64,000 bases of DNA from Falsiruegeria mediterranea M17 (GTDB lineage: Bacteria; Pseudomonadota; Alphaproteobacteria; Rhodobacterales; Rhodobacteraceae): contig NZ_ONZG01000006.1 of NCBI RefSeq assembly GCF_900302455.1, positions 1 through 64,000 on the forward strand, read 5' to 3'. The translations under genes and the position numbers were made by a program. Shown here one piece after another: positions 1 to 64,000 of the stretch (within the stretch, counting starts at the first letter, position 1; each line of letters begins with the position of its first letter). The notes below the pieces were generated by a model that was given only the letters and a program-made list of their open reading frames with translations, had not been told where the DNA came from and ran no database searches.

Positions 1-127
1 CTGCAATCTCGTCGAACGGGTTCATCGACATTTTGACATTGGCGAGATCGACACCGCTACCATCCGCGTTAACGCGAACCTTCACATTGTAGTCAATCAC
101 GCGCTTGACAGGCACAAGTACCTTCAT
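1..127 (-). CDS. etfB: Electron transfer flavoprotein beta subunit, N-terminal fragment
   Basis: The reverse strand opens at an ATG (125-127) and reads [20 protein letters not shown], then continues to a segment ending NPFDEIA at the window edge. This is the characteristic N-terminus of EtfB, which with EtfA carries electrons from acyl-CoA and related dehydrogenases to ETF-ubiquinone oxidoreductase. Only about 42 residues are present; the rest lies beyond position 1. The HIG1 and cobalamin adenosyltransferase genes lie upstream on the same strand, an arrangement I recall from roseobacters. Confidence 0.9.
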
Positions 128-367
128 TTTTGCGTTTGCTCCTTACAAAAACGGCAAGCCGCAACGCGACTCCACCAATGCTCTCCCCGGCTAGATAGCG
201 CCTTGGGTCAGATCGCAACAGGGCAAAATCGTCACGTCAGCGTCTATCGACGTCGCGTTTCGTCATTTCGTGAGCGCTAAACGCAAGAAAATTTCGCTCA
301 TGTACAGACGCCACCCGAGTCGCTTGGACGCGGGAGGGGCCAATTTGTCGCAACTGATATGCAGGTT

Positions 368-940
368 TCAGCGGTTCGCGCCCGGAATCCAGAGCACGTC
401 GTCCTTGCCGCCATTGTTGGCGACACGGGCGGCGACAAAGAACCAGTCACTGAGTCGGTTCAGGTACTTGACCACCGCAGGGTTCACAGGCTCATGCGCT
501 CCCAACTCCACGGCCAAGCGTTCGGCGCGACGGGCAACTGTGCGGCAGACGTGCAAGTGCGCCGCCAGGGCAGAACCACCCGGCAGGATAAAGCTGCGCA
601 GCGGATCCAGCGCATCGTTCATGACGTCAATCTCTTCCTCAAGGCGGTCGACCTGATCAAGGGTCACGCGCAGGGGCGGATACTCGGCCTCGGCGTCTTT
701 TTCCATGTCGGGACGGCAAAGGTCGGCGCCCAAATCAAATAAGTCATTCTGGATGCGCGACAGGGCTGCATCGATGTCTTCCTCGGCCACAAGGCGGGCG
801 ACCCCAACAAAGGAGTTCAATTCATCGGTGGTGCCATAGGCGGTTACGCGGTCCGAAAATTTTGCGACACGGTCACCATTGCCCAAGGCGGTGTCACCCT
901 TGTCTCCGGTGCGGGTGTAGATCTTGTTGAGAACGACCAT
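368..940 (-). CDS. Cob(I)alamin adenosyltransferase, PduO type
   Basis: A 190-residue protein that transfers the adenosyl group of ATP to cob(I)alamin or cob(I)yrinic acid diamide, giving adenosylcobalamin. The N-terminal TRTGDKGDTALGNGDRV segment (residues 10-26) is the PduO-family ATP-binding motif, and the rest is the expected helical bundle with RRAERLAVEL and LNRLSDWFFVAAR near the C-terminus. Length is normal for a stand-alone PduO domain. The start codon directly follows the stop of the upstream HIG1 gene, so the two are probably co-transcribed. CobA-type adenosyltransferases are unrelated in sequence and are excluded. Confidence 0.92.
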   Translation of the reverse strand: MVVLNKIYTRTGDKGDTALGNGDRVAKFSDRVTAYGTTDELNSFVGVARLVAEEDIDAALSRIQNDLFDLGADLCRPDMEKDAEAEYPPLRVTLDQVDRLEEEIDVMNDALDPLRSFILPGGSALAAHLHVCRTVARRAERLAVELGAHEPVNPAVVKYLNRLSDWFFVAARVANNGGKDDVLWIPGANR

Positions 941-1147
941 CTATTGGCCTCCTTGTCCGCGCAAATAGACATAAAGAACGATCAGGATCACAGCGATTGC
1001 CTGAAACAGGATGCGCAGGCGCATAATCTTGTTGGCGTATTTGGCGTTGAACTTGCCGCCTGCACCAAACCCCCCGATGCCGATGGCCAAGACCAGCACG
1101 ACGGCAAACATGGCCCCGAGCATGACGACAAAAACCAGGTTTTCCAT
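941..1147 (-). CDS. Twin-transmembrane HIG1-domain protein
   Basis: A 68-residue inner-membrane protein with two hydrophobic segments, roughly residues 5-25 (VFVVMLGAMFAVVLVLAIGI) and 47-62 (LFQAIAVILIVLYVYL), joined by a basic loop KFNAKYANKIMRLRILF. This is the HIG1/RCF1-like layout. Alphaproteobacterial members are thought to associate with respiratory complexes, but nothing here shows a specific partner. I chose the internal ATG at 1145-1147 because residues upstream of MENLVFVV are polar and not family-like; a start at 1207 is possible but less likely. The gene abuts the adenosyltransferase gene. Confidence 0.8.
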   Translation of the reverse strand: MENLVFVVMLGAMFAVVLVLAIGIGGFGAGGKFNAKYANKIMRLRILFQAIAVILIVLYVYLRGQGGQ

Positions 1148-1228
1148 TTGCGGCCTCACAGCAAAAAAGGTGAACTCTAGCCGGTCATCTAGCGGCGGAT
1201 GGGACAAAAGCGAACAGGTTTTTTTGTC

Positions 1229-2056
1229 TCAGAGCCGCGTCAGGATGCGGTCAGTGGCCCGCGTGGACAGGATGCGCCGCAGGAAACCACCGATGTAAGT
1301 GGGTGTCGTGACGTAGTAGCGCGGGCGGGGGCGCGCAGCGGTCGCCGCGTGAACGAGGCGCTTGGTAACGTAAGACGCGGGGAGCTCGAAGGTGTCCGGG
1401 CCTGAACTGTGATAGAGGCGCTTGAGCAGAGAGCTTTCGTATTTCTCGCGCAGGGCCGAGTTTTCCCAGTCGATGTAGCGTTCGAAAATCGGGATCGCCT
1501 TTTCCCGCAGCTTGGATGTGATTGGGCCGGGTTCGATCAGTGACACCTCAATTCCGGAACCGTGCAGTTCCAGTCGCAAGGTGTCGGTCAACCCTTCGAG
1601 CGCGTATTTGGTGGCGACATAGGCGCCGCGCCATGGAAATGCGACAAGGCCAAGAATCGAGGAACACTGGATGATCCGCCCACGCCCTTGATCGCGCATC
1701 ACCGGGATGACCCGACGGGTCAGTTCGTGCCAGCCAAAAAAATTGGTCTCGAAGATATGTCGCAACCCGTCTGTCGGAATATCCTCGACCGCACCGGGAA
1801 ATCCGTGTGCCCCGTTGTTGAACAGAACGTCCAAGCTGCCGCCGGTGGCGTCCAGAACCTCTTGCAGGCCAGAGGCGATGGATGCGGCATCGGTGTAGTC
1901 GATCAGAGGGCTGTCAAAGCCTTCTTCGCGCAGCCGGTCGCAGTCGGCCTGTTTGCGGCACGAGGCGAACACGCGCCACCCCTGTTCTCGCATGCCCAGG
2001 GCCGCGTCGTAACCGATACCGGATGAGCAACCTGTGATCAGGATGGTTTTTTGCAT
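1229..2056 (-). CDS. SDR-family NAD(P)-dependent oxidoreductase
   Basis: A 275-residue classical short-chain dehydrogenase/reductase. The cofactor motif TGCSSGIG is at residues 8-15, NNG near residue 80 forms part of the central sheet, and the catalytic YxxxK appears as YVATK. Length suits the classical subfamily with a short C-terminal extension. The substrate cannot be inferred from sequence; similar proteins are annotated only as SDR oxidoreductases. It is followed downstream by the HIG1-adenosyltransferase pair on the same strand, with an 81-bp gap that could hold a separate promoter. Confidence 0.88.
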   Translation of the reverse strand: MQKTILITGCSSGIGYDAALGMREQGWRVFASCRKQADCDRLREEGFDSPLIDYTDAASIASGLQEVLDATGGSLDVLFNNGAHGFPGAVEDIPTDGLRHIFETNFFGWHELTRRVIPVMRDQGRGRIIQCSSILGLVAFPWRGAYVATKYALEGLTDTLRLELHGSGIEVSLIEPGPITSKLREKAIPIFERYIDWENSALREKYESSLLKRLYHSSGPDTFELPASYVTKRLVHAATAARPRPRYYVTTPTYIGGFLRRILSTRATDRILTRL

Positions 2057-2124
2057 GTCGTTCCTCGCCTGAGTTTGCGGGCAGCTATGCCGATCGCAGC
2101 GAACGAATCAATGCAAGGTAGGGA

Positions 2125-2754
2125 TCAGGGTGACTTTTTGCTGACAAGCGATGCCGCGATCCAACCCATCTGTTGCTCGGGCAAAACCCGCAGGCGCAAC
2201 CACCCAGTGCCGGATTCGCTCAGAACTTCGACCTTGTGGCCGATGTTCAGTCGAGCAACGACAGGATAGATCGTGCCGGGCCCGTCGCGCATGTTCACGC
2301 GGGTGCCCAGGACCTCGCGGATGTCGGCCTTGGGTTCTTCGGGCGCCGCAACTTGGGGCGCTTCGGATTCGGTGTTTGTCTGAAAGGATACCGCGCCTTG
2401 TTCCAGCGAGGCCAATGTAAGGCTGGCACCGACGTTTTGACCGAAACTGTTCAGTCCCGATTGTAGACCAGGCTTGATCTGGGCAAGGCGCTTTGCGGTT
2501 TCTTCGGCAGTTAGTTCAGGTTCTTCAACGGGTCCGGGCGCTTCTACCTTGTTCTGACGCGGCTTGAGAACGGGTTTGGCCACCAGTGCGACGGCCGTTA
2601 CCGGTTCGGCAACGGGTTTTGGTTTGGGCGCCGGGCTGTAGGCCACTTTTTCGGGTTCGTCCGGACGGACACCGCGCGGCTCGAAGTCGGCGCCTCCGCT
2701 GAGCTCGTAGAATGCAAAGCCCAGAAATGCAAAAGATACCAAAACAAAGCGCAT
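2125..2754 (-). CDS. SH3-domain protein with N-terminal membrane anchor
   Basis: A 209-residue protein with a hydrophobic N-terminus (residues 1-18) that acts as a signal anchor. A long Pro/Ala/Lys/Glu-rich linker follows (about 25-135), then a C-terminal bacterial SH3 domain of about 60 residues recognisable by VNMRDGPGTIYPVVARL and WLRLRV...GWIAASLV. Such proteins usually face the periplasm and bind peptidoglycan or partner proteins; the specific role is unknown. It is divergent from parC across roughly 210 bp, which should contain both promoters. Confidence 0.8.
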   Translation of the reverse strand: MRFVLVSFAFLGFAFYELSGGADFEPRGVRPDEPEKVAYSPAPKPKPVAEPVTAVALVAKPVLKPRQNKVEAPGPVEEPELTAEETAKRLAQIKPGLQSGLNSFGQNVGASLTLASLEQGAVSFQTNTESEAPQVAAPEEPKADIREVLGTRVNMRDGPGTIYPVVARLNIGHKVEVLSESGTGWLRLRVLPEQQMGWIAASLVSKKSP

Positions 2755-2962
2755 GGCGCGCCTCCCCCACAGGCAAAAGGTGAATCAATAGTAGAAATCG
2801 ACAGCAGCTTATCGATGCAGAATACCATATCGCCGGCGGAGAGTCGAAATCTCGGGGAAGCAGGTGGTAATCCTCCCCCTGTGGCGGATTTGCCGAGTTG
2901 TCCCCAGTAAAATGACCCTTGCTTGCTTTACCCGCGCCCGCAGGCGGCGTATCACATCATCT

Positions 2963-5314
2963 ATGACGGATACTATCGACGACCCCAACATGAAGTCCCC
3001 CGAAGGTGCCGGAGAAGTGGCCGAGCCACTGCGCCGAGCCATTGGTGATCGCTATCTGACGTATGCGCTGAGCACGATCATGCACCGCGCCCTGCCGGAT
3101 GCGCGCGACGGGCTTAAACCGGTTCACCGGCGAATCCTTTATGCGATGAACCGCTTGCGGTTGGCGTCGAACGGCAAGTTTCTGAAGTCCGCCAAGATTT
3201 CGGGCGACACGATGGGGGATTTCCACCCGCATGGCGACGCCGCGATTTATGACGCGATGGCGCGTTTGGCGCAGGACTTCAACGTGCGCTATCCGCTGGT
3301 CGACGGTCAGGGCAATTTCGGCAACATCGACGGCGATAACCCGGCGGCCAGCCGATACACCGAAGCACGGATGACCTTTGTGGCCGAGGCGCTGTTGCAG
3401 GGCTTGGACGAAGACGCCGTTGATTTCCGCGACAATTACGATGGGCGCCTGACCGAGCCGGTGGTTTTGCCGGCCGAATTCCCGAACCTGTTGGCCAATG
3501 GCGCCAGCGGCATCGCGGTCGGGATGGCAACGAACATCCCGCCTCATAATATCGCTGAGCTTTGCGACGCCTGCCTGCACATGATCAAAGTGCCGGATGT
3601 GCGCGACGACACGTTGCTGAATTATGTTCCGGGGCCGGATTTCCCGACCGGGGGCGTCATTGTCGAGCCGCAAGAAGAAATCGCCAAAGCCTATCGGACG
3701 GGGCGCGGTGGGTTCCGCCTGCGGTGCAAGTACGAGGTCGAAGATCTGGGGCGGGGCCAATGGCAGATTGTTGTCACCGAGATCCCCTATCAGGTGCAGA
3801 AATCCAAGCTGATCGAAAAGATCGCCGAGCTGATCCAGACCAAGAAGATCCCGATTCTCGCCGATGTGCGTGACGAATCTGCGGACGACATTCGGGTGGT
3901 GCTAGAACCGCGTTCAAAAAACGTCGACCCGGACGTCTTGATGAACATGCTCTACCGCAACTCGGATTTGGAAGTGCGGTTCAGCCTGAACATGAACGTC
4001 CTTATCGACGGTGTGACGCCCAAGGTCTGCTCGCTCAAAGAGGTACTACGCGCCTTCCTTGACCACAAACAGGACGTGCTGTTGCGCCGCTCGCGCCACC
4101 GGATGGCCAAGATCGACCACCGGTTGGAGGTCTTGGAAGGCTTTATCGTCGCCTTCCTCAACCTGGACCGTGTCATCGACATCATCCGCTATGATGACGA
4201 CCCCAAGGCCGCGCTGATGCGCGAGGATTGGGGCATCAAACATGTCCGTGCAATGGACGAGGCCAGTTATGTTTCACCCCTTCCAGGGGAGGGTGAGCTG
4301 AGCGAGGTTCAGGTCGACGCGATCCTGAACATGCGTCTGCGCAGCTTGCGCCGTCTCGAAGAGATGGAGCTGGTCCGCGAGCGTGACGCCCTGATGGAAG
4401 AGCGCGCAAACCTCGAAGACCTGATTGCGGATCCGGCCTTGCAATGGGCCAAGATTGCCGAGCAGCTCAAAGAAACCAAGAAGACCTTTGGCAAGGATTA
4501 CGAAGGCGGCGCGCGCCGGTCCGTTTTTGCCGAGGCCGGGGCCATCGAAGAGGTGCCGCTTGAGGCGATGATCGACCGCGAGCCGATTACAGTGGTCTGT
4601 TCACAGATGGGGTGGATCCGGGCGATGACCGGCCACATCGACCTGAAGCGCGAATTGAAGTTCAAGGACGGCGACGGGCCACGGTTTATCTTCCACGCCG
4701 AAACAACCGACCGCCTGCTGGTCTTTGGCACCAATGGCCGGTTCTATACGATCAGTGCCGCGAACCTGCCTGGTGGGCGCGGCATGGGTGAGCCTTTGCG
4801 ACTGATGGTTGATCTGCCCAATGAGGCCGAGATCGTCGACATTTTGATCCATAACCCGGAACGCAAGCTGCTGGTGGCTTCGAATGCGGGCAACGGCTTT
4901 GTGGTGCCGGAGCCGGATGTGGTGGCCCAGACCCGCACCGGGAAACAGGTGCTGAACGTCAAGGGCGAAGACGAACGTGCGATGATCTGCAAGCCGGTGA
5001 TGGGTGATCATGTCGCCGTCGTGTCCCAGAACGGCAAGCTGCTCGTGTTCCCAACCTTGGAACTGCCCGAGATGGGGCGCGGCAAAGGGGTGCGCCTGCA
5101 GAAGTACAATATGGCACGCGGAAAGCAGGGGGCGCTGGAGTTGGACGGTGGGTTGTCGGACATCACCACGTTCAATTGGGATGACGGGCTTAGCTGGCCG
5201 ATGGGTGGAGACAAAACCCGGCACGAACCGGATATGACGCAATGGCTGGCCAAACGGGCTGGCGTTGGCAAGCGTCCGCCCTATGGTTTCCCACGCAGTT
5301 ACAAGTTTTCGTGA
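2963..5314 (+). CDS. parC: DNA topoisomerase IV subunit A
   Basis: A 783-residue type IIA topoisomerase breakage-reunion subunit; with ParE it decatenates daughter chromosomes. The N-terminal domain has the [20 protein letters not shown] signature, [14 protein letters not shown], and the catalytic tyrosine in [10 protein letters not shown]. The C-terminal part contains beta-pinwheel repeats. It lacks the typical GyrA-box repeat, which favours ParC over GyrA. I chose the ATG at 2963 because the 33 in-frame residues upstream are Arg-rich and unlike the family. No strong Shine-Dalgarno sequence is visible, so the exact start is moderately certain. Confidence 0.95.
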
Positions 5315-5415
5315 CGTTTTGAATGCAGGTGCGAGGAAAAGCGCCGATGCTGCTTGGCATCGGCAACCGCGCTGCGATACACCGTCCCAAACATAGGCAT
5401 ATCGAGACGCTATCC

Positions 5416-5979
5416 ATGATCCGACTTCTGTTTTCTCTCGCTTGCGTGTCTTTTTTGGCCGCCTGCGGCTCGACTCAGCTGAACGAGGCTCCCGAAGACT
5501 TGGGTGCATTCAGCGCTCGGGTCATTCACGTCTACACCGACAAGGCCAAACAATGGCCGCTGTCGCGCAGCGCAGAGCCCTCGGAATGGAATGCGCCGAT
5601 GGAAAACGCGATGGAAACAAGATTGCGCCGCTATGAAGGTGGGCAGGAATATGATGTGGCCGTCTCGCTCGAAGGGTACATGCTGGCGCCTCCCGGCGTT
5701 CCTGTCCTGGTCAATCCCAAGAGCGTCGTGGTGGTGAATGTCTTTGTCTATGACGTGGCTAACGAGACATTCCTCGCCAAGAAACAGCAGATGGAAATCT
5801 TTGAGGATACCACCGGACAGAGTGCGATTCTGGGATCCGGGCACAGCCGCACCAAGGAAGAGCAGATTGCGGGTTTGTCATTGAATATTGCCGACGCCAT
5901 CGAAGAGTGGATTGCCGAGCAGCACGCTGAAAACGGCTGGTTCAACGCACGGGCCGAGCCTGCTCCGGCCACGGAATAG
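5416..5979 (+). CDS. Small lipoprotein, function unknown
   Basis: A 187-residue predicted lipoprotein. The N-terminus has a short hydrophobic stretch followed by the lipobox LAAC, with Cys17 as the lipidated residue. The mature part is soluble alpha/beta sequence without recognisable catalytic motifs; it resembles lipoproteins of unknown function common in Rhodobacteraceae. I placed the start at the ATG before RLLFSLACVSF because that gives a proper signal peptide; the in-frame extension from 5323 would bury it. It lies 101 bp after parC on the same strand and upstream of tuf. No function is proposed. Confidence 0.78.
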   Translation: MIRLLFSLACVSFLAACGSTQLNEAPEDLGAFSARVIHVYTDKAKQWPLSRSAEPSEWNAPMENAMETRLRRYEGGQEYDVAVSLEGYMLAPPGVPVLVNPKSVVVVNVFVYDVANETFLAKKQQMEIFEDTTGQSAILGSGHSRTKEEQIAGLSLNIADAIEEWIAEQHAENGWFNARAEPAPATE

Positions 5980-6119
5980 CAACAGCGGCAGTAAAACCAT
6001 CTCAAGGTCGATCCAGAGTACAGGATGCTCTTGATTTTCCCTCTGGAACCAAATATCCCGCGCGCGCAGATGCAAACCGGGACCAAGGGTCCCCCAAATC
6101 GCAAAAGGGCGCCTGAGGA

Positions 6120-7295
<1,176 letters not shown>

Positions 7296-7324
7296 TTCGC
7301 TCTTGCGAATGATCAGAAGGAAAA

Positions 7325-7349
7325 GGGCGCCCAAATGGGCGCCCTTTTT
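7325..7349 (+). terminator. Intrinsic terminator of tuf
   Basis: A perfect 8-bp stem GGGCGCCC, a 4-nt AAAT loop and the matching GGGCGCCC are followed by five T residues. It lies 30 bp after the tuf stop codon, so it almost certainly ends the tuf transcript. Confidence 0.92.
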
Positions 7350-7408
7350 CGTTTGAATTCAATGATCCCGAGACGTCCGCCCAAAGAGCGTCGAAAATCA
7401 CGGAGTAA

Positions 7409-7494
7409 GGTCGTGTTTCCCTAGAAAACTCTGGCCAGTGGCGACAGGGGCTTTTGCCTCAGGCAAAACCCCCGAAAGCCACACCGGTGAGACC
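7409..7494 (+). ncRNA. Unassigned structured element between two terminators
   Basis: This 86-nt stretch can fold into nested helices. A closing GGTC/GACC pair (7409-7412 with 7491-7494) encloses a small GTTT/AAAC hairpin (7415-7429), a GTGGC/GCCAC stem (7438-7442 with 7478-7482) and a long inner hairpin of GGGG and TTTTGCC pairing with GGCAAAA and CCCC around a TCA loop (7447-7473). It lies between the tuf terminator and a second terminator, with no ORF. It could be a small RNA or a palindromic repeat; I cannot match it to a known family. Strand is assumed from the flanking tuf transcript. Confidence 0.4.
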
Positions 7495-7502
7495 AAAAAG
7501 AA

Positions 7503-7529
7503 GGCCGCTCCAATCGGAGCGGCCCTTTT
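7503..7529. terminator. Bidirectional intrinsic terminator
   Basis: A 9-bp stem GGCCGCTCC/GGAGCGGCC with loop AATC is followed by CTTTTC on the forward strand. It is preceded by AAAAAG, which reads as a T-rich tract on the reverse strand. It can therefore end rightward transcription from the tuf side and leftward transcription of the broken acetyltransferase gene, whose stop is only 7 bp away. Confidence 0.8.
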
Positions 7530-7535
7530 CATCAC

Positions 7536-8084
7536 TTAGAGCTCTCGCACAATCCGACATGGGTTCCCCGCCGCAAAGACCCGCTCGGGCAGGGACTGTG
7601 TCACAATCGACCCCGCGCCAACAGTGATACCATCACCGATCTCAACCCCGGGCAAGATGATGGCCCCGACACCGATCCAGGCATGTTTGCCGATCGTCAC
7701 AGGCTGGGCGGATGTGCGATATTTCGGCAGGCCATCTTAGGTATAGATACGGTCCTCGACGCGGATTGGATGGGTGGTGGCGTAAATTTGCACCGACGGA
7801 CCCAAGAGGGTGCCTTCGCCGATGTGAATTTGATCGCCGTCCAGCATGGTGCAGTTGAAGTTGATGAACACGCCTGCACCCAGGTGAATGTTGTCGCCAT
7901 AGTCGCAAAAGAACGGCGGTTCGATCCAAGCGCCTGGTCTGCAGGTGCCGAGCAGGTCGGACAGTATCTGCGTGCGTATATCCCGCTCTTCGGCATCCGA
8001 TGCATTGTACGCCTTCAGCAGACGGCGCGCTTTGGTGTGGCGCGCCATGGTTTGATTGGCGCGAGTGTCGAATGTGTCGGTCAC
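7536..8084 (-). pseudogene. Sugar O-acetyltransferase gene interrupted by an in-frame TAA
   Basis: The reading frame from 8084 encodes 115 residues of a maltose/galactoside O-acetyltransferase-like left-handed beta-helix protein. It then meets TAA at 7737-7739. The same frame resumes immediately with DGLPKYRTSAQPVTIGKHAW and runs through hexapeptide repeats to the family-typical GNPCRIVREL and a stop at 7536-7538. The total of 183 codons matches the usual size. One substitution such as GAA to TAA explains it. The truncated product lacks most of the acetyl-CoA-binding helix and is probably inactive. A sequencing error is the main alternative. Confidence 0.85.
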
Positions 8085-8102
8085 AGGCGGCCTTGGGATG
8101 TT

Positions 8103-9170
8103 CTACTCAGCCGGAGCAAAGCCGGTGATCAGTTGCTTCAATCCAATGGCAGCGCCTGCGAAGATCGCGACAAACGCTACTGGCGCACTGTAGGCCAGCA
8201 CGGAAAAGGCCGAGACGCCTTGGCCCAGGCTGCATCCAACGGCGAGAATCGCCCCCGGTCCCATGATGACGGCTCCCAAGATCTGGCGGCGCAGTTCACG
8301 AGGGTCTTCGCAGGCTTCCCAGCGGAAATGCCCTTTGGAGAACGATCCAAGGCAGGCGCCCAGGATGACGCCCACAACCGAACCGACGCTGAATGACAGC
8401 GTGTTCCCCGAGGCGGTCATACCGTAATAGATGGTGTCGCCAATGGGGGCGACGAAACTGTGGGTTTCGATGGGTTCCGCGTCAAATCCGGTGTGGGCGA
8501 CCCAATAGGTGCCGACCCATCCCGAGACCACGGCCAACCCCACGACGGTGCCCCAGAAGATGTGTTTAGGGGAGGCGCGAATTGCGGCGCTGGACAGGGT
8601 AAAGGCAAGAATGGCGCCACCAATGCTCAGCCCGGTGATAAGGGGCGAAATGCCCCAGAATTTCTCGGCATAGGCGCTGAAACCTTGTGGCGTTTCGGCG
8701 TTGAATTCGACCGGAAAGATCATGACTCGTGTATGCGCAAGGGGGCCGGACATGACGAAATAGGCCGAGAGGCCCATGACAATGACGATCACAAAGGCGC
8801 GCAAGTCGCCGCCCCCCAGCCGGGCCAAAGCGCCGTAGCCGCAATTGCCGCTGAGCGCCATGCCATAGCCGAACATCAGCCCGCCGATGATTGTGCCCAT
8901 AGGGCTCCAGACGCGATCCAGATAGGTGGTCTGTGCCACATCCATCGCGCCATGATACATCGCAAGATGCACCCCAATTATGGCGACTCCGATGGCGATG
9001 CCCCACATGCGCAGACGACGGTCGTCGGCGCCGTAAAGAACATCTTCTATCGCGCCCAAGGTGCAAAACCGGCCTATGCGCGCTGCCAAGCCCAAGGCAA
9101 GGCCCCCGATCAAGCCGATCAGGGCCGCTGTATTGGCCTCTCCCAAATTTTCGAGCAGTGATTCGAACAT
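8103..9170 (-). CDS. YeeE/YedE-family sulfur transporter (SoxT-like)
   Basis: A 355-residue polytopic inner-membrane protein of the YeeE/YedE family, which imports thiosulfate or other sulfur species. Conserved cysteine motifs are present as RFCTLGA, SGNCGYG and VGCSLGQG; these correspond to the relay cysteines of known thiosulfate transporters. The start is the ATG at 9168-9170, preceded by GGAGAGGAGG; an upstream TTG at 9188 would fall on that ribosome-binding site. It follows soxS-soxR on the same strand and fits the SoxT genes reported beside soxR in other alphaproteobacteria. The exact substrate is unknown. Confidence 0.85.
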   Translation of the reverse strand: MFESLLENLGEANTAALIGLIGGLALGLAARIGRFCTLGAIEDVLYGADDRRLRMWGIAIGVAIIGVHLAMYHGAMDVAQTTYLDRVWSPMGTIIGGLMFGYGMALSGNCGYGALARLGGGDLRAFVIVIVMGLSAYFVMSGPLAHTRVMIFPVEFNAETPQGFSAYAEKFWGISPLITGLSIGGAILAFTLSSAAIRASPKHIFWGTVVGLAVVSGWVGTYWVAHTGFDAEPIETHSFVAPIGDTIYYGMTASGNTLSFSVGSVVGVILGACLGSFSKGHFRWEACEDPRELRRQILGAVIMGPGAILAVGCSLGQGVSAFSVLAYSAPVAFVAIFAGAAIGLKQLITGFAPAE

Positions 9171-9212
9171 GTGCGGCCTCCTCTCCAAAGGCAGACCAGC
9201 GATGGTCTTGGA

Positions 9213-9587
9213 TCAGTCTTGCCTGCAAAAGAGGTCATAGACCACTTCCATGATTTGTTTGGGGCGGTCGTCTGTCAAGGAATAGTAGATCGTTTTGCCA
9301 TCGCGTCGGGGGGTGACCAAGCCCTCTAGCCGCAAGCGCGATAGCTGCTGTGACACCGCAGCCTGGCGGGCGGACAGCAGCTCTTCCAGTTCGGTGACCG
9401 ACTTCTCTCCGGTTGCGAGATGGCAGAGAATCATCAACCGCCCCTCGTGGCTGATCGCCTTGAGGAAGTTCGAGGCCTGTTGTGCGTTTTGCATCATGCG
9501 CTCCATATCTTCAGCGCACATGTTGGGATCGAATACGGGCAGGCGCGATATAGTGTCGGGGCGGGGTTCAGGTGTCATGGCACTCAT
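9213..9587 (-). CDS. soxR: Sulfur-oxidation repressor, ArsR family
   Basis: A 124-residue winged-helix repressor of sox genes. This is the sulfide/persulfide-responsive SoxR of the SqrR/BigR group, not the iron-sulfur redox SoxR. The helix-turn-helix covers roughly residues 65-95 (SVTELEELLSARQAAVSQQL). Cys55 in MILCHL and Cys121 in LFCRQD are positioned like the two cysteines that form the persulfide or disulfide switch; Cys24 is additional. Its start overlaps the end of soxS by 4 nt. Four ATTC-N8-GAAT-like sites in the cluster are plausible targets, including one upstream of soxS-soxV. Confidence 0.93.
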   Translation of the reverse strand: MSAMTPEPRPDTISRLPVFDPNMCAEDMERMMQNAQQASNFLKAISHEGRLMILCHLATGEKSVTELEELLSARQAAVSQQLSRLRLEGLVTPRRDGKTIYYSLTDDRPKQIMEVVYDLFCRQD

Positions 9588-9952
9588 CCTGTTGTGTCCA
9601 GGGGGATTCTTGCCTGTTCAAACATCTGATTGAGTAGGCCCCAAAAGAAGTCTTCGCCCGGGTATCCTTCGACGCGGCCGACCTCGGCCCCATCCTGAAC
9701 AAGGATGAAGGTCGGGGTGAAGTGGACGCGGCGCACAAAGGAGACGTCGGGCGTTTCACTGTGCAGGTCATAGCGCCTCAGCGGCGCTGTTTTGCCTTCG
9801 ACCGTCTTGGGGTAGATGTGGGCAATCTCTTCGTTCCATTTGGCACACCAATAGCAGCCATCCTCTTCCGCCATTAGCAGGTAGGTGTCAGCCGTGGCGG
9901 CCAAAGGTAGCCAGCCCAAGGTTGCGATAAGAAAGGCGCCCAACAGTTTCAC
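9584..9952 (-). CDS. soxS: Periplasmic thioredoxin SoxS
   Basis: A 122-residue secreted thioredoxin-fold protein with a signal peptide (about residues 1-22) and redox motif CYWC (residues 33-36). The family cis-proline follows in FTPTFILV. Paracoccus SoxS reductively reactivates SoxY. I chose the GTG at 9950-9952 because GGGGA lies 6 nt upstream and this yields a clean signal peptide KLLGAFLIATLGWLPLAATA; the next in-frame GTG upstream is at 9976. It overlaps soxR by ATGA and is divergent from soxV across a possible SoxR operator. Confidence 0.9.
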   Translation of the reverse strand: MKLLGAFLIATLGWLPLAATADTYLLMAEEDGCYWCAKWNEEIAHIYPKTVEGKTAPLRRYDLHSETPDVSFVRRVHFTPTFILVQDGAEVGRVEGYPGEDFFWGLLNQMFEQARIPLDTTG

Positions 9953-9989
9953 GTGGTTCCCCAATTGACGAGTCACTGCAATACATCAT

Positions 9990-10005
9990 AATCCTATGTT
10001 TGAAT
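9990..10005. promoter_or_regulatory. Candidate SoxR operator in the soxS-soxV region
   Basis: AATCCTATGTTTGAAT lies between the divergent soxS and soxV genes. It fits AATC-N8-GAAT, one mismatch from the ATTC-N8-GAAT palindrome seen exactly upstream of soxX and soxG. The soxS-soxV intergenic region is a known SoxR target in related bacteria. No footprint can be shown here. Confidence 0.55.
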
Positions 10006-10034
10006 ATTACAAGCTTGGCGATTTGAGAGGCACC

Positions 10035-10775
10035 ATGTTCGACGTCACGTATTTTGGGGCTTTGATTGCCGGGCTGCTGTCCTTTCTGTCGCCGTGCATT
10101 CTGCCCATCGTGCCATTTTATCTGAGCTATCTGGCGGGCGTGGGCATGAACCAGATTTCGGCCGATTCAGCGATCACATCAGACGTGCGACGGCGGGCGT
10201 TTCTGGCCGCATGCTGCTTTGCGCTTGGGGTGATTACGATCTTCATGGGGTTGGGGGCCACGGCCAGCGCCTTTGGCCAGATGGTACGCGAGTATTTCGA
10301 CATTCTACGGTGGGCCGCTGCCGCTCTGATCATTGCGATGGGTCTCCATTTTCTGGGCGTCGTCCGCATCGGGTTTCTGTATCGCCAGTTCCGCGCGGAT
10401 GCGGGTGACACCAGCAATGTTGGCTATATCGGGGCCTACGTCATCGGGCTGGCTTTTGCCTTTGGTTGGACGCCTTGTGTCGGCCCTGTGCTGGCTGCGA
10501 TTCTGTTTACGGCTGCGGGGCAGGATTCTGCCGCGCAGGGGGCGACGCTCTTGTTTGTCTATGGGCTGGGGATGACCCTGCCATTTGTGGTTGCGGCGCT
10601 GTTCATCGGACCGTTCATGTCGTGGATGTCCCGATTCCGTCGCCATCTGGGCACGGTCGAGAAAATCATGGGCGGGATGCTGGTGCTGTTCGGTATTTTG
10701 ATCGCGACCAACTCAATCAATCTGATCGCGCAGTGGATGCTGGAGCACATTCCGTGGTTCAGCGCCATTGGCTGA
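10035..10775 (+). CDS. soxV: CcdA-like membrane thiol transporter SoxV
   Basis: A 246-residue polytopic membrane protein of the CcdA/DsbD family that moves reducing equivalents from cytoplasmic thioredoxin to periplasmic SoxW. The two conserved cysteines lie in LSFLSPCILPIVPF (Cys21) and FGWTPCVGP, and there are about six transmembrane segments. I chose the ATG at 10035, after GAGAGG, over the upstream ATG at 9996, whose leader is polar and would overlap the candidate operator. soxW follows after 17 bp. Confidence 0.94.
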   Translation: MFDVTYFGALIAGLLSFLSPCILPIVPFYLSYLAGVGMNQISADSAITSDVRRRAFLAACCFALGVITIFMGLGATASAFGQMVREYFDILRWAAAALIIAMGLHFLGVVRIGFLYRQFRADAGDTSNVGYIGAYVIGLAFAFGWTPCVGPVLAAILFTAAGQDSAAQGATLLFVYGLGMTLPFVVAALFIGPFMSWMSRFRRHLGTVEKIMGGMLVLFGILIATNSINLIAQWMLEHIPWFSAIG

Positions 10776-10792
10776 CTTTGTAGGAGGAAACC

Positions 10793-11353
10793 ATGTTTCG
10801 AGCTATTGTTCTTGCCCTAGCGACCCTGATCGCAATGCCATTGGCCGCCGCCGAGGTTGGCGATGACGGCCTGCACAAGGCGCCATGGATGCGCGACACC
10901 TTCAAGGACCTGCGCGAAGATCTGGATGAGGCGAATGCCGAAGGCAAACGTCTGATGCTGATCATCGAGCAACGGGGGTGCATCTATTGCAAGAAAATGC
11001 ACGAAGAGGTCTTTGTCGTCGACAAGATCGCCGACTACATCGAGGCCAATTATTTTGTGGTTCAGATCAACATGTTCGGCGATGTCGAAGTGACAGATTT
11101 CGATGGCACCGCACTGCCGGAAAAGGACATGGTGAAACGCTGGGGTGCCTTGTTCACACCCAACATCTATTTCCTGCCGCAAGAGGTGCCTGATACCGTT
11201 ACTGCTGCCCAGGCCGCTGTCGCCAATATGCCAGGAGCATTCGGCAAGGGAACGACTTTCAACATGTTGAATTGGGTGGTTGAAAAGGGGTACGAAGAAA
11301 GCGAACCTTTCCAAAAGTATCACGCACGCAAGCTGGAAGAGCAGAAAGGGTGA
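10793..11353 (+). CDS. soxW: Periplasmic thioredoxin SoxW
   Basis: A 186-residue secreted thioredoxin-fold protein, partner of SoxV. The signal peptide spans about residues 1-20 (cleavage near AAA-EVG). The redox motif CIYC is at residues 63-66, and the cis-proline loop reads LFTPNIYFL. AGGAGG precedes the ATG by a few bases. It is the last gene before a 153-bp gap that carries a candidate SoxR operator, so soxVW probably forms its own transcript. Confidence 0.93.
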   Translation: MFRAIVLALATLIAMPLAAAEVGDDGLHKAPWMRDTFKDLREDLDEANAEGKRLMLIIEQRGCIYCKKMHEEVFVVDKIADYIEANYFVVQINMFGDVEVTDFDGTALPEKDMVKRWGALFTPNIYFLPQEVPDTVTAAQAAVANMPGAFGKGTTFNMLNWVVEKGYEESEPFQKYHARKLEEQKG

Positions 11354-11414
11354 CGACTTTCTGCAAGCGCGAAACAAAATTTCGCCAGATTCTGCACGTG
11401 CGAACAGATATAAA

Positions 11415-11432
11415 AATTCATGTAGTTGAATT
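11415..11432. promoter_or_regulatory. Candidate SoxR operator upstream of soxX
   Basis: AATTCA-TGTAGT-TGAATT is a perfect palindrome with 6-bp arms and 6-nt spacer, containing an exact ATTC-N8-GAAT. This matches the pattern I recall for SqrR-type repressors, and the soxW-soxX gap is a reported SoxR binding region in related bacteria. It lies about 75 bp upstream of the soxX start. Confidence 0.7.
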
Positions 11433-11452
11433 TGATATTGCGATGACGCCTC

Positions 11453-11476
11453 AGTGTGCATTAGTGTGCAATGCAC
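11453..11476. repeat. Tandem AGTGTGCA repeat plus GTGCA-A-TGCAC palindrome
   Basis: AGTGTGCA occurs at 11453-11460 and again at 11463-11470, one helical turn apart. The second copy merges into the perfect palindrome GTGCAATGCAC (11466-11476). The element sits 31-54 bp before soxX, between the candidate SoxR operator and the ribosome-binding site, so it could bind a second regulator. Confidence 0.5.
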
Positions 11477-11506
11477 GACGGATAAGAATCGTCTGAGGGA
11501 GGATAC

Positions 11507-11962
11507 ATGAAACGCGCACTCATCTTGACGCTTTGCACCGCTTTTGGCGCGACTGCGGTTGCAGCCGGCGACGTAAAGCCTGCGGACGTTGTTTATGAAG
11601 ACGGGGTGGTGAACGCCTCGCTGACAGGACAGGCAGGCGACGCGACCAACGGTCGAAAGGTCTTTGCAAATCGCAAGCAGGGGAATTGCCTGGCATGCCA
11701 CGCAAACTCTGACATGCCGGAAGAGGGATTCCACGGCGAAGTTGGCCCCATGATGGATGGCGTCGGTGAACGCTGGACCGAGGCAGAGCTGCGCGGCATC
11801 GTATCCAATTCCAAGATGGTCTTTGAGGGCACGATCATGCCCGCCTTCTACATCGATAGCGGCTATGAACGTCCGCTGGATAAATTCGCAGGCCAAAGCA
11901 TCCTTTCGGCGCAGCAGGTCGAAGACATCATTGCTTACTTGATGACGTTGAAAGACAGCTGA
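11507..11962 (+). CDS. soxX: Monohaem cytochrome c SoxX
   Basis: A 151-residue periplasmic cytochrome c, the small subunit of SoxXA, which joins thiosulfate to the SoxY cysteine. The signal peptide ends near residue 20. The haem motif CLACH is at residues 61-65 and the likely distal ligand is Met111 in EGTIMPAFY. GGGAGGA precedes the ATG. It is first in the soxXYZA operon; soxY follows after 24 bp. Confidence 0.95.
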   Translation: MKRALILTLCTAFGATAVAAGDVKPADVVYEDGVVNASLTGQAGDATNGRKVFANRKQGNCLACHANSDMPEEGFHGEVGPMMDGVGERWTEAELRGIVSNSKMVFEGTIMPAFYIDSGYERPLDKFAGQSILSAQQVEDIIAYLMTLKDS

Positions 11963-11986
11963 AGCCCCCGAACCTAGGAGAACATT

Positions 11987-12409
11987 ATGAAACTAACTCG
12001 GCGCAATCTGCTGATCCTGAGCTCGGCCGGAGTTGCGGCAACGGCCATGGGGTCGCTGCCTGCATTCGCCTCGCTGACCGACGATGAAATCGCCAAACTG
12101 ACCGGCGGTGCAGAGCTGGGCGAAGGTGCAATCACCATCACAGCCCCCGAAATCGCGGAAAACGGCAATACCGTTCCGATCGAAGTGGACGCACCAGGCG
12201 CGGTCGCGATCACGCTCTTTGCGGACGGTAACCCGGTTCCCAACGTTGCGACCTTCAACTTTGGTCCTCTGGCCGCATCGCGCAGCGCATCGACCCGCAT
12301 CCGTCTGGCATCAACGCAGAACGTAGTTGCGATCGCCAAGATGGAAGACGGCTCGTTCCAGAAGGCATCGGCCAACGTCAAGGTAACCATCGGCGGCTGC
12401 GGCGGCTGA
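11987..12409 (+). CDS. soxY: Sulfur carrier protein SoxY
   Basis: A 140-residue periplasmic protein that carries sulfur intermediates on a C-terminal swinging arm. The sequence ends in the invariant GGCGG with the carrier cysteine at position 138. The N-terminus has an RR-containing signal (LTRRNLLILSSAGVAATA), consistent with Tat export of the SoxYZ pair. It is directly followed by soxZ, its partner subunit, which lacks a signal peptide. Confidence 0.96.
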   Translation: MKLTRRNLLILSSAGVAATAMGSLPAFASLTDDEIAKLTGGAELGEGAITITAPEIAENGNTVPIEVDAPGAVAITLFADGNPVPNVATFNFGPLAASRSASTRIRLASTQNVVAIAKMEDGSFQKASANVKVTIGGCGG

Positions 12410-12432
12410 CCCGGAACACGAGGAGAAACAAC

Positions 12433-12762
12433 ATGGCATCTGGTGTAAAACCCCGCGTCAAAGTCCCCAAGTCGGCTGCTGCTGGCGAAGCGATCACCAT
12501 CAAGACCCTGATCAGCCACAAGATGGAAAGCGGTCAGCGCAAGGACGATGATGGCAACGTCATTCCGCGCTCGATCATCAACCGCTTCACGGCCGAGTTC
12601 AACGGCGAGAGCGTGATCGACGTAACGCTGGAACCGGCGATCTCGACCAACCCCTATTTCCAGTTTGAGGCAACCGTGCCCGAATCCGGTGAGTTCAAGT
12701 TCACCTGGTACGACGACGACGGCTCGGTCTACGACACAAGCAAGAAGATCAAAGTCCAGTAA
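12433..12762 (+). CDS. soxZ: Thiosulfate oxidation carrier complex protein SoxZ
   Basis: A 109-residue beta-sandwich protein that pairs with SoxY. Family features are the PRVKVPKSAAAGEAITIKTL start, ISHKMESGQRKD and the C-terminal KFTWYDDDGSVY. It has no signal peptide, as expected for a protein exported as a complex with Tat-targeted SoxY. AGGAGA precedes the ATG. Confidence 0.96.
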   Translation: MASGVKPRVKVPKSAAAGEAITIKTLISHKMESGQRKDDDGNVIPRSIINRFTAEFNGESVIDVTLEPAISTNPYFQFEATVPESGEFKFTWYDDDGSVYDTSKKIKVQ

Positions 12763-12799
12763 GAAAAACGGACGATCTCGCCAGGGAGGAGGGACCGAA

Positions 12800-13630
12800 A
12801 TGACCAAGAAACTGTGGGCTACATTTGCACTCATAAGCCTAGGCACATCTGCCGCCGCACAGGACAGCAACTCTTTGTCCATCGACGGAGAGGCAATGGT
12901 GACCGAAATTGCAGCACCGTCGCATATGGAAAACGTCGACACGATCTATTCGGGTTGGCGCTTCCGTTCTGTGGAAACGCAGGCGCTGGAAATGGATGAC
13001 TTCGACAATCCCGCGTTTGTCTTTGTCGAGCAGGCCGAGGACCTGTGGGACAAGGTGGACGGCGCGGCAGGCAAGGCGTGTTCGTCCTGCCACGAAGATG
13101 TCGCGGATTTCGCGGGTTTGCGCACGCAATTGCCGCGCGTTGACGATGGCGAGTTGGTCACGATGGAAAATCTGATCAACGAATGCCGGACTGAACGCAT
13201 GGAAGCCGAGCCTTGGAAATGGTCCAAGGGCAATATGACCGCAATGACGGCGTTGATCGGGGTTCAATCCCGTGGCATGCCGATGAATGTGGCCATCGAC
13301 GGCGATGCGGCACCGTTCTGGGAAAAGGGCAAAGAGCTCTACTACACCCGCGTGGGCCAGTTGGATATGGCCTGTTCGAACTGCCACGAAGACAACTATG
13401 GCATGATGATCCGTGCGGACCATCTGAGCCAGGGGCAGGTCAACGGTTTCCCGACCTATCGTCTGAAAAACGCCAAGCTGAACTCGATCCATGGTCGTTT
13501 CAAGGGCTGTATGAAGAACATCCGCGCAACCCCGTTCAAAGAGGGTGGCGATGAGTTCAAGGCGCTCGAGCTCTATCTCGCATCGCGCGGGCAGGGCCTG
13601 TCTGTCGAAACCCCGTCGGTGCGTAACTGA
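12800..13630 (+). CDS. soxA: Dihaem cytochrome c SoxA
   Basis: A 276-residue periplasmic subunit of SoxXA, which catalyses oxidative conjugation of thiosulfate to SoxY. The signal peptide ends near residue 20. Haem motifs are CSSCH (94-98) and CSNCH (192-196). The active-site cysteine is Cys237 in GRFKGCMKN, which in this family is persulfidated and ligates the catalytic haem. The start at 12800 follows GGGAGGAGGGA; the longer in-frame ORF from 12665 only reads out of frame through soxZ. A terminator-like hairpin follows, separating soxXYZA from soxB. Confidence 0.96.
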   Translation: MTKKLWATFALISLGTSAAAQDSNSLSIDGEAMVTEIAAPSHMENVDTIYSGWRFRSVETQALEMDDFDNPAFVFVEQAEDLWDKVDGAAGKACSSCHEDVADFAGLRTQLPRVDDGELVTMENLINECRTERMEAEPWKWSKGNMTAMTALIGVQSRGMPMNVAIDGDAAPFWEKGKELYYTRVGQLDMACSNCHEDNYGMMIRADHLSQGQVNGFPTYRLKNAKLNSIHGRFKGCMKNIRATPFKEGGDEFKALELYLASRGQGLSVETPSVRN

Positions 13631-13640
13631 CCTGACTGTT

Positions 13641-13670
13641 GCCCCGTGCCTTTTGGTGCGGGGCTCTTTT
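13641..13670 (+). terminator. Terminator-like hairpin between soxA and soxB
   Basis: GCCCCGTGCC pairs with GGTGCGGGGC (six GC pairs, then C-G, C-G, G-T and T-G) around a TTTT loop, followed by TCTTTT. It lies 10 bp after the soxA stop and probably ends or attenuates the soxXYZA transcript. Confidence 0.75.
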
Positions 13671-13681
13671 CCACATAATAA

Positions 13682-13697
13682 ATTCATACATGCGCAT
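13682..13697. promoter_or_regulatory. Possible SoxR operator upstream of soxB
   Basis: ATTCATACATGCGCAT fits ATTC-N8-GCAT, one mismatch from the palindrome upstream of soxX, and shares its left half AAATTCAT. An overlapping TACAT-GCGCAT-ATGTA inverted repeat is at 13687-13702. Placed just after the soxA terminator, it suggests an internal regulated promoter for soxBCDEF. Confidence 0.4.
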
Positions 13698-13717
13698 ATG
13701 TAATGAAAGAGGTGCAC

Positions 13718-15415
13718 ATGATTTCGCGGCGAGATTTCCTACAGGTTGGCATGGCGGCTTCGGCCATTGTCGGGGCGTCGGGTTTTGGCAATTGGGCGCG
13801 TTTGGCGGCGCAGCAGCGGCTGACACAGGATCAGTTGTTGGAGTTTGAAACCTTCGGGAATGTCTCGCTGATCCACATCACCGACATTCACGCGCAGCTC
13901 AAGCCGATCTATTTCCGCGAACCCTCGGTCAACTTGGGTGTCGGTGGCAACAAGGGAGCCGTACCGCATGTAACCGGGGCTGACTTCCGCAAGCTTTACG
14001 GCATCGCGGATGGCTCCCCCAGCCACTATGCGCTCAGCTCGGGCGACTTTTCGGCGCTGGCGGACATGTATGGTCGCGTTGGCGGGCTGGATCGGGTGGC
14101 CACCGTGGTCAAGGCGATCCGCGCGGACCGTCCGGACGCCATTTTGCTGGACGGTGGTGACACCTGGCATGGATCTTACACCTGCTATCACACCCAGGGG
14201 CAGGACATGGTCAACGTCATGAACGCCCTGAACCCTGATGCCATGACTTTCCATTGGGAATTCACGCTGGGGTCCGAGCGGGTGAACGAATTGGTTGAAA
14301 GCTTGCCGTTTGCGGCGCTGGGCCAGAATATTTTTGACGCGGAATGGGACGAACCCACAGACCTGTTCCCGCCCTACAAGATGTTTGAGCGTGGCGGTTC
14401 CAAGATCGCCGTGATCGGTCAGGCCTTCCCTTATATGCCGATCGCAAACCCGCGTTGGATGTTCCCCGAATACTCGTTTGGCATCCGGGACGAGAACATG
14501 GCCGCAATGGTCGAAGAGGTCCGCGCCGCAGGTGCCGATTGCGTCGTCGTGCTCAGCCACAATGGCTTTGACGTGGACAAGCAGATGGCCAGCGTGGTGC
14601 CGGGCATTGATGTGATCCTGTCCGGCCACACCCACGATGCGTTGCCGGAACCGGCGGTGGTCGGGAATACGATCATTGTTCCGTCAGGATCGAACGGCAA
14701 ATTCGTATCGCGGGTCGATCTCGATGTGCGCGATGGCCGGATGATGGGTTATCGCCACAAGCTGATCCCGATCTTCTCGGACGTGATCACGCCGGACGCT
14801 GAAATGACCGCCCTGATTGACGAACAGCGCGCGCCCTACCTGGCTCAGATGACCGAGGTGATCGGCCAGACCGACAGCCTGTTGTACCGCCGTGGCAACT
14901 TCAACGGCACTTGGGATGACCTGATCTGCGATGCGCTCTTGTCCGAGCGTGAGGCCGAGATCGCGCTCAGCCCTGGTGTGCGCTGGGGGCCGTCGCTGGT
15001 ACCCGGTCAGGATATCACGCGTGAGGACATCTGGAACGTCACATCCATGAGTTATGGCGAGGCGTACCGGACCGAGATGACGGGCGAGTTCCTGAAGGTC
15101 GTGCTCGAAGACGTGGCCGACAACATCTTCAACCCTGATCCCTATTATCAGCAGGGCGGCGACATGGTGCGCACCGGTGGTCTTGGTTACCGCGTCGATG
15201 TGGGTCAGCCGCAGGGCTCGCGGATTTCCAACATGACCTTGCTGAAAACCGGAGAGCCAATTGACCCGGCACGTTCATTTGTCGTGGCTGGTTGGGCCTC
15301 GGTCAACGAAGGCACCGAAGGACCGCAGATCTGGGATGTGGTGGAAAATCATATCGCCAAGCTGGGCACCGTAACGGTGACAGAAAACAACAGTGTCGAA
15401 GTCGTCGGAGTTTAA
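13718..15415 (+). CDS. soxB: Thiosulfohydrolase SoxB
   Basis: A 565-residue periplasmic dimanganese hydrolase that releases sulfate from SoxY-bound intermediates. A Tat signal SRRDFLQVG starts at residue 3. Metallophosphoesterase motifs are HITDIHAQL (Asp56, His58), DGGDTWHGS, VVLSHNG and SGHTHDALPEP, and the C-terminal 5'-nucleotidase domain follows. I preferred the ATG at 13718, preceded by AAAGAGGTG, over the ATG at 13703, because it puts the twin arginines at the usual place. soxB opens the second rightward block, after a terminator and a possible operator. Confidence 0.96.
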   Translation: MISRRDFLQVGMAASAIVGASGFGNWARLAAQQRLTQDQLLEFETFGNVSLIHITDIHAQLKPIYFREPSVNLGVGGNKGAVPHVTGADFRKLYGIADGSPSHYALSSGDFSALADMYGRVGGLDRVATVVKAIRADRPDAILLDGGDTWHGSYTCYHTQGQDMVNVMNALNPDAMTFHWEFTLGSERVNELVESLPFAALGQNIFDAEWDEPTDLFPPYKMFERGGSKIAVIGQAFPYMPIANPRWMFPEYSFGIRDENMAAMVEEVRAAGADCVVVLSHNGFDVDKQMASVVPGIDVILSGHTHDALPEPAVVGNTIIVPSGSNGKFVSRVDLDVRDGRMMGYRHKLIPIFSDVITPDAEMTALIDEQRAPYLAQMTEVIGQTDSLLYRRGNFNGTWDDLICDALLSEREAEIALSPGVRWGPSLVPGQDITREDIWNVTSMSYGEAYRTEMTGEFLKVVLEDVADNIFNPDPYYQQGGDMVRTGGLGYRVDVGQPQGSRISNMTLLKTGEPIDPARSFVVAGWASVNEGTEGPQIWDVVENHIAKLGTVTVTENNSVEVVGV

Positions 15416-15426
15416 GGGAGAAGAAA

Positions 15427-15858
15427 ATGAAAACTTTTCTGAGTGCTGCTGCAATTACCTTGGCCGCTGGTCTCGCCTCAGCTGAGGGGGTGACACACAA
15501 GGTGGCCGTGCATGTTGACGAAAATGACCCAAAGGTCATGAACATGGCCCTCAACAATGTGCAGAACGTTTCGAACTACTACAAATCCATCGGCGATGAA
15601 GTGATCGTGGAATTGGTTGCGTACGGTCCCGGCCTTAATATGTTTGTCGACGGCAAAAGTCCGGTCGCTGACCGCATCTCCACGATGTCGCTGGAGATGG
15701 ACAACCTAAGTTTTGCGGCCTGCGGCAATACCCATCGCAAGATGAGCGAAAAGGCGGGCAAAGACGTTACCCTTCTAAGCGAAGCCTCTGTGGTGCCCTC
15801 GGGCGTGGTGCGGCTGATCGAACTGCAAGAAGACGGTTACGCCTATATCCGGCCCTAA
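15427..15858 (+). CDS. Secreted DsrE-superfamily protein
   Basis: A 143-residue protein with a signal peptide (residues 1-19) and a DsrE/DsrF-like domain: HKVAVHVDENDPKVMNMALN, VELVAYGPGLNMF, and a conserved cysteine in FAACGNTHRKM. It ends in VVPSGVVRLIELQEDGYAY. DsrE-type proteins often carry persulfide sulfur on such a cysteine. Its position between soxB and soxC with short spacing (11 and 20 bp) implies a role in periplasmic sulfur handling, but this is inference. The longer ORF from 15292 overlaps soxB and is rejected. Confidence 0.82.
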   Translation: MKTFLSAAAITLAAGLASAEGVTHKVAVHVDENDPKVMNMALNNVQNVSNYYKSIGDEVIVELVAYGPGLNMFVDGKSPVADRISTMSLEMDNLSFAACGNTHRKMSEKAGKDVTLLSEASVVPSGVVRLIELQEDGYAYIRP

Positions 15859-15878
15859 GAAACCAAGGAGAAACATCC

Positions 15879-17150
15879 ATGGCTGACATGTTCAAACCCT
15901 CTCGTCGGGCTTTTCTTCGCGGGGGCGCTGCGGTTGCGGCTGGATCTGTGGCGGGTGCAGCGGGGGCGCAATCGCCTGACACGCTCATTACCGAGTTGCA
16001 GGACTGGGCCTCGATCACGGGCGCGGGGGTCGATGAAACCCCCTACGGCCTGCCGATCCGGTTTGAGGCGGACGTGATCCGGCGCAATGTGGAATGGCTG
16101 ACTGCCTCGCCCATTTCGTCGATCAACTTTACCCCCATTCACGCACTGGACGGCACGATTACACCGCAGGGCTGTGCGTTCGAGCGTCATCATTCCGGCG
16201 CTATTGAGCTGACCAAAGGCGACTATCGCCTGATGATCAACGGTCTGGTCGACCGACCCTTGGTGTTCACCTACGAGGATCTGGAACGTTTTCCGCGCGA
16301 GAACCATGTCTACTTCTGCGAATGCGCGGCCAACACCGGCATGGAATGGGCAGGGGCGCAGCTGAATGGCGTGCAATTCACCCACGGCATGATCCACAAC
16401 ATGGAATACACCGGCGTTCCGCTGCGTGCGCTGTTGAACGAAGCCGGGCTTGGCGCTGCGGGCGATTTCAAAGACAAATGGGTCTATGTCGAAGGCGCTG
16501 ATGCGTCATCCAACGGTCGGTCGATCCCGATGGAAAAGGCACTGGACGATGTGCTGGTGGCGTTCAAAGCCAATGGCGAGGCGCTGCGGATGGAGCATGG
16601 CTATCCTGTGCGCCTGGTCGTGCCCGGTTGGGAAGGCAACATGTGGGTCAAATGGCTGCGCCGGGTCGAAGTGACCGATGCTGCCGTGGAAAGCCGCGAA
16701 GAAACCTCGAAATACACCGACGTGTATGAGGACGGCACCGCGCGCAAATGGACCTGGGTGATGGATGCCAAATCGGTCATCACCTCTCCCAGCCCGCAGA
16801 TGCCGATCACCCATGGCAAGGGGCCGATGGTCATTTCCGGCCTGGCGTGGTCAGGCCACGGACAGATCACCCGTGTTGATGTGTCCAAGGATGGTGGCAT
16901 CACGTGGGAAACCGCGCGCCTGGGCAAGCAGGGCGACACCAAGGCGCTGACCCGTTTCTATCTGGATACCGATTGGGACGGCGCGCCGATGCTGCTGCAA
17001 TCGCGAGCGATGGATGAAACCGGCTATGTCCAGCCGACCAAGGACCAACTGCGCGAACAGCGCGGGGAAAACTCTGTCTACCACAACAACTGTATCCAGA
17101 CCTGGTACGTGAACGCAGAAGGGATCGCCGAGAATGTCGAAGTCTCCTAA
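15879..17150 (+). CDS. soxC: Sulfane dehydrogenase molybdenum subunit SoxC
   Basis: A 423-residue molybdopterin enzyme of the sulfite-oxidase family. With SoxD it oxidises the sulfane sulfur on SoxY, releasing six electrons per thiosulfate. A Tat signal SRRAFLRGG begins at residue 8. The molybdenum-ligand region is VYFCECAANTGMEW, with Cys149 the likely ligand. The C-terminal dimerisation domain contains WSGHGQITRVDVSKDGG. The last 17 bp overlap soxD, so the two subunits are translationally linked. Presence of SoxCD predicts complete oxidation to sulfate without stored sulfur globules. Confidence 0.96.
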   Translation: MADMFKPSRRAFLRGGAAVAAGSVAGAAGAQSPDTLITELQDWASITGAGVDETPYGLPIRFEADVIRRNVEWLTASPISSINFTPIHALDGTITPQGCAFERHHSGAIELTKGDYRLMINGLVDRPLVFTYEDLERFPRENHVYFCECAANTGMEWAGAQLNGVQFTHGMIHNMEYTGVPLRALLNEAGLGAAGDFKDKWVYVEGADASSNGRSIPMEKALDDVLVAFKANGEALRMEHGYPVRLVVPGWEGNMWVKWLRRVEVTDAAVESREETSKYTDVYEDGTARKWTWVMDAKSVITSPSPQMPITHGKGPMVISGLAWSGHGQITRVDVSKDGGITWETARLGKQGDTKALTRFYLDTDWDGAPMLLQSRAMDETGYVQPTKDQLREQRGENSVYHNNCIQTWYVNAEGIAENVEVS

Positions 17151-18438
17151 CCTCGTGCTCCCCGCAATTGGCGGGATTGCCCTGATGCTTGGGGCCGCTT
17201 ACGGGTTTTCGTCCCGCAACTATGGCGCCGACACCATTGCGCTGCTCGAAGATCGCGTTGAAAAGGCTGAGGCACGCGTGTCCTCTGCCAGCGATAAGGC
17301 CAAGGCCGAAGCCGAGCGCGCCACGGCGCTGGAACTTGCCGTGGCCGAGGCGCAGGAACAGGCTGCCAAGGGCACCAACCTGACGTCACCGGCACCCCAA
17401 ATGGAAGGTGCCTATGGTTTGGGCCGCGTGGCCATGGCCGAAGAGATCGCCGCTTGGGATGTGGACGTTCTGCCCGACGGGCGGGGCCTGCCGGTGGGCA
17501 GTGGAAACGCCTTTGACGGGGAAGAGGTCTTTGCCGACAAATGCGCGTCCTGCCACGGTGATTTTGCCGAAGGCGTCGACAATTGGCCGGTTCTGGCCGG
17601 TGGCTTCGACACGCTGGCGGACGAAGATCCGGTCAAAACCGTGGGCTCTTATTGGCCGCATCTGTCGACGGTTTATGACTATGTCTATCGGTCGATGCCC
17701 TTTGGCGAGGCAGGTACTCTGACCCCGGATGAAACCTATGCGATCGTCGCATACATCCTGTACTCCAACGATCTGATCGATGATGAGTTTGAGTTGAGCA
17801 ACGAGAACCTGGCCAACTTTGACATGCACAACAAAGACGGCTTTGTCATCGACGATCGCCCTGATCTTGAATACGCGACCTGGCGGGTCGAGCCGTGCAT
17901 GGACAACTGCAAGGACGCGGTAGAAATTACCATGCGCTCGGTCTTTTTGGTGGAAACCCCGCCTGAAGGCGGCACCAATTCCATGATGAACCCGGCCAAG
18001 GTCGAAGGGCTCCCAAGCTTCTCGTCAGATGGGCCGTCGTTTATCCCCGAGGCTGCGCCGAAACCGGTCAAAGCCGCGGTTGAGGCCGCACCAGAGCCTG
18101 CAAAGGCTGATGACGGCGACGTTTTGATCGAAGCGGGTAAAAAGGTCTTCAAAAAGTGCAAGGCTTGCCACCAGGTTGGCGACGGGGCCAAGAACAAGAC
18201 CGGCCCGCATCTGAACGACTTGTTCGGGCGCACCTTTGGTTCGGTGGATGGGTTCAAGTATTCCAACACGTTCAAAACTGCACTGGAAGAAGGCCGCGTA
18301 TGGGATGAGGCCTCATTGGCCGAGTTCCTGTCCAAGCCAAAGGCGTACATGAAGGGCACCAAAATGTCGTTCTCGGGCCTCAAAAAGGATAGCGACCAGC
18401 AAGCGATCAACGCCTACCTGGCGACGTTTGGGAACTGA
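17134..18438 (+). CDS. soxD: Dihaem cytochrome c SoxD
   Basis: A 434-residue electron-transfer subunit of sulfane dehydrogenase. It has an N-terminal signal or anchor (residues 8-25), then an Ala/Glu-rich coiled-coil-like stretch (about 36-80), then two cytochrome c domains with CASCH (137-141) and CKACH (342-346). An Ala/Pro/Glu-rich linker (about 305-325) separates the domains. It is somewhat longer than my recollection of Paracoccus SoxD because of the coil and linker. Its start overlaps soxC by 17 bp and soxE follows after 3 bp. Confidence 0.95.
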   Translation: MSKSPNLVLPAIGGIALMLGAAYGFSSRNYGADTIALLEDRVEKAEARVSSASDKAKAEAERATALELAVAEAQEQAAKGTNLTSPAPQMEGAYGLGRVAMAEEIAAWDVDVLPDGRGLPVGSGNAFDGEEVFADKCASCHGDFAEGVDNWPVLAGGFDTLADEDPVKTVGSYWPHLSTVYDYVYRSMPFGEAGTLTPDETYAIVAYILYSNDLIDDEFELSNENLANFDMHNKDGFVIDDRPDLEYATWRVEPCMDNCKDAVEITMRSVFLVETPPEGGTNSMMNPAKVEGLPSFSSDGPSFIPEAAPKPVKAAVEAAPEPAKADDGDVLIEAGKKVFKKCKACHQVGDGAKNKTGPHLNDLFGRTFGSVDGFKYSNTFKTALEEGRVWDEASLAEFLSKPKAYMKGTKMSFSGLKKDSDQQAINAYLATFGN

Positions 18439-18441
18439 TCC

Positions 18442-19149
18442 ATGATGCGATACTCTTGGTTACTTTCAACGGTTGCGGCGGCTCTGCTTGGGTCACCTGC
18501 CACAGCCGATGAATTTGGTGATCCAGAGGCCGGCGCCAAGGTCTATTCCCAGTGCAAGGGCTGTCATCAGGTCGGGGCCGGGGCGACGCATCGCATCGGC
18601 CCGCATCTGAACGGACTCTTTGGCCGACCCGCTGCGGGACTTGAGGATTTCAAGTATTCCAAGAGCTTTCAGCGGGCCGGGGCCAGCGGGTTGGAATGGC
18701 ATGCCGAAACGCTGGATGCCTTTCTGGAAAATCCGCGCTCATATGCGTCGGGAACCCGGATGAGCTATCGTGGGCTCAAGGATGAGACCGACCGAAAGAA
18801 CGTGATCGCCTACCTGCGGACGTTTTCTGATGATCCGGCCAACATCCCAGAGGCTGATCCGACAGCGACCCCAACGGATCACGACATCGACCCGGTGATT
18901 CTGGCGATCCAGGGCGACCCGGAATACGGGGAATATCTAAGCAGCGAATGCACGACCTGCCATCAGGCCAGCGGGGGTGATGATGGTATTCCGTCGATCG
19001 TCTATTGGCCCGAGGATGAGTTTGTCGTGGCCATGCATGCCTACAAGAACAAACAACGCAAACATCCTGTCATGCAAATGATCGCGGGACGGTTGAACGA
19101 AGAGGAGATCGCCGCCTTGGCGGCATACTTTAAGAACCTCGACAACTGA
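18442..19149 (+). CDS. soxE: Dihaem cytochrome c SoxE
   Basis: A 235-residue periplasmic cytochrome with a signal peptide (to about residue 22) and haem motifs CKGCH (38-42) and CTTCH (170-174). In Paracoccus SoxE pairs with the flavoprotein SoxF as a sulfide dehydrogenase-like unit. The first domain resembles the C-terminal domain of SoxD, suggesting duplication. soxF follows after 25 bp, behind a GGGAGGAG ribosome-binding site. Confidence 0.92.
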   Translation: MMRYSWLLSTVAAALLGSPATADEFGDPEAGAKVYSQCKGCHQVGAGATHRIGPHLNGLFGRPAAGLEDFKYSKSFQRAGASGLEWHAETLDAFLENPRSYASGTRMSYRGLKDETDRKNVIAYLRTFSDDPANIPEADPTATPTDHDIDPVILAIQGDPEYGEYLSSECTTCHQASGGDDGIPSIVYWPEDEFVVAMHAYKNKQRKHPVMQMIAGRLNEEEIAALAAYFKNLDN

Positions 19150-19174
19150 GGTTCCAGTGGGAGGAGAACGCGAA

Positions 19175-20431
19175 ATGACACTGAACAGACGCATGTTTAT
19201 GGGGGCAACAGCCGCTGCGATGGCTGCTCCGATGGTCTTGGCGGACGGTCACGGAAAACCCCGCGTTGTTGTGATTGGTGGCGGAGCAGGTGGCGCAACA
19301 GCCGCGCGCTATATCGCCAAGGACAGCAAGGGCGCGGTCGACGTGACCCTGATCGAGCCGACGCGAACCTACTACACCTGCTTCTTCTCGAACCTCTATC
19401 TGGGTGGTTTCAAACAGATGAGCGATCTGGGCCACAGCTATGGTGGTTTGGCGGCAAACGGCGTGAATGTTGTGCACGATTGGGCCGTGGGTGTTGATCG
19501 CGACACCAAGACGGTGACTCTCGCGGGTGGTGCGTCGATCAAATACGACAAGCTGATCCTCAGTCCCGGTATCGACTTTGTCGACATGTCGGTACCCGGC
19601 TGGGACATCACCACGCAAAACGCGATGCCGCATGCCTATAAGGCCGGATCGCAGACCGAACTGCTCAAAGCGCAGCTGATGGCGATGCCCGAGGGCGGGG
19701 TGTTTGCCATGGTTGCGCCGCCGAACCCCTATCGTTGCCCGCCGGGACCGTACGAACGCATTTCGATGGTGGCGCATTACCTGAAGAACAACAATCCAAC
19801 GGCCAAGATCATCGTGGCCGACCCAAAGCCGAAGTTCTCGAAAATGGGTCTGTTCAAGGAAGGCTGGTCCAACCACTACGAAGGCATGGTCGATTGGATC
19901 GGTGAGGATTTCGGCGGCGGTAATGTAAGTGTCGATGCCAGCGCCATGACCGTTACCATTGATGGCGAAGAGACCAAGGTTGACGTCTGCAACGTCATCC
20001 CCGCCATGAAAGCAGGCCGCATTGCGGATATCGCCGGTGTCACGGATGGCAATTGGGCGCCAGTGAATGCCGCCGACATGTCCACCAAGGCGGATCCGGA
20101 TGTCTACGTGCTGGGCGATGCCTCGCAGCAGGGCGACATGCCGAAATCGGGCTTTTCCGCCAACAGCCAGGCCAAGGTCTGTGCCAATGCCGTTCGCGGT
20201 GCACTGACAGGTTCCAAGGTCTTCCCGGCCAAATTCTCGAACACCTGCTGGTCGCTGATTGCCGCCGATGACGGGGTCAAGGTGGGTGCCACGTATGAGG
20301 CCACACCAGACAAGATCGCCAAGGTCGATGGGTTTATCTCGCAAACCGGCGAAAGCGCGGATGTGCGCAAGGCAACCTATCAGGAATCTGAAGGTTGGTA
20401 TTCGGGCATCACAGCCGACATGCTTGGTTGA
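19175..20431 (+). CDS. soxF: Sulfide dehydrogenase flavoprotein SoxF
   Basis: A 418-residue FAD protein of the flavocytochrome c sulfide dehydrogenase family. A Tat-type signal NRRMFMGA starts at residue 4, and the dinucleotide fold reads VVVIGGGAGGATAARYI (about 32-48). Cysteines in YRCPPGPYERI and NTCWSLI correspond to the redox disulfide of the family, and YVLGDASQQGDMPKSG is the second FAD-contact region. I chose the ATG at 19175, which gives a normal Tat signal. SoxE is the expected electron acceptor. Confidence 0.94.
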   Translation: MTLNRRMFMGATAAAMAAPMVLADGHGKPRVVVIGGGAGGATAARYIAKDSKGAVDVTLIEPTRTYYTCFFSNLYLGGFKQMSDLGHSYGGLAANGVNVVHDWAVGVDRDTKTVTLAGGASIKYDKLILSPGIDFVDMSVPGWDITTQNAMPHAYKAGSQTELLKAQLMAMPEGGVFAMVAPPNPYRCPPGPYERISMVAHYLKNNNPTAKIIVADPKPKFSKMGLFKEGWSNHYEGMVDWIGEDFGGGNVSVDASAMTVTIDGEETKVDVCNVIPAMKAGRIADIAGVTDGNWAPVNAADMSTKADPDVYVLGDASQQGDMPKSGFSANSQAKVCANAVRGALTGSKVFPAKFSNTCWSLIAADDGVKVGATYEATPDKIAKVDGFISQTGESADVRKATYQESEGWYSGITADMLG

Positions 20432-20521
20432 TCTTACCCAGCTGCCCCGGTCTCTGACATGGCTCAAGGACTGGGGCGGGTAGGGATGCCAAGGTTTGGA
20501 GACGGAACAGGAGGAAAGAAC

Positions 20522-20950
20522 ATGAAAGCGTTGAGTTTTGCACTGTCGATGGGGTTGGCGTCGGCGGCTTGGGCCGAAGGGCCCGTTACAGTCCCCTTTG
20601 ACGGCTCTTTTGACGACGCGACATTTGCTGTCGAAAGTGCCATCGTGGGCGAGGGGCTGGTGATCGACTATGTCAGCCACGTCGGCGAGATGATGAACCG
20701 CACCGGCGCGGATGTGGGCAGCGATGCCGAGATTTTTGCGGCGGCTGATGTCTTTCTATTCTGCTCGGCGGTCTTGTCGCGCGAGATGATGGAGGCCGAC
20801 CCGATGAACATCATGCACTGCCCCTATGGCATCTTCGTTGCCGAGCGTGAGGGCGAAGTGATGATCGGTTATCGACCCTATCCCGAAGGGCCGATGAAAA
20901 AGGTCGAGGATCTGCTGGCCAAGATCGTCGCCGAGGCGGCTGATCAGTGA
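20522..20950 (+). CDS. Secreted DUF302-domain protein
   Basis: A 142-residue protein with a clean signal peptide (residues 1-19, cleavage at AWA-EGP) and a DUF302-like domain containing [27 protein letters not shown] and [13 protein letters not shown]. The two conserved cysteines are about 20 residues apart. DUF302 proteins occur in sulfur-oxidation loci but have no settled function. AGGAGGAAAG precedes the ATG at 20522. It lies 90 bp after soxF and its stop overlaps the start of hemA by one base (TGATG), so the two are translationally coupled. Confidence 0.82.
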
Positions 20951-22167
20951 TGGATTTCGACAGGTTCTTTCGGGCCGAGCTGGACCAGTTGCGCGAAGAA
21001 GGCAACTATCGCCAGTTTGCCGATCTGGAGCGGCAACGCGGAGCCTTTCCCCGCGCCAAAAGCCACGACCTGAACCGTGATGTGACGGTCTGGTGTTCGA
21101 ACGATTACCTTGGCATGGGCCAACACCCCAAGGTGTTGGCCGCCATGCACGAGGCAATTGATCGTAGCGGTGCGGGGGCAGGGGGGACGCGGAATATTTC
21201 CGGCACCACCCATGCCCACGTCGAGCTTGAAGCGGAACTGGCGGACCTGCACGGCAAAGAGGCGGCCTTGCTCTTTACCTCGGGTTACGTATCGAACTGG
21301 GCCGCGCTGGGCACTTTGGCGGCGCGCATTCCCGGGTGCGTGATCTTGTCGGACGAAAAGAACCACGCCTCGATGATCGAAGGCATCCGTCACAGCCGCG
21401 CGCAAAAGGTGATCTGGAAACACAATGATGTTGCCGATCTGGAGGCCAAGTTGGCAGCTTTGCCTGCCAATTGTCCCAAGCTGATCGCCTTTGAAAGCGT
21501 CTATTCCATGGATGGCGACATCGCCCCCATCGCACAGATATGCGATCTGGCGGATCGCTATGGGGCGATGACCTATCTGGATGAGGTGCACGCCGTCGGT
21601 CTTTATGGTGCCCGCGGTGGTGGGATCGCCGAACGTGAGGGGCTGTCACATCGTTTGACGGTGATCGAGGGCACGCTGGGCAAGGCCTTTGGTGTTGTGG
21701 GTGGCTATATCGCGGCCTCGGCCGAGCTTTGCGATTTCGTGCGCTCCTTTGCGTCGGGCTTTATTTTCACCACTGCGTTGCCGCCTGCGATTGCTGCGGG
21801 TGCTGCGGCCTCGGTTCGGCATCTCAAGCAAAGCAATGTCGAGCGGCAGGCGCATCAGGCCCGCGTGGCGCAGGTGCGACAGCAGCTCGATGCTATTGGC
21901 TTGCCGCATCTGGAGAACCCCAGTCACATCATTCCGGTGATGGTGGGTGATCCGGTAAAGTGCAAATACATCTCGGATATTCTGCTGCGGGATTACGGGA
22001 TCTACATCCAGCCGATCAACTATCCAACGGTTCCAAAGGGAACTGAACGTCTCAGGATCACGCCATCACCGGTGCATTCTGACGCGGATATCGATGTGTT
22101 GATCGACGCGTTGGAAGCTCTTTGGGCGCAGTGCGAACTGGCCCGTCAGCCGCTGGCTGCACAGTAG
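20950..22167 (+). CDS. hemA: 5-aminolevulinate synthase
   Basis: A 405-residue PLP enzyme that condenses glycine and succinyl-CoA to 5-aminolevulinate, the first step of haem synthesis in alphaproteobacteria. The glycine-rich motif [18 protein letters not shown] (73-90), the [10 protein letters not shown] loop and catalytic Lys245 in [12 protein letters not shown] are all present. Placement at the end of the sox run, coupled to the DUF302 gene, is unusual and suggests dedicated haem supply for SoxX, A, D and E. A second, housekeeping hemA elsewhere is likely but not visible here. An in-frame GTG lies immediately upstream. Confidence 0.94.
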
Positions 22168-23229
22168 TCAGGCGTTGCGACGCCTGGCCGCGAGGTTCAG
22201 CGCCGTGTGGGTGGTTACAGCGCCAACCCACATGGAAAACACCGCGACCCATGCGGTGAGCGCGAAAATCGCGCCACCGGTCATGCCTGCTCCCACGGCG
22301 CAACCGCCCGCCAGCATGCTGCCGAACCCCATCAGAACTCCACCGATCAGATACCGCTCCATCGGCAAGTCCGCCTCGAACCGTTGAATGCGGGCCTCGC
22401 CCTTGAACAGGGCTATCGCCATGGCGCCCAAAAAGACACCCGGCACCAGACCCAGACCAAAGGTCAAGGGGATTGAGCTTTCGTTGATCAGTGCCATGAG
22501 CGTATCGGTCGAGGGGCCGGTAAAGGTGACGGATTGCACCGCGACGACCTCGAACGAGGTGTTCGCGATCGCATAGGTCATGACCCAACCGCCGCACACC
22601 GCAAGGCCGACAACGGTCGAGGACGTCAACTCCAAGGCTGACAACCCACGTTTACGCCCGAACCAAAGGGCTGCAAGGAAGGCAAGCGTGGCAAGGGCGA
22701 CCACGGCAAAGAACATTGGTCCTTGCGGGTCAAACAACGCCCGGTCAGGACCGCCCGGAATGGTCCAGAGCGTGCTCAGATCCTCTCGCAGAGGGGACAA
22801 GACACCACGCAGCGAAGCCTGTGCTGTCAGCGTCAGAACCAGGCCTGTCACAATGGCGCGCAGGTTGCCCGAGGCTGACAGAACCAGCAGGCGACTTGCG
22901 CAACCTCGCGCCAGGATCATGCCCGTTCCGAACATCAGCCCGCCCAGGATCGCACCTGACAGGCTGCCTGTGGCAGCGATTTGCCGGGCGTTGGAAACAT
23001 CCAGGACACCAGCCAAGATCGCCAGTTGAACCGAGGCCAGAGCGGCAAGGAAAGCTGTTAGCCAGATCGCCAGTTTGGGGCCCAAGATACCGTCGGCAAC
23101 TTCGGCACAGGCGGCGCGCAGACAAAAGCGCGACTGGTATGCGGCGGCGCCAAAAATCAGACCAACAATTGCGCCTGCACCCAGCAAAAGCCAGCCTTCT
23201 CCGTATTGGTCGATCAGGGTTTCCAGCAT
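22168..23229 (-). CDS. Second YeeE/YedE-family transporter
   Basis: A 353-residue polytopic membrane protein of the YeeE/YedE family. Conserved cysteines lie in SRFCLRAACAEV, ILARGCASRLLV and LAGGCAVGAGMTGG. It differs strongly from the transporter at 8103-9170, so the pair is not a recent duplication. The ATG at 23227-23229 is preferred over the GTG-type extension to 23280. Its stop abuts the hemA stop (convergent). It probably moves thiosulfate, sulfite or persulfide sulfur; the direction is unknown. Confidence 0.85.
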   Translation of the reverse strand: MLETLIDQYGEGWLLLGAGAIVGLIFGAAAYQSRFCLRAACAEVADGILGPKLAIWLTAFLAALASVQLAILAGVLDVSNARQIAATGSLSGAILGGLMFGTGMILARGCASRLLVLSASGNLRAIVTGLVLTLTAQASLRGVLSPLREDLSTLWTIPGGPDRALFDPQGPMFFAVVALATLAFLAALWFGRKRGLSALELTSSTVVGLAVCGGWVMTYAIANTSFEVVAVQSVTFTGPSTDTLMALINESSIPLTFGLGLVPGVFLGAMAIALFKGEARIQRFEADLPMERYLIGGVLMGFGSMLAGGCAVGAGMTGGAIFALTAWVAVFSMWVGAVTTHTALNLAARRRNA

Positions 23230-23305
23230 GATTTGGCGACCTTGTTCCGTTCCGACACGGATGCCACATCGCGGCCCCAACGGCCTTGATGTGGCTCAAT
23301 TGGCG

Positions 23306-24253
23306 CTATTCGAACTCCATCTGCTCATAGACACGACCAGCATTTTTGGTTGCCAGTTCGTCGTAGGTGTCGAGGTGCTTGTAGGGGGTCTGATCGACGT
23401 AATAGGCATCGGCCAGTTCGCCACCGTTGTCGATATGCTCGCGGATCTGGGCGCGCAAATAGACCAGGTAGTCCTTGGTGTAGCGTCGCACCTGATCCAT
23501 GTTTGTCGGATGGCCGTGACCGGGGATGACATAGGTGGCGTTCAGGGGCTCAAACTCGGCGTCCCAGGTTTCCAGCCAGTCAGCCGTCATCGTGTCGCCA
23601 AAGATCGGCAGCATCCGCTCGTGAAACGCCATGTCACCGGCAATCACCAGGCTTTGTTCGGGCAGCCAGACAGAGACATCTCCTGGGCTGTGTGCCGGGC
23701 CAAGGTAGCGTACCTCAAGCCGGTAGTCCCCCATCTCGATGATGTACTCCTCGTCAAAGGTCTCGGTCGGCTCGGCCAGAAACGTCCCTTCGGCCTTGTC
23801 CTGATTGTAACGCTGCATGCCTTGCAGGATCTGCGCACCATACTCCTCGAACTCATGGGCGGCATCCGTGTGGGCCACGATCGGGACGCCTTGTTCCGAC
23901 CAATAGGAATTTCCGAGCATCGCATGCCCTTGGCCGTTTTCATTGACCACGACTTTTACCGGCTGATCGGTGATCACCTTGATCTCGTCATGCAGGGCCT
24001 TTGCCAGGCCATGCGCAGCACCGCCATTGATCACCACGACGCCATCACCTGTGACCACAAAGCTCAGGTTGTTGTTGTGGCCCGCGTTTTCATAGGTCGG
24101 CGGCGCAGTGGCCCCGATGGCGGACCAGACGTTGGGGATCACCTCGACCGGTTTGGAATACAGCATCGAGCCGGGGTACTGATCGGCGATATCCTCGTCC
24201 GCCCACGATGGCGCGGCGATGCTGGCGGCCAGCAAAAGGGCAAGTGTTCTCAT
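23306..24253 (-). CDS. soxH: SoxH-like metallo-beta-lactamase-fold protein with degenerate metal motif
   Basis: A 315-residue secreted protein (signal peptide to about residue 18) of the metallo-beta-lactamase fold. Its size and place beside soxG match Paracoccus SoxH. The usual H-x-H-x-D-H metal motif is replaced by NENGQGHAMLGN: aligned residues are Asn106, Gln108, His110 and Ala111. Other ligands persist, in GPAHSPGDV, IAGDMAFH and IPGHGHP. The protein may bind a different or single metal, or act non-hydrolytically. It follows soxG after 3 bp. Confidence 0.82.
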   Translation of the reverse strand: MRTLALLLAASIAAPSWADEDIADQYPGSMLYSKPVEVIPNVWSAIGATAPPTYENAGHNNNLSFVVTGDGVVVINGGAAHGLAKALHDEIKVITDQPVKVVVNENGQGHAMLGNSYWSEQGVPIVAHTDAAHEFEEYGAQILQGMQRYNQDKAEGTFLAEPTETFDEEYIIEMGDYRLEVRYLGPAHSPGDVSVWLPEQSLVIAGDMAFHERMLPIFGDTMTADWLETWDAEFEPLNATYVIPGHGHPTNMDQVRRYTKDYLVYLRAQIREHIDNGGELADAYYVDQTPYKHLDTYDELATKNAGRVYEQMEFE

Positions 24254-24256
24254 GTC

Positions 24257-25168
24257 TTAAATGTCCTGTGTGAAACGGTAACCGTCTGAAGCCTGTTCTG
24301 CGCGCCCGATGCCGCCGTTTGGCAGGTGAAAGCCGATCAGGGTCATGTCATCTGCGGTCAACCGGTCGAACAGCCGCGCACGGGTCTGCGCGGCAAGCGC
24401 CGCATCCTGATCCGAGCCGCTTGGCCAGTCAGGTTTGCGAAACGCCACGTGATGGTTGCCGATGGCATCCCCGGCAATCAGCGCGGCGTTGGAGCCATTG
24501 CGGATCTCAAAGCTCATGTGCCCCGGCGTATGCCCGTATGAGGCAACGGCCGCGATCCCCGGCAGGATTTCCTGCCCATCATCAAAGCGTTCGATCTGGT
24601 CCTCGATGGCCTCGAGCCGCCGTTTGGCGCCAACGGCAAAGGCCGCGCGCGCTTCCCCGATGGTGTTGACGGTGTCGGGGTCCCACCAGTAATCCCACTC
24701 GTCCCGACCGATCATATAGTTTGCATTGGCGAAGACCGGATCGTCAAAGTCATCCAGCAGCCCCCAGATGTGATCGGGGTGGGCATGGGTAAAGACAACA
24801 TGCGTGATGTCATCAGGTGCGACGCCAATGGCGTCCAGGCTGTCGACGACACTGCCGGCTGTCGGCATGAAGTCAGGGCCCGAGCCCACATCGAAAAGAA
24901 CCGTGTTCCCACCGCCCTGATAGAGGGTCACGTTGCATTCGGGCTCTAGCCGGTCACGAGCGACGCCCGCCTCTTGCAACACTGTTGCCAGCTCGGCCTC
25001 GGGCATGTGTTGAAAGATGAAATCACCTGGCAGCATCAACGACCCGTCGCTGACCGTCGTGACCTTGGCATCGCCAAGTGCAAGTTCGGCCCAAACTCGG
25101 GCAGGGGCCAGGCTTAGGGCCGCCAAACCTGCGCCCGTGCTGAGCAACCGTCTTCTGGTAAAACGCAT
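24257..25168 (-). CDS. soxG: SoxG-like metallo-beta-lactamase-fold hydrolase
   Basis: A 303-residue exported protein with a Tat-type signal FTRRRLLSTGAG and an intact zinc motif THAHPDHIWG. Further ligands appear in GHTPGHMS and IAGDAIG, and a late His occurs in GFHLPNGG. Length equals that recalled for Paracoccus SoxG. Function in sulfur oxidation is not established; a persulfide or thioester hydrolase is plausible. I placed the start at the ATG at 25166-25168; a GTG at 25190-25192 is in frame but would start inside a candidate operator. Confidence 0.84.
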   Translation of the reverse strand: MRFTRRRLLSTGAGLAALSLAPARVWAELALGDAKVTTVSDGSLMLPGDFIFQHMPEAELATVLQEAGVARDRLEPECNVTLYQGGGNTVLFDVGSGPDFMPTAGSVVDSLDAIGVAPDDITHVVFTHAHPDHIWGLLDDFDDPVFANANYMIGRDEWDYWWDPDTVNTIGEARAAFAVGAKRRLEAIEDQIERFDDGQEILPGIAAVASYGHTPGHMSFEIRNGSNAALIAGDAIGNHHVAFRKPDWPSGSDQDAALAAQTRARLFDRLTADDMTLIGFHLPNGGIGRAEQASDGYRFTQDI

Positions 25169-25184
25169 ATTCTGATTCTCACTA

Positions 25185-25200
25185 ATTCTCACATTAGAAT
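25185..25200. promoter_or_regulatory. Candidate SoxR operator upstream of soxG
   Basis: ATTCT-CACATT-AGAAT is a perfect palindrome with 5-bp arms and 6-nt spacer, an exact ATTC-N8-GAAT like the one before soxX. On the reverse strand it overlaps a GTGAGAATTA/GTGAGAATCA tandem (25173-25192) leading into soxG. It would place soxGH under SoxR control. Confidence 0.65.
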
Positions 25201-25362
25201 ATGATTAATCGTTTGCGAGCAGCAAGAAAATTTTCAACAGGCATCATTGAGACAGCCCAGTATCAACGGGCGGCTCTTGCATGTTCCAACGGTTGACGCG
25301 AAGGGTTGGAAAGCGATGTCCGACACGCAAAACCACGGCCTCGCGCTGCAGGGAGACAAGAG

Positions 25363-26025
25363 ATGAAATGCTACAAACTGTTTCCCGACTTCAGGAAAGA
25401 CGTTCCAAGCCTAAACTATCAACTCTCCCCGGACAAAAACACTCCGGCGATCCCCGAGCCAGGTCAAATCATCAGCCTCTATGGCGGTGTTACCTATATG
25501 CCCGACTGGCGGTTGACCGAAGAAACCGAACGTGAATTGCAGCGGATGTATGTGCTCATAAATCCAAAGCTGTTGGAGCTGCCTGATTTCTGGGGAAGTT
25601 TTTCGCCCGTGATCTTCAAAGACAGCACCAGTGGCCCTGTGATGATTTCGCCCGTAGTGCAGGCGATGCTGAACGAGCTGATCCCTGGCAAATTCGAAAC
25701 TCTTCCCGCCGGTCCCATCATCGACCGTACGCATGGGCGCGAAATCACCGACCATGGCCATGTCTATGCGAACTTTCTAGAGGAGCGCGACACCTATGAT
25801 CGCGAAAAGACGCAGATCAAGCCATATACGCTGGGCGATGGCCGCACATTTCTCGAGGTACGTAGCAGCCTTCCCACCATCGATGCCCGTGTTGCCAAAG
25901 GTGGCGTGATCTGGCGCGAGGCGGTGAATGGTTAATTGGTCGTGTCGGACCGATTTAAAGACGCGTTTGAAAAGGTTGGGGGCAAAGGCGTGCGATTTCA
26001 CCCTCTGCCTATGTCGCATTTGTAA
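25363..26025 (+). pseudogene. Imm11-like gene interrupted by an in-frame TAA
   Basis: The frame from the ATG at 25363 (AGGGAGACAAG upstream) encodes 190 residues beginning MKCYKLFPDF. It stops at TAA 25933-25935, right after IWREAVNG. The same frame continues with LVVSDRFKDAFEKVGGKGVR and ends at 26023-26025 after FHPLPMSHL. That tail looks like the usual C-terminus of DUF1629/Imm11-like proteins, which fits the start. One substitution would restore a 220-residue protein. Family assignment is tentative. If the short form is made it lacks its last 29 residues. Confidence 0.65.
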
Positions 26026-26219
26026 TTGGTGAATTGAGATTAAGCCTATGTCCGATAGGCAGAACCACCACGTTACGTCACAACACTAACCGCCCGTCAA
26101 CAAGAGCCGAAACGAGCACGTTCGTCGCTTACAAGCTGCCCAGTTCCAAGCAAACACCACAAGGCAACGCACCCAAGGTTTTGAACAGCGGTTGTTGTTT
26201 CTTCAAGTGATGGATTTGG

Positions 26220-26295
26220 TGGCAGGGGCACCAGGGCTCGAACCCGGGACCTACGGTTTTGGAGACCGTCGCTCTACCAACTGAGCTATACCCCT
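26220..26295 (-). tRNA. tRNA-Trp (CCA anticodon)
   Basis: The reverse strand folds as a complete cloverleaf. The acceptor stem AGGGGTA pairs with TGCCCCT, and the D arm is GCTCAGTTGGTAGAGC. The anticodon stem encloses CTCCAAA with anticodon CCA, and the T arm reads CCGGGTTCGAGCCCTGG. A discriminator G and an encoded CCA end (26220-26222) follow. It stands alone, without the secE-nusG neighbours often seen. Confidence 0.96.
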
Positions 26296-26440
26296 ATCGT
26301 GGCGATGGAGATATGCCAGCCGCGCGCGGGACTCAAGAGGCTTTTTTCATTTCGTGGTCGAAACTGCATATGGTTCAGAAACGAGTTGCACGGATGGGTG
26401 GTTCCAGTATCACCAAAGGAACCTGACAGGAGGAACCAAG

Positions 26441-27148
26441 GTGAGCCTGCGCAAGAAAATCGCAGACAGCGAGGCCGTACTCAATTGGGTGGCGCGGCGC
26501 ATCGCGGGATACGCTCGTATGGCGTATCGAAGCACCAAATGGCAACGGATCGGGTTCGAAGAGCTCGACAGGCTGGCCGAAGCTGGGGAACCGGTTGTCG
26601 TGGTTCTGTGGCATCAACGTCTGGTCATGTCGCCATTCCTTTATCCGCTGGACAAGGGTCGTATTTGCACGATCACGTCGGCCGCCCGCGCAGGCAGCAT
26701 GGTGGGGCGTGTGCAGCATCTGCTCGGCATGGATACGATCGCGATGTCCAGTCACAAGCGCCACGTTGCCCTGTCACGCGAGGTGCTGGGGATGACCAAG
26801 CAGGGGGTATCCATCGGCATCGCTGCGGATGGCCCGCGTGGGCCGGAACGTGTGTTGTCAACCGTGCCATTGATCTGGGCGCGGACGACCGGAAAGCGGG
26901 TGTTCTGCATGACCTATTCGGTCAAACACGGGCGGGAGGCCAACAGCTGGGATCGGATGCTGTTACCGCGTGTCTGGGGGAACGAAGGTGTATTCTTGTG
27001 CAAGGAGTGGCAGCATGAAGTACCGCGCAAAGCGACCGACGAACAAACCGAAGAACTGCGACTGTCGCTGGAGACACAGATGAACGACCTGACGGCCGAG
27101 GCGGATCGGATGGTCGGGCGCACCCCTTGGGAACCGCCGGTGGCATGA
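26441..27148 (+). CDS. DUF374 lysophospholipid acyltransferase-family protein
   Basis: A 235-residue protein of the DUF374 branch of glycerolipid acyltransferases. The segment VVVLWHQRLVMSPFLY carries the acceptor-side histidine, and GIAADGPRGPERVLS is the second conserved block. It probably acylates a lipid precursor at the inner membrane; in other bacteria relatives add acyl chains to outer-membrane lipids. I chose the GTG at 26441 because CAGGAGG lies 8 nt upstream; the ATG at 26354 would start inside non-conserved sequence just past the tRNA. It is monocistronic as far as can be seen. Confidence 0.8.
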   Translation: MSLRKKIADSEAVLNWVARRIAGYARMAYRSTKWQRIGFEELDRLAEAGEPVVVVLWHQRLVMSPFLYPLDKGRICTITSAARAGSMVGRVQHLLGMDTIAMSSHKRHVALSREVLGMTKQGVSIGIAADGPRGPERVLSTVPLIWARTTGKRVFCMTYSVKHGREANSWDRMLLPRVWGNEGVFLCKEWQHEVPRKATDEQTEELRLSLETQMNDLTAEADRMVGRTPWEPPVA

Positions 27149-27219
27149 ACGCCCGTGATTGATTTTGCCTGATGCGTCAGTTGCGTTACCTTCGCTTCAG
27201 GGAGCACGCGGAGGGGACA

Positions 27220-27801
27220 ATGCGCAAACTACAGGTACAGGGTGTTCATCACATCACGTTGACAGGTGCGGGCCGTCAAATCTCGCTTGATTTCTGGGAG
27301 GGCGTGCTGGGCATGCCTTTCATCTTTGATCAACCCAATCTGGACAATCCGGACGAGGGGCATCTGTATTTCGATCCCGGTGACGGCCGCTTGATCACGA
27401 TCTTTACCAATGAAAAGCGCCAGCCTGTGCATGATCGGACGCCCACCGATCCCGGCTGCGTGCATCATCTGGCCTTTGCCGTCAGCCAGGCGACGTTCGA
27501 GCAAGCCGTCGTGCGTTTGGATGAGCGCGGGATCTCGCATTCGGGTGTCAAGGATCGCGGGTTCATGAACTCGATCTATTTCACCGAGCCGATGGGGCTT
27601 TTGATCGAACTTGCCAGCTATGTGTTCGAGCCGCCAATGGGGTGCAGTCACGCGGATGTTTTGATCGAAGCGCATCGCTTGCGTGTGGCGCGTGGCGACC
27701 ACAACATCGGCCGCGTTCATCTGGCTGACGCGATCGAGATGCTGGTGGAAAGGCGACAGGACAGCCTGTCATCGGACCGGGGGCCCAAGAACCCCTATTG
27801 A
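27220..27801 (+). CDS. VOC-family (glyoxalase-fold) metalloprotein
   Basis: A 193-residue protein with two betaalphabetabetabeta modules. Likely metal ligands are the histidine in GVHHITLTG (about residue 10), His in PGCVHHLAFAV (about residue 83) and Glu in GLLIELASY (about residue 130). That layout is typical of extradiol-dioxygenase-like or glyoxalase VOC enzymes; the substrate cannot be told. GGAGGGG precedes the ATG at 27220. It is convergent with the hydrolase gene, the two stop codons being directly adjacent. Confidence 0.8.
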   Translation: MRKLQVQGVHHITLTGAGRQISLDFWEGVLGMPFIFDQPNLDNPDEGHLYFDPGDGRLITIFTNEKRQPVHDRTPTDPGCVHHLAFAVSQATFEQAVVRLDERGISHSGVKDRGFMNSIYFTEPMGLLIELASYVFEPPMGCSHADVLIEAHRLRVARGDHNIGRVHLADAIEMLVERRQDSLSSDRGPKNPY

Positions 27802-28779
27802 TTACTTCACCAGCGTGGCTGGAATGCGCGCCATGACGGAAATGCCGCGAATGAATTCAGAGCAGGCATCCGGGTCTGTGATAGGAATCATGTGGCCGCG
27901 CCCTTCAAGTGACTGATAGCTCAGCCCGTATTGCGTCATTGTTGGGCCGTGATCCTTGGCGGGAACGATGGGGTCCCTGGCACCAAACAGGACGCCGCCC
28001 GGGGTGCGCAGATGCGGGTATTGATCGGCTTGCGCGCGAATGGATTGCTCGGCCCAGACCAAGTCGGCGGATGCGGTGACAAAGGCTTGCGGACGCAGAC
28101 CAAGCGCGCCTCCGGCTTTTTCCAGGAAATCTTCGGGGCAACTTTCGGGCGCAAATACCATGCGCAGCGTTTCTGCCGCGGCGCGCTTGCCCATGGGCAC
28201 CGCGATTGTGTTGCCAATCCAGCGGCGCACGCGGGGTGAACGGATTTCCAGCGGTTTGAATGCCGGAGCCGCGCTGTCCACAGGATGCGTCAGAGGGCAG
28301 ATCAGGGCCAGCGCGGCGATGTCGCGCGGGCGCTGCAAGGCAATGGCCAATGAGACGGCGCCGCCCAAGGAATGTCCAACAAGTACCGGATCCTTGATTC
28401 CCTTCTTGTCGAAAAACTCACCAATCATGCGTGCCTGTTCGGGCAATTCCGCCAGCGCATCGTCATCGCGGGGGGAATACCCACAGCCGGGGCGATCCAG
28501 CGCGATGACATGATGATCCTGCGCCAGATCCTGTGCCAACGCATAGGTGAAATGCTGCAATTGCCCTGACAGTCCGTGGATCATGACAAGCGTCTGTTTG
28601 CGTGGGTTGCCCATCTCGACATAGTGAATGCCGCCACCGCGCACCGGTATGACGTCTCCGGCCTGGGGCACCAGCTGCTCGCCCATACGGGCCAGCCTTT
28701 TGGTCCAGAGGTAGAAAAAGAGCGGCAACCCGACCACAAGGATCAGGATTGTCAGCAAGATCGCAGCAAGTAGGGACAT
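27802..28779 (-). CDS. Membrane-anchored alpha/beta hydrolase
   Basis: A 325-residue alpha/beta hydrolase with an N-terminal transmembrane segment (residues 4-24). Catalytic elements are the oxyanion strand MIHGLSGQLQHF, nucleophile Ser in GHSLGG, acid Asp in GARDPIVP and His in EGRGHMIP. Similar proteins are annotated only as alpha/beta hydrolases; an esterase on a hydrophobic substrate is a reasonable guess. The region from 28780 to 28890 separates it from the PaaX-like gene. Confidence 0.83.
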   Translation of the reverse strand: MSLLAAILLTILILVVGLPLFFYLWTKRLARMGEQLVPQAGDVIPVRGGGIHYVEMGNPRKQTLVMIHGLSGQLQHFTYALAQDLAQDHHVIALDRPGCGYSPRDDDALAELPEQARMIGEFFDKKGIKDPVLVGHSLGGAVSLAIALQRPRDIAALALICPLTHPVDSAAPAFKPLEIRSPRVRRWIGNTIAVPMGKRAAAETLRMVFAPESCPEDFLEKAGGALGLRPQAFVTASADLVWAEQSIRAQADQYPHLRTPGGVLFGARDPIVPAKDHGPTMTQYGLSYQSLEGRGHMIPITDPDACSEFIRGISVMARIPATLVK

Positions 28780-28890
28780 CAGGTCAAACTCCTAGCGTGC
28801 GCCATCTTTCGGACAGGGCGTGCGTCAGTGCAAGCCTTGGGTTTGATTGGGGGCCGATTATCGAGTGTGCGTTGCAGATCGTACTAAGGC

Positions 28891-29685
28891 TCACGCCGGC
28901 GCGTTCAATGCGCTCAGCTCCGGTTTGGGCAGCGTATCCAAAAGCGCAAAGACGGATGTCCGGCAATCTCCTCCGCGCCAGCCATCGGGGAAAAACATCG
29001 GCGGTAGGTCCGGGTTGCGCAAGACGACCCGTCGCCAGCGGTGCACGATCAGAGTGCGCAGGGTCGCAACCTGAGCTGCGGTCAGGTCCAGCTCGGCGGG
29101 GCGGGTGTCACGGACAGTTTTTACTGCATCCGACAGCGAGCTACAGGCCTCGATCAGATCAGGAGGGCAAAGACGGGACTTGAGCCACCCAGGCACATTG
29201 CGGGCCGTGACATCGAACAGCACCAGGTCATCGCAGTTTGGCGGAACTGCACCCGACCCAAGGGCCGCGCTGCGCCCGATGCTGATGTAGTTTTCGGTCA
29301 GCAACAGGTCATCCAGCGCGCCACCGCCTTCGGAAATCAGCAGGTGCCAATCCTGCGGAACTTTTGGATCACGGTCATAGATCCGGGGCGTGACGGCCGC
29401 AGATTGCATCCGGCCAAACTCGGTCAGGTGGTGCACGCTTGAGCGGCCAGAACGGGCGCTGTCGACCCAGCCATCCTTGCGCAGCCGATGCAGCGCCACA
29501 CGGATAGCTTCGGGTTTGACATGCATCGGCTGAATGATGCGGGTCAGTGCGGCACCGCTGATCCGGTCGTCGGGGCCTTGCGCAAGATCACCGAACAGGG
29601 AGACGATGATCGACCACACGCGCTGGTTCTGAGGGTCCGCCAGATGCGTGATCGCACTGTCGAACCATTGGTCTTGAGCTGTCAT
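28891..29685 (-). CDS. PaaX-family transcriptional regulator
   Basis: A 264-residue regulator with an N-terminal winged helix (about residues 25-95, GAALTRIIQPMHVKPEAIRVAL then RLRKDGWVDSARSGRSSVHHL) and the PaaX central and C-terminal domains (DWHLLISEG, then VHRWRRVVLRNPDLPPMFFPDGWRG). Classical PaaX represses paa operons and is relieved by phenylacetyl-CoA. This gene lies about 1.3 kb from paaZ and is separated from the main cluster, and a TetR regulator sits inside the cluster. It may control paa or another aromatic pathway, so no paaX symbol is given. Confidence 0.85.
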   Translation of the reverse strand: MTAQDQWFDSAITHLADPQNQRVWSIIVSLFGDLAQGPDDRISGAALTRIIQPMHVKPEAIRVALHRLRKDGWVDSARSGRSSVHHLTEFGRMQSAAVTPRIYDRDPKVPQDWHLLISEGGGALDDLLLTENYISIGRSAALGSGAVPPNCDDLVLFDVTARNVPGWLKSRLCPPDLIEACSSLSDAVKTVRDTRPAELDLTAAQVATLRTLIVHRWRRVVLRNPDLPPMFFPDGWRGGDCRTSVFALLDTLPKPELSALNAPA

Positions 29686-29743
29686 GGCGTCAGTTTACGA
29701 CGCAAGCGGCAGCAAGGCCACGCAAAAAGGGCGCGCAAGGTTT

Positions 29744-30463
29744 CTAAGAGCCCAATTCGGCGAACGGGCAAACGTCGTCTTCGAATGGCACGTGGCGGAG
29801 TCTAAAGGTGGTGGCATCGATGGTTTGTGGCGCGCTGATCCGGTCCATGCGAAAATGCCGGAAGTCCGAACGATTTGGATCCCATGCCACCAGGTACCAA
29901 AGCGGCGGTAGGATCAGCATGGCTTGCGGCTCCACTTCTCGCTTGGTTTTCCGACCGTTGGCGTCACGATAGTCGAACCGGATAAGGTGGCGATCCAGAA
30001 AGGCGCTTTGAAACACAGGTAACAGGTCCGGATCCATCACGCCCATGCCGGACAGATCCTGCAGCGGCGAGAGTTGCCCTATGTACAAACGGTCCAGAAA
30101 AGCGCGCAGCTCTTTGATCTTGTCAGAAGGCAACGCCTTTTCGATCTTGGCCAATCCGGCGTCGGCCAGGTCAAAGAAAGGCAGGTTTCCCGCCGCTCGC
30201 ATCGCCGCCACGCTGATCAACAGGGCAAAGACCTCGGGTACGGACAGTCGTGCGGTGGTTTGCAAGGATTGCGGATCAAGCTGCAAGCCGCCGCCGCGCC
30301 CCACGTCGGAATGGATGACAAACCCTTCATCCCGCAGGGCACTGATATCGCGCAGGACAGTACGACGAGAAACGCCAACTTCGCCAGCCAGGTCATCAAC
30401 CGTAGCTGTCCCGTTGCGGCGCAGGCTGCGCACGATGGCATCATGGCGGGTGCGAATATTCAT
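29744..30463 (-). CDS. HTH/WYL-domain transcriptional regulator
   Basis: A 239-residue DeoR/YafY-type regulator. The N-terminal helix-turn-helix occupies residues 5-60 (GTATVDDLAGEVGVSRRTVL) and the C-terminal WYL domain about 135-210 (RHLIRFDYRDANGRKTKREV, then PLWYLVAWDP). WYL domains sense small ligands or nucleic acids. It is divergent from a RidA-family gene with 86 bp between start codons, so it probably controls that gene. Confidence 0.86.
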   Translation of the reverse strand: MNIRTRHDAIVRSLRRNGTATVDDLAGEVGVSRRTVLRDISALRDEGFVIHSDVGRGGGLQLDPQSLQTTARLSVPEVFALLISVAAMRAAGNLPFFDLADAGLAKIEKALPSDKIKELRAFLDRLYIGQLSPLQDLSGMGVMDPDLLPVFQSAFLDRHLIRFDYRDANGRKTKREVEPQAMLILPPLWYLVAWDPNRSDFRHFRMDRISAPQTIDATTFRLRHVPFEDDVCPFAELGS

Positions 30464-30549
30464 TTGGCAATCATAGCATTAATGGTGACATTTTTTGGCA
30501 CTATTTTGATTTATCCGGGTTTCAGCAACGCGAAACAAGGAGCATCGAA

Positions 30550-30945
30550 ATGAAACGTACCCCCGTGAATCCGTGGGATTGGTCACTTAACCTGGGCTAC
30601 AACCAGGCCGAAATGATCCAAGGTGGCACACGCCAGTTGATCTGCGCGGGGCAGACCGCTGTGGATGCGACAGGCGCACCGCAGCATCCGGGTGACATGC
30701 GGGCTCAGATCAGCCTGGCGCTGGATAATCTTGAGGCGGTTTTGTCAGACGCCGAGATGGACCTGAGTAACATCATCCGGCTAGGGGTCTATGCCACGGA
30801 TGTGGACGAGGCGTTGAAGAACTTTGATCTGATGGGGATGCGGTTTGGTCCGCATAAGGTTGTGCCGCCGATGACCCTTTTGGGTGTCACGCGGCTGGCT
30901 GTCCCCGGTCTGTTGTTCGAGATCGAGGCCACGGCCATGGCTTGA
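30550..30945 (+). CDS. RidA-family protein
   Basis: A 131-residue member of the RidA/YjgF family. RidA enzymes hydrolyse reactive enamine/imine intermediates from PLP enzymes. The conserved fold is visible in LICAGQTAVDATGAPQHPGD, QISLALDNLEAVL, IIRLGVYATD and the C-terminal LLFEIEATAM. The usual arginine of deaminating RidA proteins occurs in the segment VTRLAVPGLLFE, but I cannot align it with certainty. AACAAGGAGC precedes the ATG. It is controlled, by inference, by the divergent WYL regulator and is convergent with paaZ. Confidence 0.87.
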   Translation: MKRTPVNPWDWSLNLGYNQAEMIQGGTRQLICAGQTAVDATGAPQHPGDMRAQISLALDNLEAVLSDAEMDLSNIIRLGVYATDVDEALKNFDLMGMRFGPHKVVPPMTLLGVTRLAVPGLLFEIEATAMA

Positions 30946-30982
30946 GAAAAGGCGCGCAGAGGCAATCCGCGCGCCATTTGAC

Positions 30983-33013
30983 TTAGTAAGCGTTCATGGT
31001 CAGCAGTTCATATTCTGCAACCATTTCGTCATCCTGATTGGTCAGTGTCACGTGCCAGCGCACCTCGCCGTATTCATCCGTGCGGCGGGTCTTTTTCTTG
31101 ACGCTCAGGCGCACCTTGATGCTGTCACCAGCGCTGACCGGCTTCATGAACCGTAGGTTGTCCAAGCCGGTGTTCGCCAGAACTGGACCTTCGTTTGGTT
31201 CGACAAACAAACCAGCCGCAAAGCTGAGCAGCAGGTAACCATGCGCCACACGACCGGGGAAGAACGGGTTCCGTTTGGCGGCGTCGTCGTCCATGTGCGC
31301 ATAGAAGGTGTCGCCGGTGAAGTTCGCAAACAGCTCGATATCGTCCATTGTGACAGTGCGCGAAGCGGTGTGCAGTGTTTCGCCAATCGACAGCTCGCCG
31401 AACTTGCGGGTGAAGGGGTGTGCTGATCCTTCAACCTCGGGCGCGCCGGGCACCCATGTGCCGCCAATGGCGCTCAAAATCTCGGGTGAGCCTTGGATGG
31501 CGGTACGCTGCATATAGTGTTTCACACCGCGCACGCCGCCCATCTCCTCGCCGCCACCTGCGCGGCCGGGGCCGCCGTGAACCATGTGCGGCAGGGGGGA
31601 GCCGTGGCCGGTCGATTCCTTCATCGAGGTGCGGTTGTTGATGTAGATCCGGCCGTTGTAGGCCGCCGATCCCAACACCACGCCGCGTGCCACATCCGCA
31701 TCGTTGGTGATCACGGATGTCACCAGCGAGCCTTGGCCACGGTTGGCGATGTTGATCGCATGGTCCAGACCGCGGTAGCCCATGATGGTGGACACGGGCC
31801 CAAAGGCCTCGGTGTCGTGAATGCGTTCTGCCTTGTCCGCGTCGGCGCAGTGGAACAGCATCGGCGGCAGGAACGCGCCCTTGTCCTTGTCCGCGCCCTC
31901 GACAGAGAAGTTTTCGGGATCGCCAAAGACGCGCTCGGCCTCTTGGGCGATGATCGCTGCCTTTTCCAGAACGTCCTGTTTCTGCCCGTTCGACACCAGG
32001 GCACCCATGCGGGTGGTTTCCAAGCGCGGATCGCCGATCAGAGTTTTCGACAGGCGCGCGGACAGGGCCTCGATCACCGCTTGGACAGAGGTTTCGGGCG
32101 CGATGATGCGGCGGATGGCGGTGCATTTCTGACCCGCCTTGGCGGTCATCTCGCGGCTGACCTCTTTGACGAACAGATCAAACTCGGGTGTACCGGGCTC
32201 GGCATCAGGGCCAAGGATCGAGGCGTTGAGGCTGTCCTGTTCCGACACAAAGCGCACCGCGTTGTTCACGATCGCAGGCGTCTGGCGCAGTTTTAGCGCG
32301 GTGTCGGCAGAACCGGTAAAGCTGACCACATCCTGCATGCCTAGGCGGTCCAGCATGTCGCCCAAACCGCCCGAGACCAGTTGCAGAGCACCGGCGGGCA
32401 GGATGCCGCTGTCGAGCATGATCTTGACCGCCAGTTCCGTGACATAACAGCTGTTGGTCGCCGGTTTCACGATCGCAGGCACACCCGCCAGCAGGGTGGG
32501 GGCGAGCTTTTCCAACATGCCCCAGACCGGAAAGTTGAAGGCGTTGATGTGGACTGCAACACCGTGCAGTGGGGTGCAGATGTGCTGACCCAGAAAGGTG
32601 CCATTGCGGCTAAGCTGTTCGACATCGCCGTCCAGATAAACCTGCCCGTCGGGCATTTCGCGGCGGCCCTTGGACGCAAACACAAACATCGTGCCGATGC
32701 CGCCATCAATGTCGATCATGTGGTCGCTTTGCGTGGCGCCTGTGTTGAAGCTCAGGTCGTAGAGCTCTTGTTTGCGTGCGCCCAATGCACCGGCCAGGGC
32801 CTTGAGCATCTTGGCACGGTCGTGGAATCCCATTTGGCGCAACGCAGGTCCGCCAACGTTGCGGGCGTAATCCAGCATGCCCTGAACATCGAGCGCGCTG
32901 TTCCCGGCACTGGCAAATGCCTCACCCGTGATGGCCGAAGCGATGGTGCGGGCACCGGTTCCTGGTGCGATCCATTCACCGGCGGCAAAGCTGGAAATCT
33001 GCTGCAAACTCAT
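30983..33013 (-). CDS. paaZ: Oxepin-CoA hydrolase / 3-oxo-5,6-dehydrosuberyl-CoA semialdehyde dehydrogenase
   Basis: A 676-residue bifunctional enzyme that opens the oxepin-CoA ring and oxidises the resulting aldehyde. The N-terminal aldehyde-dehydrogenase domain (about 1-520) has HINAFNFPVWGMLEKLAPTL, SFTGSADTALKL, Glu in FVSEQDSLNAS and the catalytic Cys in AGQKCTAIRR. The C-terminal MaoC-like hydratase domain (about 535-676) has LFANFTGDTFYAHMDDDAA and FFPGRVAHGYLLLS. Both domains appear intact. A 20-bp palindrome 59-78 bp upstream matches those before the other two paa transcription units. Confidence 0.95.
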   Translation of the reverse strand: MSLQQISSFAAGEWIAPGTGARTIASAITGEAFASAGNSALDVQGMLDYARNVGGPALRQMGFHDRAKMLKALAGALGARKQELYDLSFNTGATQSDHMIDIDGGIGTMFVFASKGRREMPDGQVYLDGDVEQLSRNGTFLGQHICTPLHGVAVHINAFNFPVWGMLEKLAPTLLAGVPAIVKPATNSCYVTELAVKIMLDSGILPAGALQLVSGGLGDMLDRLGMQDVVSFTGSADTALKLRQTPAIVNNAVRFVSEQDSLNASILGPDAEPGTPEFDLFVKEVSREMTAKAGQKCTAIRRIIAPETSVQAVIEALSARLSKTLIGDPRLETTRMGALVSNGQKQDVLEKAAIIAQEAERVFGDPENFSVEGADKDKGAFLPPMLFHCADADKAERIHDTEAFGPVSTIMGYRGLDHAINIANRGQGSLVTSVITNDADVARGVVLGSAAYNGRIYINNRTSMKESTGHGSPLPHMVHGGPGRAGGGEEMGGVRGVKHYMQRTAIQGSPEILSAIGGTWVPGAPEVEGSAHPFTRKFGELSIGETLHTASRTVTMDDIELFANFTGDTFYAHMDDDAAKRNPFFPGRVAHGYLLLSFAAGLFVEPNEGPVLANTGLDNLRFMKPVSAGDSIKVRLSVKKKTRRTDEYGEVRWHVTLTNQDDEMVAEYELLTMNAY

Positions 33014-33071
33014 CGGAAGTCTCCTTGGTGTCGATCAGGCAGAGTCGCGCCCGGTTTTTCTCATGTTATGA

Positions 33072-33091
33072 TTAACCGAATGATCGGTCAA
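33072..33091. promoter_or_regulatory. Paa-cluster operator, copy 1 (paaZ promoter)
   Basis: TTAACCGAATGATCGGTCAA is a near-perfect inverted repeat (TT-ACCGA / TCGGT-AA). Its reverse complement matches copy 2 at 38338-38357 in 17 of 20 positions. It lies 59-78 bp before the paaZ start, where a TetR repressor could block transcription. Confidence 0.7.
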
Positions 33092-33158
33092 TTAATTGAG
33101 TCAAAAAAATCCGCCGAAGCGGGAATAGGCCGGACGCGATGGCATCCGGCCAATTTTT

Positions 33159-34511
33159 TCAGTGGCCCAAAGCGCCCATTTGTTGAGGCAGATAGAGCAC
33201 CACGATGGGAACCAGAACGATCAGGGCAAGGCGGAAGATGTCCGCGATCCAGAAGGGGGTCACCCCCCGAAAGATCGTGCCGGTGGACACGTCGCCCACA
33301 ACGCCCTTGAGGATAAAGACGTTCAGCCCCACCGGTGGTGTGATCAGCGAGATTTCGGTCACCACAACAACGACGATGCCGAACCAGATCGGATCATAGC
33401 CGAGCGATGTCACCAGGGGGAAGAAGATCGGCACGGTCAACAGCAGCATCGAGAGCGATTCAAACACGCAGCCCAGAATGATGTAGATGCCCAGGATCAT
33501 CAGGATGACCACAAAGGGCGCGACGTCATAAGCCGTGACCATGGCGATCAGTGCTTCGGGCAGACCCGCTAGGTTGATGAAGTTCGAAAAGATCTGCGCC
33601 CCGATCAGAACTGCAAACAGCGCTGCTGCGGTGAAGGTGGTTTCTTTCAGAACCTCAAAGGTCGACCCGATGGTTAGCCCCCCCCGGAACAGTGCGATCA
33701 AGAACGCACCTGCAGCGCCCATGCCTGCCGCCTCGGTTGGCGAGAAGGTCAGGTTCAGCGGCTCGAAATCAAACGCGCCATAAAGCCCGCCGATCACCAG
33801 GAAGAACAACAGCAGTACCGCCCAGACCGAGCCGAGCGCCTTGAACCGCTCAGCCCAGCTGGCACGTTCACCAGCAGGGCCCGAATCCGGGTTGCGCCAA
33901 ACGGTCCAGCGAACTGCGAACAGGTAGAACAGGATGCCCAGGATACCGGGAATGATGCCGGCCATGAACAGCTTGCCGATCGAGGTCTCGGTCAGCAGGC
34001 CATAGATCACCAGGATCACTGACGGCGGGATCAGGATGCCAAGCGTACCGCCAGCCGCGATAGACGCGGTCGACAGCTCGTCGGAATAGCCATAGCGGCG
34101 CATTTCCGGCATCGCGACCTTTGACATGGTGGCTGCAGTGGCCAGCGAAGAGCCGCAAATTGCGGAAAAGCCACCACAGGCCGCAACTGTTGCCATGGCA
34201 ATACCACCGCGCATGTGACCCAGAAAGGCGTTCGATACTGCATAAAGCTCGCGCGCCATGCCGCCTTTGTTTACGAACAGACCCATCAGGATGAAGAGCG
34301 GTACAACCGACAGGCCATAGTCCTGCGCGGTATCGGTGATCTGACGGCCAACCATCGACATCGCTGCCTTGAGGCCGCGTTCGTCAAAGATCGAGCCGCC
34401 ACGCTCGTAGGCAAAGCCAAGTGTCCCCACAAGGCCCATGGCGAAAACGATTGGCATCCGCACAAGCACGAGCACCAGGACAAGGAAAAATCCGATCAGG
34501 GCAGCGGTCAT
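33159..34511 (-). CDS. TRAP transporter large permease, DctM type
   Basis: A 450-residue polytopic membrane subunit with about 12 transmembrane segments. Family signatures include VRMPIVFAMGLVGTLGF near the N-terminus, GVAIGGFSAICGSSLATAATM-like sequence around residue 110 (read here as AACGGFSAICGSSLATAAT), and a late TEISLITPPVGLNVFIL. It uses the sodium gradient to import an organic acid. The ATG at 34509-34511 overlaps the stop of the DctQ gene by 4 nt, fixing the start; the longer ORF to 34721 reads through dctQ out of frame. It is the last gene of a dctP-dctQ-dctM unit inside the paa cluster. Confidence 0.93.
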   Translation of the reverse strand: MTAALIGFFLVLVLVLVRMPIVFAMGLVGTLGFAYERGGSIFDERGLKAAMSMVGRQITDTAQDYGLSVVPLFILMGLFVNKGGMARELYAVSNAFLGHMRGGIAMATVAACGGFSAICGSSLATAATMSKVAMPEMRRYGYSDELSTASIAAGGTLGILIPPSVILVIYGLLTETSIGKLFMAGIIPGILGILFYLFAVRWTVWRNPDSGPAGERASWAERFKALGSVWAVLLLFFLVIGGLYGAFDFEPLNLTFSPTEAAGMGAAGAFLIALFRGGLTIGSTFEVLKETTFTAAALFAVLIGAQIFSNFINLAGLPEALIAMVTAYDVAPFVVILMILGIYIILGCVFESLSMLLLTVPIFFPLVTSLGYDPIWFGIVVVVVTEISLITPPVGLNVFILKGVVGDVSTGTIFRGVTPFWIADIFRLALIVLVPIVVLYLPQQMGALGH

Positions 34512-35014
34512 TGGGTCGGCTCCGCAAGAAGGTTGGGGGCAAAGAGAAGGATCAGGCCATTGATGATCATCGCGATGGCCGAAACGGCGACAGTAAGGGT
34601 GATGAACCAGCCGACGTAGAAAACAGGGATCGCCAGATATTCGGTCACATCCCCATAGTCGCGCGCACGCTCCGCCAGGATCCAGACGCGCTGAACCGGC
34701 CAATAAAGGATCGCGCCGCAAAAGACGTTGAGCAGCCCGTCGCGCAGACGGCTGAGGCGAAAGCGGTTGAACAGACCGTCGGTCAGGTCAACAGCAATGT
34801 GCCCGTTCTGGACCGAGATAATGGGGAGCACAGAAAAGACCAGAACGGCCATCAGGATACGGGTCAGTTCGGTTGCGGCCTCAATGGGTGAATTGAACAC
34901 CGACCGCAGGATGACATCGGCAAACGTCATGATCATCAGGATGAACAGGGCGATGCAAGCGACCACGATGGGCACGATGCTGGCGCTGCGGGCGAGCTTG
35001 AGAAGGGGAGACAT
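34508..35014 (-). CDS. TRAP transporter small permease, DctQ type
   Basis: A 168-residue membrane protein with four hydrophobic helices (about 12-34, 48-68, 90-110 and 130-150). It includes the DctQ-typical ADVILRSVFNSPIEAATELTR segment in two overlapping parts. It pairs with the large permease that follows with an ATGA overlap. The ATG at 35012-35014 is preceded by GCAAAGGAGC, so the in-frame extension to 35068 is rejected. Confidence 0.9.
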   Translation of the reverse strand: MSPLLKLARSASIVPIVVACIALFILMIMTFADVILRSVFNSPIEAATELTRILMAVLVFSVLPIISVQNGHIAVDLTDGLFNRFRLSRLRDGLLNVFCGAILYWPVQRVWILAERARDYGDVTEYLAIPVFYVGWFITLTVAVSAIAMIINGLILLFAPNLLAEPTQ

Positions 35015-35115
35015 GTGGGCTCCTTTGCAGGGGTCCGAAGGGTGGGGCGGCAAGACCCGCCGCCCCAAGGACTGGCGTTGAGCGATTTCGGGTCAAACAG
35101 GAAAACTGGCAACAA

Positions 35116-35138
35116 GCCCGGCACCAAAGGCGCCGGGC
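35116..35138. terminator. Hairpin between dctP and dctQ
   Basis: GCCCGGC and GCCGGGC form a 7-bp stem, extended by CC/GG beyond one mismatch, around a small AAA loop. There is no clear T tract. Such hairpins often sit between the binding-protein and permease genes of TRAP operons, protecting the dctP message and lowering permease expression. Confidence 0.55.
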
Positions 35139-35153
35139 CAACATCGAACCGCT

Positions 35154-36176
35154 TTAGTTTGCAGCCATGTCCGATTTGATCTGGTCGTATGCGGCTTGCG
35201 CATCGATGCCAGCCTCAGCGACTTCGGCGAGAACTTTGGCGCGCACCTCTTCGGCGATGGCGTTGAACTTCTCCAGATCCGCGTCCGAAGCCGCGTTGAT
35301 CGCGTTGCCATCGGTCGATTGGGTTGCTTCGCGGCCGATACCGTCGATCTCGTCCCAGATCTTGCCGATCTCACGGCTCAGCGGTTCACCAAAGACCTTC
35401 TCGTCCAGCGCGGCCTGGATGTCGGCGGGCAGGTCGGCAAAGGTGTCTTCGTTCATGATGAAGGCAAACGAGCCACGATACAGGCCGCCGGGAACCTCAT
35501 AGACGTTCTTGGCAACTTCGGTCAGCTTGAAACCCTTGCGGGATTCAAACGGCATGACAACACCATCCGCGGCGTTCGAGGCCAGCGTTTCGTAGACTTT
35601 GGGCGCCGGAACCTTGATGCCGGTCGCACCCAGGGCCGCACCAACGTCGCCGCCCACACCACCGGGGATCCGCACCTTGAGGCCTGAGATCTGGCTCATG
35701 TCGGTGACGGCCGCGTTCGAATGCAGCTGCGCGGGGCCATGTGTGTGCAGCGCGATCAGCTTGACGCCGCGGTGCTCGTTGGCCTTGGACAGGTAGTTCT
35801 CGTAGGCGCGCCAGTAAGCCACCGAAGCGGCCTCGGCCGATCCTTCGTAGCCGGGCAGTTCGATCAGCTTGGTGGTGACAAAGCGGCCGGGCTGGTAACC
35901 GTGGAAGATGATCGAGGCATCAGCGGCGCCGTCCTGGATCAGGTCCATCTGCGCGGGGGGCGGGGCGATGCCCAGTTTCAGCTCGGCTGTGACTTTGCCG
36001 TCGGTGGCTTCCTCAACCATCTCGACGAACTTGGGCCACATCTTGGCATTGATGCCGTGGGTCGGCGGTGCCCAGCTTGAAATCGTCAGGGTGTAGTCGG
36101 CTGCAAACGCTGCCGCGCCAGATACGGCCAAGGCCGCCGAGGCCAGCAGAGTGCTCAGTTTCGTGAATTTTACCAT
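35154..36176 (-). CDS. TRAP transporter substrate-binding protein, DctP type
   Basis: A 340-residue periplasmic binding protein. The signal peptide is residues 1-25 (cleavage at AFA-ADY). The DctP fold is recognised by TLTISSWAPPTHGINAKMWP, the GLKVRIPGG segment carrying the arginine that binds substrate carboxylate, and VVMPFESRKGFKLTEVAKN. Location within the paa cluster suggests phenylacetate or a related aromatic acid as substrate; this is inference. It heads the operon, with inverted repeats upstream at 36219-36238 and 36263-36281. Confidence 0.92.
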   Translation of the reverse strand: MVKFTKLSTLLASAALAVSGAAAFAADYTLTISSWAPPTHGINAKMWPKFVEMVEEATDGKVTAELKLGIAPPPAQMDLIQDGAADASIIFHGYQPGRFVTTKLIELPGYEGSAEAASVAYWRAYENYLSKANEHRGVKLIALHTHGPAQLHSNAAVTDMSQISGLKVRIPGGVGGDVGAALGATGIKVPAPKVYETLASNAADGVVMPFESRKGFKLTEVAKNVYEVPGGLYRGSFAFIMNEDTFADLPADIQAALDEKVFGEPLSREIGKIWDEIDGIGREATQSTDGNAINAASDADLEKFNAIAEEVRAKVLAEVAEAGIDAQAAYDQIKSDMAAN

Positions 36177-36218
36177 TGGGTTTCCTCCCTCGCAGAATGG
36201 TGTTGATGAACGCGGATA

Positions 36219-36281
36219 ATGGTTGTTTTTGTAACCATCAACGCATTGTGGGTGGTCTTATGATCGGTTCATTTTTCCGAT
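36219..36281. promoter_or_regulatory. Two inverted repeats upstream of dctP
   Basis: ATGGTT-N8-AACCAT occupies 36219-36238 and ATCGG-N9-CCGAT occupies 36263-36281; both arms are perfect in each case. They lie 43-105 bp before the dctP start. A degenerate version of the paa operator also overlaps this area (36252-36271, keeping TCGGTT). The binding proteins are unknown. Confidence 0.45.
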
Positions 36282-36326
36282 TTGGGGTGTATCTGGTGTG
36301 TTCAGGATTTCGTTAAGATGCAGATT

Positions 36327-38291
36327 TCATGCAGCTTTTTCCTGCTTGGATGAGGCCAGGAACATCGGTCCTCCGCGCCAGCGCGGAAACCCGTAGCCAA
36401 AAAGTTTCACCACATCCACATCTTCGGCGCGCTCGGCGATTCCCTCGCTTACGATCTGCTGACCCTCACGCGCCAGCACGTCCAACAGCCGGTCCGAGAT
36501 CTGTTCGGCAGTGAAAGTGTGGCGAGTCAAACCGTTGTTTTTTGAGTAGGCAACGATCAGTTCTTCGACCTCTACGTCGCGGATCGGCGTGCGCGATCCG
36601 TCTTCGTAGCGATACCAACCCTTACCGCTACGCTGGCCCAGGCGATTCATTTCGCAGAGCGTGTCAGCGATGCGCTCGTACCTTTCGTTCGGGTCACGTG
36701 TTGCGGCCTGACGTTTTCGGTTGGCCCAAGCAATCTGAAGCCCGGTGAGGTCCTGCAGTTCAAACGGCCCCATGGGCAGTCCAGCGGCGTGCATGGCCCC
36801 GTCAACCTGATACGGCAAGGCCCCATCGGCCAGCAGGTACTCCGCCTCGCGCCGGTAAGCGGCCAGCATCCGGTTGCCAATGAACCCGTCGCAGATGCCT
36901 GACAGGACCGAGACCTTGCGTAGACGTTTGCCCAGGGCAAAACCCGTGGCGATGACCTGCGGGTCGGTGTCGGGTGTTTTGACGATCTCGAGAAGTTTCA
37001 TCACATGCGCGGGGCTGAAAAAGTGCAGGCCGAGGCAGCGGGACAGGTTGGGGACGCCGTCAAAGATCAGTCTCGGGTCCAGATATGACGTGTTGGTCGC
37101 CAGGATCGCATCCGGCTCCATGACCGCTGACAGTTGGCGGAACACATCGCGTTTTACGTCCAGATCCTCGAACACGGCCTCGATCGCCAGATCGGCGTCT
37201 GCAGCATCTGCGTAGCTATCTGTTGTTGTCAGGCGCGTAAGCATTTCGGCGTGGTGATTTGTCGAAAACTTCCCGCGTTTCACGCCACCTTCGATCAAGC
37301 TGGACACTCGCGTTTTTGCCGCGTCAGCAGCACCGGCGTCCCGTTCGATCAGTGTCACCGACAAACCTCCGCTTAGGCAGGCCATGGCGATCCCCGCGCC
37401 CATCAGGCCGCCACCGACGATGGCGATCTGGTTCAACGGGTGCGGTTCAACGCCGTCGATCAGCTTGGGTTTGCTGACGGCGCGCTCGGCAAAAAACGCA
37501 TAGCGTAAAGCGCGGCTTTCGACCGAGTGGCGCAGCTTCAGGTGCAAGGTGCGCTCGACCGGCTGACCCTGTTCAAACGGCAGCGCAGCCCATTGCAGCG
37601 CCTCGAGGTTCAGAACCGGAGAGTGCTGACCTTTAGCGCGTTTTTTCAAAACAGCTTCGGTTGCGGTATATTCGTCCAACGGCAATGCCGCGACTGTGCG
37701 GTCCCGCACTTTCACAGGGCGTTCGGGCAGGGTTTGGGCAAAAGCGCGGGCAGCATCATTCAGATCGCCCTGCGCAATCTGGTCCACCCCACCAAGTTCC
37801 AGCAGCTTCTCGGCAATCAGGATCTTACCCGAGCATGCCATGTCTATGGCGGCCTGCATCCCGATCAGGCGTGGCGCGCGTTGCGTACCACCTGCACCGG
37901 GGACCAGACCCACATTCACCTCGGGCAGGCCAAACTTGGTGCCGGGTGCAGCGATCCGCCAGGCGCAGCCCATGGCGATCTCGAACCCGCCACCCAGAAC
38001 GTTGCCGTGCATCGCCGCGATAAAGGGCGTTTCGCTGTCCTCGATCATCTGCACCACATCAGGCAGGTGCGGCTCCTCGGGCGTACAGTCAAACTCGGAC
38101 ATGTCGCCGCCTGCCACAAAGGTGCGACCAGCGCAGGTTAGGATGGCAACACGCGCGCCTTGGACCTGATGCACGGCGGCGGCCAGGCCTGCACGCACCG
38201 CGGTTGAGGTTGCGTTCACCGGGGGATTGTCAATCTCAACCCAGGCGATGTCGCCCTCTTGCGTGACCGTAACAACCGTGCTGTCCGTCAT
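36327..38291 (-). CDS. Enoyl-CoA hydratase / 3-hydroxyacyl-CoA dehydrogenase fusion
   Basis: A 654-residue multifunctional beta-oxidation enzyme. The N-terminal crotonase domain (about 5-190) has the oxyanion-hole segment HGNVLGGGFEIAMG and the second glutamate in FGLPEVNVGLVPGAGGTQ. The dehydrogenase domain begins near residue 300 with the NAD motif IVGGGLMGAGIAM and carries LHFFSPAHVMKLLEIV. Within this cluster it can replace separate PaaF and PaaH in degrading 2,3-dehydroadipyl-CoA to 3-oxoadipyl-CoA. The ATG at 38289-38291 is chosen; the upstream extension crosses the operator. It is divergent from paaG. Confidence 0.9.
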   Translation of the reverse strand: MTDSTVVTVTQEGDIAWVEIDNPPVNATSTAVRAGLAAAVHQVQGARVAILTCAGRTFVAGGDMSEFDCTPEEPHLPDVVQMIEDSETPFIAAMHGNVLGGGFEIAMGCAWRIAAPGTKFGLPEVNVGLVPGAGGTQRAPRLIGMQAAIDMACSGKILIAEKLLELGGVDQIAQGDLNDAARAFAQTLPERPVKVRDRTVAALPLDEYTATEAVLKKRAKGQHSPVLNLEALQWAALPFEQGQPVERTLHLKLRHSVESRALRYAFFAERAVSKPKLIDGVEPHPLNQIAIVGGGLMGAGIAMACLSGGLSVTLIERDAGAADAAKTRVSSLIEGGVKRGKFSTNHHAEMLTRLTTTDSYADAADADLAIEAVFEDLDVKRDVFRQLSAVMEPDAILATNTSYLDPRLIFDGVPNLSRCLGLHFFSPAHVMKLLEIVKTPDTDPQVIATGFALGKRLRKVSVLSGICDGFIGNRMLAAYRREAEYLLADGALPYQVDGAMHAAGLPMGPFELQDLTGLQIAWANRKRQAATRDPNERYERIADTLCEMNRLGQRSGKGWYRYEDGSRTPIRDVEVEELIVAYSKNNGLTRHTFTAEQISDRLLDVLAREGQQIVSEGIAERAEDVDVVKLFGYGFPRWRGGPMFLASSKQEKAA

Positions 38292-38337
38292 GTGCCTTGT
38301 CCTCAAAGTCAGAGATTCGTCATATTCAAAAAATTTA

Positions 38338-38357
38338 TTGACCAACCGTTCGGTTAA
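38338..38357. promoter_or_regulatory. Paa-cluster operator, copy 2 (divergent promoter)
   Basis: TTGACCAACCGTTCGGTTAA, with a central AACCG-TT-CGGTT palindrome, lies midway between the divergent starts of the fusion gene (38291) and paaG (38398). It matches copy 1 in 17 of 20 positions in reverse complement and shares TGACC and TCGG-TAA half-sites with copy 3. Confidence 0.7.
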
Positions 38358-38397
38358 TGCAACTGTTTTGTAGAAACATCTGCAAAGCGGGCCTGAC

Positions 38398-39183
38398 ATG
38401 AGCGATACGATTCTTGCGCAAGACCATGGAAATTGGGTGGAAATCACCCTGAACCGTCCAGATCGCCTGAACAGTTTCAACGACGAAATGCACTATGCGC
38501 TGCGCTCTGCGCTGGAAAATGCACGCGATTCTGGTGCTCGTGCGGTGCTGCTGACCGGGGCTGGTCGTGGGTTTTGTGCGGGTCAGGATCTGGGCGATCG
38601 CGACCCGTCAAAGATGGACGGCCCCCCTGATCTGGGCAACACAGTGCGGACATTCTATGCGCCATTGGTCACACTCATTCGGTCGCTGAACTTCCCCGTC
38701 ATCTGCGCCGCCAACGGCGTTGCAGCGGGGGCAGGGGCCAATATCGCCTTGGCTTGCGATATGGTGCTGGCGGGCGAGAGCGCCAAGTTCATTCAGTCCT
38801 TTTCCAAGGTCGGCTTGATCCCGGACACTGGCGGCTCGTGGCATCTGCCGCGCCTGCTGGGCGAGGCGCGCGCCAAGGGGCTGGCTTTCACGGCGCAGCC
38901 CCTTCCTGCGAAACAGGCCGAGGATTGGGGGCTGATCTGGAAGGCCCTTCCGGACGACGAATTGATGTCCGAGGCCCGCGCGCTGGCTGAACAGTTCGCA
39001 AACGGCCCGACGCTGGGAATGGGCCTGACCAAGCAGTGCATTCAGGCGGCCGCGACCGATGATCTGATCGAGCACCTTGAAATGGAAGCCGATGCCATGA
39101 AAACCTGTGGCGAAAGCGCGGATTACGCCGAAGGTGTCATCGCGTTTTTGGAAAAACGAAGCCCCAAGTTTCAAGGCAAGTGA
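38398..39183 (+). CDS. paaG: 1,2-epoxyphenylacetyl-CoA isomerase
   Basis: A 261-residue crotonase-fold enzyme that converts ring-1,2-epoxyphenylacetyl-CoA to oxepin-CoA. Diagnostic segments are GAGRGFCAGQDLGDRDP, the oxyanion-hole region AANGVAAGAGANIALACD and the catalytic aspartate in KVGLIPDTGGSW, where many enoyl-CoA hydratases have glutamate. It opens the paaG-paaI-paaK-TetR unit; paaI follows with a 2-nt gap. Operator copy 2 is 41-60 bp upstream. Confidence 0.93.
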   Translation: MSDTILAQDHGNWVEITLNRPDRLNSFNDEMHYALRSALENARDSGARAVLLTGAGRGFCAGQDLGDRDPSKMDGPPDLGNTVRTFYAPLVTLIRSLNFPVICAANGVAAGAGANIALACDMVLAGESAKFIQSFSKVGLIPDTGGSWHLPRLLGEARAKGLAFTAQPLPAKQAEDWGLIWKALPDDELMSEARALAEQFANGPTLGMGLTKQCIQAAATDDLIEHLEMEADAMKTCGESADYAEGVIAFLEKRSPKFQGK

Positions 39184-39185
39184 CA

Positions 39186-39614
39186 ATGACACCAAAGACC
39201 CGCGCCGAACGCGCCGCCCAGGCCATGTGGGATGGGGATCAGGCCTCGAAATGGGCCGGGATGGAAATCACCCATATTGATGAGGCGACCGCGACACTTG
39301 AGATGACCGTCGAGGCGCATCACTGTAACGGACATGGTATTTGTCATGGCGGCGTGACCTTCATGCTGGCTGACAGCGCCTTTGCTTTTGCTTGCAACAG
39401 TCGCAACCAATCGACTGTTGCCCAACACAATGTGATCAGCTTCATCGCGCCCGGACACCTGGGCGACCGGCTGATTGCCACCGCAACCGAGCTGAGCCTG
39501 ACCGGGCGCAGCGGAATTTATGATGTAACTGTGACCAATAAGGACGGCCAACAGATCGCCGAATTCCGGGGTTTTTCCCGGGCGATCAAAGGCTCCCTGT
39601 TTGATGAAGATTAA
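39186..39614 (+). CDS. paaI: Hydroxyphenylacetyl-CoA thioesterase
   Basis: A 142-residue hotdog-fold thioesterase that clears dead-end CoA esters in phenylacetate degradation. The active region reads CHGGVTFMLADSAFAFACNS, with the catalytic Asp in LADSAF, and the C-terminal strand is GQQIAEFRGFSR. The start could be the ATG at 39186 or the GTG at 39180, which overlaps the paaG stop. It lies between paaG and paaK with spacing below 20 bp. Confidence 0.91.
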   Translation: MTPKTRAERAAQAMWDGDQASKWAGMEITHIDEATATLEMTVEAHHCNGHGICHGGVTFMLADSAFAFACNSRNQSTVAQHNVISFIAPGHLGDRLIATATELSLTGRSGIYDVTVTNKDGQQIAEFRGFSRAIKGSLFDED

Positions 39615-39629
39615 GGTGTGGAGGACGCC

Positions 39630-40940
39630 ATGAAGGACCTGACCCCGAACAAAGCCGACCTGGACCCGATCGAGATCGCCTCGATCGACGAGATCCGCGC
39701 TAAACAGCTGGAGCGGATGAAGTGGTCGCTGCGCCACGCCTATGACAATGTACCGATGTACAAGCAGCGGTTCGACGAGGCGGGCGTGCATCCCGACGAT
39801 CTGCAAAGCCTGTCGGACCTTGCCAAGTTCCCGTTCACATACAAGAACGATCTGCGCGACAACTATCCATTTGGCCTGTTTGCCGTCCCGCGCGAACAGA
39901 TCATCCGCCTGCACGCCTCGTCCGGCACCACCGGCAAGGCGACCGTCGTGGGTTACACAGCCAATGACATCAACAATTGGGCCGATTTGCTGGCGCGTTC
40001 GCTGCGGGCTTCGGGCCTGCGCAAGGGCGACATGGTGCACAACGCCTATGGCTATGGCCTGTTTACGGGCGGTCTGGGCGCGCATTACGGCATCGAACGT
40101 CTGGGCGCGACTGTGGTGCCCATGGGCGGCGGCCAGACCGAAAAGCAGGTGGGCCTGATCAACGACTTCAAGCCCGACGGCATCATGGTGACCCCGTCTT
40201 ACATGCTCAACATCCTTGAGCAGTTCCACAAGATGGGCCTGGACCCCCGCGAAAGCTCGTTGTCGGTCGGTGTATTCGGTGCCGAACCCTGGACCAACGC
40301 GATGCGAAATGAGGTCGAGCAGGCATTCGACATGCATGCAGTTGATATCTATGGGCTGTCCGAGATCATGGGGCCGGGCGTCGCGAACGAATGTGTCGAA
40401 ACCAAAGACGGACTGCACGTCTGGGAAGATCACTTCTATCCAGAGGTGATTGATCCCGAAACTGGCGAAGTGCTGCCTGATGGCGAGATGGGCGAACTGG
40501 TGTTTACCACGCTCACCAAAGAGGGCCTGCCGATGATCCGCTATCGCACCCGCGACCTGACGCGACTGCTGCCGGGCACAGCGCGTTCGCTGCGGCGGAT
40601 GGAGAAGATCACCGGCCGTTCTGATGACATGATCATCTTGCGTGGGGTCAACGTATTCCCGACACAGATCGAAGAACAGCTGATGGCCACCGGCGGGCTG
40701 GCCCCGCATTTCCAGATCGAACTCTACAAATCCGGGCGCATGGATGCTATGCGGGTCTTTGTCGAAGCCAACCCCGATGCGGCTGACGAGCTCAGCAAGA
40801 CCGCCGCCGCGCGGATGCTGAGCAAGCGGATCAAGGACATCGTGGGCGTTTCAACAGAAATCATCGTAGGCGATCCCGGAGAGGTGGCGCGCTCCGAAGG
40901 CAAAGCCAAGCGCGTCGTCGACAACCGAGACAAGGAATAG
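39630..40940 (+). CDS. paaK: Phenylacetate-CoA ligase
   Basis: A 436-residue AMP-forming acyl-CoA ligase that activates phenylacetate. Motifs are the P-loop ASSGTTGKATVVGYT, the aspartate/arginine hinge YRTRDLTRLLPG and the C-terminal lysine region near RSEGKAKRVVD. It is the entry enzyme of the pathway. TGGAGGAC precedes the ATG at 39630, so the longer frame from 39618 is not needed. The TetR gene follows after 3 bp. Confidence 0.95.
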   Translation: MKDLTPNKADLDPIEIASIDEIRAKQLERMKWSLRHAYDNVPMYKQRFDEAGVHPDDLQSLSDLAKFPFTYKNDLRDNYPFGLFAVPREQIIRLHASSGTTGKATVVGYTANDINNWADLLARSLRASGLRKGDMVHNAYGYGLFTGGLGAHYGIERLGATVVPMGGGQTEKQVGLINDFKPDGIMVTPSYMLNILEQFHKMGLDPRESSLSVGVFGAEPWTNAMRNEVEQAFDMHAVDIYGLSEIMGPGVANECVETKDGLHVWEDHFYPEVIDPETGEVLPDGEMGELVFTTLTKEGLPMIRYRTRDLTRLLPGTARSLRRMEKITGRSDDMIILRGVNVFPTQIEEQLMATGGLAPHFQIELYKSGRMDAMRVFVEANPDAADELSKTAAARMLSKRIKDIVGVSTEIIVGDPGEVARSEGKAKRVVDNRDKE

Positions 40941-40943
40941 AAT

Positions 40944-41540
40944 TTGGCCCGCACGATTGCAAAAGACCATGATCAGAAACGGGCTCAGATCCTGAAATCC
41001 GCCGCGCGCGTCTTTGCGCGCGAGGGGTTCGATCGCGCGTCAATGACCCAATTGGCGCGGGAATGCGGGATATCAAAGGCGAACATCTATCACTACTACG
41101 ACAGCAAGGATGCCATCCTGTATGACATCCTGGAAATCTATCTGCGCGAACTGCGGGATCTGATTTGCGGTATCGATTTGTCCGGCTTGGATGACGCGGC
41201 CCGTTTGCGCATGGTGATTGCCGAGATCTTGCTGGCCTATCAGGGTGTGGACGACGAGCACCGTGTTCAGATCAGCGGCATGTCCGCTTTGCCTGAAGAA
41301 CAGCAAAAGGTTTTACGCGGTTATCAGCGTGATATGGTTGACTACCTAAGCGACATCCTGTGCCAAGTTGCCCCCGGTACCTTTGAAAATAGCCCTGGCA
41401 AGCTTCGGTCCACTACAATGTCGATATTCGGCATGCTGAACTGGTATTACATGTGGAATACCGGCGCGGGAACGCAGGCGCGCGAGGACTATGCCGATCT
41501 GGTGACCAAACTCACGTTGAATGGCGTCGGCTCACTCTGA
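40944..41540 (+). CDS. TetR-family regulator of the paa cluster (PaaR-like)
   Basis: A 198-residue TetR repressor. The N-terminal helix-turn-helix spans about residues 12-58 (ILKSAARVFAREGFDRASMT and CGISKANIYHYYDSKDAIL), followed by an all-helical ligand domain. The start is a TTG at 40944 after AAGGAA. Co-transcription with paaGIK and three similar palindromes in paa promoters make it the likely paa repressor, probably released by phenylacetyl-CoA. The last 9 bp overlap the convergent epimerase-like gene. Confidence 0.88.
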   Translation: MARTIAKDHDQKRAQILKSAARVFAREGFDRASMTQLARECGISKANIYHYYDSKDAILYDILEIYLRELRDLICGIDLSGLDDAARLRMVIAEILLAYQGVDDEHRVQISGMSALPEEQQKVLRGYQRDMVDYLSDILCQVAPGTFENSPGKLRSTTMSIFGMLNWYYMWNTGAGTQAREDYADLVTKLTLNGVGSL

Positions 41541-42677
41541 CACGGATTGCGGGCGCCGCCGCAGGGCGGCCTTTCGTGCGAACGTGACAGTATCCAGATA
41601 GGTTTGGGATAGGTCGGAACGCGTATCCTTCAACAATAGATCGCCGTAGCTCAGAAAACGTTGTGCCCCTGTCAGTTCATAAAGCTGATAGAGCTGCCGA
41701 ATGGCCCGACCCGGTAAGTAATCCCCTTCGAACCAACGTCCCAGAGCGTACCGGCTATAGGTGCCTGGACGACGGAAGCACGCGACGGTTGCTTCGATTG
41801 TGGTTGCTCCGGCCCGCGTGAGAGTTCCGAAATCCCGTCCTGGAAAGTTCAGCGAAAGTTCATGCAGCGCCAGAACCGCAAAAATATGACCGTTTTGAAC
41901 CCGCGTAGCGCGCCCGTTGGGCAGAGGGTATTCATCGAACCAAAGATATCCGGCACGATCCCGAAATGAAATCCAACGACCCGGAGCAACACCTCCTTGG
42001 GTATGGATCCCTTGAAACGCGCGGCCGTACATCAAAAGGTCCTCGTCCACGGCAAGATGTTTGGAAAGACGTAGGCAACCAAGGATCGCAAAGGCGTTTG
42101 AGATGGCGCTGACCCAAGGCGCGTCCAACGCGGGTGACGTCGAATTCAGGGCAAAGCGATTTTCGATAAATGCCGCATCACCATCGCGAACAGTGAAAGC
42201 GCGCAACCGTTCCAGCAGCAGGTTTGCCAGTGTAAGGGCGGCCAGTTGCCGGGCTGGATCCTGTTCAGATTTCAGGTATTCGTCCAGCGCGATGGCGTTC
42301 CGCCAGAAAACGACGGGCTGAAACAGCTGCCCATATTCATCCGTGTAGGTCTTGGACCAGGGGAAAGGCAGGGCCTCCTCCAAGGACAACGACGTTTGCG
42401 GATGCCATCCCTCTGGTGGTGACAGCACCGGATGCTGCCCGACGACAGGCGTTGTCAAAAGATCGTAGTCCACCAACAAAATCTCGGGCAGATCGGGAGC
42501 AATCGAATGCATCTGCGCGTTTTTCGGTCGGATTGGGCGCCATCGTTCCCCTCCTTTGAGAAGGCGGGCGTAATACACCATGTGGACCAGAACATGCTGC
42601 GTGTAGTGCCGACAAAAATGCAGCGCAGGACGCACAACTTTCCGCACCATAGTCAGATTTTGAGTAGAGGGTTTCAC
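41532..42677 (-). CDS. D-glucuronyl C5-epimerase-like protein
   Basis: A 381-residue protein without a clear signal peptide. The C-terminal half resembles the conserved domain of heparosan glucuronyl C5-epimerases: YLWFDEYPLP, TRVQNGHIFAVLALHEL, then YSRYALGRWFEGDYL and LYQLYELTGAQRFL. The first block aligns with the WFEEYP and LNG-F-F-L-GLYD motifs I recall for that family, including the expected Tyr residues. That would mean modification of a uronic-acid polysaccharide. No glycosyltransferases lie nearby. The start is uncertain: GTG at 42677 or ATG at 42650. Confidence 0.62.
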   Translation of the reverse strand: MKPSTQNLTMVRKVVRPALHFCRHYTQHVLVHMVYYARLLKGGERWRPIRPKNAQMHSIAPDLPEILLVDYDLLTTPVVGQHPVLSPPEGWHPQTSLSLEEALPFPWSKTYTDEYGQLFQPVVFWRNAIALDEYLKSEQDPARQLAALTLANLLLERLRAFTVRDGDAAFIENRFALNSTSPALDAPWVSAISNAFAILGCLRLSKHLAVDEDLLMYGRAFQGIHTQGGVAPGRWISFRDRAGYLWFDEYPLPNGRATRVQNGHIFAVLALHELSLNFPGRDFGTLTRAGATTIEATVACFRRPGTYSRYALGRWFEGDYLPGRAIRQLYQLYELTGAQRFLSYGDLLLKDTRSDLSQTYLDTVTFARKAALRRRPQSVSE

Positions 42678-42775
42678 TATTCTGGAACCAAAGGACTAAA
42701 TGTCGAAAATTAGTATGCGATCTTATGTTGCAGGAGATGACACCCTGTCAATGTGGCGAAAGTGAATATGCAAGC

Positions 42776-42797
42776 GGCCGCAGACAAAGCTGCGGCC
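42776..42797. terminator. Hairpin after the paa oxygenase operon
   Basis: GGCCGCAG and CTGCGGCC form a perfect 8-bp stem with a 6-nt loop, 29 bp beyond the last stop of the leftward paa operon. No T tract follows on either strand, so it may be a message-stabilising hairpin rather than a strong terminator. Confidence 0.5.
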
Positions 42798-42826
42798 ATT
42801 CTAATCCAATTTGCAAAAGCCAATGC

Positions 42827-43588
42827 TCAGGACGGGACGTCCAGGCCAAAGCTCTCAAGCAACGTGGTCGCTTCTGCTTCCCAACGGGTTTTCAGCTCTG
42901 CGTTGGTCGACTTGCGTAGGCCCATTTCCTTCAGGCTCTCGGCCTTGGTGGATGAGCTGGAGCCAAAACTTGCAGCTACACGAGGCCACCAGTAGTTGAC
43001 GGCAGCTTGCAAGGCAGCGGTTTCACCTTCTTCGATCAGCTTGATCACACCTTCGGCAGCCAGTTCCGCATGACGGGTTTCGATCGGGGTGATCGTGCGG
43101 AACGCTTCGGCCAGCGGTTGGTACGAGATCATCGAGAACTCGGTCAGTTGGATGACTACTGCCCGGCCCATCAGTAGATTCATCGCCACTGCGTCTACCC
43201 AGCCGTCAAGCGGGTAGTTGAACACCGCCAAACGCATGTCGTGGTCCGTACGCGAGGTTCCGATGTCTGCGTCCCGTTCCAAACGTGTGGTCCAAGGGTG
43301 ATTGTTTGCATAGCGATCTGCATCCGCGCCGAAATCACCCATGATCCGAAGCACACGGTCGGCATTGTCGGTCTTTTCCAGCACGATCTTGGCAGCGGCA
43401 ATACGTTCCTTGATGCCGGGGCCTGCGTTGATCACATCGGCAAAACCTGCCGCGCCTGCCAGTTCACTGTCGACAAAGGTCGCCATCAGTTTCATCAGCT
43501 CGGCGCGATAGCGCGGTGGCACGTTGGTGGGATTGGTCAGCACCCCGCCGGCGGCCAGGTAGCTTTCGATTGTCATATCTTCTGCCAT
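42827..43588 (-). CDS. Ferritin-like PaaA/PaaC-family paralogue
   Basis: A 253-residue all-helical protein of the phenylacetic-acid catabolic (PaaA/PaaC) family, at the distal end of the paa oxygenase operon. The second carboxylate motif is present in ITPIETRHAEL. The first appears degraded: where PaaA has DEAGHG, this protein has LEKTDNADR, lacking the histidine. It is therefore probably not a normal di-iron catalytic subunit and may be structural, like PaaC, or regulatory. AGGAGAGGG lies just before the ATG, and paaE ends 12 bp upstream. Confidence 0.8.
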   Translation of the reverse strand: MAEDMTIESYLAAGGVLTNPTNVPPRYRAELMKLMATFVDSELAGAAGFADVINAGPGIKERIAAAKIVLEKTDNADRVLRIMGDFGADADRYANNHPWTTRLERDADIGTSRTDHDMRLAVFNYPLDGWVDAVAMNLLMGRAVVIQLTEFSMISYQPLAEAFRTITPIETRHAELAAEGVIKLIEEGETAALQAAVNYWWPRVAASFGSSSSTKAESLKEMGLRKSTNAELKTRWEAEATTLLESFGLDVPS

Positions 43589-43599
43589 GATCCCTCTCC

Positions 43600-44673
43600 T
43601 TACTGATCAAAGTCGACTGTGACGGTGTCCGTCAGCGGGAAGGCCTGGCAGGACAGGACATAGCCTTTCTCGACTTCATAGTCCTCCAGCGCATGGTTCG
43701 CGACCATTTCGACCTCGCCCTCGAGCACCTTACAGCGACATGTTGAACAAACTCCTGCCTTGCACGCATAAGGTGCGTCCATCGCGTTTTCGAGCGCACC
43801 GTCCAGGATCGACATGTCCTTGGGCAGGGTGATCGTCTGGGTCGAGCCGTCCATCGTGATGGCTGCCTTGGTCTGGTTTGCACTGCTCGCAGCATCACCC
43901 GAAACAGTCTTGCGCTTGGCGCGACCCGGCTGGGCGCTGGCAAAAAGCTCGAACTTGATCTGGGCATCGTCCAGCCCGTGATCGCGCAGCGCAGCGGCAA
44001 TGCCCAGCATCATCGGCTCTGGCCCGCAGATGAATGCGGTGTCCACGGTCTTGATGTCGATCCAGTGCTTGAACAGCTCGGCGCATTTGTCCTGTGTCAC
44101 CAGACCGGTGAACAGGTCAATGTCCTGCGCGTCGCTTTCCAGGATGTGGATCACGTTCAGGCGGCCCATGTAGAGGTTCTTGAGGTCTTCCAGCTCTTCG
44201 CGGAACATGATCGTGTTCACGCCCTTGTTGGCATAGACCAGCGTGAACCGCGCCTTGGGTTCGCGCGCCAGGGTGGTCTTCAGGATCGACAGAACCGGGG
44301 TCACGCCCGAGCCGCCGGCAAAGCCGAGATAGTGTTTGCTGGCATCCGCATCGAGCGCGGTAAAGAAGCCCCCCATGGGCGGCATGGCCTGGATGGTGTC
44401 TCCCACCTTCAGCTCTTCATTGGCCCAGGTCGAAAAGGCACCCCCGTCGACACGTTTGATGCCCACCTGCAGGATACCTTCGTCCTTACCGGCGCAGATC
44501 GAATAGGACCGGCGCAGCTCTTCGCCGTCGAAATCGCGGCGGAAGGTCAGGTATTGGCCTTGGGTGAAATCGAATTCTTCGGCTGCGCCGTTGACGGGCT
44601 GCAGCGTGACCACGACAGCGTCGCGGATGGTTTTGTGAACGTCTGTGACGGTCAGATCGTGAAAGCGCGCCAT
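43600..44673 (-). CDS. paaE: Phenylacetyl-CoA epoxidase reductase subunit
   Basis: A 357-residue reductase that passes electrons from NADPH to the PaaAC oxygenase. The N-terminal FAD domain has EELRRSYSICAG, the nucleotide domain has GFAGGSGVTPVLSILKT and CGPEPMM, and the C-terminal plant-type ferredoxin has CKAGVCSTCRCKV plus a last cysteine in VLSCQAFP. All four cluster cysteines are present. It follows paaD by 24 bp. Confidence 0.95.
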   Translation of the reverse strand: MARFHDLTVTDVHKTIRDAVVVTLQPVNGAAEEFDFTQGQYLTFRRDFDGEELRRSYSICAGKDEGILQVGIKRVDGGAFSTWANEELKVGDTIQAMPPMGGFFTALDADASKHYLGFAGGSGVTPVLSILKTTLAREPKARFTLVYANKGVNTIMFREELEDLKNLYMGRLNVIHILESDAQDIDLFTGLVTQDKCAELFKHWIDIKTVDTAFICGPEPMMLGIAAALRDHGLDDAQIKFELFASAQPGRAKRKTVSGDAASSANQTKAAITMDGSTQTITLPKDMSILDGALENAMDAPYACKAGVCSTCRCKVLEGEVEMVANHALEDYEVEKGYVLSCQAFPLTDTVTVDFDQ

Positions 44674-44697
44674 GGGGCGTCTCCTCTTATCTGGGGC

Positions 44698-45159
44698 TCA
44701 GATGCATTTGAAATAGTCGAACGGTTCCAGGCAGTCGGTGCAGCGCCAATGCGCCTTGCAGGGGGTCGAGCCGAACTGGCTGACCTTTTGCACGTTTTTA
44801 CTGCCACAGTTTGGGCACCGCTCTGGACCGCCCGCAGGTTGCGGTGGGGCGATCCCGTAATCTTCCAGTCGGGCCTTGCCGCGCTCGGTCAGCCAATCGG
44901 TGGTCCAGGCCGGGCTAAGCTGCTGCTTGAGTTGCAGCTTTTCGATGCCGTGGTCCCGCAGGGCTGTCTCGATGTCCATGTTGATCACGGATGTGGCGGG
45001 GCACCCCGAGTAGGTTGGCGTCACCGTGACGGTCAGCGTGTCGTCTTGCCACGCGACGTCCCGGATGATGCCAAGATCCACGAGCGAGATCACAGGGATC
45101 TCGGGGTCGGGAACGGCATCCAGCCATTCCCAAACCTGTTTGACGCTTGGCTGTTCCAT
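44698..45159 (-). CDS. paaD: Phenylacetyl-CoA epoxidase maturation protein
   Basis: A 153-residue protein with an N-terminal MIP18/DUF59 domain (WLDAVPDPEIPVISLVDLGI, then PTYSGCPATSVINMDIE) and a C-terminal zinc ribbon (CPNCGSKNV, then CTDCLEPFDYFKC). PaaD is needed for assembly of the epoxidase, probably by metal-cluster delivery. It lies 6 bp after paaC. Confidence 0.94.
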   Translation of the reverse strand: MEQPSVKQVWEWLDAVPDPEIPVISLVDLGIIRDVAWQDDTLTVTVTPTYSGCPATSVINMDIETALRDHGIEKLQLKQQLSPAWTTDWLTERGKARLEDYGIAPPQPAGGPERCPNCGSKNVQKVSQFGSTPCKAHWRCTDCLEPFDYFKCI

Positions 45160-45165
45160 GGTCCG

Positions 45166-45930
45166 TTACCAGTTTCCGTCCGGATAGGCCCGCTGCAGCC
45201 ACTGCATCGAGCACAGCAGGTGTCCCAGATGCTCGGTGTGCATGGTGCCGGTCTTGCCGCCCTTTTGTGCAAAGCGATTGCCGGGCACGCTCAGCGTGGC
45301 CTCGTCCAACACCTTCTGCACCAGCGCGTCATATTCTTCGCGCAGGCTGCTTGGATCCGGGGCTACACCTGCTGCTGCCATATCGACGTCCACTTCGTCG
45401 GAAAGGAACATCTCACCCACGTAGGGATAGAGATAGTCCAGCGCCTTCTGCATGCGCGCATGGCTTTCTTCGGTCCCGTCACCAAGCGCGACAACCGTGT
45501 CGGCCGAGCGTTCCAGGTGATAGGCGATTTCCTTGCTGGCCTTTTCGGCAATCTCGGCCACGCGGGTGTCACTGCTTTTCAGCAGGCGCGCGATGTAGAT
45601 CGAATGCCAGGCATCGAACAGGAACTGGCGCATGATGGTCTGGCCAAAATCGCCGTTCGGCATTTCAACCAGCAGCACGTTGCGGAAATCCCAGGCGTCG
45701 CGGTGAAACGCCAGACGGTCCGCATCACGACCTTCACCTTCAACCTCGCCCGCATAGCCCAGCCAGAACTGGGTCTGACCAATGAAATCCAATGCGGTAT
45801 TCGACAGCGCGATGTCCTCTTCCAGGACCGGGGCCATCCCGCACCATTCGCTGATCCGGTGACCCAGGATCAGAGTGTTGTCCCCCATACGCTGGAGGAA
45901 CTCGAACAGAGCCTCGTTGCGAGTCATCAC
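45166..45930 (-). CDS. paaC: Phenylacetyl-CoA epoxidase structural subunit C
   Basis: A 254-residue helical ferritin-like protein that stabilises catalytic PaaA. Typical segments are LQRMGDNTLILGHRISEWCG near the N-terminus, NGDFGQTIMRQFLFDAWHS in the middle and KGGKTGTMHTEHLGHLLCSM near the end. Its ATG overlaps the paaB stop by 4 nt. Confidence 0.95.
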   Translation of the reverse strand: MMTRNEALFEFLQRMGDNTLILGHRISEWCGMAPVLEEDIALSNTALDFIGQTQFWLGYAGEVEGEGRDADRLAFHRDAWDFRNVLLVEMPNGDFGQTIMRQFLFDAWHSIYIARLLKSSDTRVAEIAEKASKEIAYHLERSADTVVALGDGTEESHARMQKALDYLYPYVGEMFLSDEVDVDMAAAGVAPDPSSLREEYDALVQKVLDEATLSVPGNRFAQKGGKTGTMHTEHLGHLLCSMQWLQRAYPDGNW

Positions 45931-46211
45931 ATGGCCCCCACTTCATCAGGAATGTCAAAGAAGGTCGGGTGACGGTAAACCTTGCTTTCGCTGGGTTCAT
46001 AAAGCGGGCCTTTGTCCGACGGCGACGAGGCGGCGATGTTCACGGCCTCGACCACCCAGATCGACACGCCTTCGTTGCGACGGGTATAGACGTCGCGGGC
46101 GTTCTTGATCGCCATTTCGGCGTCGGGTGCATGCAGGCTGCCCACGTGGCGATGGCTCATGCCGTGCTGGCCGCGGATGAAAACTTCCCAAAGGGGCCAT
46201 TCGTTGTTCAT
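45927..46211 (-). CDS. paaB: Phenylacetyl-CoA epoxidase subunit B
   Basis: A 94-residue protein with the PaaB signature WPLWEVFIRGQHGMSHRHVG at the N-terminus and EMAIKNARDVYTRRNEGVSI after it. PaaB bridges epoxidase heterodimers. It is coupled to paaC by an ATGA overlap. A 72-bp gap separates it from the upstream DUF3291 gene. Confidence 0.95.
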   Translation of the reverse strand: MNNEWPLWEVFIRGQHGMSHRHVGSLHAPDAEMAIKNARDVYTRRNEGVSIWVVEAVNIAASSPSDKGPLYEPSESKVYRHPTFFDIPDEVGAM

Positions 46212-46283
46212 AGCTCAGTACTCCTCCTGGCTCGGCGCAACGCGCCTTGCCGGTCGCGTGACCGACGATCTGTTTCAAACTGT

Positions 46284-46760
46284 TCAGGCGGTGGCGCTTG
46301 TGCCGGATGTGGCTCGCCATCGCGTTGCCTCGGGCAGGTAGGCCCAGCCAAAGGCGGTATCTGTGTCGCCGTGGGCGCGCAGGTGGTCGAGCCAGTCCAG
46401 AGCCTCTTGCAGGCTGGGTTCCGTCCCCGTGTCCACCCACCACATGGCGGCGTGGGCCGTGTCGAGCAGATCAAACCACTCGGCGCGGCGGTCAAAGAAT
46501 TGCCGGTGCACGGTGCCCCAGACAAAGGTTTCCAGCGCCTCAATGCTGTCCCAGACCGACAGGTTGGCGATCATGTTCGGTTGCCCCGGAACCGTAGTTT
46601 GCATGGCGACACCATTGTCGTCCGCATATCGCCACTGAAACCCCGGGCTGCGGTCCGCCAGGTGGTTCACCCGGCGGATCCCCCGAACAAAATCCTGCAC
46701 CCGTCTATCGTCCACGTCATACTTCAGACGCGAAACGTTGATCTGGGCGAGGTGCCTCAC
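46284..46760 (-). CDS. DUF3291-domain protein inserted in the paa operon
   Basis: A 158-residue protein of the DUF3291 family, shown by [22 protein letters not shown]-like sequence (read here as [17 protein letters not shown]), [15 protein letters not shown] and [17 protein letters not shown]. The fold is probably a dimeric alpha/beta barrel related to small monooxygenases. Its ATG overlaps the paaA stop by 4 nt, so it is translated with the epoxidase. It has no assigned role in phenylacetate catabolism and is not part of the classical operon. Confidence 0.82.
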
Positions 46761-47734
46761 TCGGCAGCCACCCTGGCCGCAGCCTTTTTGCGGGCGTGGG
46801 CCAGCATACCTTCGCGGACCCAGGCACCGTCGTCCCAGGCCTTGTTGCGGTCGGCGAGACGGTCGACGTTGCAGGGGCCGTTGCCCTTGATCACGTCAAA
46901 GAACTCGGACCAGTCGGGCTGGCTGAAATCATAATGCCCGCGCTCTTCGTTCCACTTCAGATTTTCGTCCGGGACGGTCAGGCCAAGGAATTCGGCTTGC
47001 GGCACGGTCTGGTCCACGAATTTCTGGCGCAGCTCGTCGTTGGTGTTGATCTTGATCTTCCACGCCATCGACTGTTCCGAATGCACCGAGTCCCCGTCCG
47101 GTGGGCCGAACATCATCAGCGACGGATACCAGAAGCGGTTCAGCGCATCCTGAGCCATTTTCTTCTGCGCAGGCGTGCCCTCGGCACAGGCGCGGATGGC
47201 GTCATAGCCTTGACGCTGGTGAAAGCTCTCTTCTTTGCAGATGCGGATCATCGCGCGGGAATAGGGACCGTAAGAAGTCCGCTGCAGCGGCACCTGGTTC
47301 ATGATCGCCGCGCCATCCACCAGCCAACCGATGGCACCGATGTCGGCCCAGTTCAGCGATGGGTAGTTGAAGATCGACGAGTATTTCATGCGACCGTCCA
47401 GCAGCATTTCGGTGACCTCGTCCCGGGTGACGCCCAGTGTTTCGGCCGCACAGTAGAGGTAGAGGCCATGGCCCGCCTCGTCCTGCACCTTGGCCAATAG
47501 GATCGCCTTGCGCTCCAATGTGGGCGCGCGGGTGACCCAGTTGCCTTCGGGCAGGGTGCCGACGATCTCGGAATGGGCGTGCTGACCGATCTGACGGATC
47601 AGTGTCTTGCGGTACCCGACCGGCATCCAGTCTTTGGGTTCGATCTTTTCGCCTGCGTCAATGCGGGCCTGAAAGGCTGCCAGCTTTTCAGGATCTTCCT
47701 GTGACGCTTCGGATTTGACCATCTGTGCATACAT
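46757..47734 (-). CDS. paaA: Phenylacetyl-CoA epoxidase catalytic subunit
   Basis: A 325-residue di-iron oxygenase that forms the ring 1,2-epoxide of phenylacetyl-CoA. Iron-ligand motifs are intact: [14 protein letters not shown] and [14 protein letters not shown], each contributing the E-x-x-H pair. The N-terminus [20 protein letters not shown] is characteristic. It follows paaJ by 13 bp and is coupled to the DUF3291 gene. Confidence 0.96.
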
Positions 47735-47747
47735 GGCAGTTCCCTCC

Positions 47748-48950
47748 TTAAACTCGTTCCAGGATCAGGGCAGCACCCTGACCGACGCCAACACACATGG
47801 TACACAGCGCATAGCGCCCACCCGTGCGTTGCAATTGATAGGCCGCCGTCAGCACCAGACGTGCGCCCGACATACCCAGCGGGTGCCCGATCGAGATCGC
47901 ACCACCGTTGGGGTTAACATGGGGTGCATCATCGGCCACGCCAAGCTCACGCAGGGTGGCAAGACCCTGGCTGGCAAAAGCTTCGTTCAATTCTATCACA
48001 TCCATCTGCTCGATGGTCAGACCTGCGCGGGCCAGCACCTTGCGGCAGGCAGGCACCGGGCCGATGCCCATGATGCGCGGCGCCACGCCCGCTACCGACA
48101 TGCCCACCACGCGGGCCATCGGCTTGAGGCTGTTCTTGGCCGCTGCAGCTTCGTTGGCCATCAGGATCGCCGCTGCGCCATCATTGACGCCCGAGGCGTT
48201 GCCTGCGGTCACGGTCTTGTCGGGGCCATTGATGCCCTTGAGCCCTGCCAGCTTTTCAATGGTTGAGCCGGGGCGGGGGTGCTCGTCGGTGTCGAACACG
48301 ATCGGATCACCCTTGCGCTGCGGGATTGTGACGGGCGCGATTTCGTCCTTGAACACACCGGCTGCATCAGCCGCAGCCCAACGGGCCTGGCTGCGCGCGG
48401 CAAAGGCATCCTGGTCAGCCCGGCTGACGCCAAAGTCGTCGGCCACGTTGTCAGCGGTCTGCGGCATCGTGTCGGTGCCATACATCGCGTGCATCTTCTT
48501 ATTCACGAAACGCCAGCCGATGGTGGTGTCATAAACACTGTTGGCGCGGCTAAAGGCGTTGGTGGCCTTGGGCATCACAAAAGGCGCGCGGCTCATGCTT
48601 TCGACGCCACCGGCGATGACCATGTCATAGTCACCGGCCTTGATCCCGCGCGAGGCCATGCCAACCGCGTCCATGCCGCTGGCACACAGGCGGTTCACTG
48701 TGGTGCCCGGGACATCGATTGGCAGACCCGCCAGCAGCCCGGCCATCCGCGCCACGTTGCGGTTGCTTTCGCCAGCCTGGTTGGCGTCGCCAAAGATCAC
48801 GTCGTCAACACTGGCCCAGTCCACATCGACGTTGCGTTCCATCAGGGCGGCAATTGGCAGCGCAGCCAGATCATCGGTCCGAACCCCGGACAGGGCCCCG
48901 CCGTAGCGTCCGATTGGGGTGCGTTGTGCGTCGCAGATGAAGGCGTCCAT
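47748..48950 (-). CDS. paaJ: 3-oxoadipyl-CoA / 3-oxo-5,6-dehydrosuberyl-CoA thiolase
   Basis: A 400-residue thiolase completing phenylacetate degradation to acetyl-CoA and succinyl-CoA. Catalytic residues are the Cys in [13 protein letters not shown], His in [12 protein letters not shown] and Cys in [11 protein letters not shown]. It is equally similar in motif to PcaF of the beta-ketoadipate pathway; the paa context favours PaaJ. It heads the leftward operon, with operator copy 3 about 36-55 bp upstream. Confidence 0.9.
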
Positions 48951-48985
48951 TCAGAATAGTCTCCAATTGTTGTCTGCACCATAAG

Positions 48986-49005
48986 GTGACCGCTTGGTCG
49001 GGTAA
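48986..49005. promoter_or_regulatory. Paa-cluster operator, copy 3 (paaJ promoter)
   Basis: GTGACCGCTTGGTCGGGTAA keeps the TGACC and TCGG-TAA half-sites of the other two copies at the same spacing (13 of 20 identical to copy 2). It lies 36-55 bp upstream of the paaJ-paaABCDE operon. Confidence 0.6.
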
Positions 49006-49102
49006 TACGTGTGAATATGATTCGCGGCAAGTAAAATGTAACACATTTTTAGAAAGTCGGTAAAAATGGTAACATATGGATGTCATGAACGCCTGGCGTG
49101 GG

Positions 49103-49455
49103 TCAGCGGCGACCGTTTCGCCGAAACGCCCACATCCATCCGCAGGCCAGCAGTGGGATTGCAATCGTGCGCAATATGTCAGCCAGACTCTCTTGCCATC
49201 GCCAGCGGGACAACGTTTTCAAATCGTCGCGCAGGTCCAGCGCTTCCATTGCCACGGCCAAAGCAAATGAAATCGCCAGCGCCTGCAGGCCAGGTCGCAG
49301 CCCCGGCTTGCGCCGGGACAATGCGAGGACCGAGATCAACACAGCATGCCGAGCAAGACATGCAGAATGTCCCGGTCGATCGGAACATAATGGGCGAGCC
49401 AAAGCTTGAAGGCCTGATAGCTCAAAATCTCAGAGCTTATGTTGCCTTCGGACAT
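49103..49455 (-). pseudogene. Small membrane-protein gene with a one-base frameshift
   Basis: The ATG at 49453-49455 encodes a typical start with AFKLWLAHYVPIDRDILHVL and reaches GML at 49342. The next codons in that frame are TGT then TGA. One base over, the frame continues VLISVLALSRRK, then a hydrophobic ALAISFALAVAMEALDLRDD and SLADILRTIAIPLLACGWMW, stopping at 49103. Insertion of one G (CTGTG to CTGGTG) restores a continuous 117-residue protein with about three membrane segments. It lies 27 bp after the sulfatase stop. Family and function are unknown; a sequencing error is possible. Confidence 0.7.
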
Positions 49456-49481
49456 TCAGGTGGCGTCGTATGTTGCGTTCT

Positions 49482-50921
49482 TCAGTCCGAAGGTGGCGTG
49501 TAGGGATCTGGCGTTCCCGGTGCGATGGGGGGGTATTTCTGGAACGTAGCCAGATGCTCACCCAGTTGTGGCAGAGCTTTTTCAGCAACCCAGGTGTAAG
49601 GGAACAGCACGTTATCGCGTTCACCGGGATCGTTCAGCAGATTGTAGACCCGAGGGGTGTCAGAGGTTTCCGTCGGACTGAAGATCGTCGCGTTTTCCTT
49701 GAACAGAACTTTCCAATCCTGCCACTTCACGCCAAAGATCTGCTCTCCCATGTAAACGATCACGCCGTCCCGGTTCGAATTCTTCTGTTGGCCCAGAAAA
49801 AACGCAGATTGATCGATCCCGTCAAAGGCCCGGTCTTGTGGAACCTTGCCCCCGGCAAAGGCGGCGAGGGTCGGAAACAAGTCCATAGAATGCACCACCT
49901 CGTTGCTGGCCGATCCGGCAGGGATCTTGCCGGGCCACTTGATCGCAAATGGGACGCGCATGCTGCCTTCAAGGCTGGTGAAAAGGGTGCCACGGAATGG
50001 GCCAGCGGTTCCTTGCACGGCAGGCGTGGGGGACACGTTGGAACTTCCGACCGGCAATGCCTCTGGGCCGTTGTCTGCAGTAAAGATCACGACGGTATTG
50101 TCGCTGACACCAGCCTTTTCCAAGGCCTCGGTCACACGACCAACATAGGTATCGGTCTGAAGCAGGATATCCGCCCAAACACCATTCCCGGTTTCACCGT
50201 CAAACTCTGGATGGGGGATGTTTGGATAGTGCGTGTTGGTATAGGCCAGATACAGGAAGAACGGATCGTCTGTCTCGCTCTTGCGGTTGATGAAGTCGAC
50301 GGCCTTGTCGGTCAGGTCCCCATCGATAAGGCCGCGATACTCGATGTCATAATCCCGGGCCACGGTGGCTGGCTGCCCGGCCACGCCTTGCATGACAACA
50401 GGGGCTTCCATGTCGGCCTCGGCAAATCCACTAAGTGTGCGCCAAACCGTGACATCCGTTGTTTCGACGCCATAAAACTCGTCGAAACCCTGACTTGTTG
50501 GGAACCGCCCTTCGGTCCAGCCCAGATGCCATTTGCCGAGCATTGCGGTGTCATAACCAGCCTCTTTCAGCATCTCGGCCATCGTGATTTCCCACTGCAC
50601 CAGACCGTAAACACCGCCGCCAAGTGGCACTGTGTGATTGCCGCTGCGAATGCCGTATCTGCCTGTCATCGTGGCGGCGCGCGACGGGGTGCACTGGCTT
50701 TCGACATTGAAATTGGTCAACCGCAGGCCTTCGGCGGCCAGCGCATCCATTGAAGGTGTCTCGGTTCCGCGGATAATACCGCCGCCATTAAACCCGGGTT
50801 CACCCCAGCCGAAATTGTCCAGAAAGACGAAGACGATGTTGGGTTTGTCCTGGGCTGCGGCAATGGACGACAAAGAACATGTCAGACCGGCCGCTATCAG
50901 GAGACTGCGAAATATCTTCAT
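49482..50921 (-). CDS. Secreted arylsulfatase-family sulfatase
   Basis: A 479-residue formylglycine-dependent sulfatase with a signal peptide (residues 1-23). The active-site motif is CTPSRAATMTGR with Cys77 as the residue matured to formylglycine. Metal-binding elements are Asp35 in FLDNFGWGEPG (Asn follows where many relatives have a second Asp) and FTADNGPEALPVG. Later conserved lysine and histidine occur in LGKWHLG and TNTHYP. It could release sulfate from algal esters. The frameshifted small gene follows downstream. Confidence 0.9.
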   Translation of the reverse strand: MKIFRSLLIAAGLTCSLSSIAAAQDKPNIVFVFLDNFGWGEPGFNGGGIIRGTETPSMDALAAEGLRLTNFNVESQCTPSRAATMTGRYGIRSGNHTVPLGGGVYGLVQWEITMAEMLKEAGYDTAMLGKWHLGWTEGRFPTSQGFDEFYGVETTDVTVWRTLSGFAEADMEAPVVMQGVAGQPATVARDYDIEYRGLIDGDLTDKAVDFINRKSETDDPFFLYLAYTNTHYPNIPHPEFDGETGNGVWADILLQTDTYVGRVTEALEKAGVSDNTVVIFTADNGPEALPVGSSNVSPTPAVQGTAGPFRGTLFTSLEGSMRVPFAIKWPGKIPAGSASNEVVHSMDLFPTLAAFAGGKVPQDRAFDGIDQSAFFLGQQKNSNRDGVIVYMGEQIFGVKWQDWKVLFKENATIFSPTETSDTPRVYNLLNDPGERDNVLFPYTWVAEKALPQLGEHLATFQKYPPIAPGTPDPYTPPSD

Positions 50922-50996
50922 GAAAGTACCTCCAGATCAACTGGAGGCATTCTAACGTTTGAATGCGAGCTTAAGTCAACAGCTCAGGCCTTAGGT

Positions 50997-51389
50997 TTAA
51001 AGCTGTCCGGCTTCTTCCAGTACCTTGCGAGCCACTCGGAAACACTCCAGCGACTGTGGAACCCCGCAATAGATGCCGATCACATGGATGATGGCCCGGA
51101 TTTCCTCTTTGCTGACACCGTTGTTGAGCGCGCCGCGGCAGTGAATCTCCCACTCATGCATCTTTCCAAGTGCGCCGATCATGGCGAGGTTCATCATCGA
51201 GCGTGTCTTGGGCTCGATCACGTCATCGCCCCAACCGAAGCCCCAGCACCAGGCGGTCATCGCCTCTTGAAAGGGGCGGGTGAAGTCATCGGCCGCGGCC
51301 AGGTTCTTTTCGACGTATTCGGCACCCAGAGTGCCCTTGCGCTGTTCCAGGCCTTTGAGGAACAGATCTTCGTTGAACAAATCGGCCAT
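50997..51389 (-). CDS. Carboxymuconolactone-decarboxylase-family protein
   Basis: A 130-residue all-helical protein close to PcaC-type 4-carboxymuconolactone decarboxylases. The conserved block reads EWEIHCRGALNNGVSKEEIR, followed by AIIHVIGIYCGVPQSLECFR. The AhpD-type CxxC redox motif is absent, so a peroxidase role is unlikely. No other pca genes are nearby; the gene stands between the sulfatase and the Rieske oxygenase. The 154-bp gap to the Rieske stop contains no gene that I can support. Confidence 0.82.
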   Translation of the reverse strand: MADLFNEDLFLKGLEQRKGTLGAEYVEKNLAAADDFTRPFQEAMTAWCWGFGWGDDVIEPKTRSMMNLAMIGALGKMHEWEIHCRGALNNGVSKEEIRAIIHVIGIYCGVPQSLECFRVARKVLEEAGQL

Positions 51390-51543
51390 AATTTCTCCGT
51401 ATCGGTCTTGGCTGTTGGGCGGTTGTCAGATGGCCCGGTTTGGGTCGTTCCCTGCAAGCCGTGGTGTTCTATCGCTGGGCGGGCGTTGCGTCAAAGGAGC
51501 GGTGGTCGGACAACGGGCAGCGCCCCCGGTTGCTGATGCCCGG

Positions 51544-52635
51544 CTATGGGTCGACAGCCTCACGCATCCATTGTTGTAACCTGGCAATGGAATGCTCGGA
51601 CATCACGCCACCCGATGGGTCCAGTACCAGCGGACCCGGACGATACCCTCGCGATTTAAGGCCGCGATAGACCGATTCCACAAGGTGAATGTCTTCCTCC
51701 ACAGTGGTTTCGCGGTCCTGTACTGCAAGTTGCCGGATGACCGCGCTTTCCGACCCGCCCTCGGTGAACCAACCGCGCCAGACAGTGCAGTGATCGGTGC
51801 CCTGGGCGCGCCAGTGATAGGTGTTGAGCACATTGCCCGGATAGCATTGAAACGAAAACATCGGCCACAGGAACCACGACTGATAGTCACCCGCATGGGG
51901 CACCGACATGTCGATGGGATAGGTCATCTTGTCGAGGGCCTGACACTCGGTGGTGTGGCGCAGGACATAGCCGCCACCCTCGTCGGGTTTGATGTCATAG
52001 GTCTCGGGTTTGACCACACCTTCGGCAAAGGTGGGGTGGTTGGTCGGGCAGTGATAGCACTCCGAATAGTTCTCGATGCTGACTTTCCAGTTACAGTTTT
52101 CTGGAACCTCGACCCATTCCAACGGTTCAAGCGCGTCGATGTGGGGCACATAGGCGCGGATTTCTTCGCGCACGCCGGGATACCAGTCGTCCATAGGTGC
52201 CGCATCGTCATCAAGATTGACGAAGATGAAGCCGTTGAACACTTCGGTTTGGACCGAGGTCAGGCAAATGGCCGAGCGGTCAAATCCCGGCACTGACTTG
52301 ATGTTGGGCCCTGCGCGCAGCTCGCCTGACAGCTCGTAGGTCCACGAGTGGTATGGGCACACGACCACACGCGTATTGCCCGCACCGGTGACCATTTCAT
52401 GCGCGCGGTGTTGGCAGACGTTATAGAAAGTTCGGATCTCACCATCGCGGCCGCGGATGCAGAACAGGCTCTCGCCCGCGATCTCGAAGGCAAAGTAATC
52501 CCCGATTTCGCGGACCTGAGCGATATGGCCCGCAAACTGCCAGGTGCGGGCCAGAAGACCCTGCATTTCCTGCTCGAAAATCGCAGGATCGGTATAATAG
52601 CGCGCGTCCAGAGACTGCGTCAGGGGTGCGTTCAT
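51544..52635 (-). CDS. Rieske oxygenase of the betaine/carnitine demethylase type
   Basis: A 363-residue aromatic-ring-hydroxylating-type alpha subunit. The Rieske cluster ligands are VCQHRAHE and VVCPYHSW, and the mononuclear iron site is ENYSECYHCPTNHP. Overall it resembles quaternary-amine demethylases such as GbcA, CntA and stachydrine demethylase, which remove methyl groups oxidatively from betaines. No reductase component is encoded nearby, so it must borrow one. The start overlaps the RpiR gene stop by 4 nt. Context suggests proline-betaine or hydroxyproline-betaine demethylation. Confidence 0.85.
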   Translation of the reverse strand: MNAPLTQSLDARYYTDPAIFEQEMQGLLARTWQFAGHIAQVREIGDYFAFEIAGESLFCIRGRDGEIRTFYNVCQHRAHEMVTGAGNTRVVVCPYHSWTYELSGELRAGPNIKSVPGFDRSAICLTSVQTEVFNGFIFVNLDDDAAPMDDWYPGVREEIRAYVPHIDALEPLEWVEVPENCNWKVSIENYSECYHCPTNHPTFAEGVVKPETYDIKPDEGGGYVLRHTTECQALDKMTYPIDMSVPHAGDYQSWFLWPMFSFQCYPGNVLNTYHWRAQGTDHCTVWRGWFTEGGSESAVIRQLAVQDRETTVEEDIHLVESVYRGLKSRGYRPGPLVLDPSGGVMSEHSIARLQQWMREAVDP

Positions 52636-53519
52636 TCAGGCTCCTCCGCATATAGGCCCAATTGATGGCGACGACGATGAAACCGCTCGACCCGTTCGAC
52701 GATCTCGTCGCTGGAGACGGCGATCACAAAGGACAGCAGCGTTTCCAACAGTGCGATTGTCGACACGGACGAGGGGAAAAACTGCGGCGTGTCGGCAGCA
52801 ACGACAAATCCGTGATTGGCGTTCAAGATCACTGGGCTCGCCGGGCTGTCTGACAGACCCACCACTGTCATCCCTTGCTCGCGTGCCAGCTTGATCGCTT
52901 CGATCACCTCGGTGCGATACGGATGGCAGGTGATGGCGATCAGCACGTCCTGCTCATCCGCCCAGGCCAAATCGTCGATTGCCGTGGACCCCGGTCGCGG
53001 GATCGCGTGAAACTGCTTCATTCCTGTTGAGGCAAGATAAGTGAAGTTGCGCGCGTTCGAGTTGTTGACGCCTACGCCCAGGGTATAGATCTGTCGCGAA
53101 TTCCAAATGTCCGTCGCGGCCGCCTTCAGGGCTTCTTCGCTGATCCCACCAAATGTCTCTTCGATATTGCGGATCGCAGCGCCCACCATATCGGCATACA
53201 GCCCGCCAAGCTCGCCGGACTTCCCAATATCCTGCAGCCATCGAGCGCGATCCGGGAAGGACACGGTCCCCCGCCTGATCGCGTCGCGGAATGGGGCGCG
53301 GAAATCCTCGTACCCATCAAAACCCACTTGGCGGGCCATGCGCACAAAGGTGTTGGGTTTCACATTGGCGGCTTCGGCAATCTCGCGCACGGTCGAAACC
53401 CCCACATCCGTGGGGTTTTCCAGAACGTAACGCGCGGCCTTCTGCGCCTCGGGCGTCAGGGCATCCCATTCCTCGGTCAGCCGGTTCAGAACGATTGATG
53501 ATACATTTGTGTCATTCAT
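52632..53519 (-). CDS. RpiR-family HTH/SIS regulator
   Basis: A 295-residue regulator with an N-terminal RpiR helix-turn-helix (VSTVREIAEAANVKPNTFVR, about residues 40-60) and a C-terminal SIS sugar-isomerase-like domain (IYTLGVGVNNSNARNFTYLA, then VLIAITCHPYRTEVIEAIKL). It probably senses a pathway intermediate. I chose the ATG at 53517-53519; an in-frame start at 53573 is possible. It is coupled to the Rieske gene and divergent from the flavoprotein gene, with an 8-bp inverted repeat around its start. Confidence 0.85.
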   Translation of the reverse strand: MNDTNVSSIVLNRLTEEWDALTPEAQKAARYVLENPTDVGVSTVREIAEAANVKPNTFVRMARQVGFDGYEDFRAPFRDAIRRGTVSFPDRARWLQDIGKSGELGGLYADMVGAAIRNIEETFGGISEEALKAAATDIWNSRQIYTLGVGVNNSNARNFTYLASTGMKQFHAIPRPGSTAIDDLAWADEQDVLIAITCHPYRTEVIEAIKLAREQGMTVVGLSDSPASPVILNANHGFVVAADTPQFFPSSVSTIALLETLLSFVIAVSSDEIVERVERFHRRRHQLGLYAEEPE

Positions 53520-53540
53520 GATTGACGATGGTACAAATGT
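53503..53540. promoter_or_regulatory. Inverted repeat at the RpiR/flavoprotein divergent promoter
   Basis: ACATTTGT (53503-53510) and ACAAATGT (53533-53540) are perfect 8-bp inverted copies, with centres 30 bp apart. They straddle the RpiR start and lie 48-85 bp before the flavoprotein start. Two half-operators three helical turns apart would suit an autoregulating RpiR dimer pair. Confidence 0.5.
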
Positions 53541-53587
53541 GGAATTAGCCTGTCGAGCAGAATCGTGATGCATGAAGTGGAAAAATC

Positions 53588-56041
53588 ATGTCCGAGAATA
53601 AACTGCCGTCGCACGCCCGCGTTGTCATCGTGGGTGGGGGGGTCATGGGTGTGGGTCTTGCCTATCACCTGGCGCACGAAGGCTGGACCGACGTCGTCTT
53701 GCTGGAGAAGGGGGAGCTGACATCAGGCTCGACCTGGCACGCCGCCGGACAGATCACCCATTCGACCAGTTCGTTTGGTCTGGGCAAATGCGTGGACTAC
53801 AACATCGGACTCTATTCCGGTGCGCTAGAGGTCGAGACAGGGCAGGCCGTGACATGGCATGGTTGTGGTTCGTTCCGCCTGGCATATACCGAGGATGAGA
53901 TGGATTGGCTGCGCCACACCCTGTCTGTGGGCCGGTCGTTGGGCTTCAACATTGAACTTGTTGGGCCCGAGAAGGTGGCCGAGCTGCACCCGTTCTACAA
54001 CCTCGACGGGGTTTTGGGTGCGCTGTACACGCCAGATGACGGTCACGTTGATCCAACCAATGTGACGATGGCGATGGCGGCAGGTGCACGCGCGCTGGGC
54101 GTCAAGATCGTCCGCCGCTGCCGCGCCACCAACATCACTCAAAGACCGACCGGTGAATGGGTGGTGGAAAGTGAGCAGGGCGCCATCACTTGCGAGCATG
54201 TGGTGAATGCGGGCGGCACCTATGCCCGTCAGATGGGCGAATGGTCCGGCCTGCAACTGCCGATGACCTCGATGACGCACCACTATTTTGTCACCGACCC
54301 CGTGCCCGAATTCGAGGGGCTGGACAAGGAACTCCCCGTCATCCGCGACGACAAAAAGGTCTCGGGCTACATCCGGATGGAGCAGAAACGCGGCCTGATC
54401 GGCATTTACGAAAAGGCCAACCCGAACGCGGTCTGGCTGGATGAATGCCCGTGGGACTATGAAAACTGGTTGTTTGAAGCTGACTATGACCGTGTCATGC
54501 CCTGGCTCGAAGAGAGCCTGAACCGTATGCCGATCTTTGCTGAGTTGGGGATTTCCCGCGACGTGCACGGTGCCATTTCGCATCCACCAGATGGCAACCC
54601 GCTGATCGGCCCTGCGCCGGGTGTGCGCAACTATTGGTGCTGCTGCGGCACTCAGATCGGCATCGGCTGGGGCCCGGGCCTGACACGCGAGCTGGCGCGC
54701 TGGATGGTGCACGGATCTGCCGACATCTCGATGCGCGAATACGATCCGCGCCGTTTCGGCAGCTATGCCACCAAGGATTGGCAGGTCACCAAGGCCAAGG
54801 AAGACTACTGCCTGCGCCACGAAATCCCGTTCCCACATTTCAACCGCCTTGCGGGGCGCCCGATCAAACCCTCGCCGCTCTATGACCGGCTCAAGGACAA
54901 AGGCGCGGTTTATGAAGAGGTCTATGGTCACGAACGTCCCCGCTGGTTCGCCAAAGACGGCGTCGAGCAGCGCGATCACTATTCGTTCACGCGCAACGCG
55001 GTGCACGACATGGTCGCGGGTGAGTGCAAGGCCGTGCGCGAGGCCGTCGGCATCATGGACATTTCGGCATTCACCAAGGTCGAGGTTGCGGGTCCGGATG
55101 CCAAGGCACTGCTGGATCGATTGACAGCCAACCGCCTGCCACAAAAGGTCGGGGGGATTGCGCTGACCCACATGCTCAACCGCCGGGGCCGGATCGAGCT
55201 GGAAACAACGGTCGTGAAGCTGGACGAGGGGCGGTACTACCTCGTCTGTGCCGCCTTCTTTGAGCAGCGCCTGCTGGATCATCTTGAACAGCAGCGTGAT
55301 GGAGAGGATGCCGAGATCATCCTGCGGTCCAACGACTGGGCTGCTTTGTCAGTCAATGGCCCCGCCGCCCGCGACGTGATGACGGCCTGCACCGATGTGG
55401 ACCTGTCCAACGCCGGGTTCAAATGGCTCACCGCGCAAGAGATCGAGGTCGCAGGCCACAAACTCTGGGCTTTCCGAATGTCTTATGCGGGTGAGCTGGG
55501 GTGGGAACTGCACATCCCCCGCGAAAACACCCTTGCCGTTTACGACGCGCTTTGGGCCGCAGGTGAGGTGCATGGCATCACCGACTATGGCTCATTCGCG
55601 ATGAACTCCCTGCGGATGGAAAAAGGGTTCAAAGGTGCAGGTGAGCTGACCAACGAGGTCACACTGGCCGAGGCCGATGTGTTGCGCTTTGCCCGGCAGG
55701 ACAAAGAGTACTTAGGCAAGGACAAGACGCTCAACACCGATCTGCCTTGGGTCTGCGCCTATCTGGAGATCGAACCCGACGGTGTCGAAGACGGCCATGG
55801 TGGTGAGGCCGTGATGCTGAACGGGCAGGTGGTCGGCTCGACCGCATCTGTGGCTTACGGCCACACGGTTAGCAAGATCCTGGCGTTTGCCTATATCAAA
55901 CCCTACGCCAACCATCCCGGCGCCGAGGTTGAGGTCATCATCGCGGGCAAAACCCGCGAGGGTCGTATTCTGGGCGAGCCCGCTTACGACCCACAAAGCC
56001 TGTTGCCCCGTACCGACGCCACCAAGGTGGCCGCAGAATGA
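53588..56041 (+). CDS. Dimethylglycine/sarcosine dehydrogenase-like flavoprotein
   Basis: An 817-residue two-domain N-demethylating oxidoreductase. The N-terminal FAD domain has VVIVGGGVMGVGLAYHLAHE (12-31) and the STWHAAGQ motif, in which His51 corresponds to the covalent FAD attachment site. The C-terminal half is a folate-binding GcvT domain (about 430-810; AVHDMVAGECKAVREAVGI, then SYAGELGWELHIPREN). Such enzymes demethylate N-methylated amino acids and pass the C1 unit to tetrahydrofolate. In this cluster N-methylproline-type intermediates are plausible substrates. A 71-bp gap leads to the next gene. Confidence 0.9.
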   Translation: MSENKLPSHARVVIVGGGVMGVGLAYHLAHEGWTDVVLLEKGELTSGSTWHAAGQITHSTSSFGLGKCVDYNIGLYSGALEVETGQAVTWHGCGSFRLAYTEDEMDWLRHTLSVGRSLGFNIELVGPEKVAELHPFYNLDGVLGALYTPDDGHVDPTNVTMAMAAGARALGVKIVRRCRATNITQRPTGEWVVESEQGAITCEHVVNAGGTYARQMGEWSGLQLPMTSMTHHYFVTDPVPEFEGLDKELPVIRDDKKVSGYIRMEQKRGLIGIYEKANPNAVWLDECPWDYENWLFEADYDRVMPWLEESLNRMPIFAELGISRDVHGAISHPPDGNPLIGPAPGVRNYWCCCGTQIGIGWGPGLTRELARWMVHGSADISMREYDPRRFGSYATKDWQVTKAKEDYCLRHEIPFPHFNRLAGRPIKPSPLYDRLKDKGAVYEEVYGHERPRWFAKDGVEQRDHYSFTRNAVHDMVAGECKAVREAVGIMDISAFTKVEVAGPDAKALLDRLTANRLPQKVGGIALTHMLNRRGRIELETTVVKLDEGRYYLVCAAFFEQRLLDHLEQQRDGEDAEIILRSNDWAALSVNGPAARDVMTACTDVDLSNAGFKWLTAQEIEVAGHKLWAFRMSYAGELGWELHIPRENTLAVYDALWAAGEVHGITDYGSFAMNSLRMEKGFKGAGELTNEVTLAEADVLRFARQDKEYLGKDKTLNTDLPWVCAYLEIEPDGVEDGHGGEAVMLNGQVVGSTASVAYGHTVSKILAFAYIKPYANHPGAEVEVIIAGKTREGRILGEPAYDPQSLLPRTDATKVAAE

Positions 56042-56112
56042 CCCAGCCCCTCTCTTTTGTTCCAAATGCGGCGGGTGCAGCGCGCCCCTCTCACCTTGAA
56101 AGGACACCTGAA

Positions 56113-57195
56113 ATGACCATCCCCGCAACGATGAAAGCCATGGTTCTGACCGGTCACGGCGATCTGGACAAATTAGAATGGCACGAAGATTGGCCCACTC
56201 CCCAGGCAGGGCCGATGGAAGTGTTGATCAAGGTCGGTGCTTGCGGCCTCAACAACACCGACGTGAACACTCGTACGGGCTGGTATTCCAAGGCGGTGGA
56301 CGAGGCCACAACCGGTGGCGCCTATGATGAGGTCGACGACGAAGACAGCACCTGGGGCGGCGCGCCGCTGACGTTCCCTCGTATCCAGGGCGCAGATGCC
56401 GTGGGCGAGGTTGTCGCGGTCGGAGAGGGCGTTGATCCGGGCCTCATCGGCAAGCGCGTTATGGTGGCCGGTTGGCTGCGGGACTGGGATGAACCGATGA
56501 ACCGCGACAAGGCCGGATATTTCGGCTCGGAATGCGACGGTGGTTATGCCGAATACACCAAAGCCGACGTTCGCGGGACCGCACCGATCGACTGCGATCT
56601 CAGCGACGCTGAGCTTGCCACCTTCATCTGCTCGTATGTCACCGCCGAGGGCATGGTGGATCGCGCCAATGTCGGGGCAGGGGACACCGTGCTGATCCCC
56701 GGCGCATCCGGCGGCGTGGGCGGCGCGCTGATTCAGCTGGCCAATCTGCGCGGGGCGCGCACCATCGCAATGGCGTCCGAGGCCAAACATGCCGAGGTTG
56801 CCGAATTGGGGCCGAACATGATCCTGCCACGGAACCCTGAAAACCTGCGCAAGGCGCTCAAAGGTGAGAAAATCACCGTGGTTGCTGACGTCGTCGGTGG
56901 TGACAATTGGCCCAAGCTAATTGACGTTCTCGAACGCGGCGGACGTTACACCTGTTCGGGCGCCATCGCCGGCCCCATGGTCGAGCTTGACCTGCGTACC
57001 TTCTATCTGCGGGATCTGACGTTCACCGGCTCGACCGTCAATCGTCCGGAAAACTTCACTGATGTCGTGAAACTTATAGAGGATGGCAAGATCAAGCCAG
57101 CTTTGGCCGCGACCTACCCCCTTAATCAACTACGAGAGGCCCAGCAGGCCTTTATCAACAAAACCCACACCGGAAACATCGTAGTGATCCCATGA
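56113..57195 (+). CDS. MDR-family alcohol dehydrogenase/quinone reductase
   Basis: A 360-residue medium-chain dehydrogenase/reductase. The N-terminal catalytic fold includes [19 protein letters not shown] and the nucleotide motif is [19 protein letters not shown]. The structural-zinc cysteine cluster and the classic CGxCGTD catalytic segment are missing, so it is nearer to quinone oxidoreductase-like reductases. It is not obviously AcuI, the acryloyl-CoA reductase of DMSP catabolism, but reduction of an unsaturated product is possible. The ATG at 56113 is preceded by AAAGGAC. Its stop overlaps the dddQ start (ATGA). Confidence 0.82.
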
Positions 57196-57770
57196 CCCTC
57201 GACGCTGTCCTTGAAGCCGCTCGGCAATTGCATGCCGTGCACCCCGATCTGAACGGGTTCGCCCCCTGGCCGGATGACCTGACCCCATCCGGCCTGCAAC
57301 CGCGAGCTGTCCCAGCCTCTGACCTTGTGGCGAACTTGACCTTGCCAGGAACGCAACGGACAGATGCCTTGGTGCAGGCGGTGAAATCGGCCACACATCT
57401 GGCAAGCTGGAAACGCACCTATACCGAAGAAGAAGTCGGCGCCGATTTTCGCAATTGCTATGGCTACTACGAACTCTTTGGACCCACGGGTCATTTTCAC
57501 TCGACCCAACTGCGTGGTTACATCGGCTTTTGGGGCGAGGGGCTGAGCTATGACTGGCACAGTCACGAGGCCGAGGAGTTGTATCTAAACATCGCGGGCG
57601 AAGCGACGTTCTACGCTGATGAGGATCGGGTCAGCGTCCCAGCGGGCGAAACCCGTGCTCACAACAGCTGGCAAAGCCACGCGATGGTAACACATGGCCA
57701 GCCTATCCTGACCTTCGTGCTCTGGCGCGGGGCGGGCATGGCCGATCTGCCAAAGATGGACGCCGCATGA
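57192..57770 (+). CDS. dddQ: DddQ-type cupin, predicted DMSP lyase
   Basis: A 192-residue single-cupin protein. The metal and active-site segment [12 protein letters not shown] occupies residues 120-131, giving Tyr120, His123, His125, Glu129 and Tyr131, with His163 in NSWQSHAM. These are the positions I recall for catalytic and metal-binding residues of the DddQ structure from Ruegeria lacuscaerulensis, so length and numbering agree. DddQ cleaves dimethylsulfoniopropionate to dimethyl sulfide and acrylate. The gene overlaps its neighbours on both sides by ATGA, tying it to a betaine-epimerase operon, so another natural substrate is possible. Confidence 0.88.
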
Positions 57771-58873
57771 AAATCACCCGCATCCGTGTCTTTCAAACAG
57801 ATCTGCCTTACGTGGGCGGGGCTTACGTCTGGGGCGCCGGCAATGCGATCAAAGTCGCACGCGCCTCGGTCGTGGTGATCGATACTGATGCGGGGCTACA
57901 GGGCTGTGGAGAGTTCACACCCTGTGGCGAAAACTACATGGTGGCGCACTCCGAAGGGGTGCCTGCGCTTGCCCGTCTGATCGCACCGCATCTGTTGGGC
58001 GAGGACCCTCGTAATGTGGCCCGGATCGAGCAGGTCATGGACCATCTGGTGCAGGGACACGGCTACGCCAAATCACCCTTTGATGCGGCGTGTTGGGATA
58101 TCCTTGCGCAATCCCTCAACGCGCCGCTTTGGGCGGTCTGGGGCGGCAAGCTGACCGATGGTGCGCCCATGTACCGCGTGGCGCCACAAAAGAGTACCAG
58201 CGAGACCATCACCGAGATGGAGGTTTATCGCGCACAAGGATATCGCCAGTTCCAGATTAAGGTGGGCGGCGACTGGGCTGCTGACATCGACCGTATCCGG
58301 TCTACCGTGCCGCTGCTGAAACCGGGTGAAAAGGCGATGGCGGATGCCAATCAGGGCTGGCGTGTGGACAATGCGATCCGCGTAGCCCGTGCCACGCGCG
58401 ACCTGGACTACATCCTAGAACAACCCTGCCGCACCTATGCCGAATGCCTGCAGGTGCGCGCGCGAACCGACCTGCCGATGAAGCTGGACGAATGCGTGAC
58501 CTGCATGGCCGTGGCACAGCAAATCGTGGCAGATCGCGCGGCAGAACTCGTTTGCCTCAAGATCTCCAACCTCGGCGGCCTCTCTAAGGCTCGCCGCGTG
58601 CGTGACTACCTTGTTGAAAACCGCATCCCTGTTGTTGCCGAAGACACCTGGGGCGGAGAGATCACCAGTGCCGCTCTTGCTCATTTCGCGGCCACCACGC
58701 CGCCCGAATACATGCACAACACCACGGACCTGATGAACTACAACACCCGTTCGACGGGCCTCGGCGGGCCAGAGGCGCGCGACGGCAAGTTATATGCCAC
58801 CGACACGCCGGGTTTGGGTGTTACCCCTGATTTCGACAGTCTCGGCACCCCGGTAGAGGAGTTCGTCCAATGA
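57767..58873 (+). CDS. hpbD: 4-hydroxyproline betaine 2-epimerase-like enolase-superfamily enzyme
   Basis: A 368-residue mandelate-racemase/muconate-lactonising-type enzyme. Paired bases are Lys165 (QIKVGGD) and Lys265 (CLKISNLGG); metal ligands are Asp193, Glu219 and Glu242. The N-terminal [16 protein letters not shown] and [13 protein letters not shown] segments closely match my recollection of HpbD from Pelagibaca, which epimerises trans-4-hydroxy-L-proline betaine and proline betaine. The cation-binding tryptophan near the N-terminus is present. It is coupled by ATGA overlaps to dddQ and to the cupin gene. Confidence 0.87.
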
Positions 58874-59154
58874 CCGAACAAGCAAAAGCCACACAGATGA
58901 TCGACGACGATCGGGTTCGGGTCACGCGGTTCGATTTCGCGCCCGGAGCAGAAACCGGATGGCACCGTCATGCGATGGATTACGTCATCACCGCGGTCAC
59001 CGACTGTCATATGCGGCTGGAGCTGCCCGACGGCACGTCAAACGAAGTCACCGTCCCTGCAGGCACCTCATATCGCCGCGACGAAGGTGTCGAACACAAT
59101 GTCATCAACGCCTCGGATCAGCCGATGAGCTTTGTCGAAGTGGAACTGAAATGA
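58870..59154 (+). CDS. Small cupin-domain protein
   Basis: A 94-residue single-cupin protein. The first cupin motif reads PGAETGWHRHAMDYVITAVTD in two parts, giving WHRH and a downstream aspartate, and the second includes GTSYRRDEGVEHNVIN with a late His. It could be a metal-binding isomerase, lyase or sensor. It is unrelated in length and motif to the adjacent DddQ. ATGA overlaps link it to the epimerase before it and the second enolase-superfamily gene after it. Confidence 0.82.
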   Translation: MTEQAKATQMIDDDRVRVTRFDFAPGAETGWHRHAMDYVITAVTDCHMRLELPDGTSNEVTVPAGTSYRRDEGVEHNVINASDQPMSFVEVELK

Positions 59155-60260
59155 AAATCACCCGCATCACGGTCTATCACGTCGATCTGCCGCTCGAGCA
59201 TCCCTATTGGCTCTCGGGCGGACGGCTCAAGTTCGAAGTATTGGACGCCACGCTGGTCAAGCTTGAAACCGACGCGGGGCTTGTGGGATGGGGCGAGGGC
59301 ACGCCTTGGGGGCACACATACGTGCCTGCCCATGGACCGGGCATCCGCGCCGGGATCGAAACCATGGCACCCTTCATCCTTGGTCTCGACCCGCGCCGCG
59401 TTCTGGACGTGGAGCGCGCGATGGATCTGGCGCTGCCGGGGCATCTCTATGCGAAATCCCCCATCGACATGGCCTGTTGGGACATTGCGGGGCGGGCGGC
59501 GGGCCTGCCGATTGCTGACTTGATGGGCGGCGGGTCTCGAACTCCACGTCCCATCGCTTCCTCGGTCGGTGCAAAGACCGCGGCCGAGACTCGCGCCGTC
59601 GTGGACCGCTATCGCCAACGCGGCTATGTCGCCCATTCCGTCAAGATCGGGGGCGACGTCGAACGCGACATCGAACGCGTCCGCGATATGGAAGACATCC
59701 GCCGCCCCGGTGAAATCGTGCTCTACGACGTCAACCGTGGCTGGACCCGGCAGCAGGCCCTGCGCGTGATGCGCGCGACCGAAGATCTGCAGGTGATGTT
59801 CGAGCAACCGTGTGAAAGCCTCGATGACATTGCCACCATCCGCCCGCTGCATTCGGCCCCGGTGAGCGTCGATGAAAGCCTTGTCACCCTTCAGGACGCT
59901 GCCCGTATCGCCCGCGATGGCCTGGCCGAGGTGTTCGGGATCAAGCTCAACCGTGTCGGCGGCCTGACCAAAGCCGCCCGTATGCGCGACATCGCTTTGG
60001 CGCACGGCATCGACATGTTCGTCATGGCGACTGGCGGTTCGGTGCTGGCCGACACCGAGGCGTTGCATCTCGCCGCTACCATTCCCGATGCCAACTGCCA
60101 CGCGGTTTGGGCCTGTCAGGACATGCTCACCGTGGACGTTGCCAATGGTCGCGGTCCCCGCAACATTGACGGCCATCTGCATCTGCCCGAAACCCCTGGC
60201 CTAGGCGTTCACCCGGACGAAGACGCATTGGGCGATCCGGTAGCTGTCTACGCCTCATGA
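59151..60260 (+). CDS. Second enolase-superfamily (MR/MLE) enzyme
   Basis: A 369-residue barrel enzyme with Lys165 (SVKIGGD), Asp193 (YDVNRGW), Glu218 (FEQP), Glu242 (SVDES) and Lys265 (IKLNRVGG), so it keeps the two-base racemase layout. It shares the same residue spacing as the upstream epimerase but is clearly diverged, with LEHPYWLSGGRLKFE at the N-terminus. It probably acts on a related cyclic amino acid or betaine. The ATG at 59151 overlaps the cupin stop; the much longer frame from 58959 is out of phase with the cupin gene and rejected. Confidence 0.85.
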   Translation: MKITRITVYHVDLPLEHPYWLSGGRLKFEVLDATLVKLETDAGLVGWGEGTPWGHTYVPAHGPGIRAGIETMAPFILGLDPRRVLDVERAMDLALPGHLYAKSPIDMACWDIAGRAAGLPIADLMGGGSRTPRPIASSVGAKTAAETRAVVDRYRQRGYVAHSVKIGGDVERDIERVRDMEDIRRPGEIVLYDVNRGWTRQQALRVMRATEDLQVMFEQPCESLDDIATIRPLHSAPVSVDESLVTLQDAARIARDGLAEVFGIKLNRVGGLTKAARMRDIALAHGIDMFVMATGGSVLADTEALHLAATIPDANCHAVWACQDMLTVDVANGRGPRNIDGHLHLPETPGLGVHPDEDALGDPVAVYAS

Positions 60261-61360
60261 AGCTTATCCGCATCTCTGTGTGGCACGTGCCACTTACCAG
60301 TCACACCGCCTATTACATGGCCGACGGCAAAACCTGCGACACGGTCGAAACGGTGGTCGTGGCTCTTGAAACCGACGCTGGCCTGACCGGGTGGGGAGAG
60401 GTCTGTCCGATCCCCCACTATCTGCCGGCCTACGCCCGTGGCGTGGCGCCCGCTGTGCAGGAAATGGCGCCGATGCTGCTCGGCGCTGATCCTGTCGGAC
60501 CCGAGGCCCTGATGGCCAAGCTCGACAAACACCTGCCGGGCCACGTTTATGCCAAATCCGCACTGGACATCGCTCTTTGGGATCTGACCGGGCAGGCCGC
60601 CAACCTGCCGCTTCATGCACTTCTTGGTGGGCGCCGAACCGAGACGATGCCGCTCTATCATTCGATCACCTGCGTCGCACCTGATGAAATGTCCCGTATC
60701 GCACAGACCGCTTATCAGTCAGGTATGCGCCAGTTTCAGGTCAAGCTGGGCGCCGATGCCGATTGGCAAGCCGATGCCGCCCGCTTGCGCGAAGTACGCG
60801 AAGCAGTAGGAGATGGGCCGTTGGTCTATGGTGACTGGAATTGCGGCGCCACCTCGCTGGATGCCACTCGCGTAGGGCGCGCTGTGGCAGATCTGGACAT
60901 CATGCTGGAACAGCCTTGCGCCACCATCGAAGACTGCGCCCGGGTTCGCGCTGCAACGGGTCTGCCGATGAAGCTCGATGAAAACGCCCATGACACGGCC
61001 AGCCTGTTGCAAGGCCACGCTCAGGGCTGCATGGACGCCGTCGCGCTGAAACTGTCGAAATTTGGCGGGCTATCTGCCACCCGCCGCGCCCGCGACCTGT
61101 GTCTGCATTTGGGCGCCAAGATGTGCATCGAAGATACTTGGGGCTCGGACATCACAACAGCCGCGCTGCTCCATCTGGGCGCGTCGACGGACCCGACCCG
61201 CGTTCTGAACGTCTGCGATCTGTCTGGCTATGTGGCTCCACGGCTCGCCCCTGATGCTCCGACGCGCGAACAAGGTCGGATTTCGCCGCCGGACGGACCC
61301 GGTCTTGGCATTCAACCTGACAAAGATGTGCTCGGCCTGCCCGATCTCGTTCTTGACTGA
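60257..61360 (+). CDS. Third enolase-superfamily (MR/MLE) enzyme
   Basis: A 367-residue barrel enzyme with Lys163 (FQVKLGAD), Asp193 (YGDWN), Glu218 (LEQP), Glu242 (KLDEN) and Lys265 (LKLSKFGG). The N-terminal HTAYYMADGKTCDTVETVVV and GEVCPIPHYLPAYARGV resemble cis-3-hydroxyproline dehydratase-like subgroups, so a hydroxyproline dehydratase or epimerase role is plausible. Three successive paralogues suggest handling of several stereoisomers. It is the last member of the ATGA-linked chain; the next gene starts after 63 bp. Confidence 0.84.
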   Translation: MKLIRISVWHVPLTSHTAYYMADGKTCDTVETVVVALETDAGLTGWGEVCPIPHYLPAYARGVAPAVQEMAPMLLGADPVGPEALMAKLDKHLPGHVYAKSALDIALWDLTGQAANLPLHALLGGRRTETMPLYHSITCVAPDEMSRIAQTAYQSGMRQFQVKLGADADWQADAARLREVREAVGDGPLVYGDWNCGATSLDATRVGRAVADLDIMLEQPCATIEDCARVRAATGLPMKLDENAHDTASLLQGHAQGCMDAVALKLSKFGGLSATRRARDLCLHLGAKMCIEDTWGSDITTAALLHLGASTDPTRVLNVCDLSGYVAPRLAPDAPTREQGRISPPDGPGLGIQPDKDVLGLPDLVLD

Positions 61361-61423
61361 TTTTTGACTTTCTGGTCAAAATTTCAAAACCCAAGGAATC
61401 CCCTACGGCAAAGGACCGCAGCA

Positions 61424-62698
61424 ATGGACAAAATCCTCTCACAAGCCGATTGGTTCGAACGCGCCAAGGCCGTCCTGCCCGGCGGCGGGTTCGGCAATTT
61501 CGATCCGACCATGTTCATTCGCGACGGCAAGGGCAGCCGCGTCTGGGACGAGAACGGCAAGGAATATGTCGACTTCCTGATCGGGTCCGGCCCGATGCTG
61601 TTGGGCCACGGCCACCCCGAAGTGCTCGAAGCAGTGGCCGAACAGCTGCCCAATGGCATGACGTTCTTTGCCAACAACGCGGCAGGGGTCGAACTGGCCG
61701 AGGAGATCTGCCGCGCCGTGCCGTGCGCTGATCAGATCCGATATGTCTCGTCCGGGGGCGAGGCCGATATGTACTCCATCCGGCTCGCGCGCGCTTTCAC
61801 GGGTCGCGACAAGGTGGTGAAGTTCGAAGGCGGCTATCACGGGATGAGCGCCGAGGCGCAGATGTCGCTGGCACCGTCGCGCATGGTGAATTTTCCGCAG
61901 GCGGTCCCGGACAGCGCAGGCATCCCTGAAAGCGTACGCGCCGAGATGTTGATCGCTCCGTTCAACGATCCCGATTACATTCGCTCGCTTCTGGCCGAGC
62001 ACGGGGATGAGGTCGCGGCCATCATCGTCGAGCCCCTGCAACGGATTATTCCACCCGCACCCGGCTTTCTGCAGTTGCTGCGTGATGAGGCCGATAAATA
62101 CGGCATTGTCCTGATCTTTGACGAAGTGGTGACGGGGTTCCGCTTTTCGTACGGCGGAGCGCAGGAGCTCTATGGCGTAACACCAGATGTGGCGACCCTG
62201 GGTAAGGTTATCGGCGGTGGCTTCCCTCTGGCCGCAATCGCAGGTCGCGCCGACATCATGGCGCATTTCGACAAGGCAACTGTCGGGGCGGACAAATGGC
62301 TGATGCAATTGGGCACGCTCTCGGGCAACCCTGTGGCGGCGGTTGCGGGTCTCAAAACGATGGAGGTGCTGCGCCGCGAAGGCGCGTATGATCAACTGCG
62401 GGCAAATGGTCAGCGGTTGATGGACATGGCCGGTGCCGCGCTATCAGAGCAGGGCATCGCGCACCAGATTGTGGGCGATCCAACCCTGTTCGAGATTGTC
62501 TTCACCGACACCCAGCCGCGTGACTATCGCGATGTGTTCAACGCGGACACGGCCAAAGGGGCCAAGTTCAACGCGGTCCTGATGCACGAAGGTATCTTCA
62601 AGGCGCCGGGCAAGACCTACCCGTCTCTGGCCCTGACCGAAGCAGATTTTGAACTGACAGGACAAGCTTACAAAGTCGCAGCGGCGGCGTTGGCCTGA
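61424..62698 (+). CDS. Class III aminotransferase, GSA-aminomutase-like
   Basis: A 424-residue PLP enzyme. It has the GSA-type features RYVSSGGEADMYSIRLARA, GGYHGMSAEAQ, LIFDEVVTGFRFSYGGAQE, the PLP lysine in TLGKVIGGGFPLAAIAGR and GTLSGNPVAAVAG. Glutamate-1-semialdehyde aminomutase is not needed in an ALA-synthase organism, so a catabolic aminotransferase or mutase acting in the hydroxyproline/betaine pathway is more likely. The ATG at 61424 follows AAAGGACC; the upstream frame from 61364 is not conserved in type. Confidence 0.85.
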   Translation: MDKILSQADWFERAKAVLPGGGFGNFDPTMFIRDGKGSRVWDENGKEYVDFLIGSGPMLLGHGHPEVLEAVAEQLPNGMTFFANNAAGVELAEEICRAVPCADQIRYVSSGGEADMYSIRLARAFTGRDKVVKFEGGYHGMSAEAQMSLAPSRMVNFPQAVPDSAGIPESVRAEMLIAPFNDPDYIRSLLAEHGDEVAAIIVEPLQRIIPPAPGFLQLLRDEADKYGIVLIFDEVVTGFRFSYGGAQELYGVTPDVATLGKVIGGGFPLAAIAGRADIMAHFDKATVGADKWLMQLGTLSGNPVAAVAGLKTMEVLRREGAYDQLRANGQRLMDMAGAALSEQGIAHQIVGDPTLFEIVFTDTQPRDYRDVFNADTAKGAKFNAVLMHEGIFKAPGKTYPSLALTEADFELTGQAYKVAAAALA

Positions 62699-62707
62699 TG
62701 CTGGTTC

Positions 62708-62725
62708 GGGGCCCGCAAGGGCCCC
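62708..62725. terminator. Hairpin between convergent aminotransferase and DUF1127 genes
   Basis: GGGGCCC-GCAA-GGGCCCC is a perfect 7-bp stem with a GCAA tetraloop, placed between the two converging stop codons. No T tract follows, so termination may be weak or factor-assisted. Confidence 0.6.
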
Positions 62726-62731
62726 GATCAA

Positions 62732-62950
62732 TTACAGAACGTCAGCCATCACGTGGCGGATGATGTTCTCGCGCTTGACGCCACGAGCCTCTAGTTCGGC
62801 GTCACTCAGGCAGGACAGATCCTGGATGCGACGCACTTTTGCGTTGGCTTCGCCGATCTGTGTCAGGGACTTGGCGATGCCCACAAAGATGTCGGCCATG
62901 GCACCAAGGATCGAAGAAACGGTGTGCGAGCGTGCAACAGTAGCAGCCAT
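62732..62950 (-). CDS. DUF1127-domain small protein
   Basis: A 72-residue basic protein whose C-terminal half, IQDLSCLSDAELEARGVKRENI (in two overlapping parts), is the YjiS-like DUF1127 domain. In related alphaproteobacteria such small proteins bind RNA and influence stress responses or metabolism. The ATG at 62948-62950 is chosen because the upstream extension to 63010 runs through a palindrome. It probably forms a single-gene transcript. Confidence 0.85.
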   Translation of the reverse strand: MAATVARSHTVSSILGAMADIFVGIAKSLTQIGEANAKVRRIQDLSCLSDAELEARGVKRENIIRHVMADVL

Positions 62951-63269
62951 TGTCTCAAATCTCTCAATATCGGTTTTGGTCGAACGTGAAATATGCTGCA
63001 GTTGCAGCATTGAGTAGAGGTGGGATGGGAATAGCCGATGTGCATGCTATGCAAGGGTGCATTTCTGGCGCATGTTTTTTGCGATGCAGGCGGCCAAGGA
63101 CCGGGGGGCCACATGCGGTGGAGTGGCCTGGCACCGGGGGCGCTTCATCGCCTGATCCGCGATGCCCGACCCGGTGCCTTGCCCCATGACGCCCCACCAA
63201 CGGGTCTTGCGTTTTGGCGCTCATCTTCGCAGGATGCACCCAAAGAAATGGGGCACAAGGATCTGAGCA
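62951..63269. promoter_or_regulatory. 319-bp gene-free region with a perfect palindrome
   Basis: Between the DUF1127 start and the methyltransferase start I see no supported gene. The region carries ATGCTGCA-GT-TGCAGCAT (62993-63010), 43-60 bp before the DUF1127 start. Its core CTGC-N4-GCAG resembles the TGC-rich sites described for PhaR-type regulators, and TGCATGC-like repeats follow near 63040-63060. The remaining sequence shows nothing I can assign. Confidence 0.55.
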
Positions 63270-63962
63270 GTGACCGATACCCAAACCGTTGCCGCAGAAT
63301 GCCTGGGCGTCAAAGTGCCCATGACACGGTTTCTGCACGAGAAACGCATCGAGCGGATCAAGGCCGCCCGTTATGAAGGGCAAGAAATCGAAGGCTCGCT
63401 TCACGTCGTGACACCCGACGACACGGTCCTTGAGATCGGCGCGGGCATTGGCCTGGTGGGGGCTGTCATCGCCCACAACGCCAAGCCCAAGGCCATCCAT
63501 TCATTCGAGGCAAATCCAGAGCTCATCGACGCCATCAACGAGCTTTATGCGCTCAATGACCTGCAAGATCGCATCTCGGTCACCAACCAGGTGCTCATCA
63601 GCGCCCAGGAACGTCCGGAAACGTTGCAGTTTCACATCCGAACAAGCTATCTCGGGTCTTCGCTGCTGAATCCCGGCAACCGCCCATCCAATGTGGTGGA
63701 TGTGCCTACGGCCTCTTTTTCGGCGGTTTGCGATCAGATTCAGCCGACCGTACTGGTCATGGATATCGAAGGGGGCGAGCTGGACCTGTTGCGCCACGCA
63801 GACCTGTCTTGCTTTCGGGCCATCGTGCTGGAATTTCACCCCGAGGCTTACGACGTCGAAGGTATGCGCGAGTGTAAATCCATTCTGACCGATGCCGGAT
63901 TCGAGCGTGTCAGCGACAAGTCCACACGCACGGTCTGGACTTGTGTGCGACCCGCAAGCTGA
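63270..63962 (+). CDS. FkbM-family SAM-dependent methyltransferase
   Basis: A 230-residue methyltransferase. The SAM motif reads VLEIGAGIGLVGAVIAHNA (about 54-72), the acidic residue after strand 2 is in IHSFEANPELIDAI, and the FkbM-type motif LVMDIEGGELDLLRH lies near residue 165. FkbM relatives O-methylate sugars or secondary metabolites; the substrate is unknown. The start is a GTG at 63270 with AAGG upstream; an ATG at 63321 is the alternative. A leftward gene ends just beyond its stop. Confidence 0.8.
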   Translation: MTDTQTVAAECLGVKVPMTRFLHEKRIERIKAARYEGQEIEGSLHVVTPDDTVLEIGAGIGLVGAVIAHNAKPKAIHSFEANPELIDAINELYALNDLQDRISVTNQVLISAQERPETLQFHIRTSYLGSSLLNPGNRPSNVVDVPTASFSAVCDQIQPTVLVMDIEGGELDLLRHADLSCFRAIVLEFHPEAYDVEGMRECKSILTDAGFERVSDKSTRTVWTCVRPAS

Positions 63963-63966
63963 CGCC

Positions 63967-64000
63967 TAGTCGACCGGCGCAGGCTGATCGCCGAACCCAA
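63967..64000 (-). CDS. C-terminal tail of an unidentified leftward gene
   Basis: On the reverse strand the last bases read GFGDQPAPVD followed by TAG (63967-63969). The close spacing to the methyltransferase stop and the protein-like Asp/Pro composition suggest the end of a convergent gene that extends past 64000. Too little is present to name it. Confidence 0.35.

Follow-up and report, generated by a model that had tools for sequence, protein, structure and literature searches.

In the window analysed here (a 64,000-nt stretch of the Falsiruegeria mediterranea M17 genome), dddQ encodes a protein with intact catalytic residues and stands in a conserved gene order, into which it was recruited or in which it was retained repeatedly, behind a conserved inverted repeat. 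We lean towards the view that DddQ is an optional alpha-proton-abstracting lyase of an RpiR-controlled betaine regulon, for which cleavage of DMSP and DMSOP would be a true but not exclusive activity. The locus as a whole would be a catabolic operon under RpiR control that acts on betaines, osmolytes of the quaternary-ammonium carboxylate type; the enzyme classes suggest an N-betaine as the substrate of the core operon.

Extent and gene content of the dddQ locus

Direct reading of the sequence supports the initial annotation in that the six genes between 56113 and 61360 are connected through five ATGA overlaps (at 57192, 57767, 58870, 59151 and 60257); their Pfam order is MDR, DMSP_lyase (PF16867), MR_MLE, Cupin_2, MR_MLE, MR_MLE. 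These limits were too narrow, however, as the conserved unit extends from 51544 to 62698 and additionally comprises a Rieske oxygenase, an RpiR regulator, a dimethylglycine-dehydrogenase-like gene and an aminotransferase (Table 1). The RpiR and Rieske frames also share an ATGA overlap (52632-52635). According to our proposal, the core consists of the Rieske oxygenase, the DMGDH-like demethylase, EN3 as the alpha-proton enzyme and the aminotransferase, whereas DddQ, MDR, EN1 and EN2 would be part of an optional insert that separates DMGDH from EN3.

Table 1. Features of the dddQ locus, with positions in the window
Feature	Position	Strand	Assignment and closest matches
RIE	51544..52635	-	Rieske oxygenase alpha subunit; Pfam PF00355/PF00848; in conserved unit
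RPIR	52632..53573	-	RpiR/SIS regulator; PF01418 + PF01380; divergent placement conserved
Inverted repeat	53503..53540		ACATTTGT-N22-ACAAATGT, perfect; predicted operator in divergent promoter
DMGDH	53588..56041	+	FAD/folate dimethylglycine-dehydrogenase-like demethylase; DAO + GCV_T; 5l46 546.6 bits, 4pab 542 bits
MDR	56113..57195	+	MDR reductase; PF08240/PF00107; 4j6f 297.7 bits
DddQ	57192..57770	+	DddQ cupin; PF16867; 4la2 288.8 bits over 1-192; catalytic residues
EN1	57767..58873	+	Enolase superfamily (MLE subgroup), 2rdx orthologue; 651.7 bits
Small cupin	58870..59154	+	PF07883; 2fqp (hypothetical protein) 93.4 bits
EN2	59151..60260	+	Enolase superfamily, 3eez orthologue; 775.8 bits, 92% identity
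EN3	60257..61360	+	Enolase superfamily, enolase of minimal core operon; 4mgg 275.1 bits, 4e8g 216 bits
AT	61424..62698	+	Class-III aminotransferase, glutamate-semialdehyde-aminomutase-like; PF00202; 5i92 303.8 bits

The closest solved relative of the Rieske protein is carnitine monooxygenase 6y8j (202.5 bits, versus 122.9 bits for 4qup, which we take to be a stachydrine demethylase), and the aminotransferase scores 392.7 bits against NF000818, under the cut-off of 398. Alignment places the likely true start of RPIR (MNDTN) at 53519. For MDR, an additional in-frame start is present at 56038. A role of MDR as the acryloyl-CoA reductase AcuI was rejected (NF051456, 35.9 bits at a cut-off of 440). 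The linkage of MDR and dddQ is already in print, and that source assigns MDR relatives adjoining dddQ in two other strains to class MDR028, not to AcuI-like proteins (PMC3338564).

Allowing for 1 + 2 mismatches, the inverted repeat was found in 75 of 102 related regions and missed in the other 27, compared with 0.1% for shuffled sequences; it is present in 59/73 regions with DddQ and in 16/29 without. In the genome of the window, 53503-53540 is the sole exact copy, and the left half of the repeat overlaps the inferred RPIR start, i.e. coding sequence. We regard it as the putative operator of the unit containing dddQ and the demethylation genes, and DddQ would be expressed together with the demethylases. 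Two further sites in the genome differ from the repeat by two mismatches.

Conservation of the linkage across genomes

The initial annotation had taken a lack of the linkage in neighbouring genera as an argument against functional coupling, but comparison of gene order around dddQ revealed that the linkage is kept in many genera. Of 182 DddQ relatives found, the best 80 make up the set of named loci; 62 of these 80 are linked to the operon, as are 22 of 60 loci in an evenly drawn family sample, the two sets overlapping (e.g. L064/L118 and L085/L120) so that the counts are not independent. The even-sample search matched 140 genomes at E 1e-3, many of them with remote cupins; the 60 loci are those of about 60 bits or more, with tandem copies taken together, which leaves outside contig-edge pieces in G136, G336 and G256:C139, all weaker hits, and one operon locus (L212 on G139:C3). 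Starting from the operon, DddQ is present in 24 and absent from 35 of 59 operons read in evenly drawn genomes (G200 taken as dddQ-negative; G176, whose genes are split between contigs, not in the set), so the core operon does not need dddQ. The minimal core RIE-RPIR-DMGDH-EN3-AT was found in 11 loci.

Four-nucleotide start-stop overlaps (ATGA, GTGA or TTGA) join MDR and dddQ in 78 of 94 pairs, and dddQ and the adjacent enolase in 65 of 82, some genomes being counted twice in both cases. Such overlaps are a common bacterial arrangement, and conservation served as the measure of chance. Rather than forming one clade, operon DddQs occur in separate parts of the DddQ tree, which shows 22 context changes, at least 11 of them forced by supported branches. 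The pairing of DddQ with the operon has arisen or been kept repeatedly in marine bacteria, and the real job of DddQ may thus be wider than its name.

Within the 59 operons, DddQ and EN1 tend to occur together (16/8/5/30, Fisher p 6.5e-5 with loci read; raw p 5.2e-5 before reading). After tree correction on four-gene trees (15 pairs) the median p is about 0.06 and not significant, and the one-gene tree provides 4 pairs only and no power; on this tree, the presence of DddQ versus MDR or EN2 showed no testable tendency. Enolase copy number did not correlate with DddQ copy number among operons containing DddQ (rho 0.10 for 19 even-sample loci, 0.16 for 58 named loci), and a correlation (rho 0.43, p 0.013) appeared only when operons without DddQ were added (32 loci).

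DddQ and the adjacent enolases

The window DddQ passes PF16867 (59.9 bits, cut-off 27). Its active site is intact, as initially annotated, with Tyr120, His123, His125, Glu129, Tyr131 and His163 in the numbering of Ruegeria lacuscaerulensis DddQ, in which these six residues are described as essential (PMC4437653). The match to the crystallised DddQ of R. lacuscaerulensis ITI-1157 (4la2, 5jso) is full-length, with identical catalytic residues. We propose the chemistry shown for close relatives: a metal would hold the substrate carboxylate and a tyrosine would take the alpha proton, whereupon the onium group would leave the beta carbon. The R. lacuscaerulensis dddQ is found in the same operon type, but unlike in the window no EN1 was found beside it. 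A 15-position pocket pattern, present in 117 of 158 sequences, does not set DddQs of the operon (82) apart from those with MDR only (5) or with neither (30). Values of dN/dS (0.085-0.142, four comparisons) show purifying selection on dddQ.

The assignment of 57767-58873 (EN1) as hydroxyproline-betaine epimerase could not be upheld. EN1 matches 2rdx far better than the sequences that we take to be of HpbD type (2pmq/4h2h and 4e8g, the latter presumably a betaine epimerase), with 171.6 bits for 2pmq and 154.6 bits for 4e8g, and its identity is 76% to 2rdx, 44% to 4mgg and 28% to 4e8g. EN1, EN2 and EN3 all match NF043002 over almost the whole profile length, yet miss its cut-off of 500 bits (403.7, 323.6 and 349.7 bits). 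There is also less support for the broader notion that cyclic betaines are the substrates of the co-translated partners: at the position of Trp 321 of 4e8g, to which we ascribe a role in cation binding, EN1 has Thr and EN3 Cys, while EN2 retains the Trp.

Clusters for hydroxyproline betaine or proline betaine that contain HpbD combine Rieske, demethylase and enolase-superfamily epimerase types; catabolic clusters of this kind were reportedly described by Zhao 2013 and Kumar 2014. The window unit has all three types in common with them and adds DddQ and the aminotransferase. It differs in that its enolases are only 28-37% identical to 4e8g (EN2 37%, EN3 36%), and no transporter was found among ten neighbouring frames scanned.

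Substrate of DddQ and role of the linkage

The initial annotation had offered either one operon serving DMSP and proline-betaine osmolytes together or a betaine-pathway intermediate as the natural DddQ substrate, with DMSP cleavage secondary. Functional coupling with the betaine genes is supported by the conserved linkage, by placement in one unit behind a putative operator and by the repeated pairing; the alternative regarding the substrate is not settled by sequence, given that DddQs in both contexts share the pocket pattern and that the DMSP demethylase DmdA is frequent in operon genomes whether or not they have dddQ. A tentative but plausible possibility is that DddQ cleaves DMSP and DMSOP only, one regulator opening the sulfonium and ammonium routes; dddQ would then have betaine demethylation genes as neighbours because both kinds of osmolyte come with the same algal exudates. 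This would fit the intact catalytic residues and the loss of the climate gas dimethyl sulfide (DMS) in dddQ mutants (97% less in R. pomeroyi, 20% less in R. nubinhibens), which, together with the DMSP induction of dddQ reported for both in a review (PMC5395565), indicates that DMSP cleavage is physiological in those strains. DddK, DddQ and DddU are moreover given as 2-83.4-fold more efficient on DMSOP than on DMSP (PMC10686828). DmdA was found in 23/25 dddQ-operon genomes versus 7/30 background genomes, but also in 25/35 operon genomes without dddQ (p 0.058 for the difference), with classes following the initial operon assignment (G200 dddQ-positive) and with the 20 stand-alone DddQ genomes and the 30 background genomes of this comparison hand-picked from lists. 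Against this possibility, DmdA and DddQ are more than 300 kb apart in the 13 pairs that share a contig, and no DMSP or acrylate gene occurs among 20 annotated neighbours of stand-alone DddQs. Published accounts further state that the R. nubinhibens MDR did not correct acrylate sensitivity (PMC3338564) and that DMSP induced R. pomeroyi dddQ only slightly: 1.08-fold, with 4.3-fold for dddW (PMC9769926 Table 2), or 1-4 fold, against 40-fold (PMC4437653).

That dddQ enters and leaves an osmolyte island with no functional tie to its neighbours appears improbable. Such passive linkage would agree with the numerous gains or losses seen on the trees and with the identity of dddQ, the lowest among seven operon genes in 49 of 56 loci; against it speak the exact placement in most loci, with MDR or DMGDH on one side and an enolase on the other, the recurrence of overlapping frames and the occupation of one operon position by several DddQ lineages.

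If DddQ is an optional lyase of the betaine regulon, its in vivo substrate would be an onium carboxylate handled by that regulon, with a betaine-pathway intermediate as a serious candidate. The cupin DMSP lyase DddK is described as forming C-N bonds to acrylate (PMC12582016). More doubtful is the extension that DddQ-family cupins evolved as beta-eliminases of betaine catabolism, acting on the C-N or C-O bond of an onium carboxylate that the adjoining enolases make or epimerise, with the release of DMS by DddQ in the sea as a side or secondary activity. Membership in a betaine regulon would help to explain the poor DMSP affinity (Km 22 mM for R. pomeroyi DddQ; PMC5395565) and weak DMSP induction. 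It would also mean that surveys in which dddQ stands as a marker for DMS production may draw wrong conclusions from how abundant and how strongly expressed it is; for one ocean survey, dddQ and dddP are named as the bacterial DMSP lyase genes of highest abundance (PMC5395565). With a defined operon, a putative operator and an optional insert, the question of the natural substrate can be tested directly.

The published section on dddQ in R. pomeroyi (SPO1593/SPO1596) and Roseovarius nubinhibens (ISM_14095), compared here by description only, mentions no betaine enzymes, enolases or regulator. Nor did we find a betaine operon around dddQ described in the literature searched; Todd 2011 and Lei 2018 may contain one. 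Counting against the betaine-regulon reading, recurring neighbours exist at stand-alone DddQ loci as well: MDR in 7 of 48 and, at a distance of up to 7 kb, a gene of the carboxymuconolactone-decarboxylase family in 7 of 48.

Gene content of the operon and its enolases

Read directly, the six frames and their five ATGA overlaps lie exactly at the positions given in the initial annotation; Pfam and NCBIfam assign the frames to an MDR reductase, DddQ, three enolase-superfamily proteins (EN1 to EN3) and a small cupin. Although these six genes stand, the limits set for the unit do not: it is larger, with a dimethylglycine-dehydrogenase-like gene (DMGDH) upstream of MDR, an aminotransferase (AT) at the downstream end, and an RpiR regulator (RPIR) and a Rieske oxygenase (RIE) in opposite orientation to the rest. 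Among ten frames scanned farther out, Pfam matches comprised phenylacetate genes, a ferredoxin-reductase type, a thiolase, a sulfatase, a C5-epimerase-domain protein and a methyltransferase, with no transporter among these matches.

EN1 had been named a hydroxyproline-betaine epimerase. In alignments it is 76% identical to PDB entry 2rdx, 44% to 4mgg, which we take to be a cis-3-hydroxyproline dehydratase, and 28% to 4e8g, presumably a betaine epimerase; the tryptophan at position 321 of 4e8g is found, among the three enolases, in EN2 only, and the name therefore fails. EN2 is 92% identical to 3eez, and EN3 41% to 4mgg and 36% to 4e8g. All three match the cis-3-hydroxyproline dehydratase model (NF043002), each under its cut-off of 500 bits, and in the alignment each retains the pair of lysines and the three acidic metal ligands that an active enolase-superfamily member should have.

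Features and loci of the DddQ operon and its relatives (L-numbers are loci from other genomes)
Feature	Sequence or locus	Position
Six-gene run	window	56113-61360
Fuller operon	window	51544-62698
dddQ	window	57192-57770
EN1	window	57767-58873
EN2	window	59151-60260
EN3	window	60257-61360
Inverted repeat ACATTTGT-N22-ACAAATGT, between RpiR gene and DMGDH	window	53503-53540
D-glucuronyl C5-epimerase C-terminus domain protein, close to phenylacetate genes	window	41532-42677
Shortest operon form	L195-L201, L206, L208, L210, L211	
Two adjacent DddQ copies inside the operon	L053, L098, L102, L103, L104, L108, L124, L132, L147, L166	
Two DddQ copies apart, each preceding an enolase gene	L100, L109, L140	
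Expanded operon form, one DddQ amid six enolase-superfamily matches	L145	8844-16500
Carboxymuconolactone-decarboxylase-family gene	L144	10302-10775
Stand-alone DddQ, closely preceded by a dimethylglycine-dehydrogenase-like gene that differs from the window's (34%)	L150	10190-12730
EN2-like enolase (40%) directly after DddQ	L095	10001-11697

Conservation and modular build

The linkage of MDR and dddQ in two roseobacters was already printed in 2012 (excerpt of PMC3338564). A profile scan of public genomes yielded 182 DddQ relatives; among the best 80 of these, 62 loci, that of R. lacuscaerulensis ITI-1157 (L042) included, had two or more types of operon partner close to DddQ, two had MDR only and 16 neither. 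The family was also sampled evenly, at about one genome per genus (394 genomes); of 60 DddQ-family loci read there, 22 lie in the operon, five have MDR only and 33 have neither. L212 is one further operon locus.

The operon, marked by EN2 or EN3, occurs in 60 of these 394 genomes, and its shortest form (RIE-RPIR-DMGDH-EN3-AT; 11 loci) lacks MDR, DddQ, EN1 and EN2. Of 59 operons read, 24 contain DddQ, 21 contain EN1 and 16 contain both. A tree built from four core proteins of 58 operons requires at least 18 changes in DddQ and 10 in EN1; for operon pairs differing in DddQ, EN1 differed the same way in 4.8, the opposite way in 0.1 and not at all in 10.1 (median p 0.06). Along the tree of DddQ itself, the operon label changed 22 times, at least 11 of these on well-supported branches, versus 29 in shuffles (4 of 500 as low). 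Either different DddQ lineages thus repeatedly filled the place, or an old linkage was often broken; both are compatible with lasting selection for DddQ at this place. Adjacent double copies, as tabulated, are likewise reported for R. nubinhibens (PMC3338564, in part).

In the limited literature searched, no earlier description turned up of the operon as a conserved unit, of DddQ as an optional insert, of its repeated recruitment or retention, or of the putative operator; these features may be new.

The substrate of DddQ and its regulation

The window DddQ aligns with the solved R. lacuscaerulensis enzyme along the full length, has all essential residues listed in an excerpt of PMC4437653, and is the sole PF16867 match in its genome to exceed the Pfam cut-off; one DmdA (DMSP demethylase) there exceeds the NCBIfam cut-off. 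At the fifteen pocket and core positions checked, 117 of 158 DddQs agree completely, irrespective of gene context. Across 56 loci with the full gene set, median identity to the window is 62% for dddQ, 68-71% for MDR, EN3 and AT, and 84-90% for RIE, RPIR, DMGDH and EN2; dddQ is the lowest of seven operon genes in 49. Judged by dN/dS (0.085-0.142 in four comparisons, MDR being slightly above dddQ in that with L049), dddQ, though least alike, is still under purifying selection.

A pure DMSP role for this type of DddQ agrees with several statements in the published excerpts: dddQ mutants lost 97% and 20% of DMS release and dddQ is DMSP-induced in two strains (PMC5395565), and efficiency is higher on DMSOP (PMC10686828). 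DmdA, moreover, is encoded in 23 of 25 dddQ-operon genomes versus 7 of 30 other genomes; it is also found in 25 of 35 genomes whose operon lacks dddQ and in 16 of 20 selected genomes with a stand-alone DddQ. Against such a role stands the operon itself, as do further excerpted data: in R. pomeroyi dddQ rose 1.08-fold with DMSP and 1.26-1.87-fold under other DMSP conditions, whereas dddW rose 4.3-20.8-fold (PMC9769926, Table 2), a second source giving 1-4 fold versus 40-fold (PMC4437653); the Km of DddQ is 22 mM (PMC5395565); and the MDR of R. nubinhibens left acrylate sensitivity uncorrected (PMC3338564). Nitrogen substrates would be chemically possible for a cupin lyase, since DddK joins amines to acrylate (PMC12582016, in part).

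With one mismatch allowed in the left and two in the right half, the inverted repeat recurs in 75 of 102 RpiR-DMGDH regions (window counted; 22-base spacer in 74), namely in 59 of 73 with DddQ and 16 of 29 without (13 of 17 and 16 of 29 in the even sample alone), versus 0.1% of shuffles and 31 of 3600 random segments of the same loci. No second exact copy exists elsewhere in its own genome. Because the left half runs into the inferred start of the regulator, coding constraint may account for some of its conservation. From this conserved repeat we infer that dddQ would be under the dedicated local regulator of a demethylation operon, via a putative operator.

Stand-alone DddQ loci

MDR lies directly upstream of DddQ in seven of 48 stand-alone loci (L085 and L120 being the same sequence), and a small gene within 7 kb recurs in seven. 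In L144, the one member whose domain was scanned, this small gene belongs to the carboxymuconolactone-decarboxylase family; the similar frames lie in L095, L101, L137, L152, L159 and L162. Other neighbour genes are common to smaller groups of three to four related loci, and twenty further neighbours annotated by Pfam included no DMSP or acrylate gene. One of these twenty is the dimethylglycine-dehydrogenase-like gene of L150, an arrangement that hints at a second demethylase link for DddQ. In L095 (Shimia thalassica) the rest of the operon is absent from the stretch examined. On three contigs labelled Candidatus Pelagibacter (L072, L079, L080), perhaps through transfer or mis-binning, DddQ is encoded outside any such operon and shares 57-59% identity with the window protein.
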